This document shows, piece by piece, positions 1-56,022 of a DNA stretch of 56,022 bases. Location: positions 1 through 56,022 of the forward strand of contig JAFZYE010000027.1 of assembly GCA_017616445.1 (NCBI GenBank), written 5' to 3'. Within the stretch, counting starts at the first letter, position 1, and each line of letters begins with the position of its first letter. The notes under the pieces were generated by a model. The model was not told the DNA's origin. It worked only from the letters and a program-made list of their open reading frames with translations, and made no database searches. Origin of the DNA: Bacteroidaceae bacterium (GTDB lineage: Bacteria; Bacteroidota; Bacteroidia; Bacteroidales; Bacteroidaceae). A program made the translations under genes and the position numbers.

Positions 1-3000
1 ACAATGCCACGGTTACTCGCAGCATCTGGAACGACGATGAGCACCATGTGGACTTCTCGTTCAACTTCAGTGGTCCAGAATACGATAACGACAACCGTTT
101 CATCATCCGTTCGGCTGCCGACTGGGAGCGTTTTGCCGCTATGGTGAAAGGTAGCGGACGGAATAATCTCAATGCCATCCTTGGCGCCGACATCTACCTC
201 GACGAGAGTCAGACCATGGTAGGAACCTCGGACAATCCCTACAGAGGCACCTTCGATGGCAATGGCCACACGCTGACCGTCAATTACAAGAGTACACAAG
301 AATATACGGCTCCCTTCCGCTATGCTCAAAGAGCAAAGTTCAAAAACCTAAGAGTTGCCGGTACTATCAGTTCGAGCGCGAAATTCTGTGGCGGTATAGT
401 AGGTGTAGCAGGCGCCGATTTGTATTCTGAATATGATATTGAGTTCCACAACTGTCAATCTTCTGTTACCCTTGAAAGTTCTGTCGATGGCAATGCCACC
501 AATGGTGGTTTTGTTGCCCACGTGATTAATAAAGGCTCTATATCTTTTGATAATTGCCTCTTTGATGGCAGCTTTACGGGCGACTACTGCCACAGCAATG
601 GTGGATTCGTTGGTTGGATAGATGAGGCAATTAACAACCCACGTTTTAAAAATTGTTACTTCAACCCTACGCAGATTAGCACCAAGCAGGCTAACTGTCG
701 GACCTTTGCCCGCTATAATACGGATAAGATTGAGTTGGATTTAATCAATTGCTACTATTCCGAGCTCTACGACGGCAGTGAGACGACGACTATCGATGGC
801 AAGGAGTTCTTTATCATCTGTAATGCTGTCGATTGGATAGCCTTCAAAAACAAAGTGGAGGCAAGCAACGGCGATGTCAACGCCATCTTGAATGCCGACA
901 TCACCATCACTGAGTCAATAGGCACGGAAGCACACCCCTATTCCGGCCTCTTCAATGGCAATGGTCACACCATCAATTGCAATATCGATGCTTCTAAGGG
1001 AGGCGCACCTGCCCCGTTCGCCTACGCTGGCTCAGCGACGATCCACGATCTTCATATCGCGGGTTCTATTCGTGGTGATAATCCGGCAGGTTTGGTGAAG
1101 TCTGTTCGTACTTCGGGAAATTTCAATGTGATACATGTCCGCGTATCTGCCAACATTACTGATACTTCCAAAAACTGCAAAGCCTCCGGGTTTATCCAGA
1201 ATGCAGGAAGTTCCAATGCTCACATGTCCAACTGCCTGTTTGACGGTACCATTACAGCCTCCAATTCGAATGACTCCTACGCCGCTCCCTTCATTTGTTA
1301 TTCCGACGCGACTACGGCTGACAATTGGACTATATACCGTTGCTATGAGAATGGTGCCTATAACAATATTTCGAACCTCCAAATGGCCTTCTACGTTTTC
1401 TATATTGTAGGGAGTATGACTGCGATCCAGCCCTATGCGTGTGACAACACGAACTATAGCACGCATGACTGGTCGACAGTGAACAGCAACAACCGCAATG
1501 CCGGTAAATTGTCGAACCAAACGCTGATAACGAAGTTAGGTGGTAATTGGACTGAGGAAGGCGGCATGGTGGTTCCGAAGATGGAAGCCAAGTCCATTGG
1601 TCAGGGAATATTTACATATAAGCTTACCGATGCCGACCTGCTCTCGAAGTTAGGCGACAAGTGGCAGATAGCAGGCAGCACCCTTGTACCCCAATTCGAA
1701 CGTACCGAGGGTAGCCTCTACGGTAGCACTGTCTGGGACAAGCGTGCCAAGATGCAGTTGCGCATCAACATGCACGGTGAGAAGGGCGTGGAAAGCAAAA
1801 TCGTGGACTTGTCAGACAACAAGGAAGCCCTGGAGAAGCATCAGTTTAGGCAGGAGCTGACGCGCAAGTGCGTGGACTACTCCTTCGACCTGTTGATTAT
1901 TCGCGCCAAGTCACCTCTGAAGATTGCGGGCTTTGAGAAGGATACAGCCGTCTATGCTGTCAGCAAGACAGAGACTGGCGACCTGGCTAACTACCGTTTC
2001 CAGAACGGCAACCGCATCACCAAGCTCGAAGCCGCGAAGAAGCAGAGCAGCGTGGAGCTGAAATGGGCGACGACCGGTGGCGATCACGACTTCTTCCGTG
2101 TGCTGCGCCGTAAACATACCGACAATTCCAATGCCGCTTGGACCGATACCATCGCCACCAACCTGGATTTGCTGTCCTACGAGGACAAGACCGTGCTCGT
2201 GCAGCAGGTGTACGACTACCGCGTGGAGAGCGTCTATCAGTGTGAGGGCACCAACATCGAGAGCATGACCTGCACGGGTGCCTGTGAGACCACAGGTATG
2301 ATTGAAGGTTACCTGCGACTGGCCGACGGCACAGCCCTTGCAGGAGACACCGTCTATTGTGAGCCTGTGAAAGGTGTAACGATACCTGGAGCCGATGCTT
2401 ACTATAAGACTATATCCGACGACACGGGTTACTATGTGTTCCGCGGACTGCCCTTCCAGGTTGATGCGAACGGCAACACCAACGGCAACTACCGTGTATG
2501 GGTTGCCACGCCGGGCGACCGAGGCTCCTATACCAGTCCCAACGGACAGGCCGATGGCATAGTCAACTTCGGACAGAATTCCAACTGGTCGAAGGACTTC
2601 AATTTCTACATGGACACCTACTATGTGCTGTCAGGCAATGTGTACTACCGCGACACCTCGATGCCTGTGTCTGGTGCATCGTTCAAGCTCGACGGAGAGT
2701 TGATTCACGATGCCAGCCAGCATCTCATCACGACCGACACGCAGGGTGCCTTCACCCTGAGCATACCCAAGGGTAAGCACAAGGTGCAGGTGGTGAAGAA
2801 AGGTCACAAGTTTGCCAACGACGGTTTCTTGGAGAACCATGATGCCACAGATCCGGAGCAGCGCTTTGACTACAATTTCAATACGAATGTAGCAGGCGTG
2901 TGCTTCTGGGACTCTACCACCGTCATGCTGCGCGGTCGCGTGGTGGGTGGCGACGTGCAGGGCAGCAAGCCCTTGGGCAAGAGCCTGTCAAAGAACAACC

Positions 3001-6000
3001 TGGGCGACTCTATCAAGATTGTGATGCAGCTGGAGGGCGACAACGTCTCTTACCTCATCCGCAAGCAGGATGACGAGACGGTGAAGAGTGCCTCTTACAA
3101 GAATGTCTTCGGTGCTGGCGAAGGGGACACGACACGAGTGGATGTCACCCGCCACATGCTGACCATCCGTCCCGACGCAAAGACGGGCGAATACCAGGTG
3201 ATGCTTCACCCTGCCAAGTACAAGGTGATAGAAGTGTCGGGCGAAGGCTATGCCTCCTTGTTCCAGCAAGGCAAGGTAGGCGAGACCGTTGACCTGTCGT
3301 TCAACGTCATGGGCGACACCTGCGAGTACAGCCGCATCTATCATGCCGCGCCCACGGTGGAAGTCACCCAGTATAATGCAGGCGGCGAGAAATACTTTGG
3401 TGTGAAGAAGCTGACAGCCAGCGACAATATCGGCAACAAGGCAGAGATGACCATCTGGTACCAGCAGAAGAACAAGGAGGACGCCACAAGAATGGACGAC
3501 ATCTATGCCTTCGACTATCCGGTCTTCATGGCTGGCTCACCCTACGGATGGATTTTGCAGGCCTGTGAGAAATATTATTGGAACAACAAGATAAACGGCG
3601 AGGCGGACATCGTGAACCTCAGTGGCGGTAAGGTCAAGATTCAGAATGCGCTGACCACCGACTCGAAGACGGCACAATGGGAGTGCGACCTCGACGAGCA
3701 GGGTGGTGCGTCCTATATCTTCACGCCCGACAACACCACCTTCACCATGGAGGGTGACCATGCGCTGAAGAGCGTCAGCATCACGCTGGAGTACGACAAC
3801 TCGTTCTTCGACATCAAGCCCTTCAACGGCAAGATTCTGCAAGGCTATGTGATGGCTACCAGAGCCAAGTCACAGGGCCGTAAGGCAGTCGTGGCAGGAA
3901 TACCCCAACTCTTCGACATCCTGCGCGACCCGCCAGGCGGCGGCAGTTCTGCCTACATTGAGGCCGGCACCAAGCTGAGCTATGGCTACAATTGGGAGTT
4001 AGGTGCCACATTGGGATTTTCCCTTAAATCGAAGACGGGTAAGGCTGCTACCATCTATAATGGTGTGATTGCTGCGCCTCAAGGACAAGGAAGCACTGCA
4101 GGAACGATACAGACCAGCAACGTTGAGAATGGTCTTAACCTTAAACTTGAGACCAACTTCAACATGACGTGGTCCTATAACTACAATATGGACGTCACCG
4201 AGCGCATCCAGACATCGAGCGGCAAGAAGTGGGTTGGCGGCAAGGCCGACATCTTCATCGGTACGACGGAGAATGTGGTCTTCGAAGACGCCATGGCCGT
4301 GCGCGTCATTCCCGACAGCATGTACCAGATTGTGAAGCAGCATGGCGGCGGTACGTTCGAGATGACTGACAAGGACGGCAACACGGGTAAGATAAAGGTG
4401 CCCGACGGTACGACCAAGGTGCTGGCTACGGGAACCGACATCACTGGCAAGCCTGTCTATCTGGTGCGCGACGAGGTGATGCAGGTCTATCCAGCGGTGA
4501 AGTCCACCTTCATCCATACCCAGCACTACATTGAGAACGAGCTGCTGCCCGACCTGATGAAGATTCGCAACTCGCTGCTGCTGCCCAAGGGCACTGCCGA
4601 CAGCTATGCCCAGGCGCTTGCCAACCAGCGTGGCTATACGACTTACGTCAGCACGGTGGATGCCAACGATGAGAACTATGGTTTGAAGGGCTTTTACACA
4701 CCTTTCTATCCTGAGGGACAAACCATGAAAAACGACAGCATCAGCGCCCTCAACCAGGAGATGTATGCCTGGATTAGCATGCTGGCCAAGAACGAGCAGG
4801 AAAAGCTCAGCGTTCTGGATAGAAATCTGGTGAAGCGCTACGACTTTGACGGTGCTGCCAATATCCAGTACAGCGAGAACTTCAGCACTGTCACGAATGG
4901 CTCACGCTATTTACGCTACCCACTATTGTCTGGCTTTGGAAACCTTGGCGTTTTAGGTGGAGTCTTCGAACCGCTGATGAAGACTATAGAGGCTGCGATG
5001 ACAAGTGGTAAAGCTTCCGTATCAACGATTGAAGGAGGCAACTATAAGATTAATGATGATGAAAAGGGCGTGACACGAACAAGTGTATATATTAAATTCG
5101 GAGAAGCTAGCACTGAGATTTCCTTCCTGCCTATCATTGCGGTCAACTTCAACGACAAGTTCACGACCTCTGAGACTTACTCCAAGAAGACGGGCTTCAC
5201 GCTGTCGGCATCAAGCAAGTCGAGCCTGATGGTGGATGTCTATCGTACGGAGACGCAATACACATATAACAAAGACCAAAACCAGTTCTACCAGTTGACT
5301 GAAGATGTGCTCGACGACGTGCGCAACGGACGTCTGGGCAGCACAGGTGGCTTGAGCTGGGTACAGGATACGACGGCAGTCTATTCTAACTTTGTATTCC
5401 GCACCCGTGCCGGTGTGACCTGCGAACCGTACGAGGGTGAACGCGTGACGAAGTGGTATCAGCCCGGTACCGTACTGGATGCCGCCACCATCCCTGCCGA
5501 CAAGCCCCGCATTTGGATTGACGAGCCGGTGGTGAGCAACGTGCCGTTCGACGAGCCAGCCCGCTTCACGCTGCACATGGCTAACGAGAGCGACTATCCG
5601 GAGCGAGCTTCGCTCATCTTCAACTACTACCTGCTGGGGAGCAGCAACCCCAATGGTGCCAAGGTGCTGATAGACGGTACCCCGATGAACTCGCAGGGTG
5701 TGAACCTCATTATGTACCCCTGTCGCGACAAAAATAACGAGGTGTCGGTATTCACCAAACAGATTGAGGTATGGGCAGGCAAGGAGTTCGACTATAACGA
5801 CCTGACGCTGTGTCTGTACGATCCTGAAGATGCCAGCCGCGTATTCGAATGCAAGTTCTCGGCACACTTCGTGCCCACGGCAGGTAAGGTGAATGTGAGC
5901 TCGCCCAGCTATAACTGGGTGATGAACACCGATAGTCCGTACGACGGCAAGCAAGAGTCATGGTACATGCCCGTACGCATCGACGGCTTCGACACCAACT

Positions 6001-9000
6001 ATCGCGGCTTCGACCACATCGAGTTGCAGTATAAGCTGACGACGCAGGGCGACAAGGACTGGGTGAACGTCTGCTCGTACTATAACGACAAGGAACTGAT
6101 GGCTAAGTCCAGCGGTGTCACCGACACCATACCGAGTGATGGCATCATCGTGGCAAGGTTCTATGGTGAGACCAATCCTCGCGAAATCGAACAGCGCTAC
6201 GACCTGAGGGCAGTGAGCTACTGTCGTCACGGCAACGGATTCCTGACAGGCAGCTCGCCAATCCTGACGGGTATTAAGGACACCCGCAGGCCTGTAGCCT
6301 TCGGAACGCCAGAACCAACCAACGGCATCTTGGGTATCGGCGACGACATCAAGATCAAGTTCTCTGAACCGATTGCCGGCAACTATCTGAGTGAAATCAA
6401 CAACTTCGAGGTATTAGGCACGCGGTTGAGCGACGACATCACGACATCAACTGCGCTGAGCTTCGACGGCAATGCGGTGGCAAGCACGCAGGGCGAACGC
6501 AACCTGAAGGGCAAGAGCTTCACCGTAGATATCATGCTGAACCCTGCCGCCGACCAGCGCGAGATGACGGTCTTCACGCATGGTGATGACGCGAAGAACA
6601 TGCGCTTCGGACTGACTGCCGACCGCAAGCTCTCGGCTACCATCAACGGCGAGACCGTGGAATCAGACGCCACCGTGTCATTTAATAATATGCTGCATCA
6701 GGTGGCATACGTGCTTGACCAGAGTGGTGAGAATACAACCGTGAAGTTCTTCGACGGCAGCATGCCTATCGGCAGCAAGCAGCTGAGCAAACGATATGAA
6801 GGCGCTTCATCGGGTCTTGTATTAGGTACGGACTTAGACTATACCCGCGATATTCTGTATAAGGGTGAGATGCTGGAGTTCCGCCTGTGGAACCGCGCCA
6901 TGACGGGCGGCGAACTCTCCAGCTACAGTCAGAAGAAACTGACGGGCTACGAGACTGGTCTGCTGGATTACTATCCGCTGAATGAAGGCGATGGCAACTG
7001 GGGCTACGACAAGGCTCCGGGCAGCATGGACCTCATGTTGGTAGGCACCAGCTGGAAGCGACCTGCCGGCATTGCGATGGAAATCAAGGGCGACAAGGGT
7101 CTGCGCCTGAAACCCGAGAAGTTCACCAGAACCAAGGATCACGATTACACGCTGACTTTCTGGTTCCGCACCAACGACGGGAACGCTACACTGCTGTCTA
7201 ACGGTGAGGCCAAATACGGTCAGGCCGACCAGCTCAATATCGGTATAAAAGACAGTACACTCTATGTGCGTTCGCAGGGCTTCGAGAGGAAAATATCGAC
7301 CTTCGTATCAGAAGGCAGCTGGCACCACTTCGCCATGACGGTATCCCGCTCGCAGAACGTCAGCAACGTGTATGTGGACAAGACACTCGTGGAGTCATTC
7401 CCTGCTGACAGCATAGGCGGTATCGTGGGTGACCACATTGCCCTGGGTGCCACTTATGTGGACAAGAACACGCCAACGAACGTGATGAAGGGACACATCG
7501 ACGAGGTGGGTATGTATGAGAGCGTGCTGCCACTGAACCTCATCAAGGAGTTCTCGAACCACACGCCAATCGCTACGATGACTGCCCTGAAGGCTTATCT
7601 GGACTTCGGACGCTCGGAGAAGATGGATGACAATACGCAGCATCTGGAGCCTACGGGCATCAGCATGAAACGCTATACTGACTCGCAAGGTATTCTTTTG
7701 GCACGACGCGACACACTGGTGGCTGACGAAGAAGTCAAGGCATTGGCTGCACGCGACTTCTATGCACCGATGGTAGGCAATGCCCAACTGGATAACCTGA
7801 GATACAGCTATGTGGCTAACGACAACGAGTTGTATATGAATGTCAATGAACCTGACTACATGGTGGAGAAGACCAACATCTACGTCACCGTGAAGGAGGT
7901 GCCCGACCTGCAGGGCAACCTGATGGCATCGCCCGTCACGCTGAACCTCTTCGTGTATCGCAACCCGCTGCGCTGGGATGTGAAGCGAATAGAGAAGGAT
8001 GTCTATTATGGCAACGGACTGACCTTCGAGGCGACCGTCAGGAACCTGAGCGGCGTGAAGCAAAACTTCAGCCTGACTGACCTGCCACAGTGGATCTCGG
8101 CTTCGCAGACGCAGGGCGTGATCGACGCACTGGACGAGCAGAAGATTACCTTCACCGTCAGCAACTATATCAATATCGGTACGTATAACGAGCAGATAGC
8201 TCTGATTGGAGACAATACGATATCCGAACCACTGCCTATCACGTTGCGTGTACGCGGTGACGAACCCGCATGGGCTGTTAGAGACGACCTGAAACAGGCT
8301 AACCAGACGATGATGATGGTGGCTCGTGTGAAGATTGACGGTGTGGTGGCTAACTCGAACGAGGACATCCTGGCTGCGTTCGACGATAAACAGCAGGTTC
8401 TGGGTGTGGCTCATATTGAGGTCAACGACAATGCCAACGCCAACGAGGCACTGGCTTACCTGACCATCTATGGCTACAAGAATCCTAACGGCACAGGGCC
8501 CACGCTGAACTTCCGCTTCTTTGACGCTTCATCAGGCAATGTTTACAGCTTGATTCCAGCCGACAGCACAATCTATAGTTTCCAGCAGGATGCCATCATA
8601 GGTTCTGATGTTAACCCCGTAGTGCTGAAGAATAGCTACAACTCCGTGCAGACGCTGAAACTGAAGAGTGGATGGAACTGGGTGAGCTTCTACGTGATTC
8701 CAAAGAAGGATGCGACCCTCGGATCGTTCCTGAACGGTCTGTCGAAGTGGGAGGCTGGTGACAAGATCTTGGTTGTCAACGGCACGAAGACTGCGGAGTA
8801 CACATGCCGTGCTAACAGTGACAAGAATGGTAACGTCTATCTGAAGTGGGATAACGAGGATGAGCCGTTCACCGTCGATCCAAGACAGATGTACAGCATC
8901 TACTCGAAGAGCGACAAGACCGTCTATCTGGAGGGTGAGTTTGCTCGCCGCTACATCACTGTCCATAAAAACTGGAACCGCGTGGGCTATAACTCAACGA

Positions 9001-9671
9001 TCAACCTGCCTATCTCTCAGGCATTGGCTGACTATCTGGAGCAGGCTCAGGTGGGCGACGTGGTGAAGTCGCAGGACGGATTTGCCATCGCCAGCCAGAC
9101 TGCCACAGGACTGGTTTGGAAAGGCAACTTGCAATATCTGGAGGCCGGCAAGGGCTACATGATCAAGCGGCAGGCCGACAGCGAAGTTCAGTTCCTGTAT
9201 CCTCTGTACGTCTTTGACTCACGCTACAGCAACACCAGTGAAAGTAACGCACCAAGGCGCGTCGTAAGAACAGCGACGACCATGAACATCGTGGCTGCTG
9301 TGGAGGGCGTCGAGACGGAAGCTGGCGACAAGCTGGTGGTTTATGGCGGTGCCGAGCGTCTGGCAGAGGCTGTTGCTGATGAAGAACAGAACTACTACCT
9401 GAACATTGGCAGCGACGAGATGGAAAGCGGAAACCTGAGTTTCGTGATTGAACGTGATGGTGAGACCATCGCCATGACGGGCAGCTCCATCAGCTATGCA
9501 CCCAACAAGGTGATTGGTACGCCTGACGAGCCGACCGCCATCAACTTCACTGCCATCGACCAGATGCCGAACGACGGCAAGTGGTACACGGTGAGCGGTA
9601 TCCTGATTGGCAAGAAGCCATCGCAGAGCGGTGTCTATATCTACAACGGTAAGGCAGTCGTGGTTAAGTAA
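1..9671 (+). CDS. Giant multidomain T9SS-type surface protein, 5'-truncated by the window edge
   Basis: The reading frame is open from base 3, so the N terminus and signal peptide lie outside the window; no start is seen. About 3,220 residues remain. Counting from the GTG at 48, residues 1-530 contain two related blocks, each with a W..F..(M/K)V segment, a nAIL.ADI strand and a G(D/N)GNGHT motif, which resembles GLUG-type beta-helix repeats. An FN3-like stretch follows (about 655-740), then two carboxypeptidase-regulatory-like modules (about 750-930), two LamG/concanavalin-like modules (about 2150-2300 and 2350-2500) and a BACON-like segment (about 2640-2737). A further module (about 2739-2860) resembles the lipoprotein encoded just downstream. 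The last ~60 residues (WYTVSG..., GVYIYNGKAVVVK) look like a T9SS type A sorting domain. Likely an exported adhesin or glycan-binding protein; the role is inferred. It starts the run of genes that continues to 12070. Confidence 0.85.
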   Translation, partial: NATVTRSIWNDDEHHVDFSFNFSGPEYDNDNRFIIRSAADWERFAAMVKGSGRNNLNAILGADIYLDESQTMVGTSDNPYRGTFDGNGHTLTVNYKSTQEYTAPFRYAQRAKFKNLRVAGTISSSAKFCGGIVGVAGADLYSEYDIEFHNCQSSVTLESSVDGNATNGGFVAHVINKGSISFDNCLFDGSFTGDYCHSNGGFVGWIDEAINNPRFKNCYFNPTQISTKQANCRTFARYNTDKIELDLINCYYSELYDGSETTTIDGKEFFIICNAVDWIAFKNKVEASNGDVNAILNADITITESIGTEAHPYSGLFNGNGHTINCNIDASKGGAPAPFAYAGSATIHDLHIAGSIRGDNPAGLVKSVRTSGNFNVIHVRVSANITDTSKNCKASGFIQNAGSSNAHMSNCLFDGTITASNSNDSYAAPFICYSDATTADNWTIYRCYENGAYNNISNLQMAFYVFYIVGSMTAIQPYACDNTNYSTHDWSTVNSNNRNAGKLSNQTLITKLGGNWTEEGGMVVPKMEAKSIGQGIFTYKLTDADLLSKLGDKWQIAGSTLVPQFERTEGSLYGSTVWDKRAKMQLRINMHGEKGVESKIVDLSDNKEALEKHQFRQELTRKCVDYSFDLLIIRAKSPLKIAGFEKDTAVYAVSKTETGDLANYRFQNGNRITKLEAAKKQSSVELKWATTGGDHDFFRVLRRKHTDNSNAAWTDTIATNLDLLSYEDKTVLVQQVYDYRVESVYQCEGTNIESMTCTGACETTGMIEGYLRLADGTALAGDTVYCEPVKGVTIPGADAYYKTISDDTGYYVFRGLPFQVDANGNTNGNYRVWVATPGDRGSYTSPNGQADGIVNFGQNSNWSKDFNFYMDTYYVLSGNVYYRDTSMPVSGASFKLDGELIHDASQHLITTDTQGAFTLSIPKGKHKVQVVKKGHKFANDGFLENHDATDPEQRFDYNFNTNVAGVCFWDSTTVMLRGRVVGGDVQGSKPLGKSLSKNNLGDSIKIVMQLEGDNVSYLIRKQDDETVKSASYKNVFGAGEGDTTRVDVTRHMLTIRPDAKTGEYQVMLHPAKYKVIEVSGEGYASLFQQGKVGETVDLSFNVMGDTCEYSRIYHAAPTVEVTQYNAGGEKYFGVKKLTASDNIGNKAEMTIWYQQKNKEDATRMDDIYAFDYPVFMAGSPYGWILQACEKYYWNNKINGEADIVNLSGGKVKIQNALTTDSKTAQWECDLDEQGGASYIFTPDNTTFTMEGDHALKSVSITLEYDNSFFDIKPFNGKILQGYVMATRAKSQGRKAVVAGIPQLFDILRDPPGGGSSAYIEAGTKLSYGYNWELGATLGFSLKSKTGKAATIYNGVIAAPQGQGSTAGTIQTSNVENGLNLKLETNFNMTWSYNYNMDVTERIQTSSGKKWVGGKADIFIGTTENVVFEDAMAVRVIPDSMYQIVKQHGGGTFEMTDKDGNTGKIKVPDGTTKVLATGTDITGKPVYLVRDEVMQVYPAVKSTFIHTQHYIENELLPDLMKIRNSLLLPKGTADSYAQALANQRGYTTYVSTVDANDENYGLKGFYTPFYPEGQTMKNDSISALNQEMYAWISMLAKNEQEKLSVLDRNLVKRYDFDGAANIQYSENFSTVTNGSRYLRYPLLSGFGNLGVLGGVFEPLMKTIEAAMTSGKASVSTIEGGNYKINDDEKGVTRTSVYIKFGEASTEISFLPIIAVNFNDKFTTSETYSKKTGFTLSASSKSSLMVDVYRTETQYTYNKDQNQFYQLTEDVLDDVRNGRLGSTGGLSWVQDTTAVYSNFVFRTRAGVTCEPYEGERVTKWYQPGTVLDAATIPADKPRIWIDEPVVSNVPFDEPARFTLHMANESDYPERASLIFNYYLLGSSNPNGAKVLIDGTPMNSQGVNLIMYPCRDKNNEVSVFTKQIEVWAGKEFDYNDLTLCLYDPEDASRVFECKFSAHFVPTAGKVNVSSPSYNWVMNTDSPYDGKQESWYMPVRIDGFDTNYRGFDHIELQYKLTTQGDKDWVNVCSYYNDKELMAKSSGVTDTIPSDGIIVARFYGETNPREIEQRYDLRAVSYCRHGNGFLTGSSPILTGIKDTRRPVAFGTPEPTNGILGIGDDIKIKFSEPIAGNYLSEINNFEVLGTRLSDDITTSTALSFDGNAVASTQGERNLKGKSFTVDIMLNPAADQREMTVFTHGDDAKNMRFGLTADRKLSATINGETVESDATVSFNNMLHQVAYVLDQSGENTTVKFFDGSMPIGSKQLSKRYEGASSGLVLGTDLDYTRDILYKGEMLEFRLWNRAMTGGELSSYSQKKLTGYETGLLDYYPLNEGDGNWGYDKAPGSMDLMLVGTSWKRPAGIAMEIKGDKGLRLKPEKFTRTKDHDYTLTFWFRTNDGNATLLSNGEAKYGQADQLNIGIKDSTLYVRSQGFERKISTFVSEGSWHHFAMTVSRSQNVSNVYVDKTLVESFPADSIGGIVGDHIALGATYVDKNTPTNVMKGHIDEVGMYESVLPLNLIKEFSNHTPIATMTALKAYLDFGRSEKMDDNTQHLEPTGISMKRYTDSQGILLARRDTLVADEEVKALAARDFYAPMVGNAQLDNLRYSYVANDNELYMNVNEPDYMVEKTNIYVTVKEVPDLQGNLMASPVTLNLFVYRNPLRWDVKRIEKDVYYGNGLTFEATVRNLSGVKQNFSLTDLPQWISASQTQGVIDALDEQKITFTVSNYINIGTYNEQIALIGDNTISEPLPITLRVRGDEPAWAVRDDLKQANQTMMMVARVKIDGVVANSNEDILAAFDDKQQVLGVAHIEVNDNANANEALAYLTIYGYKNPNGTGPTLNFRFFDASSGNVYSLIPADSTIYSFQQDAIIGSDVNPVVLKNSYNSVQTLKLKSGWNWVSFYVIPKKDATLGSFLNGLSKWEAGDKILVVNGTKTAEYTCRANSDKNGNVYLKWDNEDEPFTVDPRQMYSIYSKSDKTVYLEGEFARRYITVHKNWNRVGYNSTINLPISQALADYLEQAQVGDVVKSQDGFAIASQTATGLVWKGNLQYLEAGKGYMIKRQADSEVQFLYPLYVFDSRYSNTSESNAPRRVVRTATTMNIVAAVEGVETEAGDKLVVYGGAERLAEAVADEEQNYYLNIGSDEMESGNLSFVIERDGETIAMTGSSISYAPNKVIGTPDEPTAINFTAIDQMPNDGKWYTVSGILIGKKPSQSGVYIYNGKAVVVK

Positions 9672-9704
9672 TTGAGAATTGATAATTGATAATAATAGAT
9701 GATA

Positions 9705-10169
9705 ATGAAAAAGAGTATATTAGCATTAGCAGCCCTCGCCATCGTGGCGTGGGGCTGCTCCTCGGACGACAACGATTCGAACAACCCGCCTCAGCCCTCA
9801 GAGATTTCTGTGGGTACAGATGTCCGTCCCAACTGGCAGGCTCCTAACTACGACCTCTTCGAGCAAGTTATGAACGTGCAGGTGCAGCTGCAGGACACGC
9901 TGACTAAGTATGTGTCGGAGGCTGACTTGCTCTGTGCCACCATCGGAGGGGAAGTGCGTGCGGTGACAGCTCCTCGGCAAGTGGGAGATGGTTGGGTGGC
10001 TCCGCTGACGGTTGCCAGCAATGATGCGGGCGTAGCGGTGGAACTGTCGTACTACTGCGAACAACTGCATCGCATCTTCACCACTGCTTGGACGACGTTT
10101 GATGCCTCAGTGGCTCCGACAGGCACGGGTGGCATTTATCAACCTGAATTCGTTAAACCTAATAAGTGA
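9705..10169 (+). CDS. Small surface lipoprotein with a domain shared with the giant upstream protein
   Basis: About 154 aa. The start MKKSILAL at 9705 gives a clean lipoprotein signal ending in the lipobox AWGC (Cys18); an ATG two codons earlier (9699) is the alternative. The Cys is followed by SSDDND, an acidic stretch of the kind associated with surface export of lipoproteins in Bacteroidetes. The body (NWQAPNYDLFEQVM, then DLLCATIGGEVRAV, LSYYCEQLHRIF) follows the same pattern as residues about 2739-2860 of the upstream giant protein (PAW, then M, then DILAAFDDKQQVLGVA, LTIYGY). The two genes are 33 bp apart and probably co-transcribed. Function unknown; a cell-surface partner of the giant protein is a reasonable inference. 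Confidence 0.8.
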   Translation: MKKSILALAALAIVAWGCSSDDNDSNNPPQPSEISVGTDVRPNWQAPNYDLFEQVMNVQVQLQDTLTKYVSEADLLCATIGGEVRAVTAPRQVGDGWVAPLTVASNDAGVAVELSYYCEQLHRIFTTAWTTFDASVAPTGTGGIYQPEFVKPNK

Positions 10170-10171
10170 CT

Positions 10172-10312
10172 ATGAACAAGAAAGTTTATGAGAAACCGTC
10201 AATAAAGGTTATTGAATTGCTTAACAGGCAACAGATATTAACAGGTAGTGGCGTGGAAGCTTCGCGTAGTAATTATGGAGACGCAATAACACAAGAGTGG
10301 GATTCAGAATAA
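10172..10312 (+). CDS. 46-aa peptide upstream of a fimbrillin-like gene
   Basis: An ATG-started frame of 46 codons lies between two lipoprotein genes, with 2 bp after the previous stop and 10 bp before the next start. It begins MNKKVYEKPSIKVIELL, continues QQILTGSG and ends in an acidic, polar tail with a Trp (TQEWDSE). It has no signal peptide. From memory, short Bacteroidales ORFs with the pattern Y.KP.ikvi.L, then LL.gSG, then an acidic tail occur near fimbrillin-type genes; I cannot name a characterised family. The tight fit in the operon and the protein-like composition argue that it is real. It could be a leader peptide, a secreted peptide or a signalling peptide. Confidence 0.6.
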   Translation: MNKKVYEKPSIKVIELLNRQQILTGSGVEASRSNYGDAITQEWDSE

Positions 10313-10322
10313 GGAGAAAAAT

Positions 10323-11153
10323 ATGATGAAGAATATTTATTTCGGTTTGATGCTGACAGCAGGTCTTGTACTGACAGCCTGCTCGTCAGATGATAGTAAT
10401 ACAGAACAGGTCTATAGGACATACACCATGACCATAGATGCCACGAAAGGCGCGAATGAAGCCGCCGTTCATGCTAATACCCGTGCCCTGACACTTACTG
10501 GCAGCACGCTCAATGCTTCGTGGGCAACCACAGAACAAGTGTATGTGCAAGGCAAGTTGGTAGGTGGTGATTATTTCTGGTTCGAAGGCTCTATCCAGCC
10601 TCAGTCAGCAGGAACAACCACACGGCTAAATGGAACTATCAGTCTCCCGACAGGTTGGACGTATTCATCTATTGATGAGGCTATCGGTACTCCTCATAAA
10701 GTGAACCTTCAGTTCCCCCGGCCTTATCTTTTGGATTATACAGGTCAGATAGGAACGCTGTTAGATATTGCTGCGAAGTACGACTATGCAAGAGCTGAAG
10801 AAGTGCAGGTGGACATCAAAGCAGATAAAGTGTTAGGAACCTCACCTGTGACGTTCGTAAATCAGCAGGCTATTGTGAAGTTTACGCTCAAACAGTCTGA
10901 TGGAACCACCTTGCTGAATCCAACGGCGCTGACCATCCAATATGGTGAAGAAAGCTTATCGTTGACCAGCATCCCAGACGCCACCTATACCACCAATGGT
11001 AATGGTGTGCTCTATGTGGCGATTCCAGGCTTTAGTGAACAGGATGTCACGCTTACCGCAACCTGTACCAATGGCACCTATTCCTATACTAAGTCCAAGA
11101 TCACTTTCGTAAACGGAAAGTATTATGAGATTACCGTGAAGATGAAGAAGTAG
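10323..11153 (+). CDS. Fimbrillin-like (FimA/Mfa-type) lipoprotein
   Basis: 276 aa. The start is MMKNIYF at 10323 or the next ATG; the lipoprotein signal ends LVLTAC (Cys20) and is followed by SSDDSN. The motifs TRALTL, LNASWATTEQVYV and the C-terminal YEITVKMKK are typical of fimbrillin-family proteins of Bacteroidales, which are exported as lipoproteins and assembled at the outer surface. No minor subunits or anchor genes (FimC-E, Mfa2-5) are next to it, so it may be a stand-alone adhesin rather than part of a full fimbria. It lies in the same direction as the genes before and after and probably shares their transcript. Confidence 0.75.
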   Translation: MMKNIYFGLMLTAGLVLTACSSDDSNTEQVYRTYTMTIDATKGANEAAVHANTRALTLTGSTLNASWATTEQVYVQGKLVGGDYFWFEGSIQPQSAGTTTRLNGTISLPTGWTYSSIDEAIGTPHKVNLQFPRPYLLDYTGQIGTLLDIAAKYDYARAEEVQVDIKADKVLGTSPVTFVNQQAIVKFTLKQSDGTTLLNPTALTIQYGEESLSLTSIPDATYTTNGNGVLYVAIPGFSEQDVTLTATCTNGTYSYTKSKITFVNGKYYEITVKMKK

Positions 11154-11192
11154 AAAACATAAATAAAATAAATATTAAAACAATAGAGAAAT

Positions 11193-11897
11193 ATGAAGAA
11201 GTATCTTAATCTGCTGCTCGCCACCCTCCTTGTAATCAGTGGAATGGTGGGCATAACATCCTGTTCATCCAATGATGACAACCCTACTGAAGAGGAACTG
11301 TTTGAGCAAGAGATGACAGCGGCATTGGCCGATGCGCAAGCCTATGGTCCCCAAACAGAAGCCATTGCCAAGGAAGTGGCCGCACGCTACAACGGATGTG
11401 TGACAGAAATCAACTACAAGACTCGTGAAAGTGCCACACGAAAGTGCAAAACCGACAACTGCCGGCCTTACGACCTGAAGGACCTGGCACGCACCACCAT
11501 CATAGCAGGTTGGGACAGCACAGAGATCAAACCCGTCATCGATGATCTTGTTGCGACCACTAAGGAGCGAGGTTTCTTCGGACGCTACAAGCATCAGACC
11601 AGCGACTACGGCTACTGGGGCGATATCATCAACCTGCAGTTTGAAAAGCTGATGACTGAGGTGCAGGTGAAGACCTACGGTATGTTCTATGCTGCTCAAG
11701 AAGAGGCTATCGTTCGCAGCACCATAGGTGATGACCTCTATAATTACATTCACGAGAAGACGGGCGTTGAACCGGGAATGTCGCACCACTACTACGAAAT
11801 CATGCGCGCCGACACTTCCAGCGTCGCCACCGTGGAATACTACAAGCAGTTGGCCATACAGTATCACGAATGCTTCGAACATATTAACGACAAATGA
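11193..11897 (+). CDS. Lipoprotein with a RelA/SpoT-like nucleotidyltransferase core
   Basis: 234 aa. The signal peptide ends ITSC (Cys24) and is followed by SSNDDN, so the protein should be lipidated and may face the cell exterior. Residues about 60-210 follow the order of motifs seen in RelA/SpoT-type domains: YKTRESATRK (75-84), KDLARTTII (96-104, Asp97 at the place of the catalytic Mg-binding Asp), a basic stretch GRYKH, a GY-containing strand (Tyr141), TEVQVKT (155-161, Glu156 at the place of the catalytic Glu) and, further on, HHYYEIMR. The last motif resembles the HklYE..R signature of Rel/Spo domains found in phage and polymorphic toxins. A secreted enzyme of this fold cannot be an ordinary stringent-response synthetase; an effector role on neighbours is possible but inferred. 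The stop codon overlaps the start of the next small gene (ATGA). Confidence 0.75.
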   Translation: MKKYLNLLLATLLVISGMVGITSCSSNDDNPTEEELFEQEMTAALADAQAYGPQTEAIAKEVAARYNGCVTEINYKTRESATRKCKTDNCRPYDLKDLARTTIIAGWDSTEIKPVIDDLVATTKERGFFGRYKHQTSDYGYWGDIINLQFEKLMTEVQVKTYGMFYAAQEEAIVRSTIGDDLYNYIHEKTGVEPGMSHHYYEIMRADTSSVATVEYYKQLAIQYHECFEHINDK

Positions 11898-12070
11898 GTA
11901 TTGTTTACGAGGTGAGATGTCATGAGACGGGCGATGGAAGCGACTACCTCATCAAGGTTTTCCATACCCGTCGGAGAGCAGATGCGTATATCCGTCGTCG
12001 CAACGAAGAACATCCGCAAGACGAGTTGTACGAACATTGGTACGTTAAAAAGACCAATGCAATAAAATAA
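11894..12070 (+). CDS. 58-aa protein overlapping the RelA/SpoT-like lipoprotein gene
   Basis: The ATG at 11894 overlaps the TGA of the preceding gene (ATGA), which implies translational coupling. The product has no signal peptide and no membrane segment, so it should be cytoplasmic. It is rich in charged and aromatic residues: it begins MSIVYEVRCHETGDG, has a basic block HTRRRADAYIRRR, and then QDELYEHWYVKK. I do not recognise the family. Because it is coupled to a possible effector-like enzyme, an immunity, adaptor or regulatory role is a testable idea, but nothing in the sequence proves it. Confidence 0.65.
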   Translation: MSIVYEVRCHETGDGSDYLIKVFHTRRRADAYIRRRNEEHPQDELYEHWYVKKTNAIK

Positions 12071-12320
12071 TGGTTTGTTTTGGGAAACTGTCATAGGTTG
12101 TTTGTTGAGAATTTCGGCATTTTGTTAAAAAAAACTTTTGAAGTTCAAGAAAATATTGCAATCAATCCAATATGGAGTGACTATTTTATTGACAACTATG
12201 ATAAAACAATTGCATCCATTAAGCATGAATTACGTTCGTATTTGAAGTGTTAAGGCTAACCTTCGTATTATTAATATTGCAAAATTGCAAATTGCATTTG
12301 TTTTTTTCTCACTTCCACAA

Positions 12321-12361
12321 ACAGCAACAACGGACAGGGATTGCTCCTTGTCCGTTTGCTG
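12321..12361 (+). terminator. Probable terminator of the surface-protein operon
   Basis: A 12-bp stem (AACGGACAGGGA / TCCTTGTCCGTT, one G-T pair) with a TTGC loop and further outer pairing AGCA/TGCT. There is no long U run, so the termination call is moderate. A similar hairpin sits at 41403-41434. Confidence 0.5.
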
Positions 12362-12422
12362 TAATACTCTGTCGCCCATTCAGGTATTGGAGTTCCAAGT
12401 TTCAGGTTCCAAGTTCAAGGTT

Positions 12423-12452
12423 CCTGAGATATGTCGCCTCGTTGAGGCTTTC
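12423..12452 (-). repeat. Dispersed hairpin element (GCGACATAT family), copy 1
   Basis: 30 bp that are the exact reverse complement of 55310-55339. On the minus strand it reads as a CCTCAACGAGG stem-loop followed by CGACATATCTCAGG. The second hairpin present in the copy at 55338 is missing here. Confidence 0.7.
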
Positions 12453-12530
12453 GTTGTTTGTTAAAGGGACAGAGTGACATCCAAAGAGTCATACTCCTTT
12501 TTTATTCATTGTCACTTTCTCTCAGAAATA

Positions 12531-12562
12531 TTTGGTGGATAGAAACAAAAAGTGTATCTTTG
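12531..12562 (+). promoter_or_regulatory. Bacteroidetes promoter in front of the riboswitch-cobS scar
   Basis: TTTG at 12531-12534, a 20-nt gap, then TATCTTTG at 12555-12562. It matches the Bacteroidetes primary sigma consensus and appears intact although the downstream gene is a remnant. Confidence 0.65.
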
Positions 12563-12618
12563 CATCGTGATTCAGAAAAGAGTCGCCCGTAAAGGTGTGC
12601 ATAACTGCACTTAATCGG
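12563..12618 (+). promoter_or_regulatory. 5' fragment of a cobalamin riboswitch (remnant)
   Basis: After the -7 box the sequence runs in parallel with the intact riboswitch leader at 49621-49677: GTGATTC, an A-rich loop, GCCCGT, AAGGT, GCATA and then TTAAT. The similarity stops shortly after TTAAT; the conserved later parts (GAATCCCC..CTGTCCCGC, and the 3' AGTC..GAAGACC..GCC) are missing. What follows instead is the 3' end of cobS. It cannot bind cobalamin in this form. Confidence 0.7.
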
Positions 12619-12808
12619 CATCTACCTCTGGTGGATGCAAGGCCGAATAGAATGGATTGCACTCATCTTCTTGCCTTGTCTGACAATGTTTTTCCTCTAC
12701 CTCTTCATCTGGCGACGACTGCGAGGTTACACAGGCGATTGTTGTGGTGCCCTCTTCCTGCTCACCGAACTCTCTGCCTATCTCGTTGTCTCTTATTATG
12801 TAGCCTAA
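12605..12808 (+). pseudogene. cobS: cobS remnant: C-terminal 67 codons of adenosylcobinamide-GDP ribazoletransferase
   Basis: The frame running from the TAA at 12602 to the stop at 12806-12808 encodes a hydrophobic peptide ending RRLRGYTGDCCGALFLLTEL followed by SAYLVVSYYVA. The GYTGDC.GA..L.EL motif and its closeness to the C terminus match CobS, the membrane enzyme that joins adenosylcobinamide-GDP to alpha-ribazole in B12 synthesis. A normal CobS is about 250 aa, so roughly three quarters of the gene is gone. Its 5' end is fused to a riboswitch fragment, which suggests one deletion that removed a cob operon between riboswitch and the end of cobS. A peptide could start at the ATG at 12635 but would lack the catalytic part. 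Confidence 0.75.
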
Positions 12809-13149
12809 ACATTTCAGTTGTTTATCGGTTTTGCCAAGTTTAATAATGTTAAATACGTTAATCTTTAAGTGGTTTGGAGAGTTTTTGACCCCTTCAAACC
12901 ACATTTCTACCTTATATTTCTTACCTCTTAACTCTTAATTCTTATTAATACCTTAAACGATGGTAAGAAGATGAGATCAGAGTAATATTTGAACCAGGCG
13001 ACAAAGCGGGGGGTAGGCCATAAACTCTCAACTTTAATTAGTTTGCTCCGTTTTGTTAAATATTAGTCGAGTGATGTGTCATAGAATAGGGAAAATTTCT
13101 AGTTTTTTTGTCCGATTGGTCGGAATCTGTTGCTTTTATGGGGATAATG
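12809..13149. other. Intergenic stretch after the cobS remnant
   Basis: Contains an imperfect hairpin at about 12870-12903 (GTGGTTTGG / CAAACCAC), possibly the old cob operon terminator, and a short reverse-orientation copy (12917-12946) of the TTAAG-type heptamer that is expanded at 13214-13446. I see no gene here. Confidence 0.5.
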
Positions 13150-13181
13150 TTTGTGTATAACGTGAAAAACTCGTAACTTTG
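13150..13181 (+). promoter_or_regulatory. Promoter of the TolC/MFP/RND efflux operon
   Basis: TTTG at 13150-13153, a 20-nt gap, then TAACTTTG at 13174-13181. Transcription should start near 13188, giving a leader of about 260 nt. The leader begins with a perfect GTGCC-TTC-GGCAC hairpin (13192-13204). Confidence 0.75.
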
Positions 13182-13213
13182 CAACTCAAATGTGCCTTCG
13201 GCACGGAATAAAG

Positions 13214-13446
13214 TGAAGAGTGAGGAGTTAAGAATTAAGAGTTAAGAATTAAGAGTTAAGAATTAAGAGGTAAGAATTAAGAGGTAAGAGTTAAGAGTTA
13301 AGAATTAAGAGGTAAGAGTTAAGAGGTAAGAGTTAAGAATTAAGAGTTAAGAGTTAAGAATTAAGAGTTAAGAATTAAGAGGTAAGAGTTAAGAGTTAGA
13401 AGTTAAGAGTTAAAAGTTAAGAGTTAAGAATTAAGAGTTAGAGAAG
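13214..13446 (+). repeat. Heptamer tandem array in the efflux operon leader
   Basis: About 32 degenerate copies of a 7-bp unit, consensus A(G/A)(T/G)TAAG, i.e. AGTTAAG, AATTAAG and AGGTAAG in changing order. The array fills almost the whole 5' leader up to the start codon at 13447, so the natural ribosome-binding region is itself made of repeat. Copy-number change would alter leader length but not the reading frame. Confidence 0.85.
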
Positions 13447-14766
13447 ATGAAAGGTAAAAGAATGCTTTTAGTTTTAGGTGTGTTGCTTGCTGTGGCTGGA
13501 ATGAGTGCACAGCAAATCGATATCACCCTTCAGAAAGCTATTGACATCGCATTGGCGGAGAATCCGACAATCAGGGTGGCTGATAAGGATATTGAGTTGA
13601 AACGTATTGCCGACACTGAGGCTTGGCAGGCGTTGTTGCCTGAGGTCTCGGCTACGGCGAGTATCCAACATACATTGTTAGCTGCTGAAATGAACCTTGG
13701 TGGCAACAAGTTCAAGATGGGTAAGGACGATACGAACACCGCTGCTTTGGCTGGTACGCTGAGTGTGCCTTTGTTTGCTCCTGCTGTCTATCAGAACATG
13801 AAACTGACGAAGGACGACATCAAACTGGCTCAGGAGAAGGCGCGTGGTTCGCGTCTGGACCTGATCAACCAGGTGACAAAGGCTTATTACCAGATGTTGC
13901 TGGCTCAGGATTCGTACAAGGTGATGCAGCAGAGTTATGATATCAGCAAAGAGAACTACGACGTAATCTGTTCGAAGTACGATGTGGGTCGTGTGAGCGA
14001 ATATGACAAGATCACCGCTGAGGTGCAGATGCGTTCGATGAACTCGAGTCTGGTAAGTGCGCAGACGGGTCTCACCCTCGCAGAACTGCAACTGAAGGTG
14101 CTGATGGGCATCACTACAGATGTGAAGCTCGTGCTTGACGACAAGCTTGAGAACTATGAGAACGACCTGAAGTTGGCCGATATCAACACTGGTGAGTCTG
14201 CCTTGGAGAACAACTCTACGATTCGTCAGTTGGACATGAACCGCACGAAGCTGGAGCGTTCGCTGAAGATTCAGCGTACGAGCTTCATGCCTACTGTCGC
14301 CTTCACGCTGACGGGTCAGTATCAGTCGCTCTATAACAATAACTGGAACATCTGGAACTACAACTGGTCGCCTTCTGCTTCGTTCTCAATTGGTGTAAGC
14401 ATCCCAATCTTCAGGGCTTCGAACTGGACGAAACTGAAATCAACGAAATTGCAGATTTCGGAATTGGAGGATACGCGCGTGAACACTCAGCGTCAGCTTG
14501 CGATGGCTGCACAGAACTATGTGCACAACATGGCTTCGAGCATCGCTCAGGTGAACAGCAACAAGGAGGCCATCACAAAGGCTAACAAGGCGCTCTCGAT
14601 AGCAAAAACTCGCTATGATGTGGGTCGTGGCACGATTCTGGAACTGAACCAGAGCGAGGTGGCTCTGACTCAGGCTCAGCTGACATATAACCAGTCGATT
14701 TACGACTATCTGCGCAACAAGGCAGAGCTGGATTATACGTTGGGAAGAGAGACTTACCTGCGGTAA
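13447..14766 (+). CDS. TolC-family outer membrane efflux channel
   Basis: 439 aa, normal for the family. A signal peptide (MKGKRMLLVLGVLLAVAGMSAQ) is followed by ITLQKAIDIALAENPTI, the usual start of the first outer-membrane-efflux repeat. The two halves carry long helices with motifs such as AYYQMLLAQDSYKVM and, near the end, ARTRYDVGRG-like and LNQSEVALTQAQLTYNQSIYD segments, typical of the trimeric alpha-barrel. It forms the outer membrane exit for the adaptor and pump encoded just downstream (gap of 145 bp, partly an inserted repeat). Substrate unknown. The gene has its own strong promoter with an unusual heptamer leader. Confidence 0.93.
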   Translation: MKGKRMLLVLGVLLAVAGMSAQQIDITLQKAIDIALAENPTIRVADKDIELKRIADTEAWQALLPEVSATASIQHTLLAAEMNLGGNKFKMGKDDTNTAALAGTLSVPLFAPAVYQNMKLTKDDIKLAQEKARGSRLDLINQVTKAYYQMLLAQDSYKVMQQSYDISKENYDVICSKYDVGRVSEYDKITAEVQMRSMNSSLVSAQTGLTLAELQLKVLMGITTDVKLVLDDKLENYENDLKLADINTGESALENNSTIRQLDMNRTKLERSLKIQRTSFMPTVAFTLTGQYQSLYNNNWNIWNYNWSPSASFSIGVSIPIFRASNWTKLKSTKLQISELEDTRVNTQRQLAMAAQNYVHNMASSIAQVNSNKEAITKANKALSIAKTRYDVGRGTILELNQSEVALTQAQLTYNQSIYDYLRNKAELDYTLGRETYLR

Positions 14767-14767
14767 A

Positions 14768-14870
14768 GTTAGGAGGTAAGAGGTAAGGAGCAAGAGGTAA
14801 GAGGAATGATTGCTGGTGTTAACATCCTATGGTATTCTCTCACCTCTAACCTCTCACCACTCACCACTAA
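14768..14870 (+). repeat. TTAACATC-type intergenic element, copy 1 (diverged)
   Basis: A purine-rich left arm of GGTAAGA units (14771-14804), a central TGTTAACATC, and a pyrimidine-rich right arm of CTCTCACC units (14837-14868). The arms can pair imperfectly. Same architecture as 15921-16014, with many substitutions. Confidence 0.75.
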
Positions 14871-14911
14871 TGTAAAAATTGTAAATAAATAATTAAATAG
14901 TAAATAAATAG

Positions 14912-15922
14912 ATGAAGAGAATTGTATTTGTATCAATGGCTTTGGCTGCTTGCCTGATGTTTGGTGCATGTGGCGAGCAGAAGGAAGAAAAGAAAAAAGA
15001 AGACGCAAAGCCTGAAGTGAAGATTGCTGACGTTGTGACGAGTCTTGTGCCTCAGATTGAGACTTACACAGCTACAGTGGAGAGCGATGTGAAGAACAAC
15101 ATTGCACCTAACACCCCTTATCGTATTGAGAAGATCTTTGTGGAAGTGGGTGATCAGGTCCGCAAAGGTCAGGTGCTGGTGCAGCTCGATGCATCGAATC
15201 TTCGTCAGTTGAAGCTGCAGATTGAAAACCAGAAGGTGGAATTCAACCGCACAAGCCAGCTCTACAGCGTAGGAGGTGCTTCAAAGGCTGAGTACGACAA
15301 TGCAAAGACGCAGCTCGACGTGCTCTCTACCCAGTATGCTCAGTTGGTGCAGAACACCCAGCTGACTGCTCCAATCAGTGGTGTGGTTACGGCTCGCAAC
15401 TACGACAATGGTGACATGTATTCTGGTACTCCTATCCTCACGGTTGAGCAGCTGAACCCGGTGAAACTCATCATCAATGTTTCGGAGGTTTACTACAAGA
15501 ACGTGGTAGTGGGTCAGCCTGTTGAAGTATCGCTTGATGCCTACGAAGGTGATGTGTTTGCTGGAAAGGTGTCAATCAAGTATCCTACGATTGACAAGAC
15601 CACTCACACTTTCCCTGTTGAGGTGACGGTTTCTAACTCTAACCAGAAGGTGCGTCCAGGTATGTTTGCCCGTGCTACCATCAGCTTCGAGGAGATTGAG
15701 CGTGTGATGGTTCCAGATATGGCCATCGTGAAGCAGGTAGGTGCAGGTGACCGTTATGTCTATACTTACAAGGACGGAAAGGTAAGCTACGACAAGGTGG
15801 AACTGGGTCGCCACATGGGTGAGCAGTATGAGGTGAAGAGTGGGGTAGAGCCTGGTGCACAAGTTGTTGTGGCAGGTATGGCTCGTCTGGCTAATGGACG
15901 TGAAGTGACGGTAGTGAAATAA
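14912..15922 (+). CDS. RND efflux periplasmic adaptor (MFP) lipoprotein
   Basis: 336 aa. The lipoprotein signal ends LMFGAC (Cys20), so the adaptor is membrane-anchored by lipid. The body shows a barrel-sandwich (lipoyl-like) half (IEKIFVEVGDQVRKGQVLVQ), a coiled hairpin (RQLKLQIENQKVEFNRTSQLY), the second half (LTAPISGVVTARNYDNGDMY) and a beta-barrel and membrane-proximal domain (NQKVRPGMFARATI; VPDMAIVKQ). It bridges the TolC channel and the RND pump encoded on either side. The gene order TolC-MFP-RND is common in Bacteroidetes. Confidence 0.93.
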   Translation: MKRIVFVSMALAACLMFGACGEQKEEKKKEDAKPEVKIADVVTSLVPQIETYTATVESDVKNNIAPNTPYRIEKIFVEVGDQVRKGQVLVQLDASNLRQLKLQIENQKVEFNRTSQLYSVGGASKAEYDNAKTQLDVLSTQYAQLVQNTQLTAPISGVVTARNYDNGDMYSGTPILTVEQLNPVKLIINVSEVYYKNVVVGQPVEVSLDAYEGDVFAGKVSIKYPTIDKTTHTFPVEVTVSNSNQKVRPGMFARATISFEEIERVMVPDMAIVKQVGAGDRYVYTYKDGKVSYDKVELGRHMGEQYEVKSGVEPGAQVVVAGMARLANGREVTVVK

Positions 15923-16014
15923 GAGGTAAGAGGTAAGGAGTATGAGGTAAGAGGATACCACAGGGCGTTAACATCTGCGAACATTTCTCTCACCTCTCAC
16001 CTCTCACCACTCAC
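15921..16014 (+). repeat. 94-bp element, member of a perfect inverted pair (copy 2)
   Basis: Begins on the last two bases of the adaptor gene's stop codon. A purine-rich left arm of GGTAAGAGGTAAG units, centre GGGCGTTAACATCTGCG, then a CTCTCACCTCTCACC-type right arm. The full 94 bp is the exact reverse complement of 55622-55715. Confidence 0.9.
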
Positions 16015-16076
16015 AACTAAATATTTAAATTGTAAATGGTAAATGGGCGAAAGCCCCGTAAATAGTAAATGAGAAG

Positions 16077-19000
16077 ATGAGTCTATACGAAGGGGCGGTG
16101 AAACGCCCGATAATGACAAGCCTTTGCTTCATTGCAATCATCATCCTGGGTGTATTCTCTGCACTCAAGTTGCCTATCGACCTGTTCCCGGACATCGATA
16201 CGAACACCATCATGGTGATGACCTACTACAACGGAGCATCGGCAAATGATATAGAGAATAACTTGACGCGTCCGCTTGAGAATACGCTCAACTCGATTGA
16301 GCACCTGAAGCATATCACGTCGAACTCACGAGACAACGTGTCTGTCGTGACCCTTGAGTTTGAATATGGTTATAGTATCGATGAGTTGACGAACGACGTG
16401 CGCGACAAGTTGGATATGGTGTCGAACTCACTCCCGAAGGATGCGAACCAGCCCGTGCTGTTCAAGTTCTCGAGCGACATGATGCCTATTCTGTTGCTTT
16501 CGGCTCAGGCACACGAGAGTCAGAAGGCATTGTATAAGATATTGGATGAATATGTGGCCAACCCGTTGGCGCGTGTCGACGGAGTAGGTTCTGTGTCCAT
16601 AATGGGTGCTCCGGAGCGTGAAATCAACATCTATCTGGATGCCCAGAAAATGGAGGCCTACGGATTGAGTGCTGCTCAGATCAGTTCGGCCATCGCAGCA
16701 GAAAACATGAACGCTACGGGTGGTACGGTGGATATCGGTACCCAGACCTATATCGTGCGTGTCGAGGGTGAGTTCAACGACCCATCTGAGATGTACAACG
16801 TGGTAGTAGGTCAGCACGATGGTGCCATCGTTTACTTGCGTGATGTGGCTCGTATCGTCGATGATGTCGAGGAACGTGCTCAGCGTACCTTCACGAATGG
16901 TGTACAGGGTGCGATGATCATCGTCCAGAAGCAGAGTGGTGCTAACTCTGTGGCAATCTCTGACCGTGTGATGGACATGCTGCCAACCCTGCGTAAGAAC
17001 CTTCCTTCGGATGTGAACCTGGGTGTGATTGTCAACACGTCGGATAACATCACCAACACCGTAAAATCACTTACAGAGACTATTGCATACGCGATGCTGT
17101 TCGTGGTCATCGTGGTGTTTGTGTTCTTGGGACGTTGGCGTGCGACAGTCATCATCGCTATCACCATCCCAATGTCGTTGATTGCTTCGTTCATCTATCT
17201 GTATGCAACAGGTGGTTCGTTCAACATCGTTTCGCTGTCGTGTCTCTCTATCGCAATCGGTAGCGTGGTCGACGATGCGATTGTGGTGTTGGAGAACGTC
17301 ACGACCCATATCGAACGTGGTTCAGACCCGAAGCAGGCTGCTATCCATGCAACCAACGAGGTGGCTATCTCCGTTATCGCTTCTACGCTGACCATGATTG
17401 CGGTGTTCTTCCCGCTGACCATGGTGGCAGGTATGACGGGAGTCTTGTTCCGTCAGTTGGGTTGGATGATGTGTGTCATCATGACCGTATCAACGACTTC
17501 TGCACTTTCGTTTACCCCTATGCTTTGTTCGCAGATGCTGAAGTTGAAGAAGAAGCAGAGCAAGTTCGTCAAAGTGGTGTATGGACCTATCCAGCATGTG
17601 CTTGACAAACTGGACGACTGGTACGAGCGTCGTATCTCTTGGGCAACACGCCATCGTTGGACCGTCATCATCGGCTGTATCGTGTTCTTTGCACTCAGTA
17701 TCGTGACGATGAAACTGGCGGGCATCAAGAGCGAGTTCTTCCCAGCAAACGACTCTGGTCGTGTGGGATGTACGCTTGAGTTGCCTATTGGTACCCGTGT
17801 GGAGAAAGCCGAGGAGATTGCTACGAAACTGGCCAATACTTGGATGGACCGTTATGGAGATATGCTGCGTGCATGTAACTTCTCAGTAGGTCAGGCAGGT
17901 GATAACAACACCTTTGCCTCGATGCGTTCGAGTGGTTCGCACATCATTTCGTTCAACATCTCGTTCTGTCCGTCGAACGAACGTGATAAAGGTCTGGCAA
18001 CACTCTGTGATGAGATGCGTGCCGACTGTAAGGCAATTCCTGAATTGGCAAAATATAATGTCATCCTTGGTGGACAGCAGTCGTCGATGGGTGGTCAGCA
18101 GACCGCTACCTTCGAGATTTATGGTTACAACATGGACGAGACCTATGAGGTAGCTGTTGAGTTGCAGAAGCGATTCAAGGAGAGCGACATCGTGGCTCAG
18201 GCCATGATTTCACGTTCCGACTATCAGCCTGAGTTGGTTATCAACTTCGACCGTGAGAAGTTGGCTCAGCAAGGTTTGGGTATGTCGGCTGCAGCAGGTA
18301 GCATCCGTAACCTCATCACAGGTTCGTTGATGTCCTACTATCGTGAGGACGGAGGCGAGTACGACATCAAGGTGCGCTACGATGTAGACGACCGTGTATC
18401 GATTGAAGACCTCGAGAATATGCTCATCCCTAACGGACGTGGACAGAATATCAAGGTACGCGAGATTGCAACCATCGAAGAGTCGACCATCCCTCCAACC
18501 ATCGAACGTAAGGACCGTCAGCGTATCGTGACGGTAAGTGCTGTGATGAAGGACGGTGAGGCACTTTCAGACGGAGTTGATCTCGGAAACCAGATTATAT
18601 CAGAGTTGGATATCCCAGCAGATGTTATCGTGCAGGTAGCCGGTTCGTATGAGGATCAGCAGGAGAGTAACCGCGACCTGGGTGTTCTGGGTATCCTCAT
18701 CATCATCCTCGTGTTCATCGTGATGGCCGCTCAGTTCGAGTCGCTCACATACCCGTTCATCATCATCCTGTCAATTGTGTTCGCCTTCTCAGGAATCATC
18801 TTCGCTTTGGTGATTACAGGCACAAGTATGAATGTGATGTCCATCCTCGGAGGTATCATGTTGATTGGTATCGTAGTGAAGAACGGTATCGTGCTCATCG
18901 ACTACACCCAGCTGATGCGCGAACGAGGCTATGGTCTGACCCGTGCAGCAACTGTTGCAGCACGTAGCCGTCTGCGTCCTATCCTCATGACGTCGCTTAC

Positions 19001-19250
19001 CACCATCCTCGGTATGGTTCCTATGGCAACCAGCCACGGAGTAGGTTCAGAGATGTGGCGCCCGTTGGGTATCAGTATCATCGGTGGTTTGACCATCTCA
19101 ACCATCCTTACCCTGATTTATGTTCCTTCGATGTTCTGTATCTTCGGATCAGTAGGTGTGAAGAACAAGCGTCGCAAGCTGAAGAAGCAGCGTGAACTCG
19201 ATGCATACTGGCAAGAGCATGCTAAGGAGGAATCATTTAAGAAGAAGTAA
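16077..19250 (+). CDS. RND-family multidrug-type efflux pump, inner membrane permease (HAE1-like)
   Basis: 1,057 aa, the usual length of an AcrB-type pump. The N terminus (AVKRPIMTSL, then LPIDLFPDID) is the classic first transmembrane helix and start of the porter domain. Two sets of helices flank large periplasmic loops. TM4 carries the proton-relay acids in SVVDDAIVVLENV. The C-terminal half has MAAQFESLTYPF and IVVKNGIVLIDY. The cytoplasmic tail is basic. It works with the adaptor and TolC protein upstream, powered by proton influx. The family cannot give the substrate; the motifs fit hydrophobic/amphiphilic (HAE) rather than heavy-metal pumps. Confidence 0.93.
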   Translation: MSLYEGAVKRPIMTSLCFIAIIILGVFSALKLPIDLFPDIDTNTIMVMTYYNGASANDIENNLTRPLENTLNSIEHLKHITSNSRDNVSVVTLEFEYGYSIDELTNDVRDKLDMVSNSLPKDANQPVLFKFSSDMMPILLLSAQAHESQKALYKILDEYVANPLARVDGVGSVSIMGAPEREINIYLDAQKMEAYGLSAAQISSAIAAENMNATGGTVDIGTQTYIVRVEGEFNDPSEMYNVVVGQHDGAIVYLRDVARIVDDVEERAQRTFTNGVQGAMIIVQKQSGANSVAISDRVMDMLPTLRKNLPSDVNLGVIVNTSDNITNTVKSLTETIAYAMLFVVIVVFVFLGRWRATVIIAITIPMSLIASFIYLYATGGSFNIVSLSCLSIAIGSVVDDAIVVLENVTTHIERGSDPKQAAIHATNEVAISVIASTLTMIAVFFPLTMVAGMTGVLFRQLGWMMCVIMTVSTTSALSFTPMLCSQMLKLKKKQSKFVKVVYGPIQHVLDKLDDWYERRISWATRHRWTVIIGCIVFFALSIVTMKLAGIKSEFFPANDSGRVGCTLELPIGTRVEKAEEIATKLANTWMDRYGDMLRACNFSVGQAGDNNTFASMRSSGSHIISFNISFCPSNERDKGLATLCDEMRADCKAIPELAKYNVILGGQQSSMGGQQTATFEIYGYNMDETYEVAVELQKRFKESDIVAQAMISRSDYQPELVINFDREKLAQQGLGMSAAAGSIRNLITGSLMSYYREDGGEYDIKVRYDVDDRVSIEDLENMLIPNGRGQNIKVREIATIEESTIPPTIERKDRQRIVTVSAVMKDGEALSDGVDLGNQIISELDIPADVIVQVAGSYEDQQESNRDLGVLGILIIILVFIVMAAQFESLTYPFIIILSIVFAFSGIIFALVITGTSMNVMSILGGIMLIGIVVKNGIVLIDYTQLMRERGYGLTRAATVAARSRLRPILMTSLTTILGMVPMATSHGVGSEMWRPLGISIIGGLTISTILTLIYVPSMFCIFGSVGVKNKRRKLKKQRELDAYWQEHAKEESFKKK

Positions 19251-19280
19251 AAGACCCGCCCCCCTTTAGGGGGAGAACCG
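19251..19280. repeat. Short CCCCCTTTAGGGGG element
   Basis: AAAGACCCG is followed by a palindromic CCCCCTTTAGGGGG just after the RND stop codon. Related sequences occur at 26489-26520, 54081-54176 and 55741-55802. It may act as a hairpin between the pump and the PII-like gene. Confidence 0.55.
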
Positions 19281-19305
19281 ATGTGAAATATAAAATGTAA
19301 AAAAT

Positions 19306-19470
19306 AAAGAATTAAAGAAGTTAAAGGAGTTACCGCTGCGCTCCGAAGTTAACGCTCCGCTAGACGGAACCAACGGGTGTTAACATCAGCGAAGTATCGT
19401 CGAGCGAAGCGATAACTTCTAGGCCGTAGGCCGTTAACTTCTTTAACTTCGAGTGAAACGATAACTTCTA
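19306..19470 (+). repeat. TTAACATC-type intergenic element, copy 3 (expanded, diverged)
   Basis: Left arm GAAGTTAAAGGAGTTACC, centre GGGTGTTAACATCAGCGAAG, right arm with AACTTCTTTAACTTC. Extra paired segments (GCGCTCCGAAGTTAACGC; TCGTCGAGCGAAGCGATAAC; GGCCGTAGGCC) lie between arms and centre. Same core as the copies at 14768, 15921 and 55622. Confidence 0.65.
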
Positions 19471-19491
19471 AATAAAATTGTAAATAAGTAG

Positions 19492-19785
19492 ATGAAAACA
19501 GTATTTATTGCATACGACCAAGCCCATCAGGAGAATATCATCGAGGCACTCGATGCATCGAATGCACGTGGGTATACCATCATACCGCAAGCAGGAGGTA
19601 GGGGAAGCAAGACTGGCGACCCTCACCTTGGCTCACATGCGTGGCCATCAATGAACAGCGCTATCCTCACCGTAGTCGATGACCAGCAGGCAGAACGCCT
19701 CATGGAGCGTCTGCATCAACTTGATGTCGATAACCCACTGCTCGGTCTTCGCGCGTTCATGTGGAACGTGGAGAAGGCAATCTAA
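19492..19785 (+). CDS. PII-like protein linked to the RND efflux operon (DUF3240-like)
   Basis: 97 aa. It starts MKTVFIAYDQAHQENIIEAL and has RGYTIIPQAGGRGSKTGDPH, HAWPSMNSAI and a C-terminal RAFMWNVEKAI. The pattern of a ferredoxin-like beta-alpha-beta unit, a GRGS-rich T-loop-like region and H.WP..N fits the small PII-like proteins (such as DUF3240) found beside RND efflux genes. It has no signal peptide and so acts in the cytoplasm, presumably on the pump or as a sensor of a small ligand or metal. A gap of 241 bp with a repeat element separates it from the pump gene. Confidence 0.65.
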   Translation: MKTVFIAYDQAHQENIIEALDASNARGYTIIPQAGGRGSKTGDPHLGSHAWPSMNSAILTVVDDQQAERLMERLHQLDVDNPLLGLRAFMWNVEKAI

Positions 19786-19802
19786 GGTGAACGAAACATG
19801 AA

Positions 19803-19834
19803 TAAAGGCATGCCTCTCTTGGCATGTCTTTGTT
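19803..19834 (+). terminator. Terminator after the PII-like gene
   Basis: Hairpin AAAGGCATGCC-TCTCTT-GGCATGTCTTT, with outer CGAA/TTCG pairing. Located 18 bp after the stop codon. Confidence 0.6.
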
Positions 19835-19861
19835 CGTTAACTACAAATAACAATCAGATTC

Positions 19862-21190
19862 ATGAAAACAAATCTATTTACTATCGCAGCAGTTGCATTC
19901 ATCATCGCAACTGCAGCCCAAGCCCAAACCGCTCGTGAGGAAATCCGTGAACTCCCACGACGTGCAGGCAGTAATTATCTTGCATATCTTGATCCTGTGA
20001 AACCGCTTACGAAGGCTCCGAAAGGATATGTACCATTCTATATGAGCCATTATGGCCGTCACGGTTCACGTTGGCTACTGAATGATGGCGACTATATGAA
20101 TCCCATCAAGACACTCCGTCGGGCAAACGAACTCGGCAAACTGACTCCGAAAGGACAGCAGGTGTTAGCCGATCTCGAACGCTTCTATCCTACAACCGTC
20201 CGTCGCCTGGGCGACCTCACCCCCGTAGGTGAGCGACAGCATCATGGTATCGGACGTCGTATGACGGAACGCTTCCCCGAAATCTTCCGAGGAAATGCAG
20301 AAGTCGACGCGCGTAGTACGGTAGTTATCCGTTGCATCCTCAGCATGACGGCAGAGTGTGAGGAACTCACGGCATTCAATCCCAAGATGAAGATGTATAA
20401 TGATGTCAGTGAGGCTTTCCAGTTCTATCTGAACCACGACTTCGACGGAGTGGTGCGGGCACAGAACAGCAACGGAAACAGAGGTCGTGCGGTTGACAAA
20501 GCGAAGAAAGACTACACCCATCCCGAACGTTTCTCTGCACTTCTGTTTAATGACCGGCAATATGTTGCCGATAGTCTCAATGCCGGCAGTTTCATGCGCT
20601 CCATCTTCAATGTTGCAACCAACATGCAGAGTCACGATACAGATATCGACCTGCTCGACCTGTTCACCAACGATGAGATGTACGACCTTTGGAAAATCAC
20701 TAATATCGACTGGTATCTCGGCTACGGAGCAGCACCACAGACGGGTGGTGTCATGCCTTTCAATCAGGCCAACCTGCTTCACAACATCCTCGAGACTGCC
20801 GACACGATTGTCAACAAACGCAATTGGAACGGAGCCACCCTGCGATTCGGACACGAGGTATGCGTCATGCCCCTTGCTTGTCTGCTCGAACTCGACAGTT
20901 GCGGAGTGATTGTAGAAGATCTTGAGACACTCGATCAGAAATGGGTGAACTACCGCATCTATCCTATGGCATGTAATGTCCAGTTGGTGTTCTACCGTCC
21001 TAAGAAAGGTGACGGTCCCATCCTCCTGAAAGCTCTTCTCAATGAGAACGAAGCTTCCTTGCCGCTTCCTACTGACAATTATCCCTACTACAAATGGACC
21101 GATTTCCGCGAGTATTTCGGTAACAAACTCCGTGACTTTGAAACGAAATATCCCGCAGAGAACTATCCGCGACCACAACGGAGGAGGTAG
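19862..21190 (+). CDS. Secreted histidine-type acid phosphatase (MINPP/phytase-like branch)
   Basis: 442 aa. A signal peptide (MKTNLFTIAAVAFIIATAAQAQ) directs it to the periplasm or beyond. The branch-2 histidine phosphatase motif is present as YMSHYGRHGSRW (Arg66, His67), where His67 is the residue that takes the phosphate. The later RFGHEV (about residue 328-333) provides the HE proton donor usually written HD/HAE. The length and the SNYLAYLDPVKPLT region suggest the multiple-inositol-polyphosphate or phosphomonoester phosphatase type common in Bacteroidetes. Exact substrate not determinable. Downstream is a ~70-bp tract of GGTTAATA/GGTTAGTT repeats. Confidence 0.85.
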   Translation: MKTNLFTIAAVAFIIATAAQAQTAREEIRELPRRAGSNYLAYLDPVKPLTKAPKGYVPFYMSHYGRHGSRWLLNDGDYMNPIKTLRRANELGKLTPKGQQVLADLERFYPTTVRRLGDLTPVGERQHHGIGRRMTERFPEIFRGNAEVDARSTVVIRCILSMTAECEELTAFNPKMKMYNDVSEAFQFYLNHDFDGVVRAQNSNGNRGRAVDKAKKDYTHPERFSALLFNDRQYVADSLNAGSFMRSIFNVATNMQSHDTDIDLLDLFTNDEMYDLWKITNIDWYLGYGAAPQTGGVMPFNQANLLHNILETADTIVNKRNWNGATLRFGHEVCVMPLACLLELDSCGVIVEDLETLDQKWVNYRIYPMACNVQLVFYRPKKGDGPILLKALLNENEASLPLPTDNYPYYKWTDFREYFGNKLRDFETKYPAENYPRPQRRR

Positions 21191-21268
21191 TTGGTTAATA
21201 GGTTAGTTGGTTAGTTGGTTAATAGGTTAATAGGTTAGTTGGTTAATAGATTATAGGTTAATGGGTTA
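21190..21268. repeat. GGTTAATA/GGTTAGTT low-complexity tract
   Basis: About nine degenerate 8-bp units (GGTTAATA, GGTTAGTT) between the phosphatase and the ADP-ribosylglycohydrolase gene, reaching the start of the latter. Confidence 0.75.
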
Positions 21269-21269
21269 A

Positions 21270-22097
21270 ATGGAGATAGGGCAAACATACGGGGAAGGTG
21301 AACAGCCTATTGATGAGCGATTGCTACATTCGGGCATTATGGGGGCTGTGTGTGGAGACATCATAGGTCTTCCGTATGAGTTGCGTGCAAACAGGACAAA
21401 AGACTACCTGTTTGAGATGAAATTTCAAGACTTTTCTGATGATACAATTCTTACGGTCGCCATCGCAGAATGGTTGGCTGGAGAACGGTCGCCCGAGCAT
21501 CTGAAAGAGTGTCTGTTGACCTATGCGAAACGTTTCCTCCATAAGAATGTGTGGGGTTGGGGGTTCAAGTCGTGGGTGGATAGTGGAGGTACGCTCGACC
21601 GCAGTGGGGTGACGTCAAACGGAGCAGCCATGCGTGTGGCCGCCATAGGATATGCTGCCGAGACGGAAGAGGAGGTGATGCATCTGGCAGATATGTCTGC
21701 TCGCATCACCCACAACAGCGATGAGGCCGCACGTGGTGCGCAAGCTGTTTCTCTTGCTGTATTCATGGCCCGTAAGGGGTATGACAAGGCAATGATACGC
21801 AGTACAATTGAGAACAAGTTCGGATACGATCTACATCGAACGGTTGAGGAAATCCGTGATGGCTATTCGTTTCAGATTGATTGTGACAAGTGTGTGCCGG
21901 AAAGCATTATCTGTTACCTTCAGAGCAACACATACGAGCAAACCGTTCGTAACGCCGTCTCTTTAGGAGGTGATGCAGATACGATGGCAGCAATTGCAGG
22001 AGCTATTGCAGCAGCCACCCCAGGTATGGAGATTCCGTTGTCTATCGCTCAACCATGCTTTGCGTTGCTTCCGGATGACTTCATATTTAGACTTTAG
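21270..22097 (+). CDS. ADP-ribosylglycohydrolase family protein (DraG/ARH-like)
   Basis: 275 aa. The N-terminal GIMGAVCGDIIGLPYE and the later FSDDTILTVAIAEW carry the first metal-binding acids, and the C-terminal SLGGDADTMAAIAGAIAAA carries the second cluster (GGDxDT) of this binuclear Mg/Mn enzyme fold. HNSDEAARGA is the helix between them. Family members remove ADP-ribose from proteins or hydrolyse related N-glycosidic bonds. The target here is unknown and no ADP-ribosyltransferase gene is adjacent. The start at 21270 was chosen because an acidic leader of about 23 residues precedes GIMGAVCGD; a later ATG at 21339 would cut into the core. Confidence 0.85.
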   Translation: MEIGQTYGEGEQPIDERLLHSGIMGAVCGDIIGLPYELRANRTKDYLFEMKFQDFSDDTILTVAIAEWLAGERSPEHLKECLLTYAKRFLHKNVWGWGFKSWVDSGGTLDRSGVTSNGAAMRVAAIGYAAETEEEVMHLADMSARITHNSDEAARGAQAVSLAVFMARKGYDKAMIRSTIENKFGYDLHRTVEEIRDGYSFQIDCDKCVPESIICYLQSNTYEQTVRNAVSLGGDADTMAAIAGAIAAATPGMEIPLSIAQPCFALLPDDFIFRL

Positions 22098-22140
22098 ACC
22101 TTAGACTTTAGAATTTTAACTAACAAATGATTTGACAAAT

Positions 22141-22401
22141 ATGAAATTGAACCGATTCTTTAAAACAGGCAAGACCCTTATCTCGGGTAAGGAAATCGAT
22201 GAAAACATCATGGACGAATTACGTCGTGCTCATCAGAGAGTGGAAGATGCCTCGCGGGGAGGCAGCAGCGACTGGGACGGTGGAGGTAACCCCCATCGTA
22301 TGATGGAAGAAATGGATCGCGAATATGCATGGAATGCCTTTTGTGATCTGTGTCATTCTTATGGTCTGGAACCATCCGAAGTCAGGAAAAAATTGAAGTA
22401 G
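22141..22401 (+). CDS. Small hypothetical protein (86 aa)
   Basis: ATG at 22141 (MKLNRFFKTGKTLI); a TTG three codons upstream is less likely. The protein is soluble, with a charged helix (IDENIMDELRRAHQRVEDA), a Gly/Asp-rich linker (RGGSSDWDGGGNPHR) and a C-terminal helix pair (MDREYAWNAFCDLCHSYGLE, then PSEVRKKLK). I do not recognise a named family. It ends just before a strong terminator and may be co-transcribed with the ADP-ribosylglycohydrolase. Confidence 0.7.
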   Translation: MKLNRFFKTGKTLISGKEIDENIMDELRRAHQRVEDASRGGSSDWDGGGNPHRMMEEMDREYAWNAFCDLCHSYGLEPSEVRKKLK

Positions 22402-22424
22402 CTCTTGTTACTCCTTTCTTTTAA

Positions 22425-22457
22425 AAACTCAACTTGCAAAGTTGAGTTTTTTTATTT
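22425..22457 (+). terminator. Strong intrinsic terminator
   Basis: Perfect 10-bp stem AACTCAACTT / AAGTTGAGTT with a GCA loop, followed by a run of Ts. Separates the ADP-ribosylglycohydrolase unit from the AAA+ cluster. Confidence 0.9.
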
Positions 22458-22542
22458 TTCCTTGATAGATTTGGTTACTATTGAAGCTCTTTTGTCATAG
22501 AGGGTGCAAGAGAGGGGATGGAATTGTAGAACAAACAAAAAA

Positions 22543-23547
22543 ATGGAGGAATGGCGTATGAACAAAGGAACATGTGCAGAAAAGGAATGGTTGCGTAGGA
22601 TGACCATAGGAACGGTTGCAGAAAAAACTGAACAATCAGTGCCAGCTAAGACAATAGCTGCAAAGCAAGATCCTGAACCTACGGAACGAGGCATGCAGCA
22701 CGGGTTCAAAGATGTTGCAGGGATGGACGATCTGAAGCGGCTTGTGACAGAGGGATTCGTAAACGTGTTGAAGAACCGTGAGTGTGCAGAAGCATACGGG
22801 GTTACACCTCCGAGCCTGTTGTTCTATGGACCTGCGGGATGTGGCAAGACGTTCTTTGCGGAAAAGATAGCAGAGGAGGTAGGTATTCACTTTATCAAGG
22901 TGATTCCTGATGACCTGGCATCCACTCTGGTTCATGGAACTCAGGAGAAGATAGGTGAGTTGTTCCGTACAGCAGAACGTAAGGCTCCAACGATTGTCTT
23001 CTTTGACGAGTTTGATGCGATGGTTCCTCACCGTACGACGGATGACCGTAACTATCAGAACGGTGAGACGAACGAGTTCCTTTGCAAGTTGAATAATGCA
23101 GCAGAGAAAGGGGTGTATGTGTTGGCTGCCACAAATCATCCAGAGCGTATCGATAAGGCGATATTAAGAACAGGGCGTATTGATGAGATGATTTATGTGG
23201 ATATGCCGGATGCAAAGGCGCGTGAGAACTTGTTCCGGTTAGCGTTGTCGAAGTTGCCTGCGGACGAGCATATTGACTATGCGAAGCTTGCAGAGATGAC
23301 GGCGGGTTACAATTGTAGTGACATAAGCTATATCGTCAAAGTGGCTTCCAGGAGAATGTTTAATGCAAGCATCAAGGAGAAAGACCAACCATACAAGGTG
23401 ATCACACAGTTGTTGCTGGAGGAAACAATCGCCCAAAAGGCACCATCTGTCACCAGTCGGGAGTTGAAAGAATTCGAACGGGTGCGCAGAGAGTTCTCGC
23501 CCAATGATAAGGAGAGTAAGCAAACTGCGATTGGGTTTCATATCTAA
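22543..23547 (+). CDS. AAA+ ATPase (Cdc48/FtsH-like single domain)
   Basis: About 334 aa from the ATG at 22543, which is preceded by an A-rich tract. An ATG at 22558 with GGAGG 8 nt upstream is an alternative, and GTG at 22504 is the longest option. A short disordered N-terminal part leads into FKDVAGMDDLKRLV. Walker A GPAGCGKT lies at about 96-103, Walker B IVFFDEFDAM at about 151-160, sensor-1 VYVLAATNHPERID, and ILRTGRIDE carries the arginine-finger region. The lid domain ends at about 290 and a charged tail follows (SVTSRELKEFERVRREF). There is no protease domain, so it is likely an unfoldase or remodelling ATPase. It heads a cluster with two YbjN-like proteins and two orphans. Confidence 0.85.
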   Translation: MEEWRMNKGTCAEKEWLRRMTIGTVAEKTEQSVPAKTIAAKQDPEPTERGMQHGFKDVAGMDDLKRLVTEGFVNVLKNRECAEAYGVTPPSLLFYGPAGCGKTFFAEKIAEEVGIHFIKVIPDDLASTLVHGTQEKIGELFRTAERKAPTIVFFDEFDAMVPHRTTDDRNYQNGETNEFLCKLNNAAEKGVYVLAATNHPERIDKAILRTGRIDEMIYVDMPDAKARENLFRLALSKLPADEHIDYAKLAEMTAGYNCSDISYIVKVASRRMFNASIKEKDQPYKVITQLLLEETIAQKAPSVTSRELKEFERVRREFSPNDKESKQTAIGFHI

Positions 23548-23596
23548 TGAAGATGTAAAATGTAAATTGTAAAATAGTAAAAAAAGAATAAATGAA

Positions 23597-24025
23597 ATGA
23601 CGACTATGAAGGAAAAGATGTTAGAAGTATTCAAGTCATTAGGCTTTAAAATGGAAGAAATGGACGACTACGGCTATGGCTTTCAGTATGAGGGAAAACA
23701 TTTTCTCTATTTGTATAATGAAAGGGATGAGTCTTTTCTGAATATTGCTCTTCCTGCGGTATTGGATAGGGATAATGAGGATGATTTGGCTTTCTATAAG
23801 GTGATGAATAAGATGAATTCTTCGTTGAAGTATCTTAAGGCGTATGTTGTTGATGATAGCCTGTGGTTGTTCTGTGAACATGAACTCTTGGGGGATGAAA
23901 ACTTGAGAAAGATTGTAGCTCATTCGCTGTCCTGCCTGGAAGCAGGCATGCATTTCTTATTCTCTCTTGTCGATGATTCTGAGACAGATGAATGCGATGA
24001 TGGGGATAAAGTTGATAGTTTATAG
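23597..24025 (+). CDS. YbjN / type III chaperone-like protein, paralogue A
   Basis: 142 aa, acidic; starts MTTMKEKMLEVF (or the second Met). The pattern LGFKMEEMDDYGYGFQYEG, then FLNIALPAVLD, VMNKMNSSLKYLKAYVVDDS, and a C-terminal helix LRKIVAHSLSCLEAGMHFLF resembles the YbjN/SycE-type chaperone-like fold. It is clearly related in layout to the 132-aa protein encoded next, so the pair probably arose by duplication. The product is cytoplasmic. Its place directly after the AAA+ ATPase suggests an adaptor or substrate-binding role. Confidence 0.65.
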   Translation: MTTMKEKMLEVFKSLGFKMEEMDDYGYGFQYEGKHFLYLYNERDESFLNIALPAVLDRDNEDDLAFYKVMNKMNSSLKYLKAYVVDDSLWLFCEHELLGDENLRKIVAHSLSCLEAGMHFLFSLVDDSETDECDDGDKVDSL

Positions 24026-24123
24026 TTGATAGGCAGTTTAATAAGTTTAGAGTGGATAGTTAAATAGTAAATAACTCAATTATAAATAAATAGTCAATAG
24101 TAAATTGTTAAATAGTAAATAAA

Positions 24124-24522
24124 ATGATGACAACAAAGGAAATAATCACAAAAGTAGTGGAAAAGATGGGCTATCGTCCGGAAGTGGATGACGATGGAGA
24201 TATTTACTTCTGGTACCAGATGAAAGCCATCTATGTGTTAACAAATGGAGATGATAATTTCATCTCAATCATGCATCCGCAATTCTATGAAATTGAGGAG
24301 GGGCAGGAAGCGCTTGTCTTGACCGTGTGTAACAAGATGACACGTGAGCTTAAAACAGTAAAAGTATTTCTTGACAAAACCTTCACGAGCGTATCAGGCA
24401 CATGTGAGCTGTATTTTACCGATGAAGATATGTTGGAGAAGACTCTTGAGCGTGCGCTTGAAGTGTTTGGCGTATTGCGTACATTATTCAGGCTTAAGAT
24501 GAAAGAAATGGAAAAAGAATAA
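24124..24522 (+). CDS. YbjN / type III chaperone-like protein, paralogue B
   Basis: 132 aa. MTTKEIITKVVEKMGYRPEV is followed by a DDDGDIYFWYQMKAI strand, FISIMHPQFY, VCNKMTRELKTVKVFLDKT and a C-terminal helix ALEVFGVLRTLFRLKMKEME. It shares the same order of strands and helices as the protein encoded at 23597. It is separated from that gene by a ~95-bp tract of TAAATAGT-type repeats and followed by a promoter for the next gene. Confidence 0.65.
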   Translation: MMTTKEIITKVVEKMGYRPEVDDDGDIYFWYQMKAIYVLTNGDDNFISIMHPQFYEIEEGQEALVLTVCNKMTRELKTVKVFLDKTFTSVSGTCELYFTDEDMLEKTLERALEVFGVLRTLFRLKMKEMEKE

Positions 24523-24537
24523 AAAATGAGTAAATTG

Positions 24538-24569
24538 TTTGGTGGCTTGAAAAAGTAATTGTATATTTG
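24538..24569 (+). promoter_or_regulatory. Promoter of the 24605 and 25530 genes
   Basis: TTTG at 24538-24541, a 20-nt gap, then TATATTTG at 24562-24569. Start of transcription expected near 24576, about 30 nt before the start codon. Confidence 0.7.
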
Positions 24570-24604
24570 CGTTGGAATACATGATGAAGCAAAATTGACG
24601 AACA

Positions 24605-25516
24605 ATGAGAACGATCACAAGAAATAATCCTATAGCCACAGTCATCAAGAACTACACGAACAAGAAGAGTGGCAAAGTAACTGAATCGCGAAAAGAGATT
24701 CAGAGGCGATTCATGGGGCTCGACTGGAAGGATCAGAAGAAGATTATGGCCGCCTTTCTTGATTCAGGCGCGTCCGACCGAGACTGGGCTTATTCGAGAC
24801 TTCTCGACTTATGGGATGATTCCTTCAGACCCAAGGTGCAGGAGCTATGGGAGACATACCATGAAATGAGATGTACATGGGTTGTCATCCGCCATTTCCC
24901 TCTCGACTTCTTGAAGGAGCGTATCGACCAGTTTACCGAGGGACGTGACTATTATTTCATCTGCCGCAGAATGGATGAAGATGCGACCTTTGTTATTGAC
25001 AAGGAACGACTGAGCCGTACAGACTATCTGATGGCTTTGGCGCATCGTCAAGGTTCTATTGAAGAAGATGAGGCGACGGATGTTCTCTTTGAGATTGTCC
25101 GCGAGGTTTGCTTCTGTCGTTGGCCTTATATGGAACTGTCTCGTAACCGTCGTATACGCAGGGATGAGCTGATGTCGCCATCTGATTTTAAGACGATATC
25201 CATCGCCCTGTATTATTTGGAAGAATTGTGCCAGATGAATGTGGTAAGGGCTTTCCGTGAATGGGAATGCTGGGTTCGTGACTCTGTCCGCACAAGTGAT
25301 GAGTTCCGTTCGTTGAACAATCAGGCATTAACTGATTTTGAATATACGGATGAGATGGCTGGCATCTTGCAGAAGCATCTTTATTATACGCTTCCTGAAA
25401 GGTATAAGACGATGACGGATGCGGAATACAACAACAAAGATGTCGTTGAAAAAGACGAAGCATTATCCGTTCCGTATAACCCAGAAGACATTGAAATCAG
25501 CGATGTGCCGTTTTAG
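24605..25516 (+). CDS. Unrecognised cytoplasmic protein (303 aa)
   Basis: The start is MRTITRNNPIATVI. The protein is rich in charged and aromatic residues with no signal peptide or membrane segment. Features: a basic N terminus (NYTNKKSGKVTESRKEIQRR), LDWKDQKKIMAAFLDSGASDRDWAY in separate helices, WVVIRHFPLDFLKERID, DYYFICRRMDED, and LYYLEELCQMNVVRAFREWE. The C terminus is acidic (EKDEALSV, PEDIEISDVPF). I do not recognise the family. Its own promoter and the 13-bp gap to the next gene indicate a two-gene unit beside the AAA+/YbjN genes. Confidence 0.65.
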   Translation: MRTITRNNPIATVIKNYTNKKSGKVTESRKEIQRRFMGLDWKDQKKIMAAFLDSGASDRDWAYSRLLDLWDDSFRPKVQELWETYHEMRCTWVVIRHFPLDFLKERIDQFTEGRDYYFICRRMDEDATFVIDKERLSRTDYLMALAHRQGSIEEDEATDVLFEIVREVCFCRWPYMELSRNRRIRRDELMSPSDFKTISIALYYLEELCQMNVVRAFREWECWVRDSVRTSDEFRSLNNQALTDFEYTDEMAGILQKHLYYTLPERYKTMTDAEYNNKDVVEKDEALSVPYNPEDIEISDVPF

Positions 25517-25529
25517 AAAGGAGGTATTT
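25517..25529 (+). promoter_or_regulatory. Unusually perfect Shine-Dalgarno site
   Basis: AAAGGAGG ends 6 nt before the ATG at 25530. Strong sites are uncommon in Bacteroidetes, so it decides this start. Confidence 0.7.
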
Positions 25530-26300
25530 ATGAGTATTTTCAGTTCGATAAAAAAACACTTAGGGGTAGGGGAGCAACAGCAAAACACACGTTTTGTAGA
25601 ACAGACGAAAGTCTATATCCCAATCTACAGCGGAGGAGAGTTCCAGAGCCTGAAGGAGACTGTGGAGGCTGTTCAGGGACTACCTGGAGGGTTGCGTGTT
25701 TACATCGCTGACATCGTGTTGTATAATATTCGATTTCGTGACTGTCTGAGAGCGCAGGGAATAGAGGGTGTCATTCGGATGTTGATTGATGAGGCTCCTG
25801 CCATTTCGGAGGATACCGAGGCATTGGATGAGTTGAGATGGAGGTGGACAGAAAGGTTGGACAAACGGATAGCCGACTATGACATTCAGTGTTTGCTGAA
25901 AGACTGCCGGATGTGTATCGATGGTTGCTGGTTTGACGGGCTGGATGATGTCAAGCAGCAGGTGGAGATGGCGGGTAACCCGCGCCACACCTATAGCCGA
26001 TGGTCGGCCTACGAGAAATACAAACCGAATCCCTCTGGGCTCCATATCGGGAATTTGTGGGAAAGCTATCCGACATTTGATTCGTATGATGTCTGCGATG
26101 GTCGCAGTTTCGATAATTATGTGTTTGCAAAGCAACCTTTGACAGAGGAGATGATGGAGGACTACAGTAAGCGAATCCGCGCACCATTTAATTTCTGCAT
26201 GGTTCACGAAAACATCCCAGATGATCTCCTTCCTGTCCTGTACTACGAGGGCGAGGGGGATACTGTGCTGTTGGCAACGAGATTAGACTTTAAACACTAG
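25530..26300 (+). CDS. Unrecognised cytoplasmic protein (256 aa)
   Basis: The start ATG at 25530 was chosen because AAAGGAGG lies 6 nt upstream; a longer frame from 25419 would overlap the previous gene by about 100 bp. The N terminus (MSIFSSIKKHLGVGEQQQ) is amphipathic. Then come YIPIYSGGEF, GLPGGLRVYIADIVLYNI, RWRWTERLDKRIADYDIQ and a Cys/Trp-rich part (CRMCIDGCWFDGLDDVKQQ). The C-terminal third contains SGLHIGNLWESYPTFDSYDV, AKQPLTEEMMEDYSKRI and ILPVLYYEGEG-like sequence. There is no signal peptide. The family is unknown to me. It is coupled with the 303-aa gene. Confidence 0.7.
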   Translation: MSIFSSIKKHLGVGEQQQNTRFVEQTKVYIPIYSGGEFQSLKETVEAVQGLPGGLRVYIADIVLYNIRFRDCLRAQGIEGVIRMLIDEAPAISEDTEALDELRWRWTERLDKRIADYDIQCLLKDCRMCIDGCWFDGLDDVKQQVEMAGNPRHTYSRWSAYEKYKPNPSGLHIGNLWESYPTFDSYDVCDGRSFDNYVFAKQPLTEEMMEDYSKRIRAPFNFCMVHENIPDDLLPVLYYEGEGDTVLLATRLDFKH

Positions 26301-26636
26301 ACTTTAGATTCTTGCCTATTTTTAACTGCAACAACTGCAACGCGCAACGTTCTCAAATATTTTAACAAAAAATGTTAATGAAAGATTCGTAGAACACCCA
26401 AACGTTATCATACCTTTACATCGTGAAAACTAAGCGTGATTTTTGCAGCCCCTAAGGATTACAAAATTTTCCCTTAGGGAAACTGAAAAAGACCCCAGAT
26501 CCCCCTTTAGGGTAGGGGTGCGAAGAAGGGAAAACGAGATTGGTCAACTCGTAACTAACTTAACAATCTATTAACTAACTAATTAAACAACAAAATTAAA
26601 TGAAATTCGGATGTTGAGTGCATACCTTCACATAAA
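26301..26636. other. Intergenic stretch with a possible non-coding transcript
   Basis: Contains TACCTTTA at 26410-26417, a possible -7 box, then paired CCCTAAGG/CCTTAGGG (26451-26479), a CCCCCTTTAGGG element (26489-26520) and AT-rich sequence up to a bidirectional terminator. No coding frame longer than a few codons. A short RNA of roughly 250 nt is possible, but the -33 box is not clear. Confidence 0.3.
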
Positions 26637-26677
26637 AAGAATAAAAGCCAGGCTCGGCCTGGCTTTATTCTTGAATG
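26637..26677. terminator. Bidirectional terminator
   Basis: AAGAATAAAAGCCAGG-CTCGG-CCTGGCTTTATTCTT: a long stem with A/T flanks on both sides. It sits 3' of the porin gene (minus strand) and of the plus-strand orphan genes. Confidence 0.85.
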
Positions 26678-26687
26678 TTGGTGTTGA

Positions 26688-27908
26688 TTAGAATCGTACG
26701 TAGATTTCGCCCCATACCTCATTGTAGTTGTGGTCGGCTGCTAAGCGGTCGTGTACGTGGTTGTACTGCACCTGAAGCATGAGGTTCTTGTGAATCTGGA
26801 AGTTAGGGATGACAGAATAGACGGTACGGGTGCTTTCCCAGTTGCCTTGGTCACGATAGGCATCGTACTTGGCATACACTTTCAGCCAATCGGTGCAGGG
26901 AACGCCTACTGTGGCATACCATCCATCGGCACGCCCTGTTCCAGAGAATGTGTTGGTGGTTGCATTGTATTCTGCAATCTTGTGTCCCTGTGAGTGTGCA
27001 TATTCTGCGCGTGCACTCCATCCTTTCTGTTCGTACTTCACGGATGCAGCCCAACGGTTGCGATCGACTGTCACGCCGTTCTGGGTGTAGCTGCCTGTCC
27101 ATCCGAAGAGTCCTACGAATAATCCCTTGATAGGTTGTACCTGAAAGGTTCCGAGCAGGTCGCGTTTGCCGTTTGCATCGCTGGTGTTGATGCCTTGTCC
27201 GTTCATCACCTGTAACTGATAGTGCAGATAGCTATGGCCGTCGCGCCTGTCTGGGAAGAGGTCGCCCTGGAATTGCAGACCTTGGTCGCGTCCACCTGTA
27301 GCTGCTGCCTCTCCGCAGTAGTCACCCATTCCTGAGAGTTTCTTCACAATCTGTGAGTAGTCGCCTGCTCCCACATCCCATGGGTTGTAGGGGTTCTCGA
27401 AGAGGAAGGCACGCTTGTACTGTCCAATCTTCACAGCGAACTCTTTCCAATGAGCCCACTCTACGAAGTAGTCCTTCATGTGGAATGAGTTGTTGTTGAT
27501 CTGTACCTGTACTCTGTACTTGAAATCGAGGAGGATGGTTCCATCGACGTATGCACGGATGAGTCGCTGACTGAATCCGTCGCCGCCTTGTTTGCCGTCT
27601 TGGTCGCTATAGTTGTATTTGCCAATGAAATAGGCTCCGAACTTCGGACCTACCATGAGGTCTGAGTAATTGCGTCCGTAGGGTAGGGGCAGGAAGGGGT
27701 TGGCGGTCTGCTTGTCAAGGGCATTCTCGATGGTGCTGTTGAGCTTGGATGTGAGGAATCCTGCACCAGGTGTGCCTGCTGGCTCGAACTCGCTTGATTC
27801 GATCGTTTCATTAGTCTCATCGGTTGGGACTACTTCTGGTACGTCGTCTGCCTTAACTGGGAGAACGCATGTGGTGGCCGCAAGGGCCATAAGAAGAATC
27901 TTTTTCAT
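26688..27908 (-). CDS. Porin, phosphate-selective porin O/P-like
   Basis: 406 aa. Signal peptide MKKILLMALAATTCVLPVKA. After an acidic Thr/Glu-rich segment (about 22-50), the protein has PYGRNYSDLMVGPKFGAYF, alternating beta strands, IRAYVDGTILLDFKYRVQVQ, KDYFVEWAH, VKIGQYKRAFLFENPYNPWD and a C-terminal strand ending in aromatic Phe (EVWGEIYVRF). This pattern fits the OprO/OprP-type outer membrane porins of Bacteroidetes. Substrate uncertain; the family name should not be taken as proof of phosphate. It is a single gene with its own promoter and terminator. Confidence 0.8.
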   Translation of the reverse strand: MKKILLMALAATTCVLPVKADDVPEVVPTDETNETIESSEFEPAGTPGAGFLTSKLNSTIENALDKQTANPFLPLPYGRNYSDLMVGPKFGAYFIGKYNYSDQDGKQGGDGFSQRLIRAYVDGTILLDFKYRVQVQINNNSFHMKDYFVEWAHWKEFAVKIGQYKRAFLFENPYNPWDVGAGDYSQIVKKLSGMGDYCGEAAATGGRDQGLQFQGDLFPDRRDGHSYLHYQLQVMNGQGINTSDANGKRDLLGTFQVQPIKGLFVGLFGWTGSYTQNGVTVDRNRWAASVKYEQKGWSARAEYAHSQGHKIAEYNATTNTFSGTGRADGWYATVGVPCTDWLKVYAKYDAYRDQGNWESTRTVYSVIPNFQIHKNLMLQVQYNHVHDRLAADHNYNEVWGEIYVRF

Positions 27909-27942
27909 TTGTTTGTAGTTTTACGAATTTTGTTAGATGGTG

Positions 27943-27950
27943 CAAAGGTA
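27943..27950 (-). promoter_or_regulatory. -7 box of the porin gene
   Basis: TACCTTTG on the minus strand, about 35 nt before the start codon. No clear TTTG at -33; the region upstream is a GTAAAATGTA-type repeat. Confidence 0.55.
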
Positions 27951-28137
27951 CGAAATAAAGTAAAATGTAGAATGTAAAATGTAAAAAAAAATGCAGATTA
28001 TTTGTTTTTTGTTTAAAATGGACACCGGATATGTCGGTGAGACGTAAAAAAGTGAAAAGCGAGTGTTAAGAGATGTTGTTTTTAAGGGAGTAGGGTTGTT
28101 TTTTGTTAATTTGTGATTGTGTTTTATGAATTATGTG
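27951..28137. other. Divergent intergenic region between porin and CotH genes
   Basis: Holds a TAAAATGTAGAATGTAAAATGT tract and AT-rich sequence. Part of the ~340-bp divergent gap. I see no gene. Confidence 0.5.
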
Positions 28138-28177
28138 TAACTTTGCAAAGATTTGGGATGATTTGGCAAAGCCAAAT
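28138..28177 (+). promoter_or_regulatory. -7 box and 5' hairpin of the CotH-kinase gene
   Basis: TAACTTTG at 28138-28145 followed by a perfect 7-bp hairpin ATTTGGC-AAA-GCCAAAT at 28161-28177, then a short TTAAGAATTAAG tract. The arrangement copies that of the efflux operon leader. Confidence 0.6.
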
Positions 28178-28250
28178 ATTAATTAAGAGTTAAGAATTAA
28201 GAATTAAGAAATTAAAAAGCATAAAAGAAATAACTAATCAATCAAGCAAA

Positions 28251-31200
28251 ATGAAAAGAATTGCTAGTCTTACGTTGATTGCGTTCATTTTTACTACTTT
28301 ACCTATGATGGCGCAGATGGGATGGATAGACGTGACGGACAGTTACGTGACGAATCCACGATTTGATAACGACGACCTGACGGGCTGGGATGGTACGGCA
28401 TGGGGTGCGTATAACGGACATGAGAATGCTGAACATTATCAGAAGACTTTTAACACATATCAGGCGCTTTCGGGTCTGACACCAGGTAAGTACAGGGTGA
28501 GCGTGAGCGCTTTCTACCGTTCGGGCGATGCACGGAACGATTATTTCAATTATACGTCGGGTGATGCGGAATCGTCGCAGTTGGCTTTCCTGTATGCTGC
28601 CTCGTCGACTGACTCACGCGCGGTGCCGATTGCGTTGGCATCGAGTGCCGCTCTGAGCGAGAGTCTGGGTGGAGGTACGAGCGGTGTAGGTGACGGTCTG
28701 GTGATTCCGAACAACATGGAGGCGGCGTATTATTGGTTCGATGCAGGCTATTACGTGAACTCGTTGGAGGTGACAGTGGGGGATGACGGAGAGTTGATCA
28801 TTGGTATGTCAAAGGATTATACGCTGTCGGGTGACTGGACGTGCTGCGACAACTGGAAACTGGAGATGATGGGTGATTTGGTACCAGTGAAATCCATCGA
28901 GATCTTCCCTCAGTCGGTTGCCATCAATGTGGAAGAGACGGTAGGGTTGACAGCCAGACTGCAACCTGCTGACGCTACGATTCAGAAGGTGGTGTGGGAG
29001 TCGCTGAACCCTACAGTAGCTATCGTGGACGGTGAAGGACGTGTGACGGGTGTTGGTCGTGGGGAGGCTGAGATTACAGCTACTACGACTGACGGAACGG
29101 CCTTGCAGGCTACGGCCAAGGTGACGGTACGCTCGAACGCAGGTTCGAAGGAATCGCTGATTGTGAACGAAATCATGGTAGCAAACGTGGATATGTTTGT
29201 TGACCCATCGTGGAACTACGGCGGTTGGGTTGAACTATATAACCCGACAGACGAATCAGCCAATATCGGGCTGTTCTGGGTGAGCGACGATGCTGACAAC
29301 CTGAAGAAGGCGATGCTGCCGAGGCGCATCGGTAGTGTGCCTGCTCATGGGTTCTTCACCCTGTGGTTCGACCATGCCGACACGCGTAAGGATGTAGGTG
29401 AGAAATGGCTGAACACACAGGTGAACATGGAGCTGGATACGGATGGAGGAACCATCTACATCTCGGACGATGAAGGTAACCTGCTTGTGAGTCAGGAATA
29501 CCCAGCAGCCATCATGCGTGCCTCGTATGCCCGGAAGACAGACGGAGGTGAGGAATGGGGATGGACAGGTGAGCCGACACCCAGCGCAACGAACCGAACG
29601 AGTCGGTTTGCCGCAGAACAGATGGAGGCTCCTGTGGTGAACGAGCCTGGCAGACTCTTCACTTCACAGCTCGATGTCGTTGTGGACATTCCGACGGGTG
29701 CGACGCTGATGTACACGACAGACGGTACGACCCCTACGTTGGAGAACGGTATGCGGAGCAAGGACGGTCACTTCAGCGTGGACTGGACTACCACGTTCAG
29801 GTTCCGTCTGTTCAAGAACGGCTACCTGCCGAGCAAGGTGGTGACCCGTTCGTATATCTACGACGAACGCGAATACTACCTGCCTGTCGTGTCTGTGGTG
29901 ACTGATCCGAAGAACCTGTATGACGACGAGATAGGTGTGTACGTATCGGGCAAGAACGGTAAGACGGCGAATCAGGACTACACGAAGCGTAACTTCAACA
30001 TGGAGTGGGATCGCCCTGTGAACTTCGAATATATCGTGGATAACAAGGAAGTGGTGAATCAGGAGGTGAACTATGCGATAGCAGGAGGCTGGAGCAGGAA
30101 GTATCTGCCCAAGTCGTTCAAACTGAAGGCCAACTCGGTATTCGGTGAGAGCAAGTACGACTATACGTTCTTCAAGGACAAACCCTATAACCGCAACAAG
30201 ACGTTATTGCTGCGAAACGGAGGAAACGACAACTACAACAAATACCGTCTGAAGGATGTGTCGTTGCAGGAGATAGCCCGTCTGTCGGGCTTCAAGCTGA
30301 ACCTGCAAGCGGTTCAGCCGACTCATGTGTTTGTGAATGGTGAGTATATCGCTATGCTGAACATGCGCGAACCGAGTAACAAACACTGGGCGTACGCGAA
30401 CCTGGGCACGGATAACGATATGATTGACTCGTTCGAGATGAGTGTGGACTCGGGATATGTGCAGAAGAGCGGTACGCGTGAGGCTTTCGAATATTGGTAT
30501 GGTCTGACGACCGAACTGGCAAACGACCCTCAGAACGGGGAGATCTACAAGAAGATATGCGACATCGTGGATATCGACGACTACGTGAACTACTTCGCCT
30601 ATAAGTTCTTCCTGAACGACTGGGACTGGCCGCACAACAACTGTAAGGGTTTCAGAGACCAGAGGGACGGTAAGTTCCACTTTATGGTGTTCGACCTCGA
30701 CAACTGTGTGGACCGTACGGGTAACAACATCTTCAACGACTTTGAGAACAAACGTACCTATACGTTCTACGGGCGTCCGGAATATAACGGCTCGAGCCTG
30801 ACAAAGGAAGTGGAGTTAGTGACGATGTTCCTGAATATGCTGGAGAACGATGGGTTCAGGAAGAAGTTTATCGATACGTATTGTATCGTAGGCGGTTGTG
30901 TGTTCCATAACGACGAAGAGATAGCAAGTATCGTGAACGAGTTGGCTGAGGTGCGTCGTACAGCCCTGCTGTGGGAAGGAAACGACCCTGTGGGCAGCAA
31001 CAAGGAACGCTCGCAAGGTATCATCAACGCCCTGACGGGACAGTTTAAGTCGAGGATGATGAACGCGATGAAGAACTACCGCAGGTTTGGTCTGAGTGGT
31101 GCAGAGATACAGGCCGTGCAGCTCAGCACGAATGTGGCAGCAGGCCGATTCACTATCAACGGAATCGAGGTGCCGAAATCGAGGTTCAACGGTTATCTGT

Positions 31201-32681
31201 TTGCTCCTGATACGCTACGTGCATACGACGCAGCAGGCTATCGGTTCTTAGGATGGCAAGAGACAGAGATGGACGAGATGATCACCGCAGATGTGTTCCG
31301 TGCAGGCGAGAGCTGGTATTATTATCAGGATGGTTCGCTTGATGGTCAGAAGTGGAAAGATGACGACTACGACACCTCGGATTGGGCTGTAGGTATGGCT
31401 CCGTTCGGATTCGGAAATAACGGACGGCCGATGTCGAAGGCTACTACGGTGCTCAACAAAACAGACGAGAACGGGAACTCACGTCCTACCTATTATTTCC
31501 GTAAGGAGTTCGATGCAACCCCCACAGAGAACGATACATACGTGTTCAACTATGAGTTGGACGACGGAATGATTGTCTATGTGAACGGACAGGAAGTGGG
31601 AACCTATCACCTGCCATCAGGAGCTGAGTATGCAGGCTATGTGCAGGATTATTTTGATAATACCTACGAGGGAGAGAATCCATATATCGGCTCGATGGAG
31701 ATTGACCGTTCGCTGATACGCAACGGGAAAAATGTCATCACGGTCGAGGTGCATAACTGCAACCGAACATCGTCGGACTTGTGGTTCGAAGGTTCAATAA
31801 CCGTATCGCATCCACGCGAAAAGAGTGAGGAACCGGAGTATGTAAGTACGGATAAGGAGTATATCCTGCCAGATAGAGGCTCACACAACCTGACGGCATG
31901 CTATGAACGTCTGAACGAGGCAGAACTCGTTGCGACTGGTGTTGTGCCTGTACGCGTCAACGAAGTCAGCGCAGCAAACGAATACTACGTGAATGAATAT
32001 AACAAACGTAATGACTGGGTAGAGCTCTACAACACAACAGACGAGGATATCGACCTTGCCGGTATGTATATCAGCGATAACCTGAAGAAACCTCAGAAGT
32101 CGCAAATCGAGGCCGCAGAAGGTGTGAGCACCATTATTCCTGCACATGGGTTCAGGATTGTATGGTGTGACAAACTTGAAACGCTGACCCAACTCCATGC
32201 TTCGTTCAAGTTGGCTGCAGAGGGAGGAGAAGTAGTCCTGACCTCAGCTGACGGAAGTTGGGCTGACACGCTGGTCTATTGCGAACATACATCGAAACAG
32301 ACAGTCGGTCTGTATCCAGACGGAGGAAAAGATGTTTATGTGTTGGGCATCCCAACTATCGATGCAAGCAACCGTATAGGCTCTTACGATAGCCTGTATG
32401 TCTATAACGGTGAAGAATCGGGCATCCATTCTGTCGTAGTGGATGACGAATCGATGGAAGTTGCATACGAAGACGGATATGTACGTGTGACGAGCGATGA
32501 GAACCAGACGGTACAGCTGGCCGTCTACACGTCGGTAGGTCAGCAGACCCTTACCGCACAGCTCCGTCTGCAAGCAGGAGAGGCTAAGACCTATGTGGGC
32601 AATCTGCCTTCTGGCGTGTACGTGGCAGTTGTGACGGGTGCTAACGGTGAGGCTGTCTCATGTAAGTTTATCATCAAATAA
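28251..32681 (+). CDS. Secreted CotH-kinase protein with lamin-tail, Ig-like and sorting domains
   Basis: 1,476 aa. Signal peptide MKRIASLTLIAFIFTTLPMMAQ. An N-terminal jelly-roll-like region (about 24-200) is followed by a BIG2 Ig-like domain (about 214-294; VGLTARLQPADATI), a lamin-tail domain (about 300-443; NEIMVANVD, WVELYNPTDE) and a chitobiase-like strand pair (LMYTTDGTTP). The CotH kinase region (about 535-950) has NDWDWPHNN and FHFMVFDLDNCVD. A galactose-binding-like region (about 1017-1190; DGMIVYVNGQEVG) precedes a second lamin-tail domain (about 1230-1380) and a C-terminal Por-type sorting domain (LPSGVYVAVVTGANG). Secreted CotH proteins in Bacteroidetes are mostly uncharacterised; in Bacillus, CotH phosphorylates coat proteins. 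Export by T9SS is inferred. Confidence 0.85.
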   Translation: MKRIASLTLIAFIFTTLPMMAQMGWIDVTDSYVTNPRFDNDDLTGWDGTAWGAYNGHENAEHYQKTFNTYQALSGLTPGKYRVSVSAFYRSGDARNDYFNYTSGDAESSQLAFLYAASSTDSRAVPIALASSAALSESLGGGTSGVGDGLVIPNNMEAAYYWFDAGYYVNSLEVTVGDDGELIIGMSKDYTLSGDWTCCDNWKLEMMGDLVPVKSIEIFPQSVAINVEETVGLTARLQPADATIQKVVWESLNPTVAIVDGEGRVTGVGRGEAEITATTTDGTALQATAKVTVRSNAGSKESLIVNEIMVANVDMFVDPSWNYGGWVELYNPTDESANIGLFWVSDDADNLKKAMLPRRIGSVPAHGFFTLWFDHADTRKDVGEKWLNTQVNMELDTDGGTIYISDDEGNLLVSQEYPAAIMRASYARKTDGGEEWGWTGEPTPSATNRTSRFAAEQMEAPVVNEPGRLFTSQLDVVVDIPTGATLMYTTDGTTPTLENGMRSKDGHFSVDWTTTFRFRLFKNGYLPSKVVTRSYIYDEREYYLPVVSVVTDPKNLYDDEIGVYVSGKNGKTANQDYTKRNFNMEWDRPVNFEYIVDNKEVVNQEVNYAIAGGWSRKYLPKSFKLKANSVFGESKYDYTFFKDKPYNRNKTLLLRNGGNDNYNKYRLKDVSLQEIARLSGFKLNLQAVQPTHVFVNGEYIAMLNMREPSNKHWAYANLGTDNDMIDSFEMSVDSGYVQKSGTREAFEYWYGLTTELANDPQNGEIYKKICDIVDIDDYVNYFAYKFFLNDWDWPHNNCKGFRDQRDGKFHFMVFDLDNCVDRTGNNIFNDFENKRTYTFYGRPEYNGSSLTKEVELVTMFLNMLENDGFRKKFIDTYCIVGGCVFHNDEEIASIVNELAEVRRTALLWEGNDPVGSNKERSQGIINALTGQFKSRMMNAMKNYRRFGLSGAEIQAVQLSTNVAAGRFTINGIEVPKSRFNGYLFAPDTLRAYDAAGYRFLGWQETEMDEMITADVFRAGESWYYYQDGSLDGQKWKDDDYDTSDWAVGMAPFGFGNNGRPMSKATTVLNKTDENGNSRPTYYFRKEFDATPTENDTYVFNYELDDGMIVYVNGQEVGTYHLPSGAEYAGYVQDYFDNTYEGENPYIGSMEIDRSLIRNGKNVITVEVHNCNRTSSDLWFEGSITVSHPREKSEEPEYVSTDKEYILPDRGSHNLTACYERLNEAELVATGVVPVRVNEVSAANEYYVNEYNKRNDWVELYNTTDEDIDLAGMYISDNLKKPQKSQIEAAEGVSTIIPAHGFRIVWCDKLETLTQLHASFKLAAEGGEVVLTSADGSWADTLVYCEHTSKQTVGLYPDGGKDVYVLGIPTIDASNRIGSYDSLYVYNGEESGIHSVVVDDESMEVAYEDGYVRVTSDENQTVQLAVYTSVGQQTLTAQLRLQAGEAKTYVGNLPSGVYVAVVTGANGEAVSCKFIIK

Positions 32682-32691
32682 CGAAAGAAGA

Positions 32692-33375
32692 ATGAAGCAG
32701 TCAGGGATGTTGTATGTTGTGCCTACACCTGTAGGAAACATGGAGGACATGACGTTCAGAGCCATACGGGTGCTGAAAGAGGTGGACTTTATCCTTGCTG
32801 AGGATACACGTACTTCGTCTGTGCTGCTCCATCATTTCGATATCAAGAATGAACTGCATTCACACCATAAGTTCAACGAACACCAGACATGTCAGAAAGT
32901 CGTGGAGCGACTGCTGGCTGGTCAGACGGCTGCCCTCATCAGCGATGCTGGTACGCCAGGAATAAGCGATCCTGGGTTCATGCTGGTACGCGAGTGTGTG
33001 AAGAACGACATTGAGGTGCAGACCCTTCCTGGTGCTACAGCATTCGTTCCTGCTTTGGTGTCGTCAGGACTGCCTTGCGACAAGTTTGTGTTCGAAGGAT
33101 TCCTGCCCCAGAAGAAAGGACGGCAGAAACGGCTGTCGGAGTTGAAGGACGAGACCCGTACCTTGGTGTTCTACGAGTCGCCCTATAGGGTGGTGAAGAC
33201 CTTGGAGCAGTTTGCAGAGGTGATGGGTGCGGATCGACAGGTGTCGTGCTGCCGCGAGATATCGAAGATTCATGAGGAGAGTGTCCGCGGAACGATAGCT
33301 GACGTGCTCCAGCATTTCAAGGAACACGAGCCTAAGGGAGAGTTTGTGATTGTGTTGAGTGGAAGGGAAGAGTGA
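32692..33375 (+). CDS. rsmI: 16S rRNA (cytidine-1402-2'-O)-methyltransferase RsmI
   Basis: 227 aa from the ATG at 32692 (MKQSGMLYVVPTPVGN), 10 bp after the CotH gene stop; longer frames overlap that gene. The tetrapyrrole-methylase-fold signatures are all there: VVPTPVGNMEDMTFRA, LAEDTRTS, LISDAGTPGISDPG, LPGATAFVPALVSSGLP and FEGFLPQKKGRQK. RsmI methylates the ribose of C1402 in the 16S rRNA decoding site. Length is normal. Confidence 0.95.
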   Translation: MKQSGMLYVVPTPVGNMEDMTFRAIRVLKEVDFILAEDTRTSSVLLHHFDIKNELHSHHKFNEHQTCQKVVERLLAGQTAALISDAGTPGISDPGFMLVRECVKNDIEVQTLPGATAFVPALVSSGLPCDKFVFEGFLPQKKGRQKRLSELKDETRTLVFYESPYRVVKTLEQFAEVMGADRQVSCCREISKIHEESVRGTIADVLQHFKEHEPKGEFVIVLSGREE

Positions 33376-33451
33376 AAGTTAGACTTTAGACTCTAGACCT
33401 TAGCAGAATAGTTAAATAATGAATAATTCAATAAACATAAATTATGAGATT

Positions 33452-34309
33452 ATGAAAAAAGGTTTGCTTTTAATCGCATGTGCTGCGATGTTCGTTTCAT
33501 GCGAACAGATGTTTAAGGGAAGTAGGTCATCTGAAGAAGATGCAAAGTTGGATTCGCTTCAGAGCCTGTTGGATCAGAAGGATTCAGAACTCAATGAGAT
33601 GCTTGATGCGTTCAATGAGATTCAGGAAGGATTCGATGCTATTAATGAGGCTGAGGGTAGGGTGAACCTGCTCAGCCAGAATGCTGAGGGTAACGATGCA
33701 AAGGCGAATATCGCTGAGAACATGGAGTTTATTGAGAACACCTTGCTTGACAACCGTCGCAAGATTGAGGATCTGCAGCAGAAGCTGAAGAACAGTAGTG
33801 TGAACGCCAGCAAGATGCAGGCTGCTATCAACAAGCTGACAGAGCAGTTGGAGCAGAAGACCAGAGAACTGGAAGACCTGCGTCAGCAGATTGCAGAACG
33901 TGACATCAAGATTGTAGAGTTAGGTCAGTCGGTTCAGAATCTGCAGGCAGAGAACTCACAGGTGAGAGCAGAAAGCGAGATGAATGCTGAGATTGCGAAG
34001 AATCAGGATGCACAGCTCAATACGGCTTATTATATGTTCGGTACGAACAAGGAGCTGAAGCAGCACCGTATTCTTGTGGATGGAGATGTGTTGAAGACAA
34101 AAGACTTCGATGCAGACTACTTCACGAAGATTGACATCCGTAAGGTGAATGTTATTCCGCTCAATTCGAAGTCTGCTAAACTGCTGACCACTCATCCTGC
34201 CGGTTCATACTCACTGTTGAAGGATTCGAAGGGCGAGTACACATTACGAATCACCAACGCAGCTGAGTTCTGGAGTGTTTCCAAGTACCTCGTTATCAAG
34301 GTGAAGTAA
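33452..34309 (+). CDS. Coiled-coil lipoprotein
   Basis: 285 aa from ATG 33452 (MKKGLLLIACAAMFVSC, lipobox Cys17); an upstream ATG at 33419 would spoil the signal peptide. Residues about 25-200 form a long coiled coil with heptad-rich Leu/Glu/Gln segments (LDSLQSLLDQKDSELNEML; LEQKTRELEDLRQQIAERD). The C-terminal ~90 residues are globular (YYMFGTNKELKQHRIL; VNVIPLNSKSAKLLTTHP; AEFWSVSKYLVIKVK). The C-terminal part resembles conserved Bacteroidales lipoproteins without a known function. An envelope structural or trafficking role is plausible. A strong terminator follows. Confidence 0.8.
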   Translation: MKKGLLLIACAAMFVSCEQMFKGSRSSEEDAKLDSLQSLLDQKDSELNEMLDAFNEIQEGFDAINEAEGRVNLLSQNAEGNDAKANIAENMEFIENTLLDNRRKIEDLQQKLKNSSVNASKMQAAINKLTEQLEQKTRELEDLRQQIAERDIKIVELGQSVQNLQAENSQVRAESEMNAEIAKNQDAQLNTAYYMFGTNKELKQHRILVDGDVLKTKDFDADYFTKIDIRKVNVIPLNSKSAKLLTTHPAGSYSLLKDSKGEYTLRITNAAEFWSVSKYLVIKVK

Positions 34310-34344
34310 GGAATTAAGACTTACGGCATAGAAGCTAATACAAA

Positions 34345-34388
34345 CAAAAAACAGGTCTGTGAATAATTGCAGACCTGTTTTTTTTTAG
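34345..34388. terminator. Bidirectional terminator
   Basis: AAACAGGTCTG-TGAATAATTG-CAGACCTGTTT with A/T runs on both sides. Serves the coiled-coil lipoprotein gene and the converging leftward operon. Confidence 0.9.
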
Positions 34389-34825
34389 TATTTCCTGAAG
34401 GTGAGTGTGTAAAGCGAATTCCTCAGAATCATGTTGTCTTTCGTGAGTTTCAGGAAAGCATATCGTCCTTCTGGTGCGCAACCATATATGGCGAGCGAAT
34501 CGACTGGTTCCTCCGTATCGAACGGACGATGGAACACCTTATCTATATATAAAGAGTCGTTTGTCATGTGGAAATAAGAGAGGTGCCAGGTGTCGTACGG
34601 CCTTTCGTAATCGCGCATCTGTAAGACGTTCAGCTTCACCGCATAGTAGATGCGGAATGTGTACTTCGTCCCAATCACGTGGTTGTCAGCATTGCTGCGC
34701 CACTCGGTCATCTGCCAGTTTCCGTCGAAGTCGCCATTCTCATCCATCTTGTTGCACGACGTGCTCAGCAGACATGTGAGCAGACAGAGCAGGGGAGTTA
34801 ATGTATGTTTGAAACTATTCTTCAT
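34385..34825 (-). CDS. Lipocalin-like lipoprotein (146 aa)
   Basis: The signal peptide ends CLLSTSC (Cys24) and is followed by NKMDENG. The body begins DFDGNWQMTEW, as in lipocalin-like domains of Bacteroidales lipoproteins, and has about eight short beta strands (YTFRIYYAVKLNVLQM; TWHLSYFHMTNDSLYI; ILRNSLYTLTFRKY). Last gene of the leftward operon, 27 bp after the Wzi-like gene. It may bind a small hydrophobic ligand or assist envelope assembly; this is inference from the fold. Confidence 0.75.
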   Translation of the reverse strand: MKNSFKHTLTPLLCLLTCLLSTSCNKMDENGDFDGNWQMTEWRSNADNHVIGTKYTFRIYYAVKLNVLQMRDYERPYDTWHLSYFHMTNDSLYIDKVFHRPFDTEEPVDSLAIYGCAPEGRYAFLKLTKDNMILRNSLYTLTFRKY

Positions 34826-34852
34826 TTTCAGATTTCGTTTTATGACTCTTCG

Positions 34853-36340
34853 CTATCTCAAAATACCTTCCTTCCTAATCGATAATGCCCCACCTGTGCT
34901 TTTCTGAAGCAGGTCGCCACGATTCAGTCCGAATGCGCCCGTAAGTGACCAACCTTTCAGCTTCAGTGGTTTGATGGTCATTTCTGCTAATACAAAATTG
35001 TTGTACTTTGTATCAGTCAAAGGGTAGTCGTATGCGCCCCAAGACCGCATGTGGGTGTAGAGAATGCGATAATGGAAACTTCTCGATGGGTCGCCCGATA
35101 TACCGAGATGCCACGCACTAATGCGGTTGTGAAAGACGGCAATTTGGTGCGATTGGTTGTATGCAGGCGATATGATGAGCGGATTTCCTAAAATCATTCC
35201 CCAGTGCTGCCATGCTCCATAGACCATGTGGCTATAGTAGCTGTCTTTTCCGCTTATCTGAATTGGGAACTGTGGGGTTGCATCGTGATAGACAGGACTG
35301 GTCTGGTCTTTGGTCGAGATGAATTCTGTGACCACCGTACTTACGAATGGATTTTTCGGAAGATGGCCCTCAATGCCCCAGAGCATGTCTTTCCATCCAT
35401 ATTGCAAGAATAGCTGCGAATGGTCGTCAAAAAAATGCTGGAAATAGCCTCGAACCGACCAACCCTTTCCTTGGTAGTTCAAGTTTCCGTACCAGCTACC
35501 TACGTGGTTTCCTTCCACGTTCTTGAAGTCGCCATCGTTGGGGTCATTTCCTCCAAATGCAAGCGCGTTCCAATAGCTTTTCAGTCCGTTGTTCATGTTC
35601 ACGTACGAAAAGTCGACGATACTGTTGTCGTCCCTTCGTTGTGTGAGGTTCCATGCGTCACCTCCGAACTGACAGTCCACCCTAATACCTCCTGTAAGGG
35701 TCAGCTTGAACTTCTGTTCATTTCCGATTTTGAAGAAGAGCGCCTTGCTGTGATAGTGCGAGTTGTTGGTGCGACGTTTGTCGGGTGTTGTGAACGTATC
35801 TTGCCAATGATTGTCTGTGTACCATCCGTATGCGATGTGTGCTTTCACTCCCAGCCACCCGTTCGTTCCTGGGACATCCCAGAAGTCGGGCATCTCAAGA
35901 CGTATCTGAGGAATCGGGTGTGTGTTCGTACTCATGACCATATCGCCAGAACTGAGTTCGTGATTGGCAAACTCCATCGGGAGTTCTTTCGCACCCACCA
36001 GAAGTCTCAGCCCTTTGTATTGCACCTCTCCATAGAGCTGCTGAAGGTCTTCATAAACGTGGTTGCGTGCGATAGCCATATCGATTCCATAACCGATAGC
36101 CCATTTGCGGGTAGAGTCGGCTTCGATGCTGCGTTTGAGGGTGCCTCTCAAAAATCCAGAATGTGGTTCAATTGACGACACACCATATTTATTACTTGTG
36201 AACCAGAATGGTGCAATATCGCCATCGCTTGTCTCTCCATGCAATTCGACTGCGTACGTGATGTCCTTCCCAAGTCGTGACACTTGAGCGTTACATAACG
36301 TTGCCGCAGCAAATAGGAATATGGAAAGTATAAGTCTCAT
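34853..36340 (-). CDS. Capsule assembly Wzi-family outer membrane protein
   Basis: 495 aa. Signal peptide MRLILSIFLFAAATLCNA. The start YAVELHGETSDGDIAPFWFT, SNKYGVSSIEPHSGFLRG and many alternating aromatic beta strands match Bacteroidetes Wzi-family (capsule assembly) proteins, which are outer membrane barrels thought to hold surface polysaccharide. It starts 9 bp after rny in the same operon. There are no capsule synthesis genes in the window. Confidence 0.8.
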   Translation of the reverse strand: MRLILSIFLFAAATLCNAQVSRLGKDITYAVELHGETSDGDIAPFWFTSNKYGVSSIEPHSGFLRGTLKRSIEADSTRKWAIGYGIDMAIARNHVYEDLQQLYGEVQYKGLRLLVGAKELPMEFANHELSSGDMVMSTNTHPIPQIRLEMPDFWDVPGTNGWLGVKAHIAYGWYTDNHWQDTFTTPDKRRTNNSHYHSKALFFKIGNEQKFKLTLTGGIRVDCQFGGDAWNLTQRRDDNSIVDFSYVNMNNGLKSYWNALAFGGNDPNDGDFKNVEGNHVGSWYGNLNYQGKGWSVRGYFQHFFDDHSQLFLQYGWKDMLWGIEGHLPKNPFVSTVVTEFISTKDQTSPVYHDATPQFPIQISGKDSYYSHMVYGAWQHWGMILGNPLIISPAYNQSHQIAVFHNRISAWHLGISGDPSRSFHYRILYTHMRSWGAYDYPLTDTKYNNFVLAEMTIKPLKLKGWSLTGAFGLNRGDLLQKSTGGALSIRKEGILR

Positions 36341-36349
36341 TAGGGTTTG

Positions 36350-37882
36350 TTATTTTGCGAAACTGATTGCACGTGTCTCTCGAATGACAGTTATCTTCAC
36401 CTGTCCAGGATAAGTCATCTCGTCTTGAATCTTCTTTGCGATGTCATTGCTGAGAATTTCTGTCTCCGCATCTGTAATCTTATCTGCTCCTACGATAACA
36501 CGCAGTTCTCGTCCTGCCTGGATTGCATAGGTCTTGGTCACTCCAGGATAGCTCATTGCGAGTTCCTCAAGGTCGTGCAGACGTTTGATGTATGCTTCTA
36601 CGATTTCACGGCGAGCACCTGGACGAGCACCAGAGATGGCATCGCAGACCTGTACGATAGGGGCGAGTAGGGTAGTCATCTCCATCTCGTCGTGGTGAGC
36701 TCCGATGGCATTACAGATATCTGGTTTCTCCTTACACTGCTCGGCCAATTTCGCACCGTAAAGTGCGTGTGGAGTTTCTGGGTCTTCATCAGGCACCTTT
36801 CCTATATCGTGGAGCAGACCGGCACGACGCGCTTTCTTTGGGTTCAGTCCCAGTTCTGCTGCCATGATGGCACAGAGGTTGGCTGTCTCGCGTGCGTGCT
36901 GCAGCAGGTTCTGTCCGTATGATGAACGGTATTTCATCTTTCCGATGATACGAATCAGTTCTGGGTGCAAACCATGAATACCCATATCGATAGCTGTACG
37001 TTTACCTGTTTCGATAATTTCCTCTTCAAGTTGTTTCTTCACCTTCGTTACCACCTCTTCGATACGTGCTGGGTGAATACGTCCGTCGGCTACCAACTGA
37101 TGGAGAGCGAGACGGCAAATCTCACGGCGTACAGGGTCGAAGGCACTGATGACGATTGCTTCTGGAGTGTCGTCCACCACGAGTTCGGTACCTGTTGCTG
37201 CTTCAAGAGCACGGATGTTACGTCCTTCACGTCCGATCACACGACCTTTAATTTCATCGGTCTCCAGATGGAACACCGTCACAGAGTTCTCGATTGCTGT
37301 TTCAGTTGCTACACGCTGAATACTCTGTATCACGATACGCTTTGCCTCCTTGTTGGCAGTCATCTTCGCATCGTCCACAATCTCGTTGATATACTGCTGT
37401 GCCTGGGTGCGGGCTTCGTCCTTCATGGTTTCAATCAGATGGTCTTTCGCTTCTTCAGCCGACAGACCGCTGATAGCTTCCAGTCTTGTACGCTCCTGTG
37501 ACTGGAGCTCTTCCAGTTCTGCGCGTTTCTTGTCGTTATTTGCAATCTTTGTTTCCAGACTCTGGGTCAGGCTGTCACATTCCTGTTTCTTGCGAATCAA
37601 CTCTTCGTGACGCTGATTGAGCGAAATCTCGCGTTGTTTCAGGCGGCTCTCAATCTGTTGCAGTTTCGAGTTGCGTTGGGCAACCTCCTTCTCCAATTCA
37701 GCTTTCTTGTTGAGAAATTTCTCCTTCACTTCGAGCAGTTTCTGGCTTTTGATGGCTTCTGCTTCATTCTTGGCAGTATTGATTGACTGGTTGTAGGTCT
37801 GCTTGAGGACATACCTGAACAACAGGTATCCCAATGCAGCTCCGACGATGATACCAGCTACTGATGCAATTATTATTTCCAT
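36350..37882 (-). CDS. rny: Ribonuclease Y
   Basis: 510 aa, normal length. An N-terminal membrane helix ([19 protein letters not shown]) is followed by a long coiled coil (about 30-190; [20 protein letters not shown]), a KH domain ([19 protein letters not shown]) and an HD phosphohydrolase domain ([19 protein letters not shown], with GAHHDEMEM). It is a membrane-bound endoribonuclease that starts mRNA turnover. The operon order coiled-coil protein, zapA, rny is seen in many Bacteroidetes. Confidence 0.95.
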
Positions 37883-37914
37883 TGTCGTTTAATTGGTTTT
37901 ATATGTTAATGAAT

Positions 37915-37961
37915 AACGCACAAACTCAGCTTGCAAACAGTCTTGCAATCTGAAAATGTGC
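37915..37961 (-). promoter_or_regulatory. Structured RNA hairpin between zapA and rny
   Basis: On the minus strand, CGCACA pairs with TGTGCG across an inner stem CAGATTGCAA / TTGCAAGCTG (one mismatch), giving a ~47-nt two-part stem-loop in the zapA-rny gap. No U run follows, so it is not a normal terminator. It could set mRNA processing or attenuation. Confidence 0.5.
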
Positions 37962-37998
37962 GCATGTTAAAATCTCATGATGTGTGATGAGCTGTCGA

Positions 37999-38295
37999 CT
38001 ACTTCTTGATGAGTTCGTCAATCTCCTTCTCAAGTGATGCGATGATGCTGTACACAGGGCTCTGGTCGTTCTTGTTTTCTGCAGTCAAAGCCTTGATTTC
38101 TGAGTTGAGCATCACCATGATATCGTAGTATCGCTCGTTTGGAACGCTCTTGTATCGCTCACGCACCGTGATGAGCTGCTGGTTTACATTTCCTGCAGCC
38201 TTACGGATTACGGCCTCCTGTTCAGGGTCCGTCACAGTCATCGGTAGTAACATGTTATCGATGTTTACGTGTATTGTGAGTTTTTTTGCTTCCAT
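37999..38295 (-). CDS. zapA: Cell division protein ZapA
   Basis: 98 aa. The N terminus KKLTIHVNIDNMLLPMTVTD is the ZapA globular domain, DPEQEAVIRKAAGNVNQQLI starts the dimer helix, and the C-terminal half is a coiled coil (YYDIMVMLNSEIKALTAENK; SLEKEIDELIKK). ZapA binds and bundles FtsZ at mid-cell. Located 21 bp after the coiled-coil gene and upstream of rny. Confidence 0.85.
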   Translation of the reverse strand: MEAKKLTIHVNIDNMLLPMTVTDPEQEAVIRKAAGNVNQQLITVRERYKSVPNERYYDIMVMLNSEIKALTAENKNDQSPVYSIIASLEKEIDELIKK

Positions 38296-38316
38296 TTCTC
38301 ATCGTTCGGAAGGCTG

Positions 38317-38652
38317 TCAGAACTTGGTGTCATCACCTTGCTCGTCCACAGCAACCTCCTCAGCATTTAATAATCCGATGCATCGATTGATTTCGCGCAC
38401 TAGCCTCGTCATGCGTAGCTTGGCGTTCTTGATGTCGCCGTCGCTGATTTCCACAAACTTGGCTATTTTCAGATGCTGATAGTTCTCATCTACCGATTTC
38501 AGTTCGCTGGTCAGTCGGGCAATTTCCTCGTCCTTCTCTCCCAGTTTGACTTGCAGACGTGCTACTTCGTCCTGTAGGTTCCGATACTGCAGGAGGAGCT
38601 GTCTCACCCTTGCCTCGAAATTCCGGATTTGCTGTTGCTCGTCGCTTGTCAT
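38317..38652 (-). CDS. Coiled-coil protein upstream of zapA (ZapB-like role possible)
   Basis: 111 aa. Residues about 8-65 are a continuous coiled coil (QQIRNFEARVRQLLLQYRN; LGEKDEEIARLTSELKSVD), followed by DGDIKNAKLRMTRLVREINR and an acidic tail. No signal peptide. Its constant place before zapA suggests a partner in division, similar to ZapB, but sequence alone does not show this. Confidence 0.7.
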   Translation of the reverse strand: MTSDEQQQIRNFEARVRQLLLQYRNLQDEVARLQVKLGEKDEEIARLTSELKSVDENYQHLKIAKFVEISDGDIKNAKLRMTRLVREINRCIGLLNAEEVAVDEQGDDTKF

Positions 38653-38742
38653 TCTCTGAAAACCATTAAATCAAACTACCATCCTTATATTTTTTTCTTC
38701 AATAATCTAAAGTCTATGGTCTAAAGCCTAAAGTCTCACCAC

Positions 38743-39387
38743 TTACTTCTTGACCTTGGCTTCCGCTTTCTCCATCTCCTCTTGCGAGGGTTTAGGTTCT
38801 TTCTTGGCCAGCGTGATTACGTTATACACGTATTCGTTCACCCAAGCCTGAGAGAACCCTAAGGATTTCTGGTACTTACGCACAGCAGCGACCGCTTTAC
38901 GCTCGCCGTCGTCGCTCCAGTCGTTTTTCGTAAAGATGTCGTTCACCGTCTTCTCCACCATCACCTTCAGTGCCTTTTTCAGGAACGACGGGATGCGGAA
39001 CTTCCATTTCATCATGTTACCCACAACCATCATCAAGTCCTGCGTGAAACCGGAGAAAAGGAACATATAGTTCCTCACGTCGTTCACGTTCTTACAGTTC
39101 TTTTTGATGCTCTGGTCAATCTCCTTGAAGAAGTTGTCGCTGATGCCATACAGGTCCTGCAGCATCTTTTGACAAGCCTTCTTCTCGCCGACACCCAATT
39201 TGTTATTCACAGTGGCGATATGGAGCGAACGCTTGAACGCAATCAAGTCTGGCAAAGCCGACATGTTCGAAATGCCCAGACTCGAAGCCAGCACACTTTG
39301 GAAGTACACCCTTATCAGGGTCATGAAATCCTCCATGCCACCTACATTCGCCTTCTGCTTTTTCTTAAAAAAATCTATAAAACTCAT
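38743..39387 (-). CDS. Conserved hypothetical cytoplasmic protein (214 aa)
   Basis: Begins MSFIDFFKKKQKANVGGMED. It is helical, with LYGISDNFFKEIDQSIKKNC, a hydrophobic segment MFLFSGFTQDLMMVVGNMMKW, FRIPSFLKKALKVMVEKTVN and a lysine/glutamate-rich C terminus. The N-terminal and C-terminal basic segments could allow membrane contact, but there is no true transmembrane helix. I do not know the family. First gene of the leftward operon; its promoter is at 39466. Confidence 0.7.
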   Translation of the reverse strand: MSFIDFFKKKQKANVGGMEDFMTLIRVYFQSVLASSLGISNMSALPDLIAFKRSLHIATVNNKLGVGEKKACQKMLQDLYGISDNFFKEIDQSIKKNCKNVNDVRNYMFLFSGFTQDLMMVVGNMMKWKFRIPSFLKKALKVMVEKTVNDIFTKNDWSDDGERKAVAAVRKYQKSLGFSQAWVNEYVYNVITLAKKEPKPSQEEMEKAEAKVKK

Positions 39388-39465
39388 TAATAATTACTTT
39401 TAGTTTAGGCTTTAGCCCTTAGTCTTTAGCCCGATGGGGGCTTTTGCCTTTCAACTTTCAAAATG

Positions 39466-39473
39466 CAAAGATA
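39466..39473 (-). promoter_or_regulatory. -7 box of the leftward zapA-rny operon
   Basis: TATCTTTG on the minus strand, about 80 nt before the start codon of the 214-aa gene. The -33 region is not clear. Confidence 0.5.
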
Positions 39474-39705
39474 GGTAAAATATATTAAACCGCCATTCGA
39501 TTCTGCAAAAAACTGCAAAAAAAATACAATTCGGTACGAATTCCAAGATAATCAGTACAAAAAAACGTTAATTCGTCCACCGAAATAGATGTCGCCTTCG
39601 TAATTCGAAACACATATTTTTACTGCTTATTCCCCTATAGTTTTCCGCAGCCATTCCTCATCAGTCGCTCTAATTACCTTTTTTTTGCATTTTTCTCTCA
39701 AATTA
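39474..39705. other. Divergent intergenic region
   Basis: AT-rich sequence between the leftward zapA-rny operon and the LRR gene; I see no gene in it. Confidence 0.5.
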
Positions 39706-39737
39706 TTTGGAGGGTATTTAATAATGTTGTATATTTG
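39706..39737 (+). promoter_or_regulatory. Promoter of the LRR protein gene
   Basis: TTTG at 39706-39709, a 20-nt gap, then TATATTTG at 39730-39737. Transcript start near 39744. Confidence 0.75.
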
Positions 39738-39765
39738 CCGTCAAAGATAACGAATGATAATGATT

Positions 39766-40956
39766 ATGAAAAAACTATTCTTCTTTATGATGGCTCTGCT
39801 ACCTGTCGTGGCATGGGCTGCTGTGGGCGATGAGTTCGCGGCTGACGGCTTGAAGTATAAGGTGACGAGCGAAAGCCCGAAGACAGTTGAGTTGACTCGT
39901 TTTGACAAAGAAAGACCTAAGGGAACATTGACTATTCCTGCTACCGTGAACGGCTATTCCGTGACAAGCATCGGCACGTATGCGTTCAAAGGCTGCGATG
40001 GCATAACTTCAGTCGAGATTCCGGGAAGTGTGACGAGCATCGGCACATACGCGTTCTGTTATTGCTATGGCCTGACAAGCGTTACCATCGGCAATGGCGT
40101 GTCATCCATCGGTGATTATGCGTTCTTTAGTTGCACACATCTTGCGTCTCTCACCGTCCCTGCCAATGTGAGGACTATTGGAGTCGCTGCCTTCGTTGCC
40201 TGCTATGACCTGAAGTCTGTCACCATTACTGCCGGTGTGACCTCCATCGGCGAACAAGCGTTTGCTAAATGCAATAGTTTGGTATCTGTCAACATCCCGG
40301 AGAGCGTAACCAGTCTCCACCCAATGGCATTCAAAGAATGCACCAACTTGGAATCCATTACGGTAGCGCAAGGAAACGAGCATTACAAGAGCGTGGACGG
40401 TGTGCTGTTCGATAAAGGAATGACTACACTTATCCGGTATCCTGAAAACAAGAAACTGACGAACTACGCCATTCCCGTTGGTGTAACAAAGATCGACACC
40501 ATGGCATTCCACAGTTGCTCAGGCTTGCAAGCCGTCACTATCCCAGCCAGTGTGACGACGATCTCTCGCTATGCCTTCTCTATCTGCAAGGGTATGGAAT
40601 CTTTCACTGTGGATGCAGGAAACAAGTATTACAAAAGCGTGGACGGTGTGCTGTTCGATAAAGGCATGACCACGCTCATCCTTTATCCTGAAAACAAGAA
40701 ATCGACGAGCTACACCATTCCATCCGGTGTGACGACCATCAAAGAAGCTTTCATTAGATGTCCGGGTTTGACAACCGTCACCATTCCTGCCAGTGTGACC
40801 CGCATTGACAACCTGGCATTCGCGTCCTGCGCAGACCTGGAAACTGTCAGCATTGCTAAAGGCTCGAAACTGAAAAGTGTCGGTAGTGATCCGTTCTATC
40901 GCTGCGAAAAACTGGCCCCCGTTGTCTACCCTCCAGGAGTGGAAGTGGTGCGCTAA
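39766..40956 (+). CDS. Secreted BspA-like leucine-rich repeat protein
   Basis: 396 aa from the third ATG (39766, MKKLFFFMMALLPVVAWA), which gives the best signal peptide; ATGs at 39754 and 39760 are alternatives. The body is a run of LRR_5 units of about 23 residues (SVTSIGTYAFKGCDGITSVEIP in pieces), typical of BspA/TpLRR surface proteins. Two units contain an inserted segment (KSVDGVLFDKGMTTLI, then YPENKK), about residues 209-230 and 289-310, that are nearly the same, a recent internal duplication. No C-terminal sorting domain is seen (ends PPGVEVVR), so the final location is uncertain. Confidence 0.85.
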   Translation: MKKLFFFMMALLPVVAWAAVGDEFAADGLKYKVTSESPKTVELTRFDKERPKGTLTIPATVNGYSVTSIGTYAFKGCDGITSVEIPGSVTSIGTYAFCYCYGLTSVTIGNGVSSIGDYAFFSCTHLASLTVPANVRTIGVAAFVACYDLKSVTITAGVTSIGEQAFAKCNSLVSVNIPESVTSLHPMAFKECTNLESITVAQGNEHYKSVDGVLFDKGMTTLIRYPENKKLTNYAIPVGVTKIDTMAFHSCSGLQAVTIPASVTTISRYAFSICKGMESFTVDAGNKYYKSVDGVLFDKGMTTLILYPENKKSTSYTIPSGVTTIKEAFIRCPGLTTVTIPASVTRIDNLAFASCADLETVSIAKGSKLKSVGSDPFYRCEKLAPVVYPPGVEVVR

Positions 40957-40970
40957 TTGATGATAGGGGA

Positions 40971-41020
40971 ACCCTGAAAGGGTGACATAATAAAGGCGGG
41001 GGTGTAAGCCCCCGTTTTTG
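40971..41020 (+). terminator. Two-hairpin element acting as terminator of the LRR gene
   Basis: ACCCTGAAAGGGT hairpin (40971-40983), GACATAATAAA, then a GGGGG-TGTAAG-CCCCC hairpin (40998-41013) followed by TTTTTG. Same layout as the repeat at 55310-55358. The second hairpin plus T-run is a good terminator. Confidence 0.7.
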
Positions 41021-41040
41021 TGTACATGGTCGCAACCACA

Positions 41041-41087
41041 AGCCCTGCAGGGGCGGCAGATTATTTATATGTCGCTCCTGCAGGGCT
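41041..41087 (-). repeat. Dispersed hairpin element (GCGACATAT family)
   Basis: Perfect 11-bp outer stem AGCCCTGCAGG (41041-41051) / CCTGCAGGGCT (41077-41087). The interior contains ATATGTCGC, i.e. GCGACATAT on the minus strand. Confidence 0.7.
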
Positions 41088-41197
41088 AGACATTAGTGGA
41101 AGGAAGGTGGGAAAGCACTAGGGTATAAAAGGTGAAAGACTACCGAACAAAAGGTGATTTGCTCCTTTACAAAAGGTAGGAGGAAGGAGGGTAAAGT

Positions 41198-41281
41198 TAA
41201 ATCCGTGACAATGATTGTTAAATCTGCGACATTGATTGATAAATCCACGTCATTGATTGTTAAATCCACGTCATGGATTGA
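41198..41281. repeat. 21-bp minisatellite, four copies
   Basis: Four tandem units of the type TTAAATCC(A/G)(C/T)G(T/A)CA followed by TTGATTG, varying at a few positions. On the minus strand it would encode a DLTINDV-type heptapeptide repeat, but no real gene is present. Confidence 0.85.
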
Positions 41282-41402
41282 ATGTTTTAAGATAGAGTTA
41301 TAGAAACTAAAAGATGAGAGAATGAGAAATTGAAACAAGCTGGAGAAGGAAGAAAAGATAAGATAAGAATTAGGAGCGAAGCTGCAACATTCACAAACAA
41401 AA

Positions 41403-41434
41403 ACGGACAAGGTGCTGATTCCTTGCCCGTTTCT
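41403..41434 (-). terminator. Terminator of the xylanase gene
   Basis: On the minus strand AACGGGCAAGG-AATCAGCA-CCTTGTCCGTT followed by TTTGTTTG. Located 23 bp after the xylanase stop. Confidence 0.8.
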
Positions 41435-41456
41435 GTTGTATGGAAATAAACAGAGT

Positions 41457-44123
41457 TTACTTCACGAAGATCTTCTTGCCGTCAACGATGTTGATGCCTC
41501 GCTGCATGGTGTTGATTCGCTGTCCTGAGATGTTGTACAGCTGCTTTGGCTGGAACATGTTGTTGGTGATGTCGTTGATGCCAGTGGCAGTGCAGATGAG
41601 TTCAATCTTGTCAATATTGCAGTACGCTCCAACGATGGTGATGCGGAAGGTCTGCTTGCCCAAAGCCAGCTCCTTGCTGAGTGTTCCTTCAACGGTCTTG
41701 TAGGTTCCCCAGTCGTTATCGCCAGTCTGTGGTACCGATACAGATGCAAGTTCTGTGACGGTCTCTCCGTCAGACAGTCCGATGCTGAATGAAGATGAAC
41801 TGTTTCCTGACGATACGGTTGCCTTGTATTTGTATGTTCCGGCAGCTGTCACATTAACAGTGTATTCATACCATTCGCCTGCTACGGTGTAACCCAGTGC
41901 ATATCCACCGTTTCCTGATACGATTTCCACTCCTTCCTTATCGGAACGGTAGCTGCCCTGACTCTCGTCTTCTGAATCGGAATCATGGAAGGTGAATCCT
42001 TCGCCTCCCTTATCGAAGTTTTCTGCTTCGAAGATGCCTGGTATGTCTACAGATTTATAAGGTGTACGTTTGTTGTTGACCTTCAGCACATACGATGCGA
42101 TGTTGGACTCCTTGCCTTCTGAATCGATGGCTACAGCTGTGAACTCGTATGATCCAACGGTTGATGGCTTGTAGTTGTACTCGTAAGGTGCTGCAGTAAA
42201 GGTCTTCACAACCTTGTCGTTGAGCGACAGCTTCACGCTTGCAATGGTTGTGTTCGGAGCTGTTGCTTCGACCTTGATGACCGTCGTTTCGCCAACTGTA
42301 GCAGGAGCAGGATCGGCTGTGATGGCCAACTGGATGTCGTCGTTGAGGTCAACATGACGGAATTTGATCTTGTCGATGTTACAGCTGCTACCAGTGATAT
42401 CGAGGTGAAGTATCTGCTTACCTTCTGGGAGCGGAATGAGGAGACGTCCGCTTACGGTGCGGTAGGTGTCCCAGTTGCTGCTTCCTGTCTGTGGAACAGA
42501 AATGACATCGGTGAGGTCGTCGAACTTGTCACCATTTACGAGTGAGAGTTTGAACGATGATCCTGTAGTTCCTGATGAAACGGTAGCTTCGTAGATATAT
42601 ACTCCAGGCTCAGTCACGTTGACCGTATATTCGAGCCATTCGCCAGATGAGGTGTAACCAATAGCATTTCCGCCGTTACCCTTGACGATATCCACACCAC
42701 CTCCGTCGTTACGGTAGTTCTTCACGTCGCCTTCGTTGTTGTTATCGGAATCGTGGAAAGCGATACCGTCAGCTCCAGAGTCATAGTCCTCAGCCTGTAC
42801 GATGCCAGGAAGGTTGATTTCCTTGAAAGGAGCACGTGGCTTATAGACTGTGAAAGCTCCGTAGCGTGTGTATTCGTTTCCATCGGTCGTTACGGCTACA
42901 GCTTTCAACTCGTATGTGCCGATAGCCTCAGGAGTGTATTCGAGTTCGTATGGTGCTTCGGTGAGGGTCTTATAGAGCTTGTTCTTCACGTAGAAGTCGA
43001 TGTGGTCAATCGTTTTTGTGCGCATCTTGGCACGAATGGTGATTGGCATTGGATCGCCTTGAGTTGCGCTGATAGATTGTGGCTTGATATAGAGCGATGC
43101 TTCCTTCTTCATGCCTGGGAGCGGGCTCTTTGCTTTGATGGCACTTTCTTCCTTCATGTATTTGCGCAGCCAGGTCATCGCAGGACGGTCCTTGCCGTCT
43201 TTGATGATACCAGAGTTACTAACCCAAGTGGCTCCGTGGATGTAACCCCAGATGGTGATGCCTGCGCAGTACTCAGCTTCCCACATGATTGGGAAGATGT
43301 TTTCGTATTGTTGTCTTTGCTGGGCATCGTTCTCGATGTCGATATCCAACTCGGTGATATACATAGGCATCCTAAGTGCGTTTTGTTGCTTGTCCATTAC
43401 AGACTTCAAGGTGCTTGCACTGATGTTGTTCACATCGTGTGACTGATTTCCGTAGGCATCGATAGGAGCACCTGCGTCACGCAAAGTCTTTACCAAATCG
43501 ATGTAATTATCTACATCTCCATTGTTAGGATTCAATGAGTTGTAGTCGTTGTAGATGAGGATGGCATTCGGCCAGCGCTCGTAGGCCAACTCGAAGGCTT
43601 TGATGAGCCAGTCGTAGCCGGTCTTTCCTCCACCACCTAATGACTCTTTCATCATGGGGTTACCCTGCTGGTGCATGCCTATAGCCTCGTTGACCACGTC
43701 GATCATCTCAAGGTTAGGGTATTTCCTCTTGGCGGCATCCATCCACTTAACGATAGAGTTATAGCGCTCGGAAACAGAGAGGTTGGACAGCCAGTTAGGA
43801 TACTGAGAACCCCAAACGAGTGCGTGGAACTTGAAGAGGAAGTTGTGCTGCTTGGCATAGTTGACAGCTCTGTCGGCTCCTGACCAGTTATAACTTCCAC
43901 GAGTACCTTCGACCGATCCCCACTTGGATTCGTTCTCGCAGGTGATTTGGTTCCACATGGTGTAGTACTGAGGCACTCCTCCTCCTACATCGACGCTATA
44001 ACGAGTGGTGATGTTTCCCAAGAACTTGTCTGGGTTTTGTGACAGCTGTGCATTTGCTGTCTGAGAGATGAGCAGTAGTAACAGTGCGCTCATCAGGATT
44101 TTGATAGGTAATAAATGTTTCAT
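41457..44123 (-). CDS. Secreted GH10 endo-1,4-beta-xylanase with two CBM6 modules
   Basis: 888 aa from the ATG at 44123 (MKHLLPIKILMSALLLLLIS), which opens a signal peptide; a frame starting at 44171 is longer but spoils it. The GH10 barrel covers about 30-345: WNQITCENESKWGSVEG, FHALVWGSQYPNWL, acid/base Glu146 in DVVNEAIG and nucleophile Glu258 in ITELDID. Then follow twice an Ig-like spacer and a CBM6-type module (PGIVQAEDYDSG...; PGIFEAENFDKGG...). The C-terminal LYNISGQRINTMQRGI and KKIFVK is a T9SS sorting-type end. It would cut xylan outside the cell or at the surface. No SusC/SusD pair or other xylan genes lie next to it, so it is a lone enzyme gene here. Confidence 0.92.
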   Translation of the reverse strand: MKHLLPIKILMSALLLLLISQTANAQLSQNPDKFLGNITTRYSVDVGGGVPQYYTMWNQITCENESKWGSVEGTRGSYNWSGADRAVNYAKQHNFLFKFHALVWGSQYPNWLSNLSVSERYNSIVKWMDAAKRKYPNLEMIDVVNEAIGMHQQGNPMMKESLGGGGKTGYDWLIKAFELAYERWPNAILIYNDYNSLNPNNGDVDNYIDLVKTLRDAGAPIDAYGNQSHDVNNISASTLKSVMDKQQNALRMPMYITELDIDIENDAQQRQQYENIFPIMWEAEYCAGITIWGYIHGATWVSNSGIIKDGKDRPAMTWLRKYMKEESAIKAKSPLPGMKKEASLYIKPQSISATQGDPMPITIRAKMRTKTIDHIDFYVKNKLYKTLTEAPYELEYTPEAIGTYELKAVAVTTDGNEYTRYGAFTVYKPRAPFKEINLPGIVQAEDYDSGADGIAFHDSDNNNEGDVKNYRNDGGGVDIVKGNGGNAIGYTSSGEWLEYTVNVTEPGVYIYEATVSSGTTGSSFKLSLVNGDKFDDLTDVISVPQTGSSNWDTYRTVSGRLLIPLPEGKQILHLDITGSSCNIDKIKFRHVDLNDDIQLAITADPAPATVGETTVIKVEATAPNTTIASVKLSLNDKVVKTFTAAPYEYNYKPSTVGSYEFTAVAIDSEGKESNIASYVLKVNNKRTPYKSVDIPGIFEAENFDKGGEGFTFHDSDSEDESQGSYRSDKEGVEIVSGNGGYALGYTVAGEWYEYTVNVTAAGTYKYKATVSSGNSSSSFSIGLSDGETVTELASVSVPQTGDNDWGTYKTVEGTLSKELALGKQTFRITIVGAYCNIDKIELICTATGINDITNNMFQPKQLYNISGQRINTMQRGINIVDGKKIFVK

Positions 44124-44168
44124 AAACGTTTTGGTTATAATGTTGTAAAAAAGTTGTTTTTGGTGATG

Positions 44169-44176
44169 CAAAGGTA
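44169..44176 (-). promoter_or_regulatory. -7 box of the xylanase gene
   Basis: TACCTTTG on the minus strand, about 46 nt before the start codon. Confidence 0.55.
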
Positions 44177-44292
44177 GTAAATAAAACTGAAAAGTGAAAA
44201 ACGAAAAGTAAAAAATCTATGTTTTCGCATATAAAAATACGAAAAAGTTGAATAGTTTAAAGGTTTAATTACTCCAAAATAAAGAATTGTTG

Positions 44293-44314
44293 TAACTTTG
44301 CAGTTCGAAACGAA
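44293..44314 (+). promoter_or_regulatory. -7 box and 5' hairpin of pheT
   Basis: TAACTTTG at 44293-44300. A short TTCG-AAA-CGAA hairpin follows at 44304-44314, near the expected 5' end of the mRNA. Confidence 0.55.
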
Positions 44315-44330
44315 AAGCTTAGAATAATAT

Positions 44331-46835
44331 ATGAACGTAAGTTATAAATGGCTGAAGGAATATGTCGATTTTGACATGACGCCAGATGAAGTGTCAAAAG
44401 CCTTGACGAGTGTCGGGTTGGAAGTAGAAAGTCTTGAGGAGGTACAATCGATCAAAGGAGGTTTGGCGGGTCTTGTGGTAGCACAGGTCCTGACATGTGA
44501 ACCTCATCCCGATAGTGACCACATGCATGTATGTACGGTGGATTTGGGCGATGGACATGTAGAGCAGATTGTGTGTGGCGCGCCTAACTGCCGCAAGGGA
44601 CTGAAGGTCATCGCTGCTACACTGGGAACGAAACTCTATGATGGCGACAAGGAGTTTGTCATCAAGAAATCGAAGCTGAGAGGTGTGGAGTCGAACGGCA
44701 TGTTGTGTGCTGAGGATGAAATCGGAATCGGAACGAGCCATGCAGGTATCATCGAACTTCCAGAAGATGCTGTAGTGGGCACTCCAGCAGCCAAATACTA
44801 CAATCTTGAAAGCGATTATGTAATAGGAATAGGTATCACACCTAACCACTCTGACGCATGCAGTCATTGGGGTGTTGCGCGTGACCTCTATGCTTATCTG
44901 CGTCAGAACGGCTATGAGACATCGCTCCATCGTTCAGATGTGGATGACTTCAAGGTTGACTCAAACGCACTCCCTATCGCAATTGAGGTGGAACAGCAGG
45001 AGGCTTGTCCTCGTTATGTAGCTGTATCGGTGAAGGGATGCGAGGTGAAAGAATCGCCCAAGTGGTTGCAGGACCGTCTCACTGTGATTGGTCTGCGTCC
45101 TATTAATAATATTGTGGATATCACCAACTACATCATGATGGCATACGGTCAGCCTCTTCATTGTTTCGATGCTGACATGATTAAGGGCCAGAAGGTGGTT
45201 GTGAAGACGATGCCCGAAGGTACTCCGTTCGTAACACTCGATGGGGTAGAGCATAAGTTGTCAGACCGTGACCTGGCTATCTGTAACGCAGAGGAGCCTA
45301 TGTGTATCGCAGGTGTGTTTGGCGGAAAGGGTAGTGGTACGTATGAGACGACAAAGGATGTGTTGTTCGAGTCGGCTTATTTCCATCCAACATGGATTCG
45401 TAAGAGCGCACGTCGTCATGGACTCCAGACTGATGCCAGCTTCCGTTTCGAGCGTGGAATCGACCCCGAGGGACAGATCTATGCAGTGAAGATGGCAGCC
45501 AAGATGGCGAAAGAACTGGCTGGCGGTGAGATTGCGATGGAGATTGTAGACGTGAAGAACGACAATCTGCCAAAGAATGCAACAGTAGAACTCGAGTATA
45601 AATATCTGTGGGACCTCGCAGGAAAGGAGATTCCAGCTGAGACCGTCAAGTCCATCTGTGTGGATTTGGGAATGAAGGTGCTGAGCGAGACGGCTGCTAC
45701 CGTTACACTTGATGTTCCAGCATACAGGGTTGATGTGACCCGCCCTTGTGACGTAGTGGAAGAGGTGCTCCGTATCTACGGATACAACAATATGGAGATA
45801 CCAACCCAGCTGAAGTCGTCGCTTACCATCAAGGGCGATTTGGACAAATCGTATAAGTTGCAGAATCTGGTTGCAGAGCAGCTTGTTGGATGTGGATTCA
45901 ATGAGATTCTGAACAACTCACTCACCAAGACCTCATACTATGACGGACCTGAAGCATTCAAGGCAGAAAACCTTGTAAGACTGATGAACCCATTGAGTCA
46001 GGATCTGGGTGTGATGCGTCAGACCTTGCTGTTCGGTGGATTGGAAAGCATCAGTCATAATATCAACCGTCGTATGCCTGATCTCAGGATGTTTGAATTT
46101 GGCAATTGCTATTATTTCAACGCAGCAAAGAAGAGCGACGAGAAGATAGAGGTGAGCAACGCAGAGACTTCGAAGGCTGTACTTGCAGCTTACTCCGAGG
46201 ACTATCATCTTGGTTTGTGGATTACAGGAAAGCGTGTGAACGGCAACTGGGCACATGCCGATGAAGATACGAATGTGTATGAGATGAAAGCCTACGTGCT
46301 GAATGTACTCAAGCGTCTTGGAACCCCATTCGGTGTGCTTGTGTTTGCAGAAGAGACAAACGACGTATGGGCTAAGTCAACCAAGATTACCAATCATGGA
46401 GGTAAGCTGATTGCCCAGTTCGGTATCGTCAGCAAGAAGCAACTCACGAAGTTCGATATTGAGTCTCCTGTTTATTATGCAGACATCAACTGGAACAACC
46501 TCATGAAGCTCATCAAAGGTAAGAGTGTAAGCTTCCGTGAGATTCCGAAGTTCCCTGCCGTGAGTCGTGATCTGGCTCTGCTGCTCGACAAGAACGTAGA
46601 GTTTGCTGCGATAGAGTCGGCTGCCTATAGTGCAGAACGTAAACTGTTGAAGGACGTGCGCCTGTTCGATGTTTACGAAGGGAAGAACCTCGAAGAAGGA
46701 AAGAAGTCGTATGCTGTAAACTTCACGCTCCAGAGTGAAGAGAAAACGCTGAACGATAAGGCTATCGAAGCTGTGATGAACAAGATTGAACAAGCTATCG
46801 TGAAGGCTACAGGAGCTACGGTGAGAGGAAAGTAG
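44331..46835 (+). CDS. pheT: Phenylalanine--tRNA ligase beta subunit
   Basis: 834 aa, normal for the bacterial beta chain. The start MNVSYKWLKEYVDF is canonical. The EMAP-like tRNA-binding domain lies at about 40-150 (LVVAQVLTCEPHPDSDHMHV), the B3/B4 editing region follows with RPINNIVDITNYIM and HCFDADMIKG, B5 has YRVDVTRPCDVVEEVLRIYGY, the catalytic-like core has FNEILNNSLTKTSYYD and NPLSQDLGVMRQTLL, and the C-terminal anticodon-binding FDX-ACB domain has FPAVSRDLALLLDK. Works with PheS, encoded elsewhere. Confidence 0.96.
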   Translation: MNVSYKWLKEYVDFDMTPDEVSKALTSVGLEVESLEEVQSIKGGLAGLVVAQVLTCEPHPDSDHMHVCTVDLGDGHVEQIVCGAPNCRKGLKVIAATLGTKLYDGDKEFVIKKSKLRGVESNGMLCAEDEIGIGTSHAGIIELPEDAVVGTPAAKYYNLESDYVIGIGITPNHSDACSHWGVARDLYAYLRQNGYETSLHRSDVDDFKVDSNALPIAIEVEQQEACPRYVAVSVKGCEVKESPKWLQDRLTVIGLRPINNIVDITNYIMMAYGQPLHCFDADMIKGQKVVVKTMPEGTPFVTLDGVEHKLSDRDLAICNAEEPMCIAGVFGGKGSGTYETTKDVLFESAYFHPTWIRKSARRHGLQTDASFRFERGIDPEGQIYAVKMAAKMAKELAGGEIAMEIVDVKNDNLPKNATVELEYKYLWDLAGKEIPAETVKSICVDLGMKVLSETAATVTLDVPAYRVDVTRPCDVVEEVLRIYGYNNMEIPTQLKSSLTIKGDLDKSYKLQNLVAEQLVGCGFNEILNNSLTKTSYYDGPEAFKAENLVRLMNPLSQDLGVMRQTLLFGGLESISHNINRRMPDLRMFEFGNCYYFNAAKKSDEKIEVSNAETSKAVLAAYSEDYHLGLWITGKRVNGNWAHADEDTNVYEMKAYVLNVLKRLGTPFGVLVFAEETNDVWAKSTKITNHGGKLIAQFGIVSKKQLTKFDIESPVYYADINWNNLMKLIKGKSVSFREIPKFPAVSRDLALLLDKNVEFAAIESAAYSAERKLLKDVRLFDVYEGKNLEEGKKSYAVNFTLQSEEKTLNDKAIEAVMNKIEQAIVKATGATVRGK

Positions 46836-46910
46836 TAATAATTAGCTTAAAAGCTTACGGCTTAAGAGTTTAATAGGTTAATTGTTTAAGAATTTAATAG
46901 AAATCATTAT

Positions 46911-47642
46911 ATGGGAAGAGCATTTGAATTTAGAAAAGCCCGCAAATTGAAGAGATGGGGCAACATGGCAAAGACGTTCACTCGTCTGGGTAAACAAATC
47001 GCAATAGCAGTAGCTGAGGGTGGACCAGACCCTGACAACAATGCACACTTGCGTGCAATAATCGCTACCTGCCGTCATGAGAATATGCCAAAAGACAATA
47101 TCGACCGTGCTATCAAGAACGCAATCGGTAAGGATAAGTCGGCTTGGAAATCAATGACATACGAAGGATATGGTCCTCACGGAATCGCTGTGTTTGTGGA
47201 TACATTGACTGACAACACCACACGTACGGTTGCAGATGTCCGTAGTATTTTCAATAAGTTCAGCGGAACACTCGGAACGATGGGGTCGTTGGCATATCTG
47301 TTTGACCACTATGCTATGTTCTCGTTCAAAAAACCAGAAGGTCTTGATATGGACGAGATGGTGCTCGACCTGATTGACTACGGAGTGAGTGATGAGTTCG
47401 ACGAGGAGTATGATGAGGATAAGGACGAAACCCTCATTACCATCTATGGTGACCCAAAGAGCTTTGCGTTGATTCAGAAGTATCTTGAAGACCATAAGTA
47501 CGAAATCACGACAGCTGAGTTCACCTACGTTCCGAACGACCTGAAGGAAGTGACTGATGAGCAGCGTGAGACTATCGACAAGATGGTGGAACGCCTTGAG
47601 GAGTTCGACGATGTTCAGAACGTCTATACAAATATGAAGTAA
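46911..47642 (+). CDS. yebC: YebC/PmpR-family protein
   Basis: 243 aa. MGRAFEFRKARKLKRWGNMA followed by FTRLGKQIAIAVAEGGPDPD, MPKDNIDRAIKNA and YEGYGPHGIAVFV are family hallmarks; the C-terminal third is acidic. Members were named as transcription regulators, and more recent work links YebC proteins to translation of difficult motifs. Located 75 bp after pheT, with a TTTAATAGG-type repeat in between. Confidence 0.93.
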   Translation: MGRAFEFRKARKLKRWGNMAKTFTRLGKQIAIAVAEGGPDPDNNAHLRAIIATCRHENMPKDNIDRAIKNAIGKDKSAWKSMTYEGYGPHGIAVFVDTLTDNTTRTVADVRSIFNKFSGTLGTMGSLAYLFDHYAMFSFKKPEGLDMDEMVLDLIDYGVSDEFDEEYDEDKDETLITIYGDPKSFALIQKYLEDHKYEITTAEFTYVPNDLKEVTDEQRETIDKMVERLEEFDDVQNVYTNMK

Positions 47643-47693
47643 TTACCCCTTTCCGACCATCGGTAGCGTATTACGTAATAATATAATAATAAG

Positions 47694-47972
47694 GTGAAAG
47701 CAATATACCATACACATGGAACGTGTTCACAGGCCATTGAGTTGGAAGTGGACGATCAGCATGTTATTCAAAGTGTGAACTTCGTAGGAGGTTGCTCGGG
47801 TAATACGCAGGGTATCTCCATGTTGGTACGTGGCCATAAGGCTGAAGATGTCATCAGTCGTCTTCAAGGCATCCGATGCGGTGTGAAGAATACCTCGTGT
47901 CCCGATCAGTTGGCTACAGCACTTGCGGAGGCTGTACGACGCATAGAACTAAACAAAGGTACGAATGAATAG
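47694..47972 (+). CDS. TSCPD-domain protein (TIGR03905-like)
   Basis: 92 aa with a GTG start (KAIYHTHGTCSQAIEL). Cysteines at GTCSQ, GGCSGN, IRCGV and NTSCPDQ match the TSCPD domain, which also occurs at the C terminus of some ribonucleotide reductases. It may bind a metal or act in a redox role; its function is unknown. It overlaps the next gene by 8 bp. Confidence 0.85.
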   Translation: MKAIYHTHGTCSQAIELEVDDQHVIQSVNFVGGCSGNTQGISMLVRGHKAEDVISRLQGIRCGVKNTSCPDQLATALAEAVRRIELNKGTNE

Positions 47973-48372
47973 AACGAAGATAGCAGCATGTCTGCTGGTA
48001 ATGATGTTGGTGTTCACGGCTTGTCAAGAGAGTAAGCGAGACCGTTTTGCACGTGAGGCACGCGAGTACACAGAAAAGAACTGTCCGCATGCAGAATTTG
48101 GCGATGTCATCTTTCTCGACAGCCTTACTTGTCCTAATGATGGAAGCAACACACTGACCTATCATTATTCGATTCATGGTGATTCGACAGATGTTGCCGC
48201 AGTGGTAAATAATTACGACGATCTCTATTCTGCTTTGTTGGGAGCAGTACGTAACTCGATCGACCTGCGACATGTGAAGGCAGAGGGGTTGAACATAAAG
48301 TACACCTACAACAATTTTGAAACGGGTGAGGAGATCACTTCGTTCTGTTTCAAGCCTGAGGACTATAACTGA
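47965..48372 (+). CDS. Small lipoprotein (135 aa)
   Basis: The signal peptide ends LVFTAC (Cys20) and is followed by QESKRDRF. The mature part is acidic with FGDVIFLDSLTCPNDGSNTL, a beta-rich middle and a C-terminal YTYNNFETGEEITSFCFKP. It overlaps the TSCPD gene by 8 bp and its TGA shares one base with the next ATG, so it belongs to a compact operon. No family recognised. Confidence 0.75.
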   Translation: MNRTKIAACLLVMMLVFTACQESKRDRFAREAREYTEKNCPHAEFGDVIFLDSLTCPNDGSNTLTYHYSIHGDSTDVAAVVNNYDDLYSALLGAVRNSIDLRHVKAEGLNIKYTYNNFETGEEITSFCFKPEDYN

Positions 48373-48860
48373 TGACGAAGGACGAGCGGATACTACGTGC
48401 CAGAGAGTTGTTCCTGCAAGGGTATAACTGTTCACAATCGGTTTTCTGTGCTTACGCAGACGATTACAAGATGCCGCTCGAACTGGCCTTGAGAGTCTCA
48501 GCATCGTTGGGTGGAGGAATCGCACGTATGCGCGAAACTTGTGGAGCTGTTTGTGGAATGGCGATGTTGGTTGGGATGGAAGAAGGACAGACACAGCCTA
48601 ACGACCCCCAGCAGAAGCAGAAGAACTATAAGATAGTGCAACAACTGGCGGGTGAGTTCCGTGAGAAGCATGGAAGCATCAAATGTTCCGAGTTGTTAGG
48701 ACTACGTAAAGATGCACCTATAGATACTGTGCCCGAAGAACGTACAGCTGAGTATTATAAGAAACGTCCCTGCTTGCGGATGATAGAATCTGCAGTAGCA
48801 ATATTTGAAGACTGGAAGGATGGCAGAGTGGACGATCGCGCTGGTCTCGAAAACCGGTAA
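48372..48860 (+). CDS. C-GCAxxG-C-C family protein, 3' end inside a tRNA gene
   Basis: 162 aa. LFLQGYNCSQSVFCAYA, then GGGIARMRETCGAVCGMAMLVGM and CSELLGL contain the conserved Cys pattern of the C-GCAxxG-C-C family, likely a redox or metal-binding fold. The start overlaps the stop of the preceding gene (TGATG). The last 15 codons (from W148) and the stop lie within the tRNA-Ser gene that starts at 48814, so the C terminus KDGRVDDRAGLENR is read from tRNA sequence. The natural C terminus may have been replaced by recombination at the tRNA. Confidence 0.85.
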   Translation: MTKDERILRARELFLQGYNCSQSVFCAYADDYKMPLELALRVSASLGGGIARMRETCGAVCGMAMLVGMEEGQTQPNDPQQKQKNYKIVQQLAGEFREKHGSIKCSELLGLRKDAPIDTVPEERTAEYYKKRPCLRMIESAVAIFEDWKDGRVDDRAGLENR

Positions 48861-48900
48861 ACGGGTAACCGTTTCGGGGGTTCGAATCCCCCTCCTTCCG
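48814..48900 (+). tRNA. tRNA-Ser (anticodon CGA)
   Basis: 87 nt. The acceptor stem GGAAGGA pairs with TCCTTCC; the anticodon arm is CTGGT-CTCGAAA-ACCGG with anticodon CGA; the long variable arm is AAACGG-GTAA-CCGTTT (class II); the T arm is GGGGG-TTCGAAT-CCCCC; the discriminator is G. CCA is not encoded. The D stem has one A-C mismatch. Reads UCG codons. The 5' half overlaps the preceding coding region. Confidence 0.93.
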
Positions 48901-48907
48901 CAAAAGC
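48885..48907 (+). repeat. 23-bp direct repeat at the tRNA-Ser 3' end, copy 1
   Basis: AATCCCCCTCCTTCCGCAAA followed by AGC, identical at 48943-48965. It spans the T-stem to the acceptor end, the part of a tRNA used by many integrases. Confidence 0.9.
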
Positions 48908-48920
48908 ATTTCCAATGCTC

Positions 48921-48965
48921 GGAAGGGGATAGGCACTAAGCCAATCCCCCTCCTTCCGCAAAAGC
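48921..48965 (+). repeat. tRNA-Ser-like remnant with repeat copy 2
   Basis: Begins GGAAGGGGAT and ends with the 23-bp copy of the tRNA 3' end, so both acceptor-stem strands are present around only about 12 internal bases. It may be an eroded tandem tRNA copy or an old attachment site. Confidence 0.65.
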
Positions 48966-48984
48966 CCTCGATGAGGGCTTTTTT
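48960..48984 (+). terminator. Terminator after tRNA-Ser
   Basis: Perfect 10-bp stem AAAAGCCCTC / GAGGGCTTTT with a GAT loop, then Ts. Confidence 0.9.
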
Positions 48985-49150
48985 AGTTTAAAGTTTAAAG
49001 TTTATAGTTTATAGTTAGTTGAATAAGTTTAAAGTATAAAGTGACAATTGCCAAATCTCTTGCTGTTTACGTACTTTGCTGTTTAGGGAGGCGTTTTCGC
49101 TGTGTCCGCACACAAATTTATTATTTTTTGTCATGTTTTCTTAAAAAATG
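48985..49150. other. Intergenic stretch after tRNA-Ser
   Basis: Holds an AGTTTAAAGTTTATAG-type tract (about 48987-49045) and otherwise AT-rich sequence. I see no gene. Confidence 0.6.
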
Positions 49151-49201
49151 TTTGCAGTTAAAGAAAAATGATGTAACTTTGCAGCGTGAATAAAGATTCA
49201 C
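49151..49201 (+). promoter_or_regulatory. Promoter and 5' hairpin of the DUF2582 gene
   Basis: TTTG at 49151-49154, a 19-nt gap, then TAACTTTG at 49174-49181. The transcript begins with a perfect GTGAAT-AAAG-ATTCAC hairpin (49186-49201). Confidence 0.75.
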
Positions 49202-49240
49202 TTAGGTTTTGATGTATTAATTTGGTAAAAAGAAAAGATT

Positions 49241-49450
49241 ATGTTACAGGAAAAAGCTGGAAACATCGCAGGTACTATTTGGAATGCACTTGCAGAGAAC
49301 AATGGTCAGACTTACAAGCAGATTAAGAAATCTACAAAGTTGGCAGAGAAGGATTTCAATCTTGGACTCGGTTGGTTGCTTCGTGAAGACAAAGTAGCTG
49401 TTGCAGAGTCTGGTGACGAGAAAGATCCATACGTTTACTCTTTGAAGTAA
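49241..49450 (+). CDS. Winged-helix protein, DUF2582
   Basis: 69 aa. LQEKAGNIAGTIWNALAENN, then TYKQIKKSTKLAEKDFNLGL and GWLLREDKVAV form a compact winged-helix domain of the DUF2582 family. Probably DNA-binding. It stands alone between a strong promoter and a terminator. Targets unknown. Confidence 0.85.
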   Translation: MLQEKAGNIAGTIWNALAENNGQTYKQIKKSTKLAEKDFNLGLGWLLREDKVAVAESGDEKDPYVYSLK

Positions 49451-49469
49451 TGAGTTTTTTTTAGGAACT

Positions 49470-49504
49470 AAAGAGGTATACCCTGAGTGGTGTACCTCTT
49501 TTTA
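49470..49504 (+). terminator. Terminator of the DUF2582 gene
   Basis: AAAGAGGTATACC-CTGAGT-GGTGTACCTCTTT followed by TT; one mismatch in the stem. Confidence 0.8.
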
Positions 49505-49612
49505 TGTGTTCCTTTTGTCTTTGTAATGCTCTTTTAAGGCTAATTCTTCGGCTTTGTATATTTTTTGTAAAAAATAATACGGATTATGCATTGCGGATTA
49601 TGAATTTATTTG

Positions 49613-49642
49613 TAACTTTGCACCCGTGATTCGTAAACGAAT
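49613..49642 (+). promoter_or_regulatory. Promoter and 5' hairpin of the cobalamin riboswitch transcript
   Basis: TAACTTTG at 49613-49620; no clear TTTG at -33. A perfect ATTCG-TAAA-CGAAT hairpin lies at 49629-49642, just upstream of the riboswitch core. Confidence 0.6.
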
Positions 49643-49649
49643 TGCCCGT

Positions 49650-49802
49650 GAAGGTTCGCATAGCCGCGATTAATTGGGAACCGAGGTGAGAATCCCCGAC
49701 TGTCCCGCAGCAGTGAACTCCATTCTAACTGACCGACAACAAGCCATTGTCCGCAAGGATGAGAAGGCGTCGCGAAGTGGAGCAAGTCTGAAGACCAGCC
49801 TT
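49650..49802 (+). promoter_or_regulatory. Cobalamin (B12) riboswitch
   Basis: Shows the full run of conserved blocks: GAAGGTTCGC, TTAATTGGGAA, GGTGAGAATCCCCGAC, CTGTCCCGCAGCAGTGA (B12 box region), GCCATTG..GATGAGAAGGCG, and the 3' AGTCTGAAGACCAGCC. It lies about 87 nt before the SLC13 transporter start. It belongs to the AdoCbl/cobalamin family. In most bacteria cobalamin binding lowers expression of the downstream gene, so the transporter should be made when B12 is scarce. Confidence 0.92.
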
Positions 49803-49889
49803 TTCGGTTAAAAATGTCGATTGTCTTCGATGTAAGGACATGAGGCACAAGAATTATTTTTATTATCAGTTCATTAATAAAGGATTATT

Positions 49890-51395
49890 ATGTTCAAAAA
49901 TTTCAGTGGGTACAACCTCATTGAGGCATATCATAAGATGCGTCATGAGCAGAAGTACCGCCCAGGAAGGGTAATGAAGAAATGTATTGAGGCCGCAATC
50001 GTGTTGATTGTGACACTCGTGTTGTGGAATCTTCCAAGTAGTGCGTTTGGTATGGAGGGTTTGACGGTGGTACAGCAGCGCATCATCGCAATTTTCGCTT
50101 TTGCCACTCTCGCGTGGATTCTGGAAGTAGTGCCGTCGTGGGCTACTTCGGTAGGTATCATCGGCATGATGCTGCTCTTCTGTAGTGATTCAGGAATCAA
50201 ACCTATGTGCAACCCCGATGAAGTAGGTGCGGTGTTGTCTTACAAAGGTGTAATGGCATGTTTTGCCGATCCTGTTATCATGCTGTTCATCGGTGGATTT
50301 ATCTTGGCTATCGCAGCCACGAAGACGGGTCTCGATGCTCAGTTGGCCAAGGTGTTGCTCGTTCCGTTTGGTAAGAAGAGTAATAATGTGTTGCTGGGTT
50401 TCCTTCTCATCACGGGTCTGTTCTCAATGTTTGTATCCAATACTGCAACAGCAGCGATGATGCTTACGTTCCTCACGCCTGTGTTCCGTCAGTTGCCTGC
50501 TAACGGAAAGGGTCGCATTGCATTGGCACTTTCCATTCCTGTCGCTGCCAATCTTGGCGGTATGGGTACACCTATCGGAACACCACCAAATACCATCGCG
50601 CTGAAGTATCTGAACGACCCTGAGGGCCTGAACCTCGGAATCGGATTCGGACAATGGATGCTCATCATGGTTCCGCTGGTACTCGTATTATTGTTCGTAG
50701 CATGGATTCTGTTGCGTAAGTTGTTCCCATTCACACAGAAAACTATTGAACTCACCATTGAGGGTGGTATGAAAAAAGGTGTTCAGTCGAAGATTGTTAT
50801 CGTTACTTTCATTGTGACCGTACTCCTGTGGTTGCTCGATAGCGTTACTGGTATCAACAGCTACACTGTAGCCCTCATACCGTTCGTCGTGTTCTCGATG
50901 ACAGGTGTCATCTCGCGTCAGGATTTGGAAGAAATCAACTGGAGTGTTATCTGGATGGTAGCAGGTGGATTCGCGCTCGGTTACGGACTCAACCAGTCGG
51001 GTTTGGCTGAACTGGCTGTAGAGAGCATACCGTTTGGCGACTTCTCACCAATTCTCATCCTCATCATCTCTGGTATCATCTGCTATATCCTTTCAAACTT
51101 CATTTCCAACTCAGCTACTGCTGCTCTTCTGATGCCTATCTTGGCTATCGTGTGTGGAGCTATGGGTGACAAACTGGATGCAATCGGTGGTACATCTACC
51201 GTACTCATCGGAGTGGCTGTTGCAGCCAGCTCTGCTATGGTGCTTCCTATTTCTACACCTCCAAATGCATTAGCTTACGCTACGAATCTTGTTACTCAGA
51301 AGGATATGGCACGTATTGGACTTATCGTCGGTCTCATTTCTATGGGACTTGGTTACGGAGTCCTCTATCTCATCGGAAATCTTCACGTAATTTAA
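49890..51395 (+). CDS. DASS/SLC13-family anion permease under B12 riboswitch control
   Basis: 501 aa with about 11-13 membrane segments. The duplicated family signature is present: FVSNTATAAMMLTFLTPV with GGMGTPIGTPPNTIAL in the first half, and LSNFISNSATAALLMPIL with PISTPPNALAYA in the second. These SNT and TPPN motifs bind sodium and the carboxylate substrate. The family moves succinate, malate, citrate or sulfate with sodium, and some members export or exchange. It is the only gene behind the riboswitch. No substrate can be fixed from sequence, but dicarboxylate transport fits the B12 control, because methylmalonyl-CoA mutase needs B12 to turn succinate into propionate. Confidence 0.9.
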   Translation: MFKNFSGYNLIEAYHKMRHEQKYRPGRVMKKCIEAAIVLIVTLVLWNLPSSAFGMEGLTVVQQRIIAIFAFATLAWILEVVPSWATSVGIIGMMLLFCSDSGIKPMCNPDEVGAVLSYKGVMACFADPVIMLFIGGFILAIAATKTGLDAQLAKVLLVPFGKKSNNVLLGFLLITGLFSMFVSNTATAAMMLTFLTPVFRQLPANGKGRIALALSIPVAANLGGMGTPIGTPPNTIALKYLNDPEGLNLGIGFGQWMLIMVPLVLVLLFVAWILLRKLFPFTQKTIELTIEGGMKKGVQSKIVIVTFIVTVLLWLLDSVTGINSYTVALIPFVVFSMTGVISRQDLEEINWSVIWMVAGGFALGYGLNQSGLAELAVESIPFGDFSPILILIISGIICYILSNFISNSATAALLMPILAIVCGAMGDKLDAIGGTSTVLIGVAVAASSAMVLPISTPPNALAYATNLVTQKDMARIGLIVGLISMGLGYGVLYLIGNLHVI

Positions 51396-51454
51396 GTCTT
51401 TACCAAAAATATCACGCAAGTCGTGTATACGTGTTTTTTAATTAGTTTGTGTGA

Positions 51455-51490
51455 GGAGCGGTTGTCTTGGTGACACCGCTCCTTGGTTTT
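51455..51490 (+). terminator. Terminator of the SLC13 gene
   Basis: GGAGCGGTTGTC-TTGGT-GACACCGCTCC followed by TTGGTTTTT. Also faces the end of rlmD. Confidence 0.75.
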
Positions 51491-51513
51491 TCAGAACTCT
51501 TGGTTTTGAGTCG

Positions 51514-52938
51514 TCAGTCTTTTATTTCCAGCTGTACCACGTTTTCTACGTGTTGAGTGTGTGGAAACATGTCAACGGGTTGGACTTTTGTCACGCGGTA
51601 TTTCACATCCAGCAGTTGAAGGTCGCGTGCCTGGGTTGCAGGGTTGCAGCTGACATATACGATGCGTTTGGGCTCAGCAAAGAGAATGGTGTCAATCACA
51701 TCCTGATGCATTCCTGCACGTGGAGGATCGGTGATGATGACATCCGGGCGTCCGTACTGTTGGATGAAGTCCTTGTTGAGGATGTCCTTCATGTCGCCTG
51801 CGAAGAACAGGGTGTTGTCGATGTGGTTGATCTGTGAGTTGACTTTTGCGTCTTCGATGGCTTCAGGCACGTATTCGATGCCGATTACCTGTCGTGCTTT
51901 GCGGCTGACAAAGTTGGCAATCGTTCCTGTACCTGTGTAGAGGTCATACACCAATTCGTCACCCGTGAGTTCCGCAAACTCACGTGCCACCTTATAGAGG
52001 TTATAGGCCTGTTCCGTGTTGGTCTGGTAGAAACTCTTCGGACCTACCTTGAACTTCAGCCCTTCCATTTCCTCGAAGATGTGGTCCGTCCCTTTGAAAC
52101 AGATGATTTCCTGGTCGCCAAACGTGTCGTTACATTTGTGGTTGTCAACATAGAGCAACGAGGTGATAGCAGGGAATTTGTCTGCTACATGCTGCATGAG
52201 GCTCATCGCTTCCTGACGTTCGTCGTTGTTCTCGATGCGGAACTGAATCAAGACCATCAGCTCGCCTGTGTTGCTGTTGCGTACCATCATGCTACGCATC
52301 AGTCCTGCGTTCTGGCGCAGGTCGTAGAAGGTGAGGTTGTGTTCGATGGCATAGTTGCGAATGTCGTTGCGGATGTCGTTCGTGATGTCGTCCATCAGCC
52401 AGCATTTCTCGATGTCGAGAATCTTATCGAAAGCACCTGTGATATGGAATCCAAGCGCATTGCGTTCTGTGATTATGTTTTCGCCGTCTTGAATCTCCGA
52501 TTCCGTCATCCATCGGCGGTTGGAGAATCCGAATTCCAGCTTATTCCTGTAGGCATATTGCTGCTCGCTACCCAGTATAGGGGTGATTTCCGGCAGTTCA
52601 ATCTTTCCGATACGAGTGAGGTTGTCTACAATCTGCTGCTGCTTCCATCTGAGTTGCTCTTCGTACTTCAAACATTGCCATTTGCAGCCACCGCAAACAC
52701 CGAAGTGCTGGCAGAGTGGGGTAGTGCGGTCTTTTGAGAACTCATGAAACTTGATGGCTACAGCCTCCATGAAACTGTGTTTTTTCTTCTTCACTTGCAG
52801 GTCAACCACATCGCCAGGAACCACGAACGGCACAAACACCACTTTATCATCAACTCTTGCAAGCGCTTTTCCTTCAGCAGCTACAGCTGTGATGTTGACA
52901 TTCTCCAATATAGGTAGTTTTTTCTTATTTCTGCTCAT
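51514..52938 (-). CDS. rlmD: 23S rRNA (uracil-1939-C5)-methyltransferase, TrmA/RlmD family
   Basis: 474 aa from the ATG at 52938 (MSRNKKKLPILEN); a TTG three codons earlier is unlikely. The N-terminal TRAM domain (VPFVVPGDVVDLQV) is followed by iron-sulfur cysteines (CQHFGVCGGCKWQCLKYEEQ), the SAM-binding part (DLYTGTGTIANFVSRKARQV; IGIEYVPEAIEDA), DPPRAG and the catalytic Cys in YVSCNPATQARDL. Members methylate U1939 and/or U747 of 23S rRNA. The exact site is inferred; some homologues are RlmCD types. Confidence 0.92.
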   Translation of the reverse strand: MSRNKKKLPILENVNITAVAAEGKALARVDDKVVFVPFVVPGDVVDLQVKKKKHSFMEAVAIKFHEFSKDRTTPLCQHFGVCGGCKWQCLKYEEQLRWKQQQIVDNLTRIGKIELPEITPILGSEQQYAYRNKLEFGFSNRRWMTESEIQDGENIITERNALGFHITGAFDKILDIEKCWLMDDITNDIRNDIRNYAIEHNLTFYDLRQNAGLMRSMMVRNSNTGELMVLIQFRIENNDERQEAMSLMQHVADKFPAITSLLYVDNHKCNDTFGDQEIICFKGTDHIFEEMEGLKFKVGPKSFYQTNTEQAYNLYKVAREFAELTGDELVYDLYTGTGTIANFVSRKARQVIGIEYVPEAIEDAKVNSQINHIDNTLFFAGDMKDILNKDFIQQYGRPDVIITDPPRAGMHQDVIDTILFAEPKRIVYVSCNPATQARDLQLLDVKYRVTKVQPVDMFPHTQHVENVVQLEIKD

Positions 52939-52955
52939 AATCTTCAATTTGCCTG

Positions 52956-52963
52956 CAAAGATA
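52956..52963 (-). promoter_or_regulatory. -7 box of rlmD
   Basis: TATCTTTG on the minus strand, only about 18 nt before the ATG, giving a very short leader. Confidence 0.55.
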
Positions 52964-53008
52964 GCAAAAAATGAAAAATTGAAAAATTAAAAGATTGAAA
53001 AAATGAAG

Positions 53009-53042
53009 AAAACTCCTAACTCCTAACTCCTAACTCCTAACT
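53009..53042 (+). repeat. Heptamer CTCCTAA tandem array at a promoter
   Basis: Four copies of AACTCCT/CTCCTAA plus a partial one. It ends 7 bp before the TAATTTTG -7 box (53049-53056) of the next gene, so it covers where a -33 box would sit. Confidence 0.8.
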
Positions 53043-53048
53043 TTTTCG

Positions 53049-53056
53049 TAATTTTG
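53049..53056 (+). promoter_or_regulatory. -7 box of the Gfo/Idh/MocA gene
   Basis: TAATTTTG, 28 nt before the ATG. The -33 position lies in the heptamer array and lacks TTTG. Confidence 0.5.
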
Positions 53057-53083
53057 CATTTTGAAATCATAAAAAGAGGTATT

Positions 53084-54076
53084 ATGAAAGCAATCAACCA
53101 AGTGAGATGGGGCGTGATAGGATGCGGTGAAGCGACCGAAACGAAGAGCGGACCGGCACTTCAATGTGTCGAAGGTTCGATGATTGCTGCTGTGATGAGT
53201 CGCGACAAGGAGAAGGCACGCTCGTATGCCCAGCGTCACGGCATCCAACACTTCTATACCGATCCCAGCGAATTGATCAGCGACCGTAACGTGAATGCGG
53301 TGTATATCGCCACACCACCGTCCTCACATGCCACCTTTGCCATCATGGCCATGAAAGCAGGCAAACCTGCATACGTGGAGAAGCCTTTGGCATCGAGCTA
53401 CGAAGAATGCCTGCGAGTGAACAATATTTCCCAGCAGACGGGCGTTCCCTGTTATGTAGCTTACTATCGTCGTTTCCTGCCCTACTTTCAGAAGGTCAAG
53501 GACATCCTGGCTCAAGGCACAATAGGGAAGGTGCTCTCTGTGCAGATTCGTTTTGCTGTTCCTCCACGCGAGCTCGACTACAACAAGAAGAACTTGCCTT
53601 GGCGACTCCAACCCGATATCGCAGGAGCAGGAGGCTATTTCTACGATCTGGCCAGTCATCAGCTTGACTTGCTTCAAAACATGTTAGGAGTGATTATTGA
53701 AGCCGAAGGCTATGCAACCAACATGGCAGGACTCTATCGTGTTCAGGATACCTTCAATGCATGTTTCCGTTTTGCGAACGGCATCACAGGAAGCGGCTCA
53801 TGGTGTTTTGTGGCGCACGACTCAGCCCGTACCGACCGCATAGAGATTGTAGGCGACAAAGGTATGATTTGCTTCTCTGTGTTTGACTACACACCAGTTG
53901 CACTTCACACAGAGAAGGGACGTGAGGAGTTCGCCATTCCGAATCCCCAGTACGTCCAGATGCCGCTTATCGAGTCCATCGTCGAGGACTTACGTGGTGG
54001 AAAACCCTGTGATTGCAATTCCATCAGTGCCACTCCAACCAATTGGGTGATGGACAAGATATTGGAGAAGATATAA
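53084..54076 (+). CDS. Gfo/Idh/MocA-family oxidoreductase
   Basis: 330 aa from the ATG at 53084 (MKAINQVRWGVIGCGEATE); longer frames use a TTG and overlap the promoter. The Rossmann start WGVIGCGEAT, then VNAVYIATPPSSHATFAIMA and the Lys-containing VEKPLA motif are clear. The C-terminal half carries GGYFYDLASHQLDLLQNMLG and GSGSWCFVAHDSA. NAD(P)-dependent sugar or inositol-type dehydrogenase family; the substrate is unknown. Single gene followed by a GC-rich repeat. Confidence 0.9.
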   Translation: MKAINQVRWGVIGCGEATETKSGPALQCVEGSMIAAVMSRDKEKARSYAQRHGIQHFYTDPSELISDRNVNAVYIATPPSSHATFAIMAMKAGKPAYVEKPLASSYEECLRVNNISQQTGVPCYVAYYRRFLPYFQKVKDILAQGTIGKVLSVQIRFAVPPRELDYNKKNLPWRLQPDIAGAGGYFYDLASHQLDLLQNMLGVIIEAEGYATNMAGLYRVQDTFNACFRFANGITGSGSWCFVAHDSARTDRIEIVGDKGMICFSVFDYTPVALHTEKGREEFAIPNPQYVQMPLIESIVEDLRGGKPCDCNSISATPTNWVMDKILEKI

Positions 54077-54080
54077 ATTA

Positions 54081-54176
54081 AAAGACCCCCTCTGTCCTTT
54101 TGGACATCTCCCCCTCTATGGGGAGAAGGTCAGTCACCCCCGCCATAGAGGGAGGGGGCTTGGGGGGAGGGTCTTC
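54081..54176. repeat. GC-rich inverted-repeat element (AAGACCC ends)
   Basis: Ends AAGACCC (54082-54088) and GGGTCTT (54169-54175) form an inverted repeat. The inside has hairpins TGTCC-TTTT-GGACA and CCCCTCTATGGGG and a GGGGGCTTGGGGGGAGGG tract. About 95 bp, MITE-like in form but without coding content. Confidence 0.7.
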
Positions 54177-54182
54177 TATGTT

Positions 54183-55274
54183 ATGAGACGAATCTGTTTA
54201 TACATATTGCTGATGCTGTTTTCTGTTGCCGTTCAGGCAATAGAACCAGGGGATTCTGTGCGTATCGATACGTTACCCATGGGAAAGCGACTGTTGAATA
54301 CCGTATTCAAAGGCGCAGATGCAGTCACCAATTTCTTCATGGGATGCGACACCAATTACGTCACACCACAGAAGTATGAGTTCACGGCTCAGGCCGAGCT
54401 GTCCTATTGGCACGACTTCTACCGTCTGTCATCATCCCAAAGCGGTGAGAGCAAGTCAATGACTTTGCAGTCCGACAATTCCTTGGTTTTAGGAGGATAT
54501 GTCTATTGGAGCATCTTCGGCTATGGCCACTCCGTCAATTTGGGCGATATCGGCAAACCCAAAGGCGAGACCAACGGCACAGGCCACCGCAATGTGTTTG
54601 TGCTCAATACAGCTCGCATCATCGCAGAAATCTACACCTTCAAGTCAGGCAAGTCGGTCAAGTTCACAAGCATCAGCGATGTAGACCTCGAAGGGCAGGA
54701 CCGTACCTTCACCGGTCTTAGTTCCAAGTGCTTTGGCATCGATGCCCAGTATATCTTCAACCACCGTCGCTACTCTTGGCCCGCAGCCTTCGGTGAGAAT
54801 GCCGTGCAACGAAAGAGTCAAGGCTCGTGGAAACTCGGATTCTCCTACAACCATGTGACCATCAACTTCAACAAGAGCGAACTGTCGCCCTACATCGCAC
54901 AACGCATCGACACCACGCTCCTGTTCAATAAAGTCAGCTATAAAGACTATGCCATCAGCATCGGCTACGGTTACAACTGGGCATTCCGCAAGAACTGTAT
55001 CTTAGCCGTCTCCGTTCTTCCCTCCATCGGATATCGCCAATCCGATATTACAGAGCACAACATGGACAAGGCCGTCCTGCGTCGCATCAGTACCGATGTC
55101 TTCTTCCGCACCAGCCTCTTCTGGAACAACACCAAATACTTCACTGGTTTAGTGGTTGACTTCCACACCTACGCCTACCGCGAGCGTAAGTTTAGCCTCA
55201 CCAATGCCTACGGAACCGTGAAATACATCGTCGGTTTCGACTTCTTGAAGAAGAAGCAGTACAAAGAAAAGTAG
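54183..55274 (+). CDS. DUF4421 family protein, exported
   Basis: 363 aa. Signal peptide MRRICLYILLMLFSVAVQAIE. The pattern of LPMGKRLLNTVFKG, FFMGCDTNYVTPQKYEFTAQ, LSYWHDFYRL, and a series of aromatic beta strands ending DFLKKKQYKEK matches Bacteroidetes DUF4421 proteins, predicted outer membrane barrels. Function unknown. Confidence 0.8.
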   Translation: MRRICLYILLMLFSVAVQAIEPGDSVRIDTLPMGKRLLNTVFKGADAVTNFFMGCDTNYVTPQKYEFTAQAELSYWHDFYRLSSSQSGESKSMTLQSDNSLVLGGYVYWSIFGYGHSVNLGDIGKPKGETNGTGHRNVFVLNTARIIAEIYTFKSGKSVKFTSISDVDLEGQDRTFTGLSSKCFGIDAQYIFNHRRYSWPAAFGENAVQRKSQGSWKLGFSYNHVTINFNKSELSPYIAQRIDTTLLFNKVSYKDYAISIGYGYNWAFRKNCILAVSVLPSIGYRQSDITEHNMDKAVLRRISTDVFFRTSLFWNNTKYFTGLVVDFHTYAYRERKFSLTNAYGTVKYIVGFDFLKKKQYKEK

Positions 55275-55309
55275 AAAACTGTTGCCGAACGACTGGTTCG
55301 TCAACAGAT

Positions 55310-55358
55310 GAAAGCCTCAACGAGGCGACATATCTCAGGATAGGGTGTGAACCCTATC
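55310..55358 (+). repeat. Two-hairpin dispersed element (GCGACATAT family), full copy
   Basis: GCCTCAACGAGGC hairpin, GACATATCTCAG, then a perfect GATAGGGT-GTGA-ACCCTATC hairpin with a GNRA-type loop. The first 30 bp equal the reverse complement of 12423-12452; the layout matches 40971-41013. Confidence 0.75.
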
Positions 55359-55487
55359 TATATGAGCACCCCCCACAGCCCAGAATGGGATTGAGAATCA
55401 AGAAAAGGCTGGCGAATGAATCGTCCAGCCTTTAACATTCTACATTCTACATTTTACATTGCCCTCTGGGCTACAGGTCGCAGACCG
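55359..55487. other. Intergenic stretch
   Basis: Contains a TACATTCTACATTTTACATT tract; no gene seen. Confidence 0.5.
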
Positions 55488-55595
55488 TTAGAGCAAGCCA
55501 CATGATTGCAGCGCAGATGTTCCGAGTAGTGCGCCAAGCACTGTGATGATGAAGCGTATCACTTCCACAATCACCTTCTTTTTTCCTTCTTCCAT
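55488..55595 (-). CDS. Smalltalk-family microprotein (35 aa)
   Basis: Starts at 55595 with MEEGKKKVIVEVIRFIITVL and ends GALLGTSALQSCGLL. A short charged N terminus is followed by one hydrophobic helix and a Cys near the end. Length, layout and position fit the smalltalk microproteins annotated in Bacteroides/Prevotella, which often follow an HU-type DNA-binding protein gene, as here. Likely membrane-inserted; function unknown. Confidence 0.7.
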   Translation of the reverse strand: MEEGKKKVIVEVIRFIITVLGALLGTSALQSCGLL

Positions 55596-55621
55596 AAGTC
55601 ATTTGGTTAATAGTTTTTGAG

Positions 55622-55715
55622 GTGAGTGGTGAGAGGTGAGAGGTGAGAGAAATGTTCGCAGATGTTAACGCCCTGTGGTATCCTCTTACCTCATACTCCT
55701 TACCTCTTACCTCTT
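55622..55715 (-). repeat. 94-bp element, partner of the perfect inverted pair (copy 4)
   Basis: Exact reverse complement of 15921-16014, with centre CGCAGATGTTAACGCCC. Lies between the HU-like and smalltalk genes, which read leftward. Confidence 0.9.
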
Positions 55716-55740
55716 CAATAGTTAATTGGTTAATAGTTAT

Positions 55741-55802
55741 CCTCCAATGAGGGGGAGGGGGCTTGGTGGGCTTTTCCCTCCCCCTAAAGGGGGTCGGGGG
55801 GT
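55741..55802. repeat. GC-rich element with CCCCCTAAAGGGGG
   Basis: GAGGGGGAGGGGGCTTGG and a palindromic CCCCCTAAAGGGGG followed by TCGGGGGGTCT. Related to 54081-54176. Located just after the HU-like gene. Confidence 0.6.
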
Positions 55803-56022
55803 CTACATTCCCTCTTCACCACTTCCACCTTGGCTTCCGTTCTTCACGAATGCCTTCGTAGCTACTTCGCTGGCTACGCCATCGACGATGGCTACTGCCT
55901 TGACGGTTGCGGATGCGTTGAGGGTGATGGGCTCCTCGTAGTCGTTACCGTACGTAGCGGTTGGTGCTACACCGTTGGTGGTGTACTTGATGGTTGAACC
56001 AGCAGGACCTGAGATGGTTACC
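55803..56022 (-). CDS. C terminus of a probable HU-type DNA-binding protein with chitobiase-like tail (partial)
   Basis: The frame is open from the right edge to a stop at 55803-55805; 73 codons are seen. The visible part has VTISGPAGSTIKYTTNGVAP, then ITLNASATVKAVAIVDGVAS and a Gly/Glu-rich end (GSQGGSGEEGM). The YTTNG.AP and TVKA.A..DG motifs are those of the chitobiase/hexosaminidase C-terminal-like domain found at the end of HU-like proteins in Bacteroidales. The HU part itself lies outside the window, so the assignment depends on this tail and on the smalltalk gene that follows. Confidence 0.6.
   Translation of the reverse strand, partial: VTISGPAGSTIKYTTNGVAPTATYGNDYEEPITLNASATVKAVAIVDGVASEVATKAFVKNGSQGGSGEEGM

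What the first reader, a model, noticed from the sequence alone, without database searches (positions are those of the whole stretch)
49613..51395. B12 riboswitch controlling a DASS/SLC13 transporter: possible succinate switch
B12 riboswitches usually control B12 uptake, synthesis or B12-independent isoenzymes. Here the only gene behind it is an SLC13-type permease. In Bacteroidales, B12-dependent methylmalonyl-CoA mutase turns succinate into propionate; without B12 succinate is the end product. A riboswitch that turns the transporter on when B12 is low would match export (or exchange) of surplus succinate. This links vitamin status to the fermentation product released.
Basis: partly seen in the sequence, partly recalled or inferred. 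Interest (0 to 1): 0.78.

Follow-up and report, generated by a model that had tools for sequence, protein, structure and literature searches.

The report
B12 riboswitch on a dicarboxylate transporter
A vitamin B12-sensing RNA switch sits directly in front of a gene for a sodium-coupled dicarboxylate (probably succinate) transporter, and related bacteria repeatedly place this kind of transporter under B12 control or beside the genes that turn succinate into propionate, which would tie vitamin supply to the fermentation acid released.

Summary
An RF00174 cobalamin riboswitch (49635-49817, 88.6 bits, cut-off 31.5) stands 72 nt before a single DASS/SLC13 gene (49890-51395). In the genus, 7 of 7 homologs with at least 60% identity carry it; the other readable riboswitches there mostly precede genes that look like B12 uptake (22 of 24). 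On a tree of 195 homologs the linkage needs at least 12 changes: recurrent and patchy. Context points to the succinate-propionate fork. The own genome has B12-dependent methylmalonyl-CoA mutase. Homologs elsewhere lie head-to-head with mutA(B), beside an AspT/AAE permease (family of the Corynebacterium succinate exporter SucE), or first in a riboswitch operon before a biotin carboxylase (9 of 9 loci in one genus). Three Bacteroides-like genomes have riboswitch-carboxylase-AAE instead. Export is not shown: motifs are cotransporter-like, and a Phascolarctobacterium SLC13 protein is read as a succinate importer. Homologs without riboswitch also occur in mutase genomes, and the riboswitch-mutase association is not significant after phylogenetic pairing. 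Best reading: a B12-starvation switch on C4-dicarboxylate (probably succinate) flux, direction open; a known riboswitch class on an apparently undescribed kind of target.

The parts
49635..49817 (+). cobalamin riboswitch aptamer (RF00174)
   Evidence: cmscan 88.6 bits, E 1.3e-20, model 1-189 of 189
49822..49840 (+). P13-like hairpin after the aptamer, loop with CGATG invariant in the 10 leaders aligned; likely part of the expression platform
   Evidence: 94% of cells paired against 67% in shuffles and covariation score 0.90 against 0.40, 0 of 500 shuffles reach either; 5 of 5 pairs have changes on both sides, which 38 of 500 shuffles also reach. I placed the stem by eye, on the 10 most alike of 28 directly linked leaders; folding of the window's leader alone was not significant (z -0.66)
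49890..51395 (+). DASS/SLC13 family transporter, 501 aa, apparently monocistronic
   Evidence: TIGR00785 246.5 bits; nearest solved bacterial relative VcINDY, E 5.6e-37
50436..50444 (+). first SNT motif (residues 183-185, in SNTATAAMM), as in VcINDY
   Evidence: alignments
51105..51113 (+). second SNT-type motif, here SNS (residues 406-408, SNSATAALL)
   Evidence: alignments

Best explanation
The leader is a cobalamin riboswitch that keeps a Na+-coupled DASS transporter off when B12 is plentiful and lets it be made when B12 is scarce. The transporter handles a C4-dicarboxylate, most likely succinate, which piles up when B12-dependent methylmalonyl-CoA mutase cannot pass it on to propionate. 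SHOWN: aptamer, position, sole target, recurrence, mutase genes in the genome, and neighbours of homologs at the succinate-propionate fork. INFERRED: OFF direction (from the class, and because in one relative, L254, the same switch heads an operon that also holds btuB- and btuF-like genes), succinate as substrate, and net direction. I put release a little ahead of uptake.
For: Riboswitch and gene. Genus: 7 of 7 homologs with at least 60% identity have the switch 64-128 nt upstream. Of 33 genus switches, 7 precede DASS; of the other 26, 20 first genes match a BtuB reference (5 of them only weakly, over 160-201 residues), 2 a BtuF-like reference, 2 neither, and 2 could not be read. Own mutA and mutB. 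DASS head-to-head with mutA in 4 loci of genus g2, mutB following where the flank reaches; AAE permease + DASS divergent from mutAB in 3 genomes of genus g9. AAE permease directly upstream of DASS in 10 loci (family scan on one of them); SucE, of the AAEx family, exports succinate in Corynebacterium (PMC12014714, passages). Riboswitch-DASS-biotin carboxylase in 9 of 9 riboswitch-DASS loci of genus g15, with BCCP and an MmdA/PccB-type subunit in the 3 read further. Riboswitch-carboxylase-AAE in 3 Bacteroides-like genomes. X. ruminicola KHP1 made propionate only with added cobalamin, with lower succinate (P = 0.07), and many of its strongest transcript changes lie next to its cobalamin riboswitches (PMC11575231, abstract, sections 15 and 17 part 1, and passages).
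Against: The closest outside homologs of the family sample (70-77% identity, 10 loci) lack the switch, 5 of them in genomes with the mutase; only 8 of 80 named close homologs have it upstream. By genome, mutase is present in 20 of 21 riboswitch-DASS genomes against 47 of 83 others (naive Fisher p 6.5e-4), but 8 of 8 against 35 of 42 in the named set (p 0.58), and independent pairs give no significance. Motifs are cotransporter-like. 8 of 17 genus genomes show no DASS. A carboxylase switched on at low B12 is not readily explained by succinate release alone. No expression data for this gene were seen.
Confidence: 0.6

Rival explanations
1. Same switch, opposite flow: at low B12 the cell imports C4-dicarboxylates (succinate, fumarate, malate) with Na+.
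For: Cotransporter-type motifs and best bacterial match to VcINDY; Phascolarctobacterium SLC13 genes read as succinate importers (PMC7568257, passages); a porin gene follows a DASS paralog in genus g24.
Against: At low B12 succinate is an end product of such bacteria, so importing it then has no evident use (inference); the AAE permease beside some homologs belongs to a family with a known succinate exporter.
Confidence: 0.2
2. A cobalt or B12-precursor uptake system of the ordinary kind: a DASS/CitMHS-like protein that takes up metal-citrate under B12 control.
For: Best Pfam hit by E-value is CitMHS, and cobalt transporters are a standard target of this riboswitch (PMC3766115, passages).
Against: CbiC, a marker of corrin-ring synthesis, is found in 12 of 20 riboswitch-DASS genomes and missing in 8, among them genomes 92% and 99% complete, which should have little use for cobalt (inference); neighbours of homologs are mutAB, carboxylase and AAE genes; the only NCBIfam match is DASS.
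Confidence: 0.06
3. The transporter carries another anion (malonate, methylmalonate, sulfate, phosphate) needed when methylmalonyl-CoA is missing.
For: Carboxylase and DASS share riboswitch operons in genus g15; the yeast phosphate transporter PHO90 is the top solved relative by E-value.
Against: mutAB and AAE neighbours fit succinate directly; malonate-pathway genes were not noticed beside it but were not searched for.
Confidence: 0.1
4. The switch is a hitch-hiker copied from a btuB leader with no lasting role.
For: Patchy distribution; on a short-column DNA tree the DASS switches of two genomes lie near the btuB switches of the same genomes.
Against: Kept in 7 of 7 genus members; fewest changes 12 on the protein tree and 7 on the riboswitch tree; a covarying hairpin downstream.
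Confidence: 0.04

Closest known systems
Cobalamin riboswitch (Rfam RF00174)
   Same: Full-length model match far over the cut-off; same kind of leader position as at btuB.
   Different: Target is a dicarboxylate-type transporter. A 2013 survey groups targets as B12 biosynthesis, B12 and precursor transport, cobalt transport and isozymes of B12 enzymes (PMC3766115, passages).
VcINDY and SLC13 Na+/dicarboxylate cotransporters (DASS-C)
   Same: Same family, both SNT-type motifs, best bacterial match among solved structures.
   Different: Some 30-45 extra residues at the N-terminus; second motif SNS; under B12 control; substrate untested.
LaINDY-type DASS exchangers (DASS-E)
   Same: Same family; would suit succinate exchange.
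   Different: Profile match much weaker (8.7e-12 for entry 6wu1, which I recall to be LaINDY, against 5e-47 for VcINDY); the first motif reads SNTATAAMM as in VcINDY. That the exchangers' arginine lies just after the SNT is recalled.
Phascolarctobacterium faecium SLC13 transporters (PMC7568257)
   Same: A DASS gene in line with succinate-pathway genes.
   Different: Read by its authors as an importer; no riboswitch in the passages seen.
SucE / AAEx-family succinate exporters
   Same: A related permease stands before DASS homologs in 10 loci and ends riboswitch operons in 3 Bacteroides-like genomes.
   Different: Different family from DASS; not beside the window's gene.

Membership tests
RF00174 cobalamin riboswitch | covariance-model score over the curated cut-off | tested here: met
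   88.6 bits against 31.5
RF00174 cobalamin riboswitch | downstream expression-platform hairpin conserved by covariation | tested here: met
   (10 of 28 directly linked leaders; stem placed by eye before counting, so support rather than proof)
RF00174 cobalamin riboswitch | binds a cobalamin and lowers expression | not testable with these tools
   needs reporter or in-line probing
DASS/SLC13 (TIGR00785) | score over the curated cut-off | tested here: met
   246.5 against 198.6 bits
DASS-C Na+/dicarboxylate cotransporters | two SNT-type motifs that bind substrate and form part of the Na+ sites (PMC7553777, passages) | tested here: met
   SNT and SNS aligned to VcINDY
DASS-C Na+/dicarboxylate cotransporters | Na+-coupled dicarboxylate transport | not testable with these tools
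   needs transport assay
DASS-E exchangers (LaINDY type) | basic residues in place of Na+ at Na1 and Na2 | tested here: inconclusive
   none at the first motif by comparison with VcINDY; no residue-level alignment to LaINDY was made; weak profile match
B12-riboswitch cobalt-uptake systems | host makes the corrin ring and so needs cobalt | tested here: inconclusive
   CbiC in 12 of 20 riboswitch-DASS genomes, missing in 8, not found in the own 70%-complete genome; one marker only
B12-independent isozyme targets | gene product replaces a B12-dependent enzyme | tested here: not met
   the gene encodes a transporter, not an enzyme

The most novel reading that the evidence does not exclude
Bacteroidales have a B12-riboswitch regulon for the succinate-propionate fork. 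One riboswitch class has been recruited several times to control dicarboxylate transporters of two unrelated families (DASS and AAE/SucE-like), in some genera in one operon with a biotin-dependent acyl-CoA carboxylase, so that B12 supply sets both flux and release of succinate and thereby cross-feeding.
Probability: 0.4. Interest if true: 0.8.

Novelty: new variant of a known kind. Interest (0 to 1): 0.62.

Why it matters
Succinate and propionate released by Bacteroidales feed other gut and rumen microbes and the host. It is known that B12 decides which acid appears through the mutase; a direct genetic switch on acid transport would add a regulatory layer and give a defined leader and gene for testing it. 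It would also widen the list of B12 riboswitch targets beyond B12 and cobalt handling and isozymes.

Tried and rejected
Simple rule 'riboswitch where mutase, none where no mutase': naive association in the family sample, none in the named sample or in independent pairs; rejected as a general rule. Terminator and promoter scans around the leader: 2 and 4 sites against 1.9 and 3.5 expected, no terminator between aptamer and start. Single-sequence folding of ten leaders: only one of ten clearly more stable than shuffles. A regular expression for riboswitches found 5 of the 8 linked cases that the covariance model found; only the model's results are used. Exchanger reading of the DASS protein: not supported. 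A loop-loop pairing between the P13-like loop and L5 looked possible by eye in some btuB and g15 leaders but not in the window's clade; left open. Literature: the searches (open-access full text; one search listed 20 of 26 papers, 12 of 19) listed no paper whose title or abstract start links a cobalamin riboswitch with a DASS/SLC13 gene; supplementary tables could not be read, so Tables S5-S7 of PMC11575231 may hold such a case.

Rows dropped before counts: of the 150 DASS places shown (itself a cut list), 37 were not fetched then (genus g21, some g24; one, in G220, came later as L250). L138 and L144-L147 were scanned with model R1 only, not Rfam. 30 of 80 named genomes were not searched for the mutase. 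The 301 family genomes are an even draw, many incomplete. Wide flanks were fetched only for chosen loci, so neighbour counts are lower bounds. The 23 carboxylase operons read were chosen by me; of the 12 without riboswitch, L339 ends at a contig end just after the operon and L333 shows only 1.3 kb beyond it.

Full report
WHAT IS THERE. The window is a contig of a 70%-complete genome; the closest named relatives of its DASS gene come mainly from ruminant-stomach metagenomes labelled Prevotella or Bacteroidales. An RF00174 cobalamin riboswitch spans 49635-49817 at 88.6 bits, against a cut-off of 31.5. 72 nt later starts a 501-aa DASS/SLC13 gene, 49890-51395; the next long ORF lies on the other strand. 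One more such riboswitch was found in the genome, before a BtuB-like TonB receptor gene (TIGR01779 match, below its cut-off) followed by a DUF5074 gene.

IS IT MORE THAN CHANCE. In the 17 genomes of the genus, 9 have a DASS homolog; the 7 with at least 60% identity all have the riboswitch 64-128 nt upstream on the same strand, and the two at 47-51% have none on their contigs. Of the 33 riboswitches of the genus, 7 precede DASS. Of the other 26, 24 could be read: 20 first genes match a BtuB reference (5 of them weakly and in part), 2 a BtuF-like binding protein and 2 neither, though by eye they resemble TonB receptors. DASS is thus the only target seen in this genus that does not look like B12 uptake.

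HOW WIDE. I collected 114 homolog loci, nearly all from an even draw of 301 family genomes (37 of the 150 places shown were not fetched then), and 80 named ones. Rfam scans of 100 of them and a covariance model of my own put the riboswitch directly upstream, same strand, in 13 further loci of genera g15, g30 and g24, and in 8 of the 80 named loci (in one more, L179, it lies downstream). It is absent at the ten closest outside homologs of the family sample (70-77%). In two g6 loci a riboswitch lies next to DASS but faces a btuB-like gene. On a FastTree tree of 195 proteins the fewest changes of the linkage are 12 (29 linked rows, among them L250, where a peptidase-like gene lies between switch and DASS). 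On a short-column riboswitch tree DASS-linked and other switches need at least 7 changes. On these trees the association has been gained or lost many times.

EXPRESSION PLATFORM. The ten most alike of the 28 directly linked leaders share, just after the aptamer, a small hairpin with an invariant CGATG in its loop. 94% of cells pair (67% in shuffles) and no shuffle of 500 reaches this or the covariation score; all 5 pairs show changes on both sides, which 38 of 500 shuffles also do. I proposed the stem by eye, and related sequences can exceed shuffles, so this is support, not proof. Terminator scans gave nothing in the leader. The OFF direction is inferred.

GENOME CONTEXT OF HOMOLOGS. The own genome has mutA and mutB of B12-dependent methylmalonyl-CoA mutase on another contig. 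In genus g2, DASS is head-to-head with mutA in four loci, with mutB following where the flank reaches. In genus g9, an AspT/AAE permease stands directly before DASS and the pair is divergent from mutAB in three genomes; AAE-DASS adjacency occurs in 10 loci of g9 and g2. [quoted passage not shown] In genus g15, 9 of 9 riboswitch-DASS loci are followed by a biotin carboxylase. In the three read further, BCCP and an MmdA/PccB-type carboxyltransferase follow (TIGR01117 719 bits, below its cut-off of 998.8), and in one (L254) the same-strand genes run on into a btuB-like, an unassigned and a BtuF-like gene with no second riboswitch.

A SECOND FINDING. That carboxylase operon is itself a riboswitch target. 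The switch lies directly upstream of the biotin carboxylase in 14 of 32 loci scanned. Of 23 operons that I chose and read, 11 have the switch; 3 of those 11 (Bacteroides-like g3) end in the AAE permease, and none of the 12 without a switch shows it, one of these being cut off by a contig end. So transporters of two unrelated families share B12-switch operons with the same carboxylase. At E 1e-60 the carboxylase was found in 84 of 301 genomes and in none of the 17 of the window's genus.

TESTS THAT WENT AGAINST A SIMPLE STORY. Mutase is present in 20 of 21 riboswitch-DASS genomes of the family sample (G220 counted in) against 47 of 83 others (naive p 6.5e-4), but 8 of 8 against 35 of 42 in the 50 named genomes searched, and independent pairs on the tree are not significant. 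8 of 17 genus genomes have the mutase but no DASS hit; they are 59-90% complete. The protein has VcINDY-like motifs and its profile matches the entries that I recall to be LaINDY poorly; the eLife paper states that exchangers carry basic residues at the cation sites (PMC7553777, passages). A Na+ cotransporter can run outward only if the succinate gradient outweighs the Na+ gradient (my inference), so export is possible but not shown. What an acyl-CoA carboxylase does at low B12 is unexplained; one guess is an ATP-driven replacement for carboxyl groups otherwise drawn from methylmalonyl-CoA.

RIVAL: COBALT. CbiC, a corrin-ring marker, is present in 12 of 20 riboswitch-DASS genomes (G220 not counted) and missing in 8, among them 92% and 99% complete ones, which speaks against cobalt uptake as the general purpose.

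LITERATURE. X. ruminicola KHP1 makes propionate only with added cobalamin, has four predicted cobalamin riboswitches, two of them next to B12 genes, and many of its largest transcript changes lie next to riboswitches; the passages and sections I read do not name a DASS gene, and a term search of the main text found neither DASS, SLC13 nor symporter (PMC11575231). The 2013 survey of cobalamin riboswitch regulons lists four target classes, none of them dicarboxylate transport (PMC3766115, passages). My searches listed no paper on this link, within an open-access library and without supplements.

VERDICT. Observation confirmed; interpretation partly supported. A known riboswitch class stands before an apparently undescribed target type, with recurrent and suggestive context. 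B12 response, substrate and direction await experiment.

Noticed in passing
L291 8325-14063 (G222); L322, L323; L290, L292: A cobalamin riboswitch heads a biotin carboxylase-BCCP-MmdA/PccB-type operon in several genera, ending in an AspT/AAE (SucE-like) permease in three Bacteroides-like genomes.
   Followed up: partly
301 family genomes: A biotin carboxylase (E up to 1e-60) was found in only 84 of 301 genomes and in none of the window's genus, raising the question how these bacteria make malonyl-CoA.
   Followed up: no
L250 6641-11291 (G220): Riboswitch before a peptidase-like gene (by eye), a DASS paralog (52-55% identity) and a porin, divergent from genes that include CbiC.
   Followed up: partly
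L066/L253 and L100/L252: DASS lies back-to-back with a riboswitch and btuB-like gene in two genomes of genus g6 without a mutase hit.
   Followed up: partly
48885-48907 and 48943-48965: A 23-nt stretch covering the 3' end of the tRNA gene is repeated downstream, as after insertion at a tRNA attachment site; no integrase was looked for.
   Followed up: no
48372-48860 and 48814-48900: A 162-aa ORF overlaps the tRNA gene by 47 nt.
   Followed up: no
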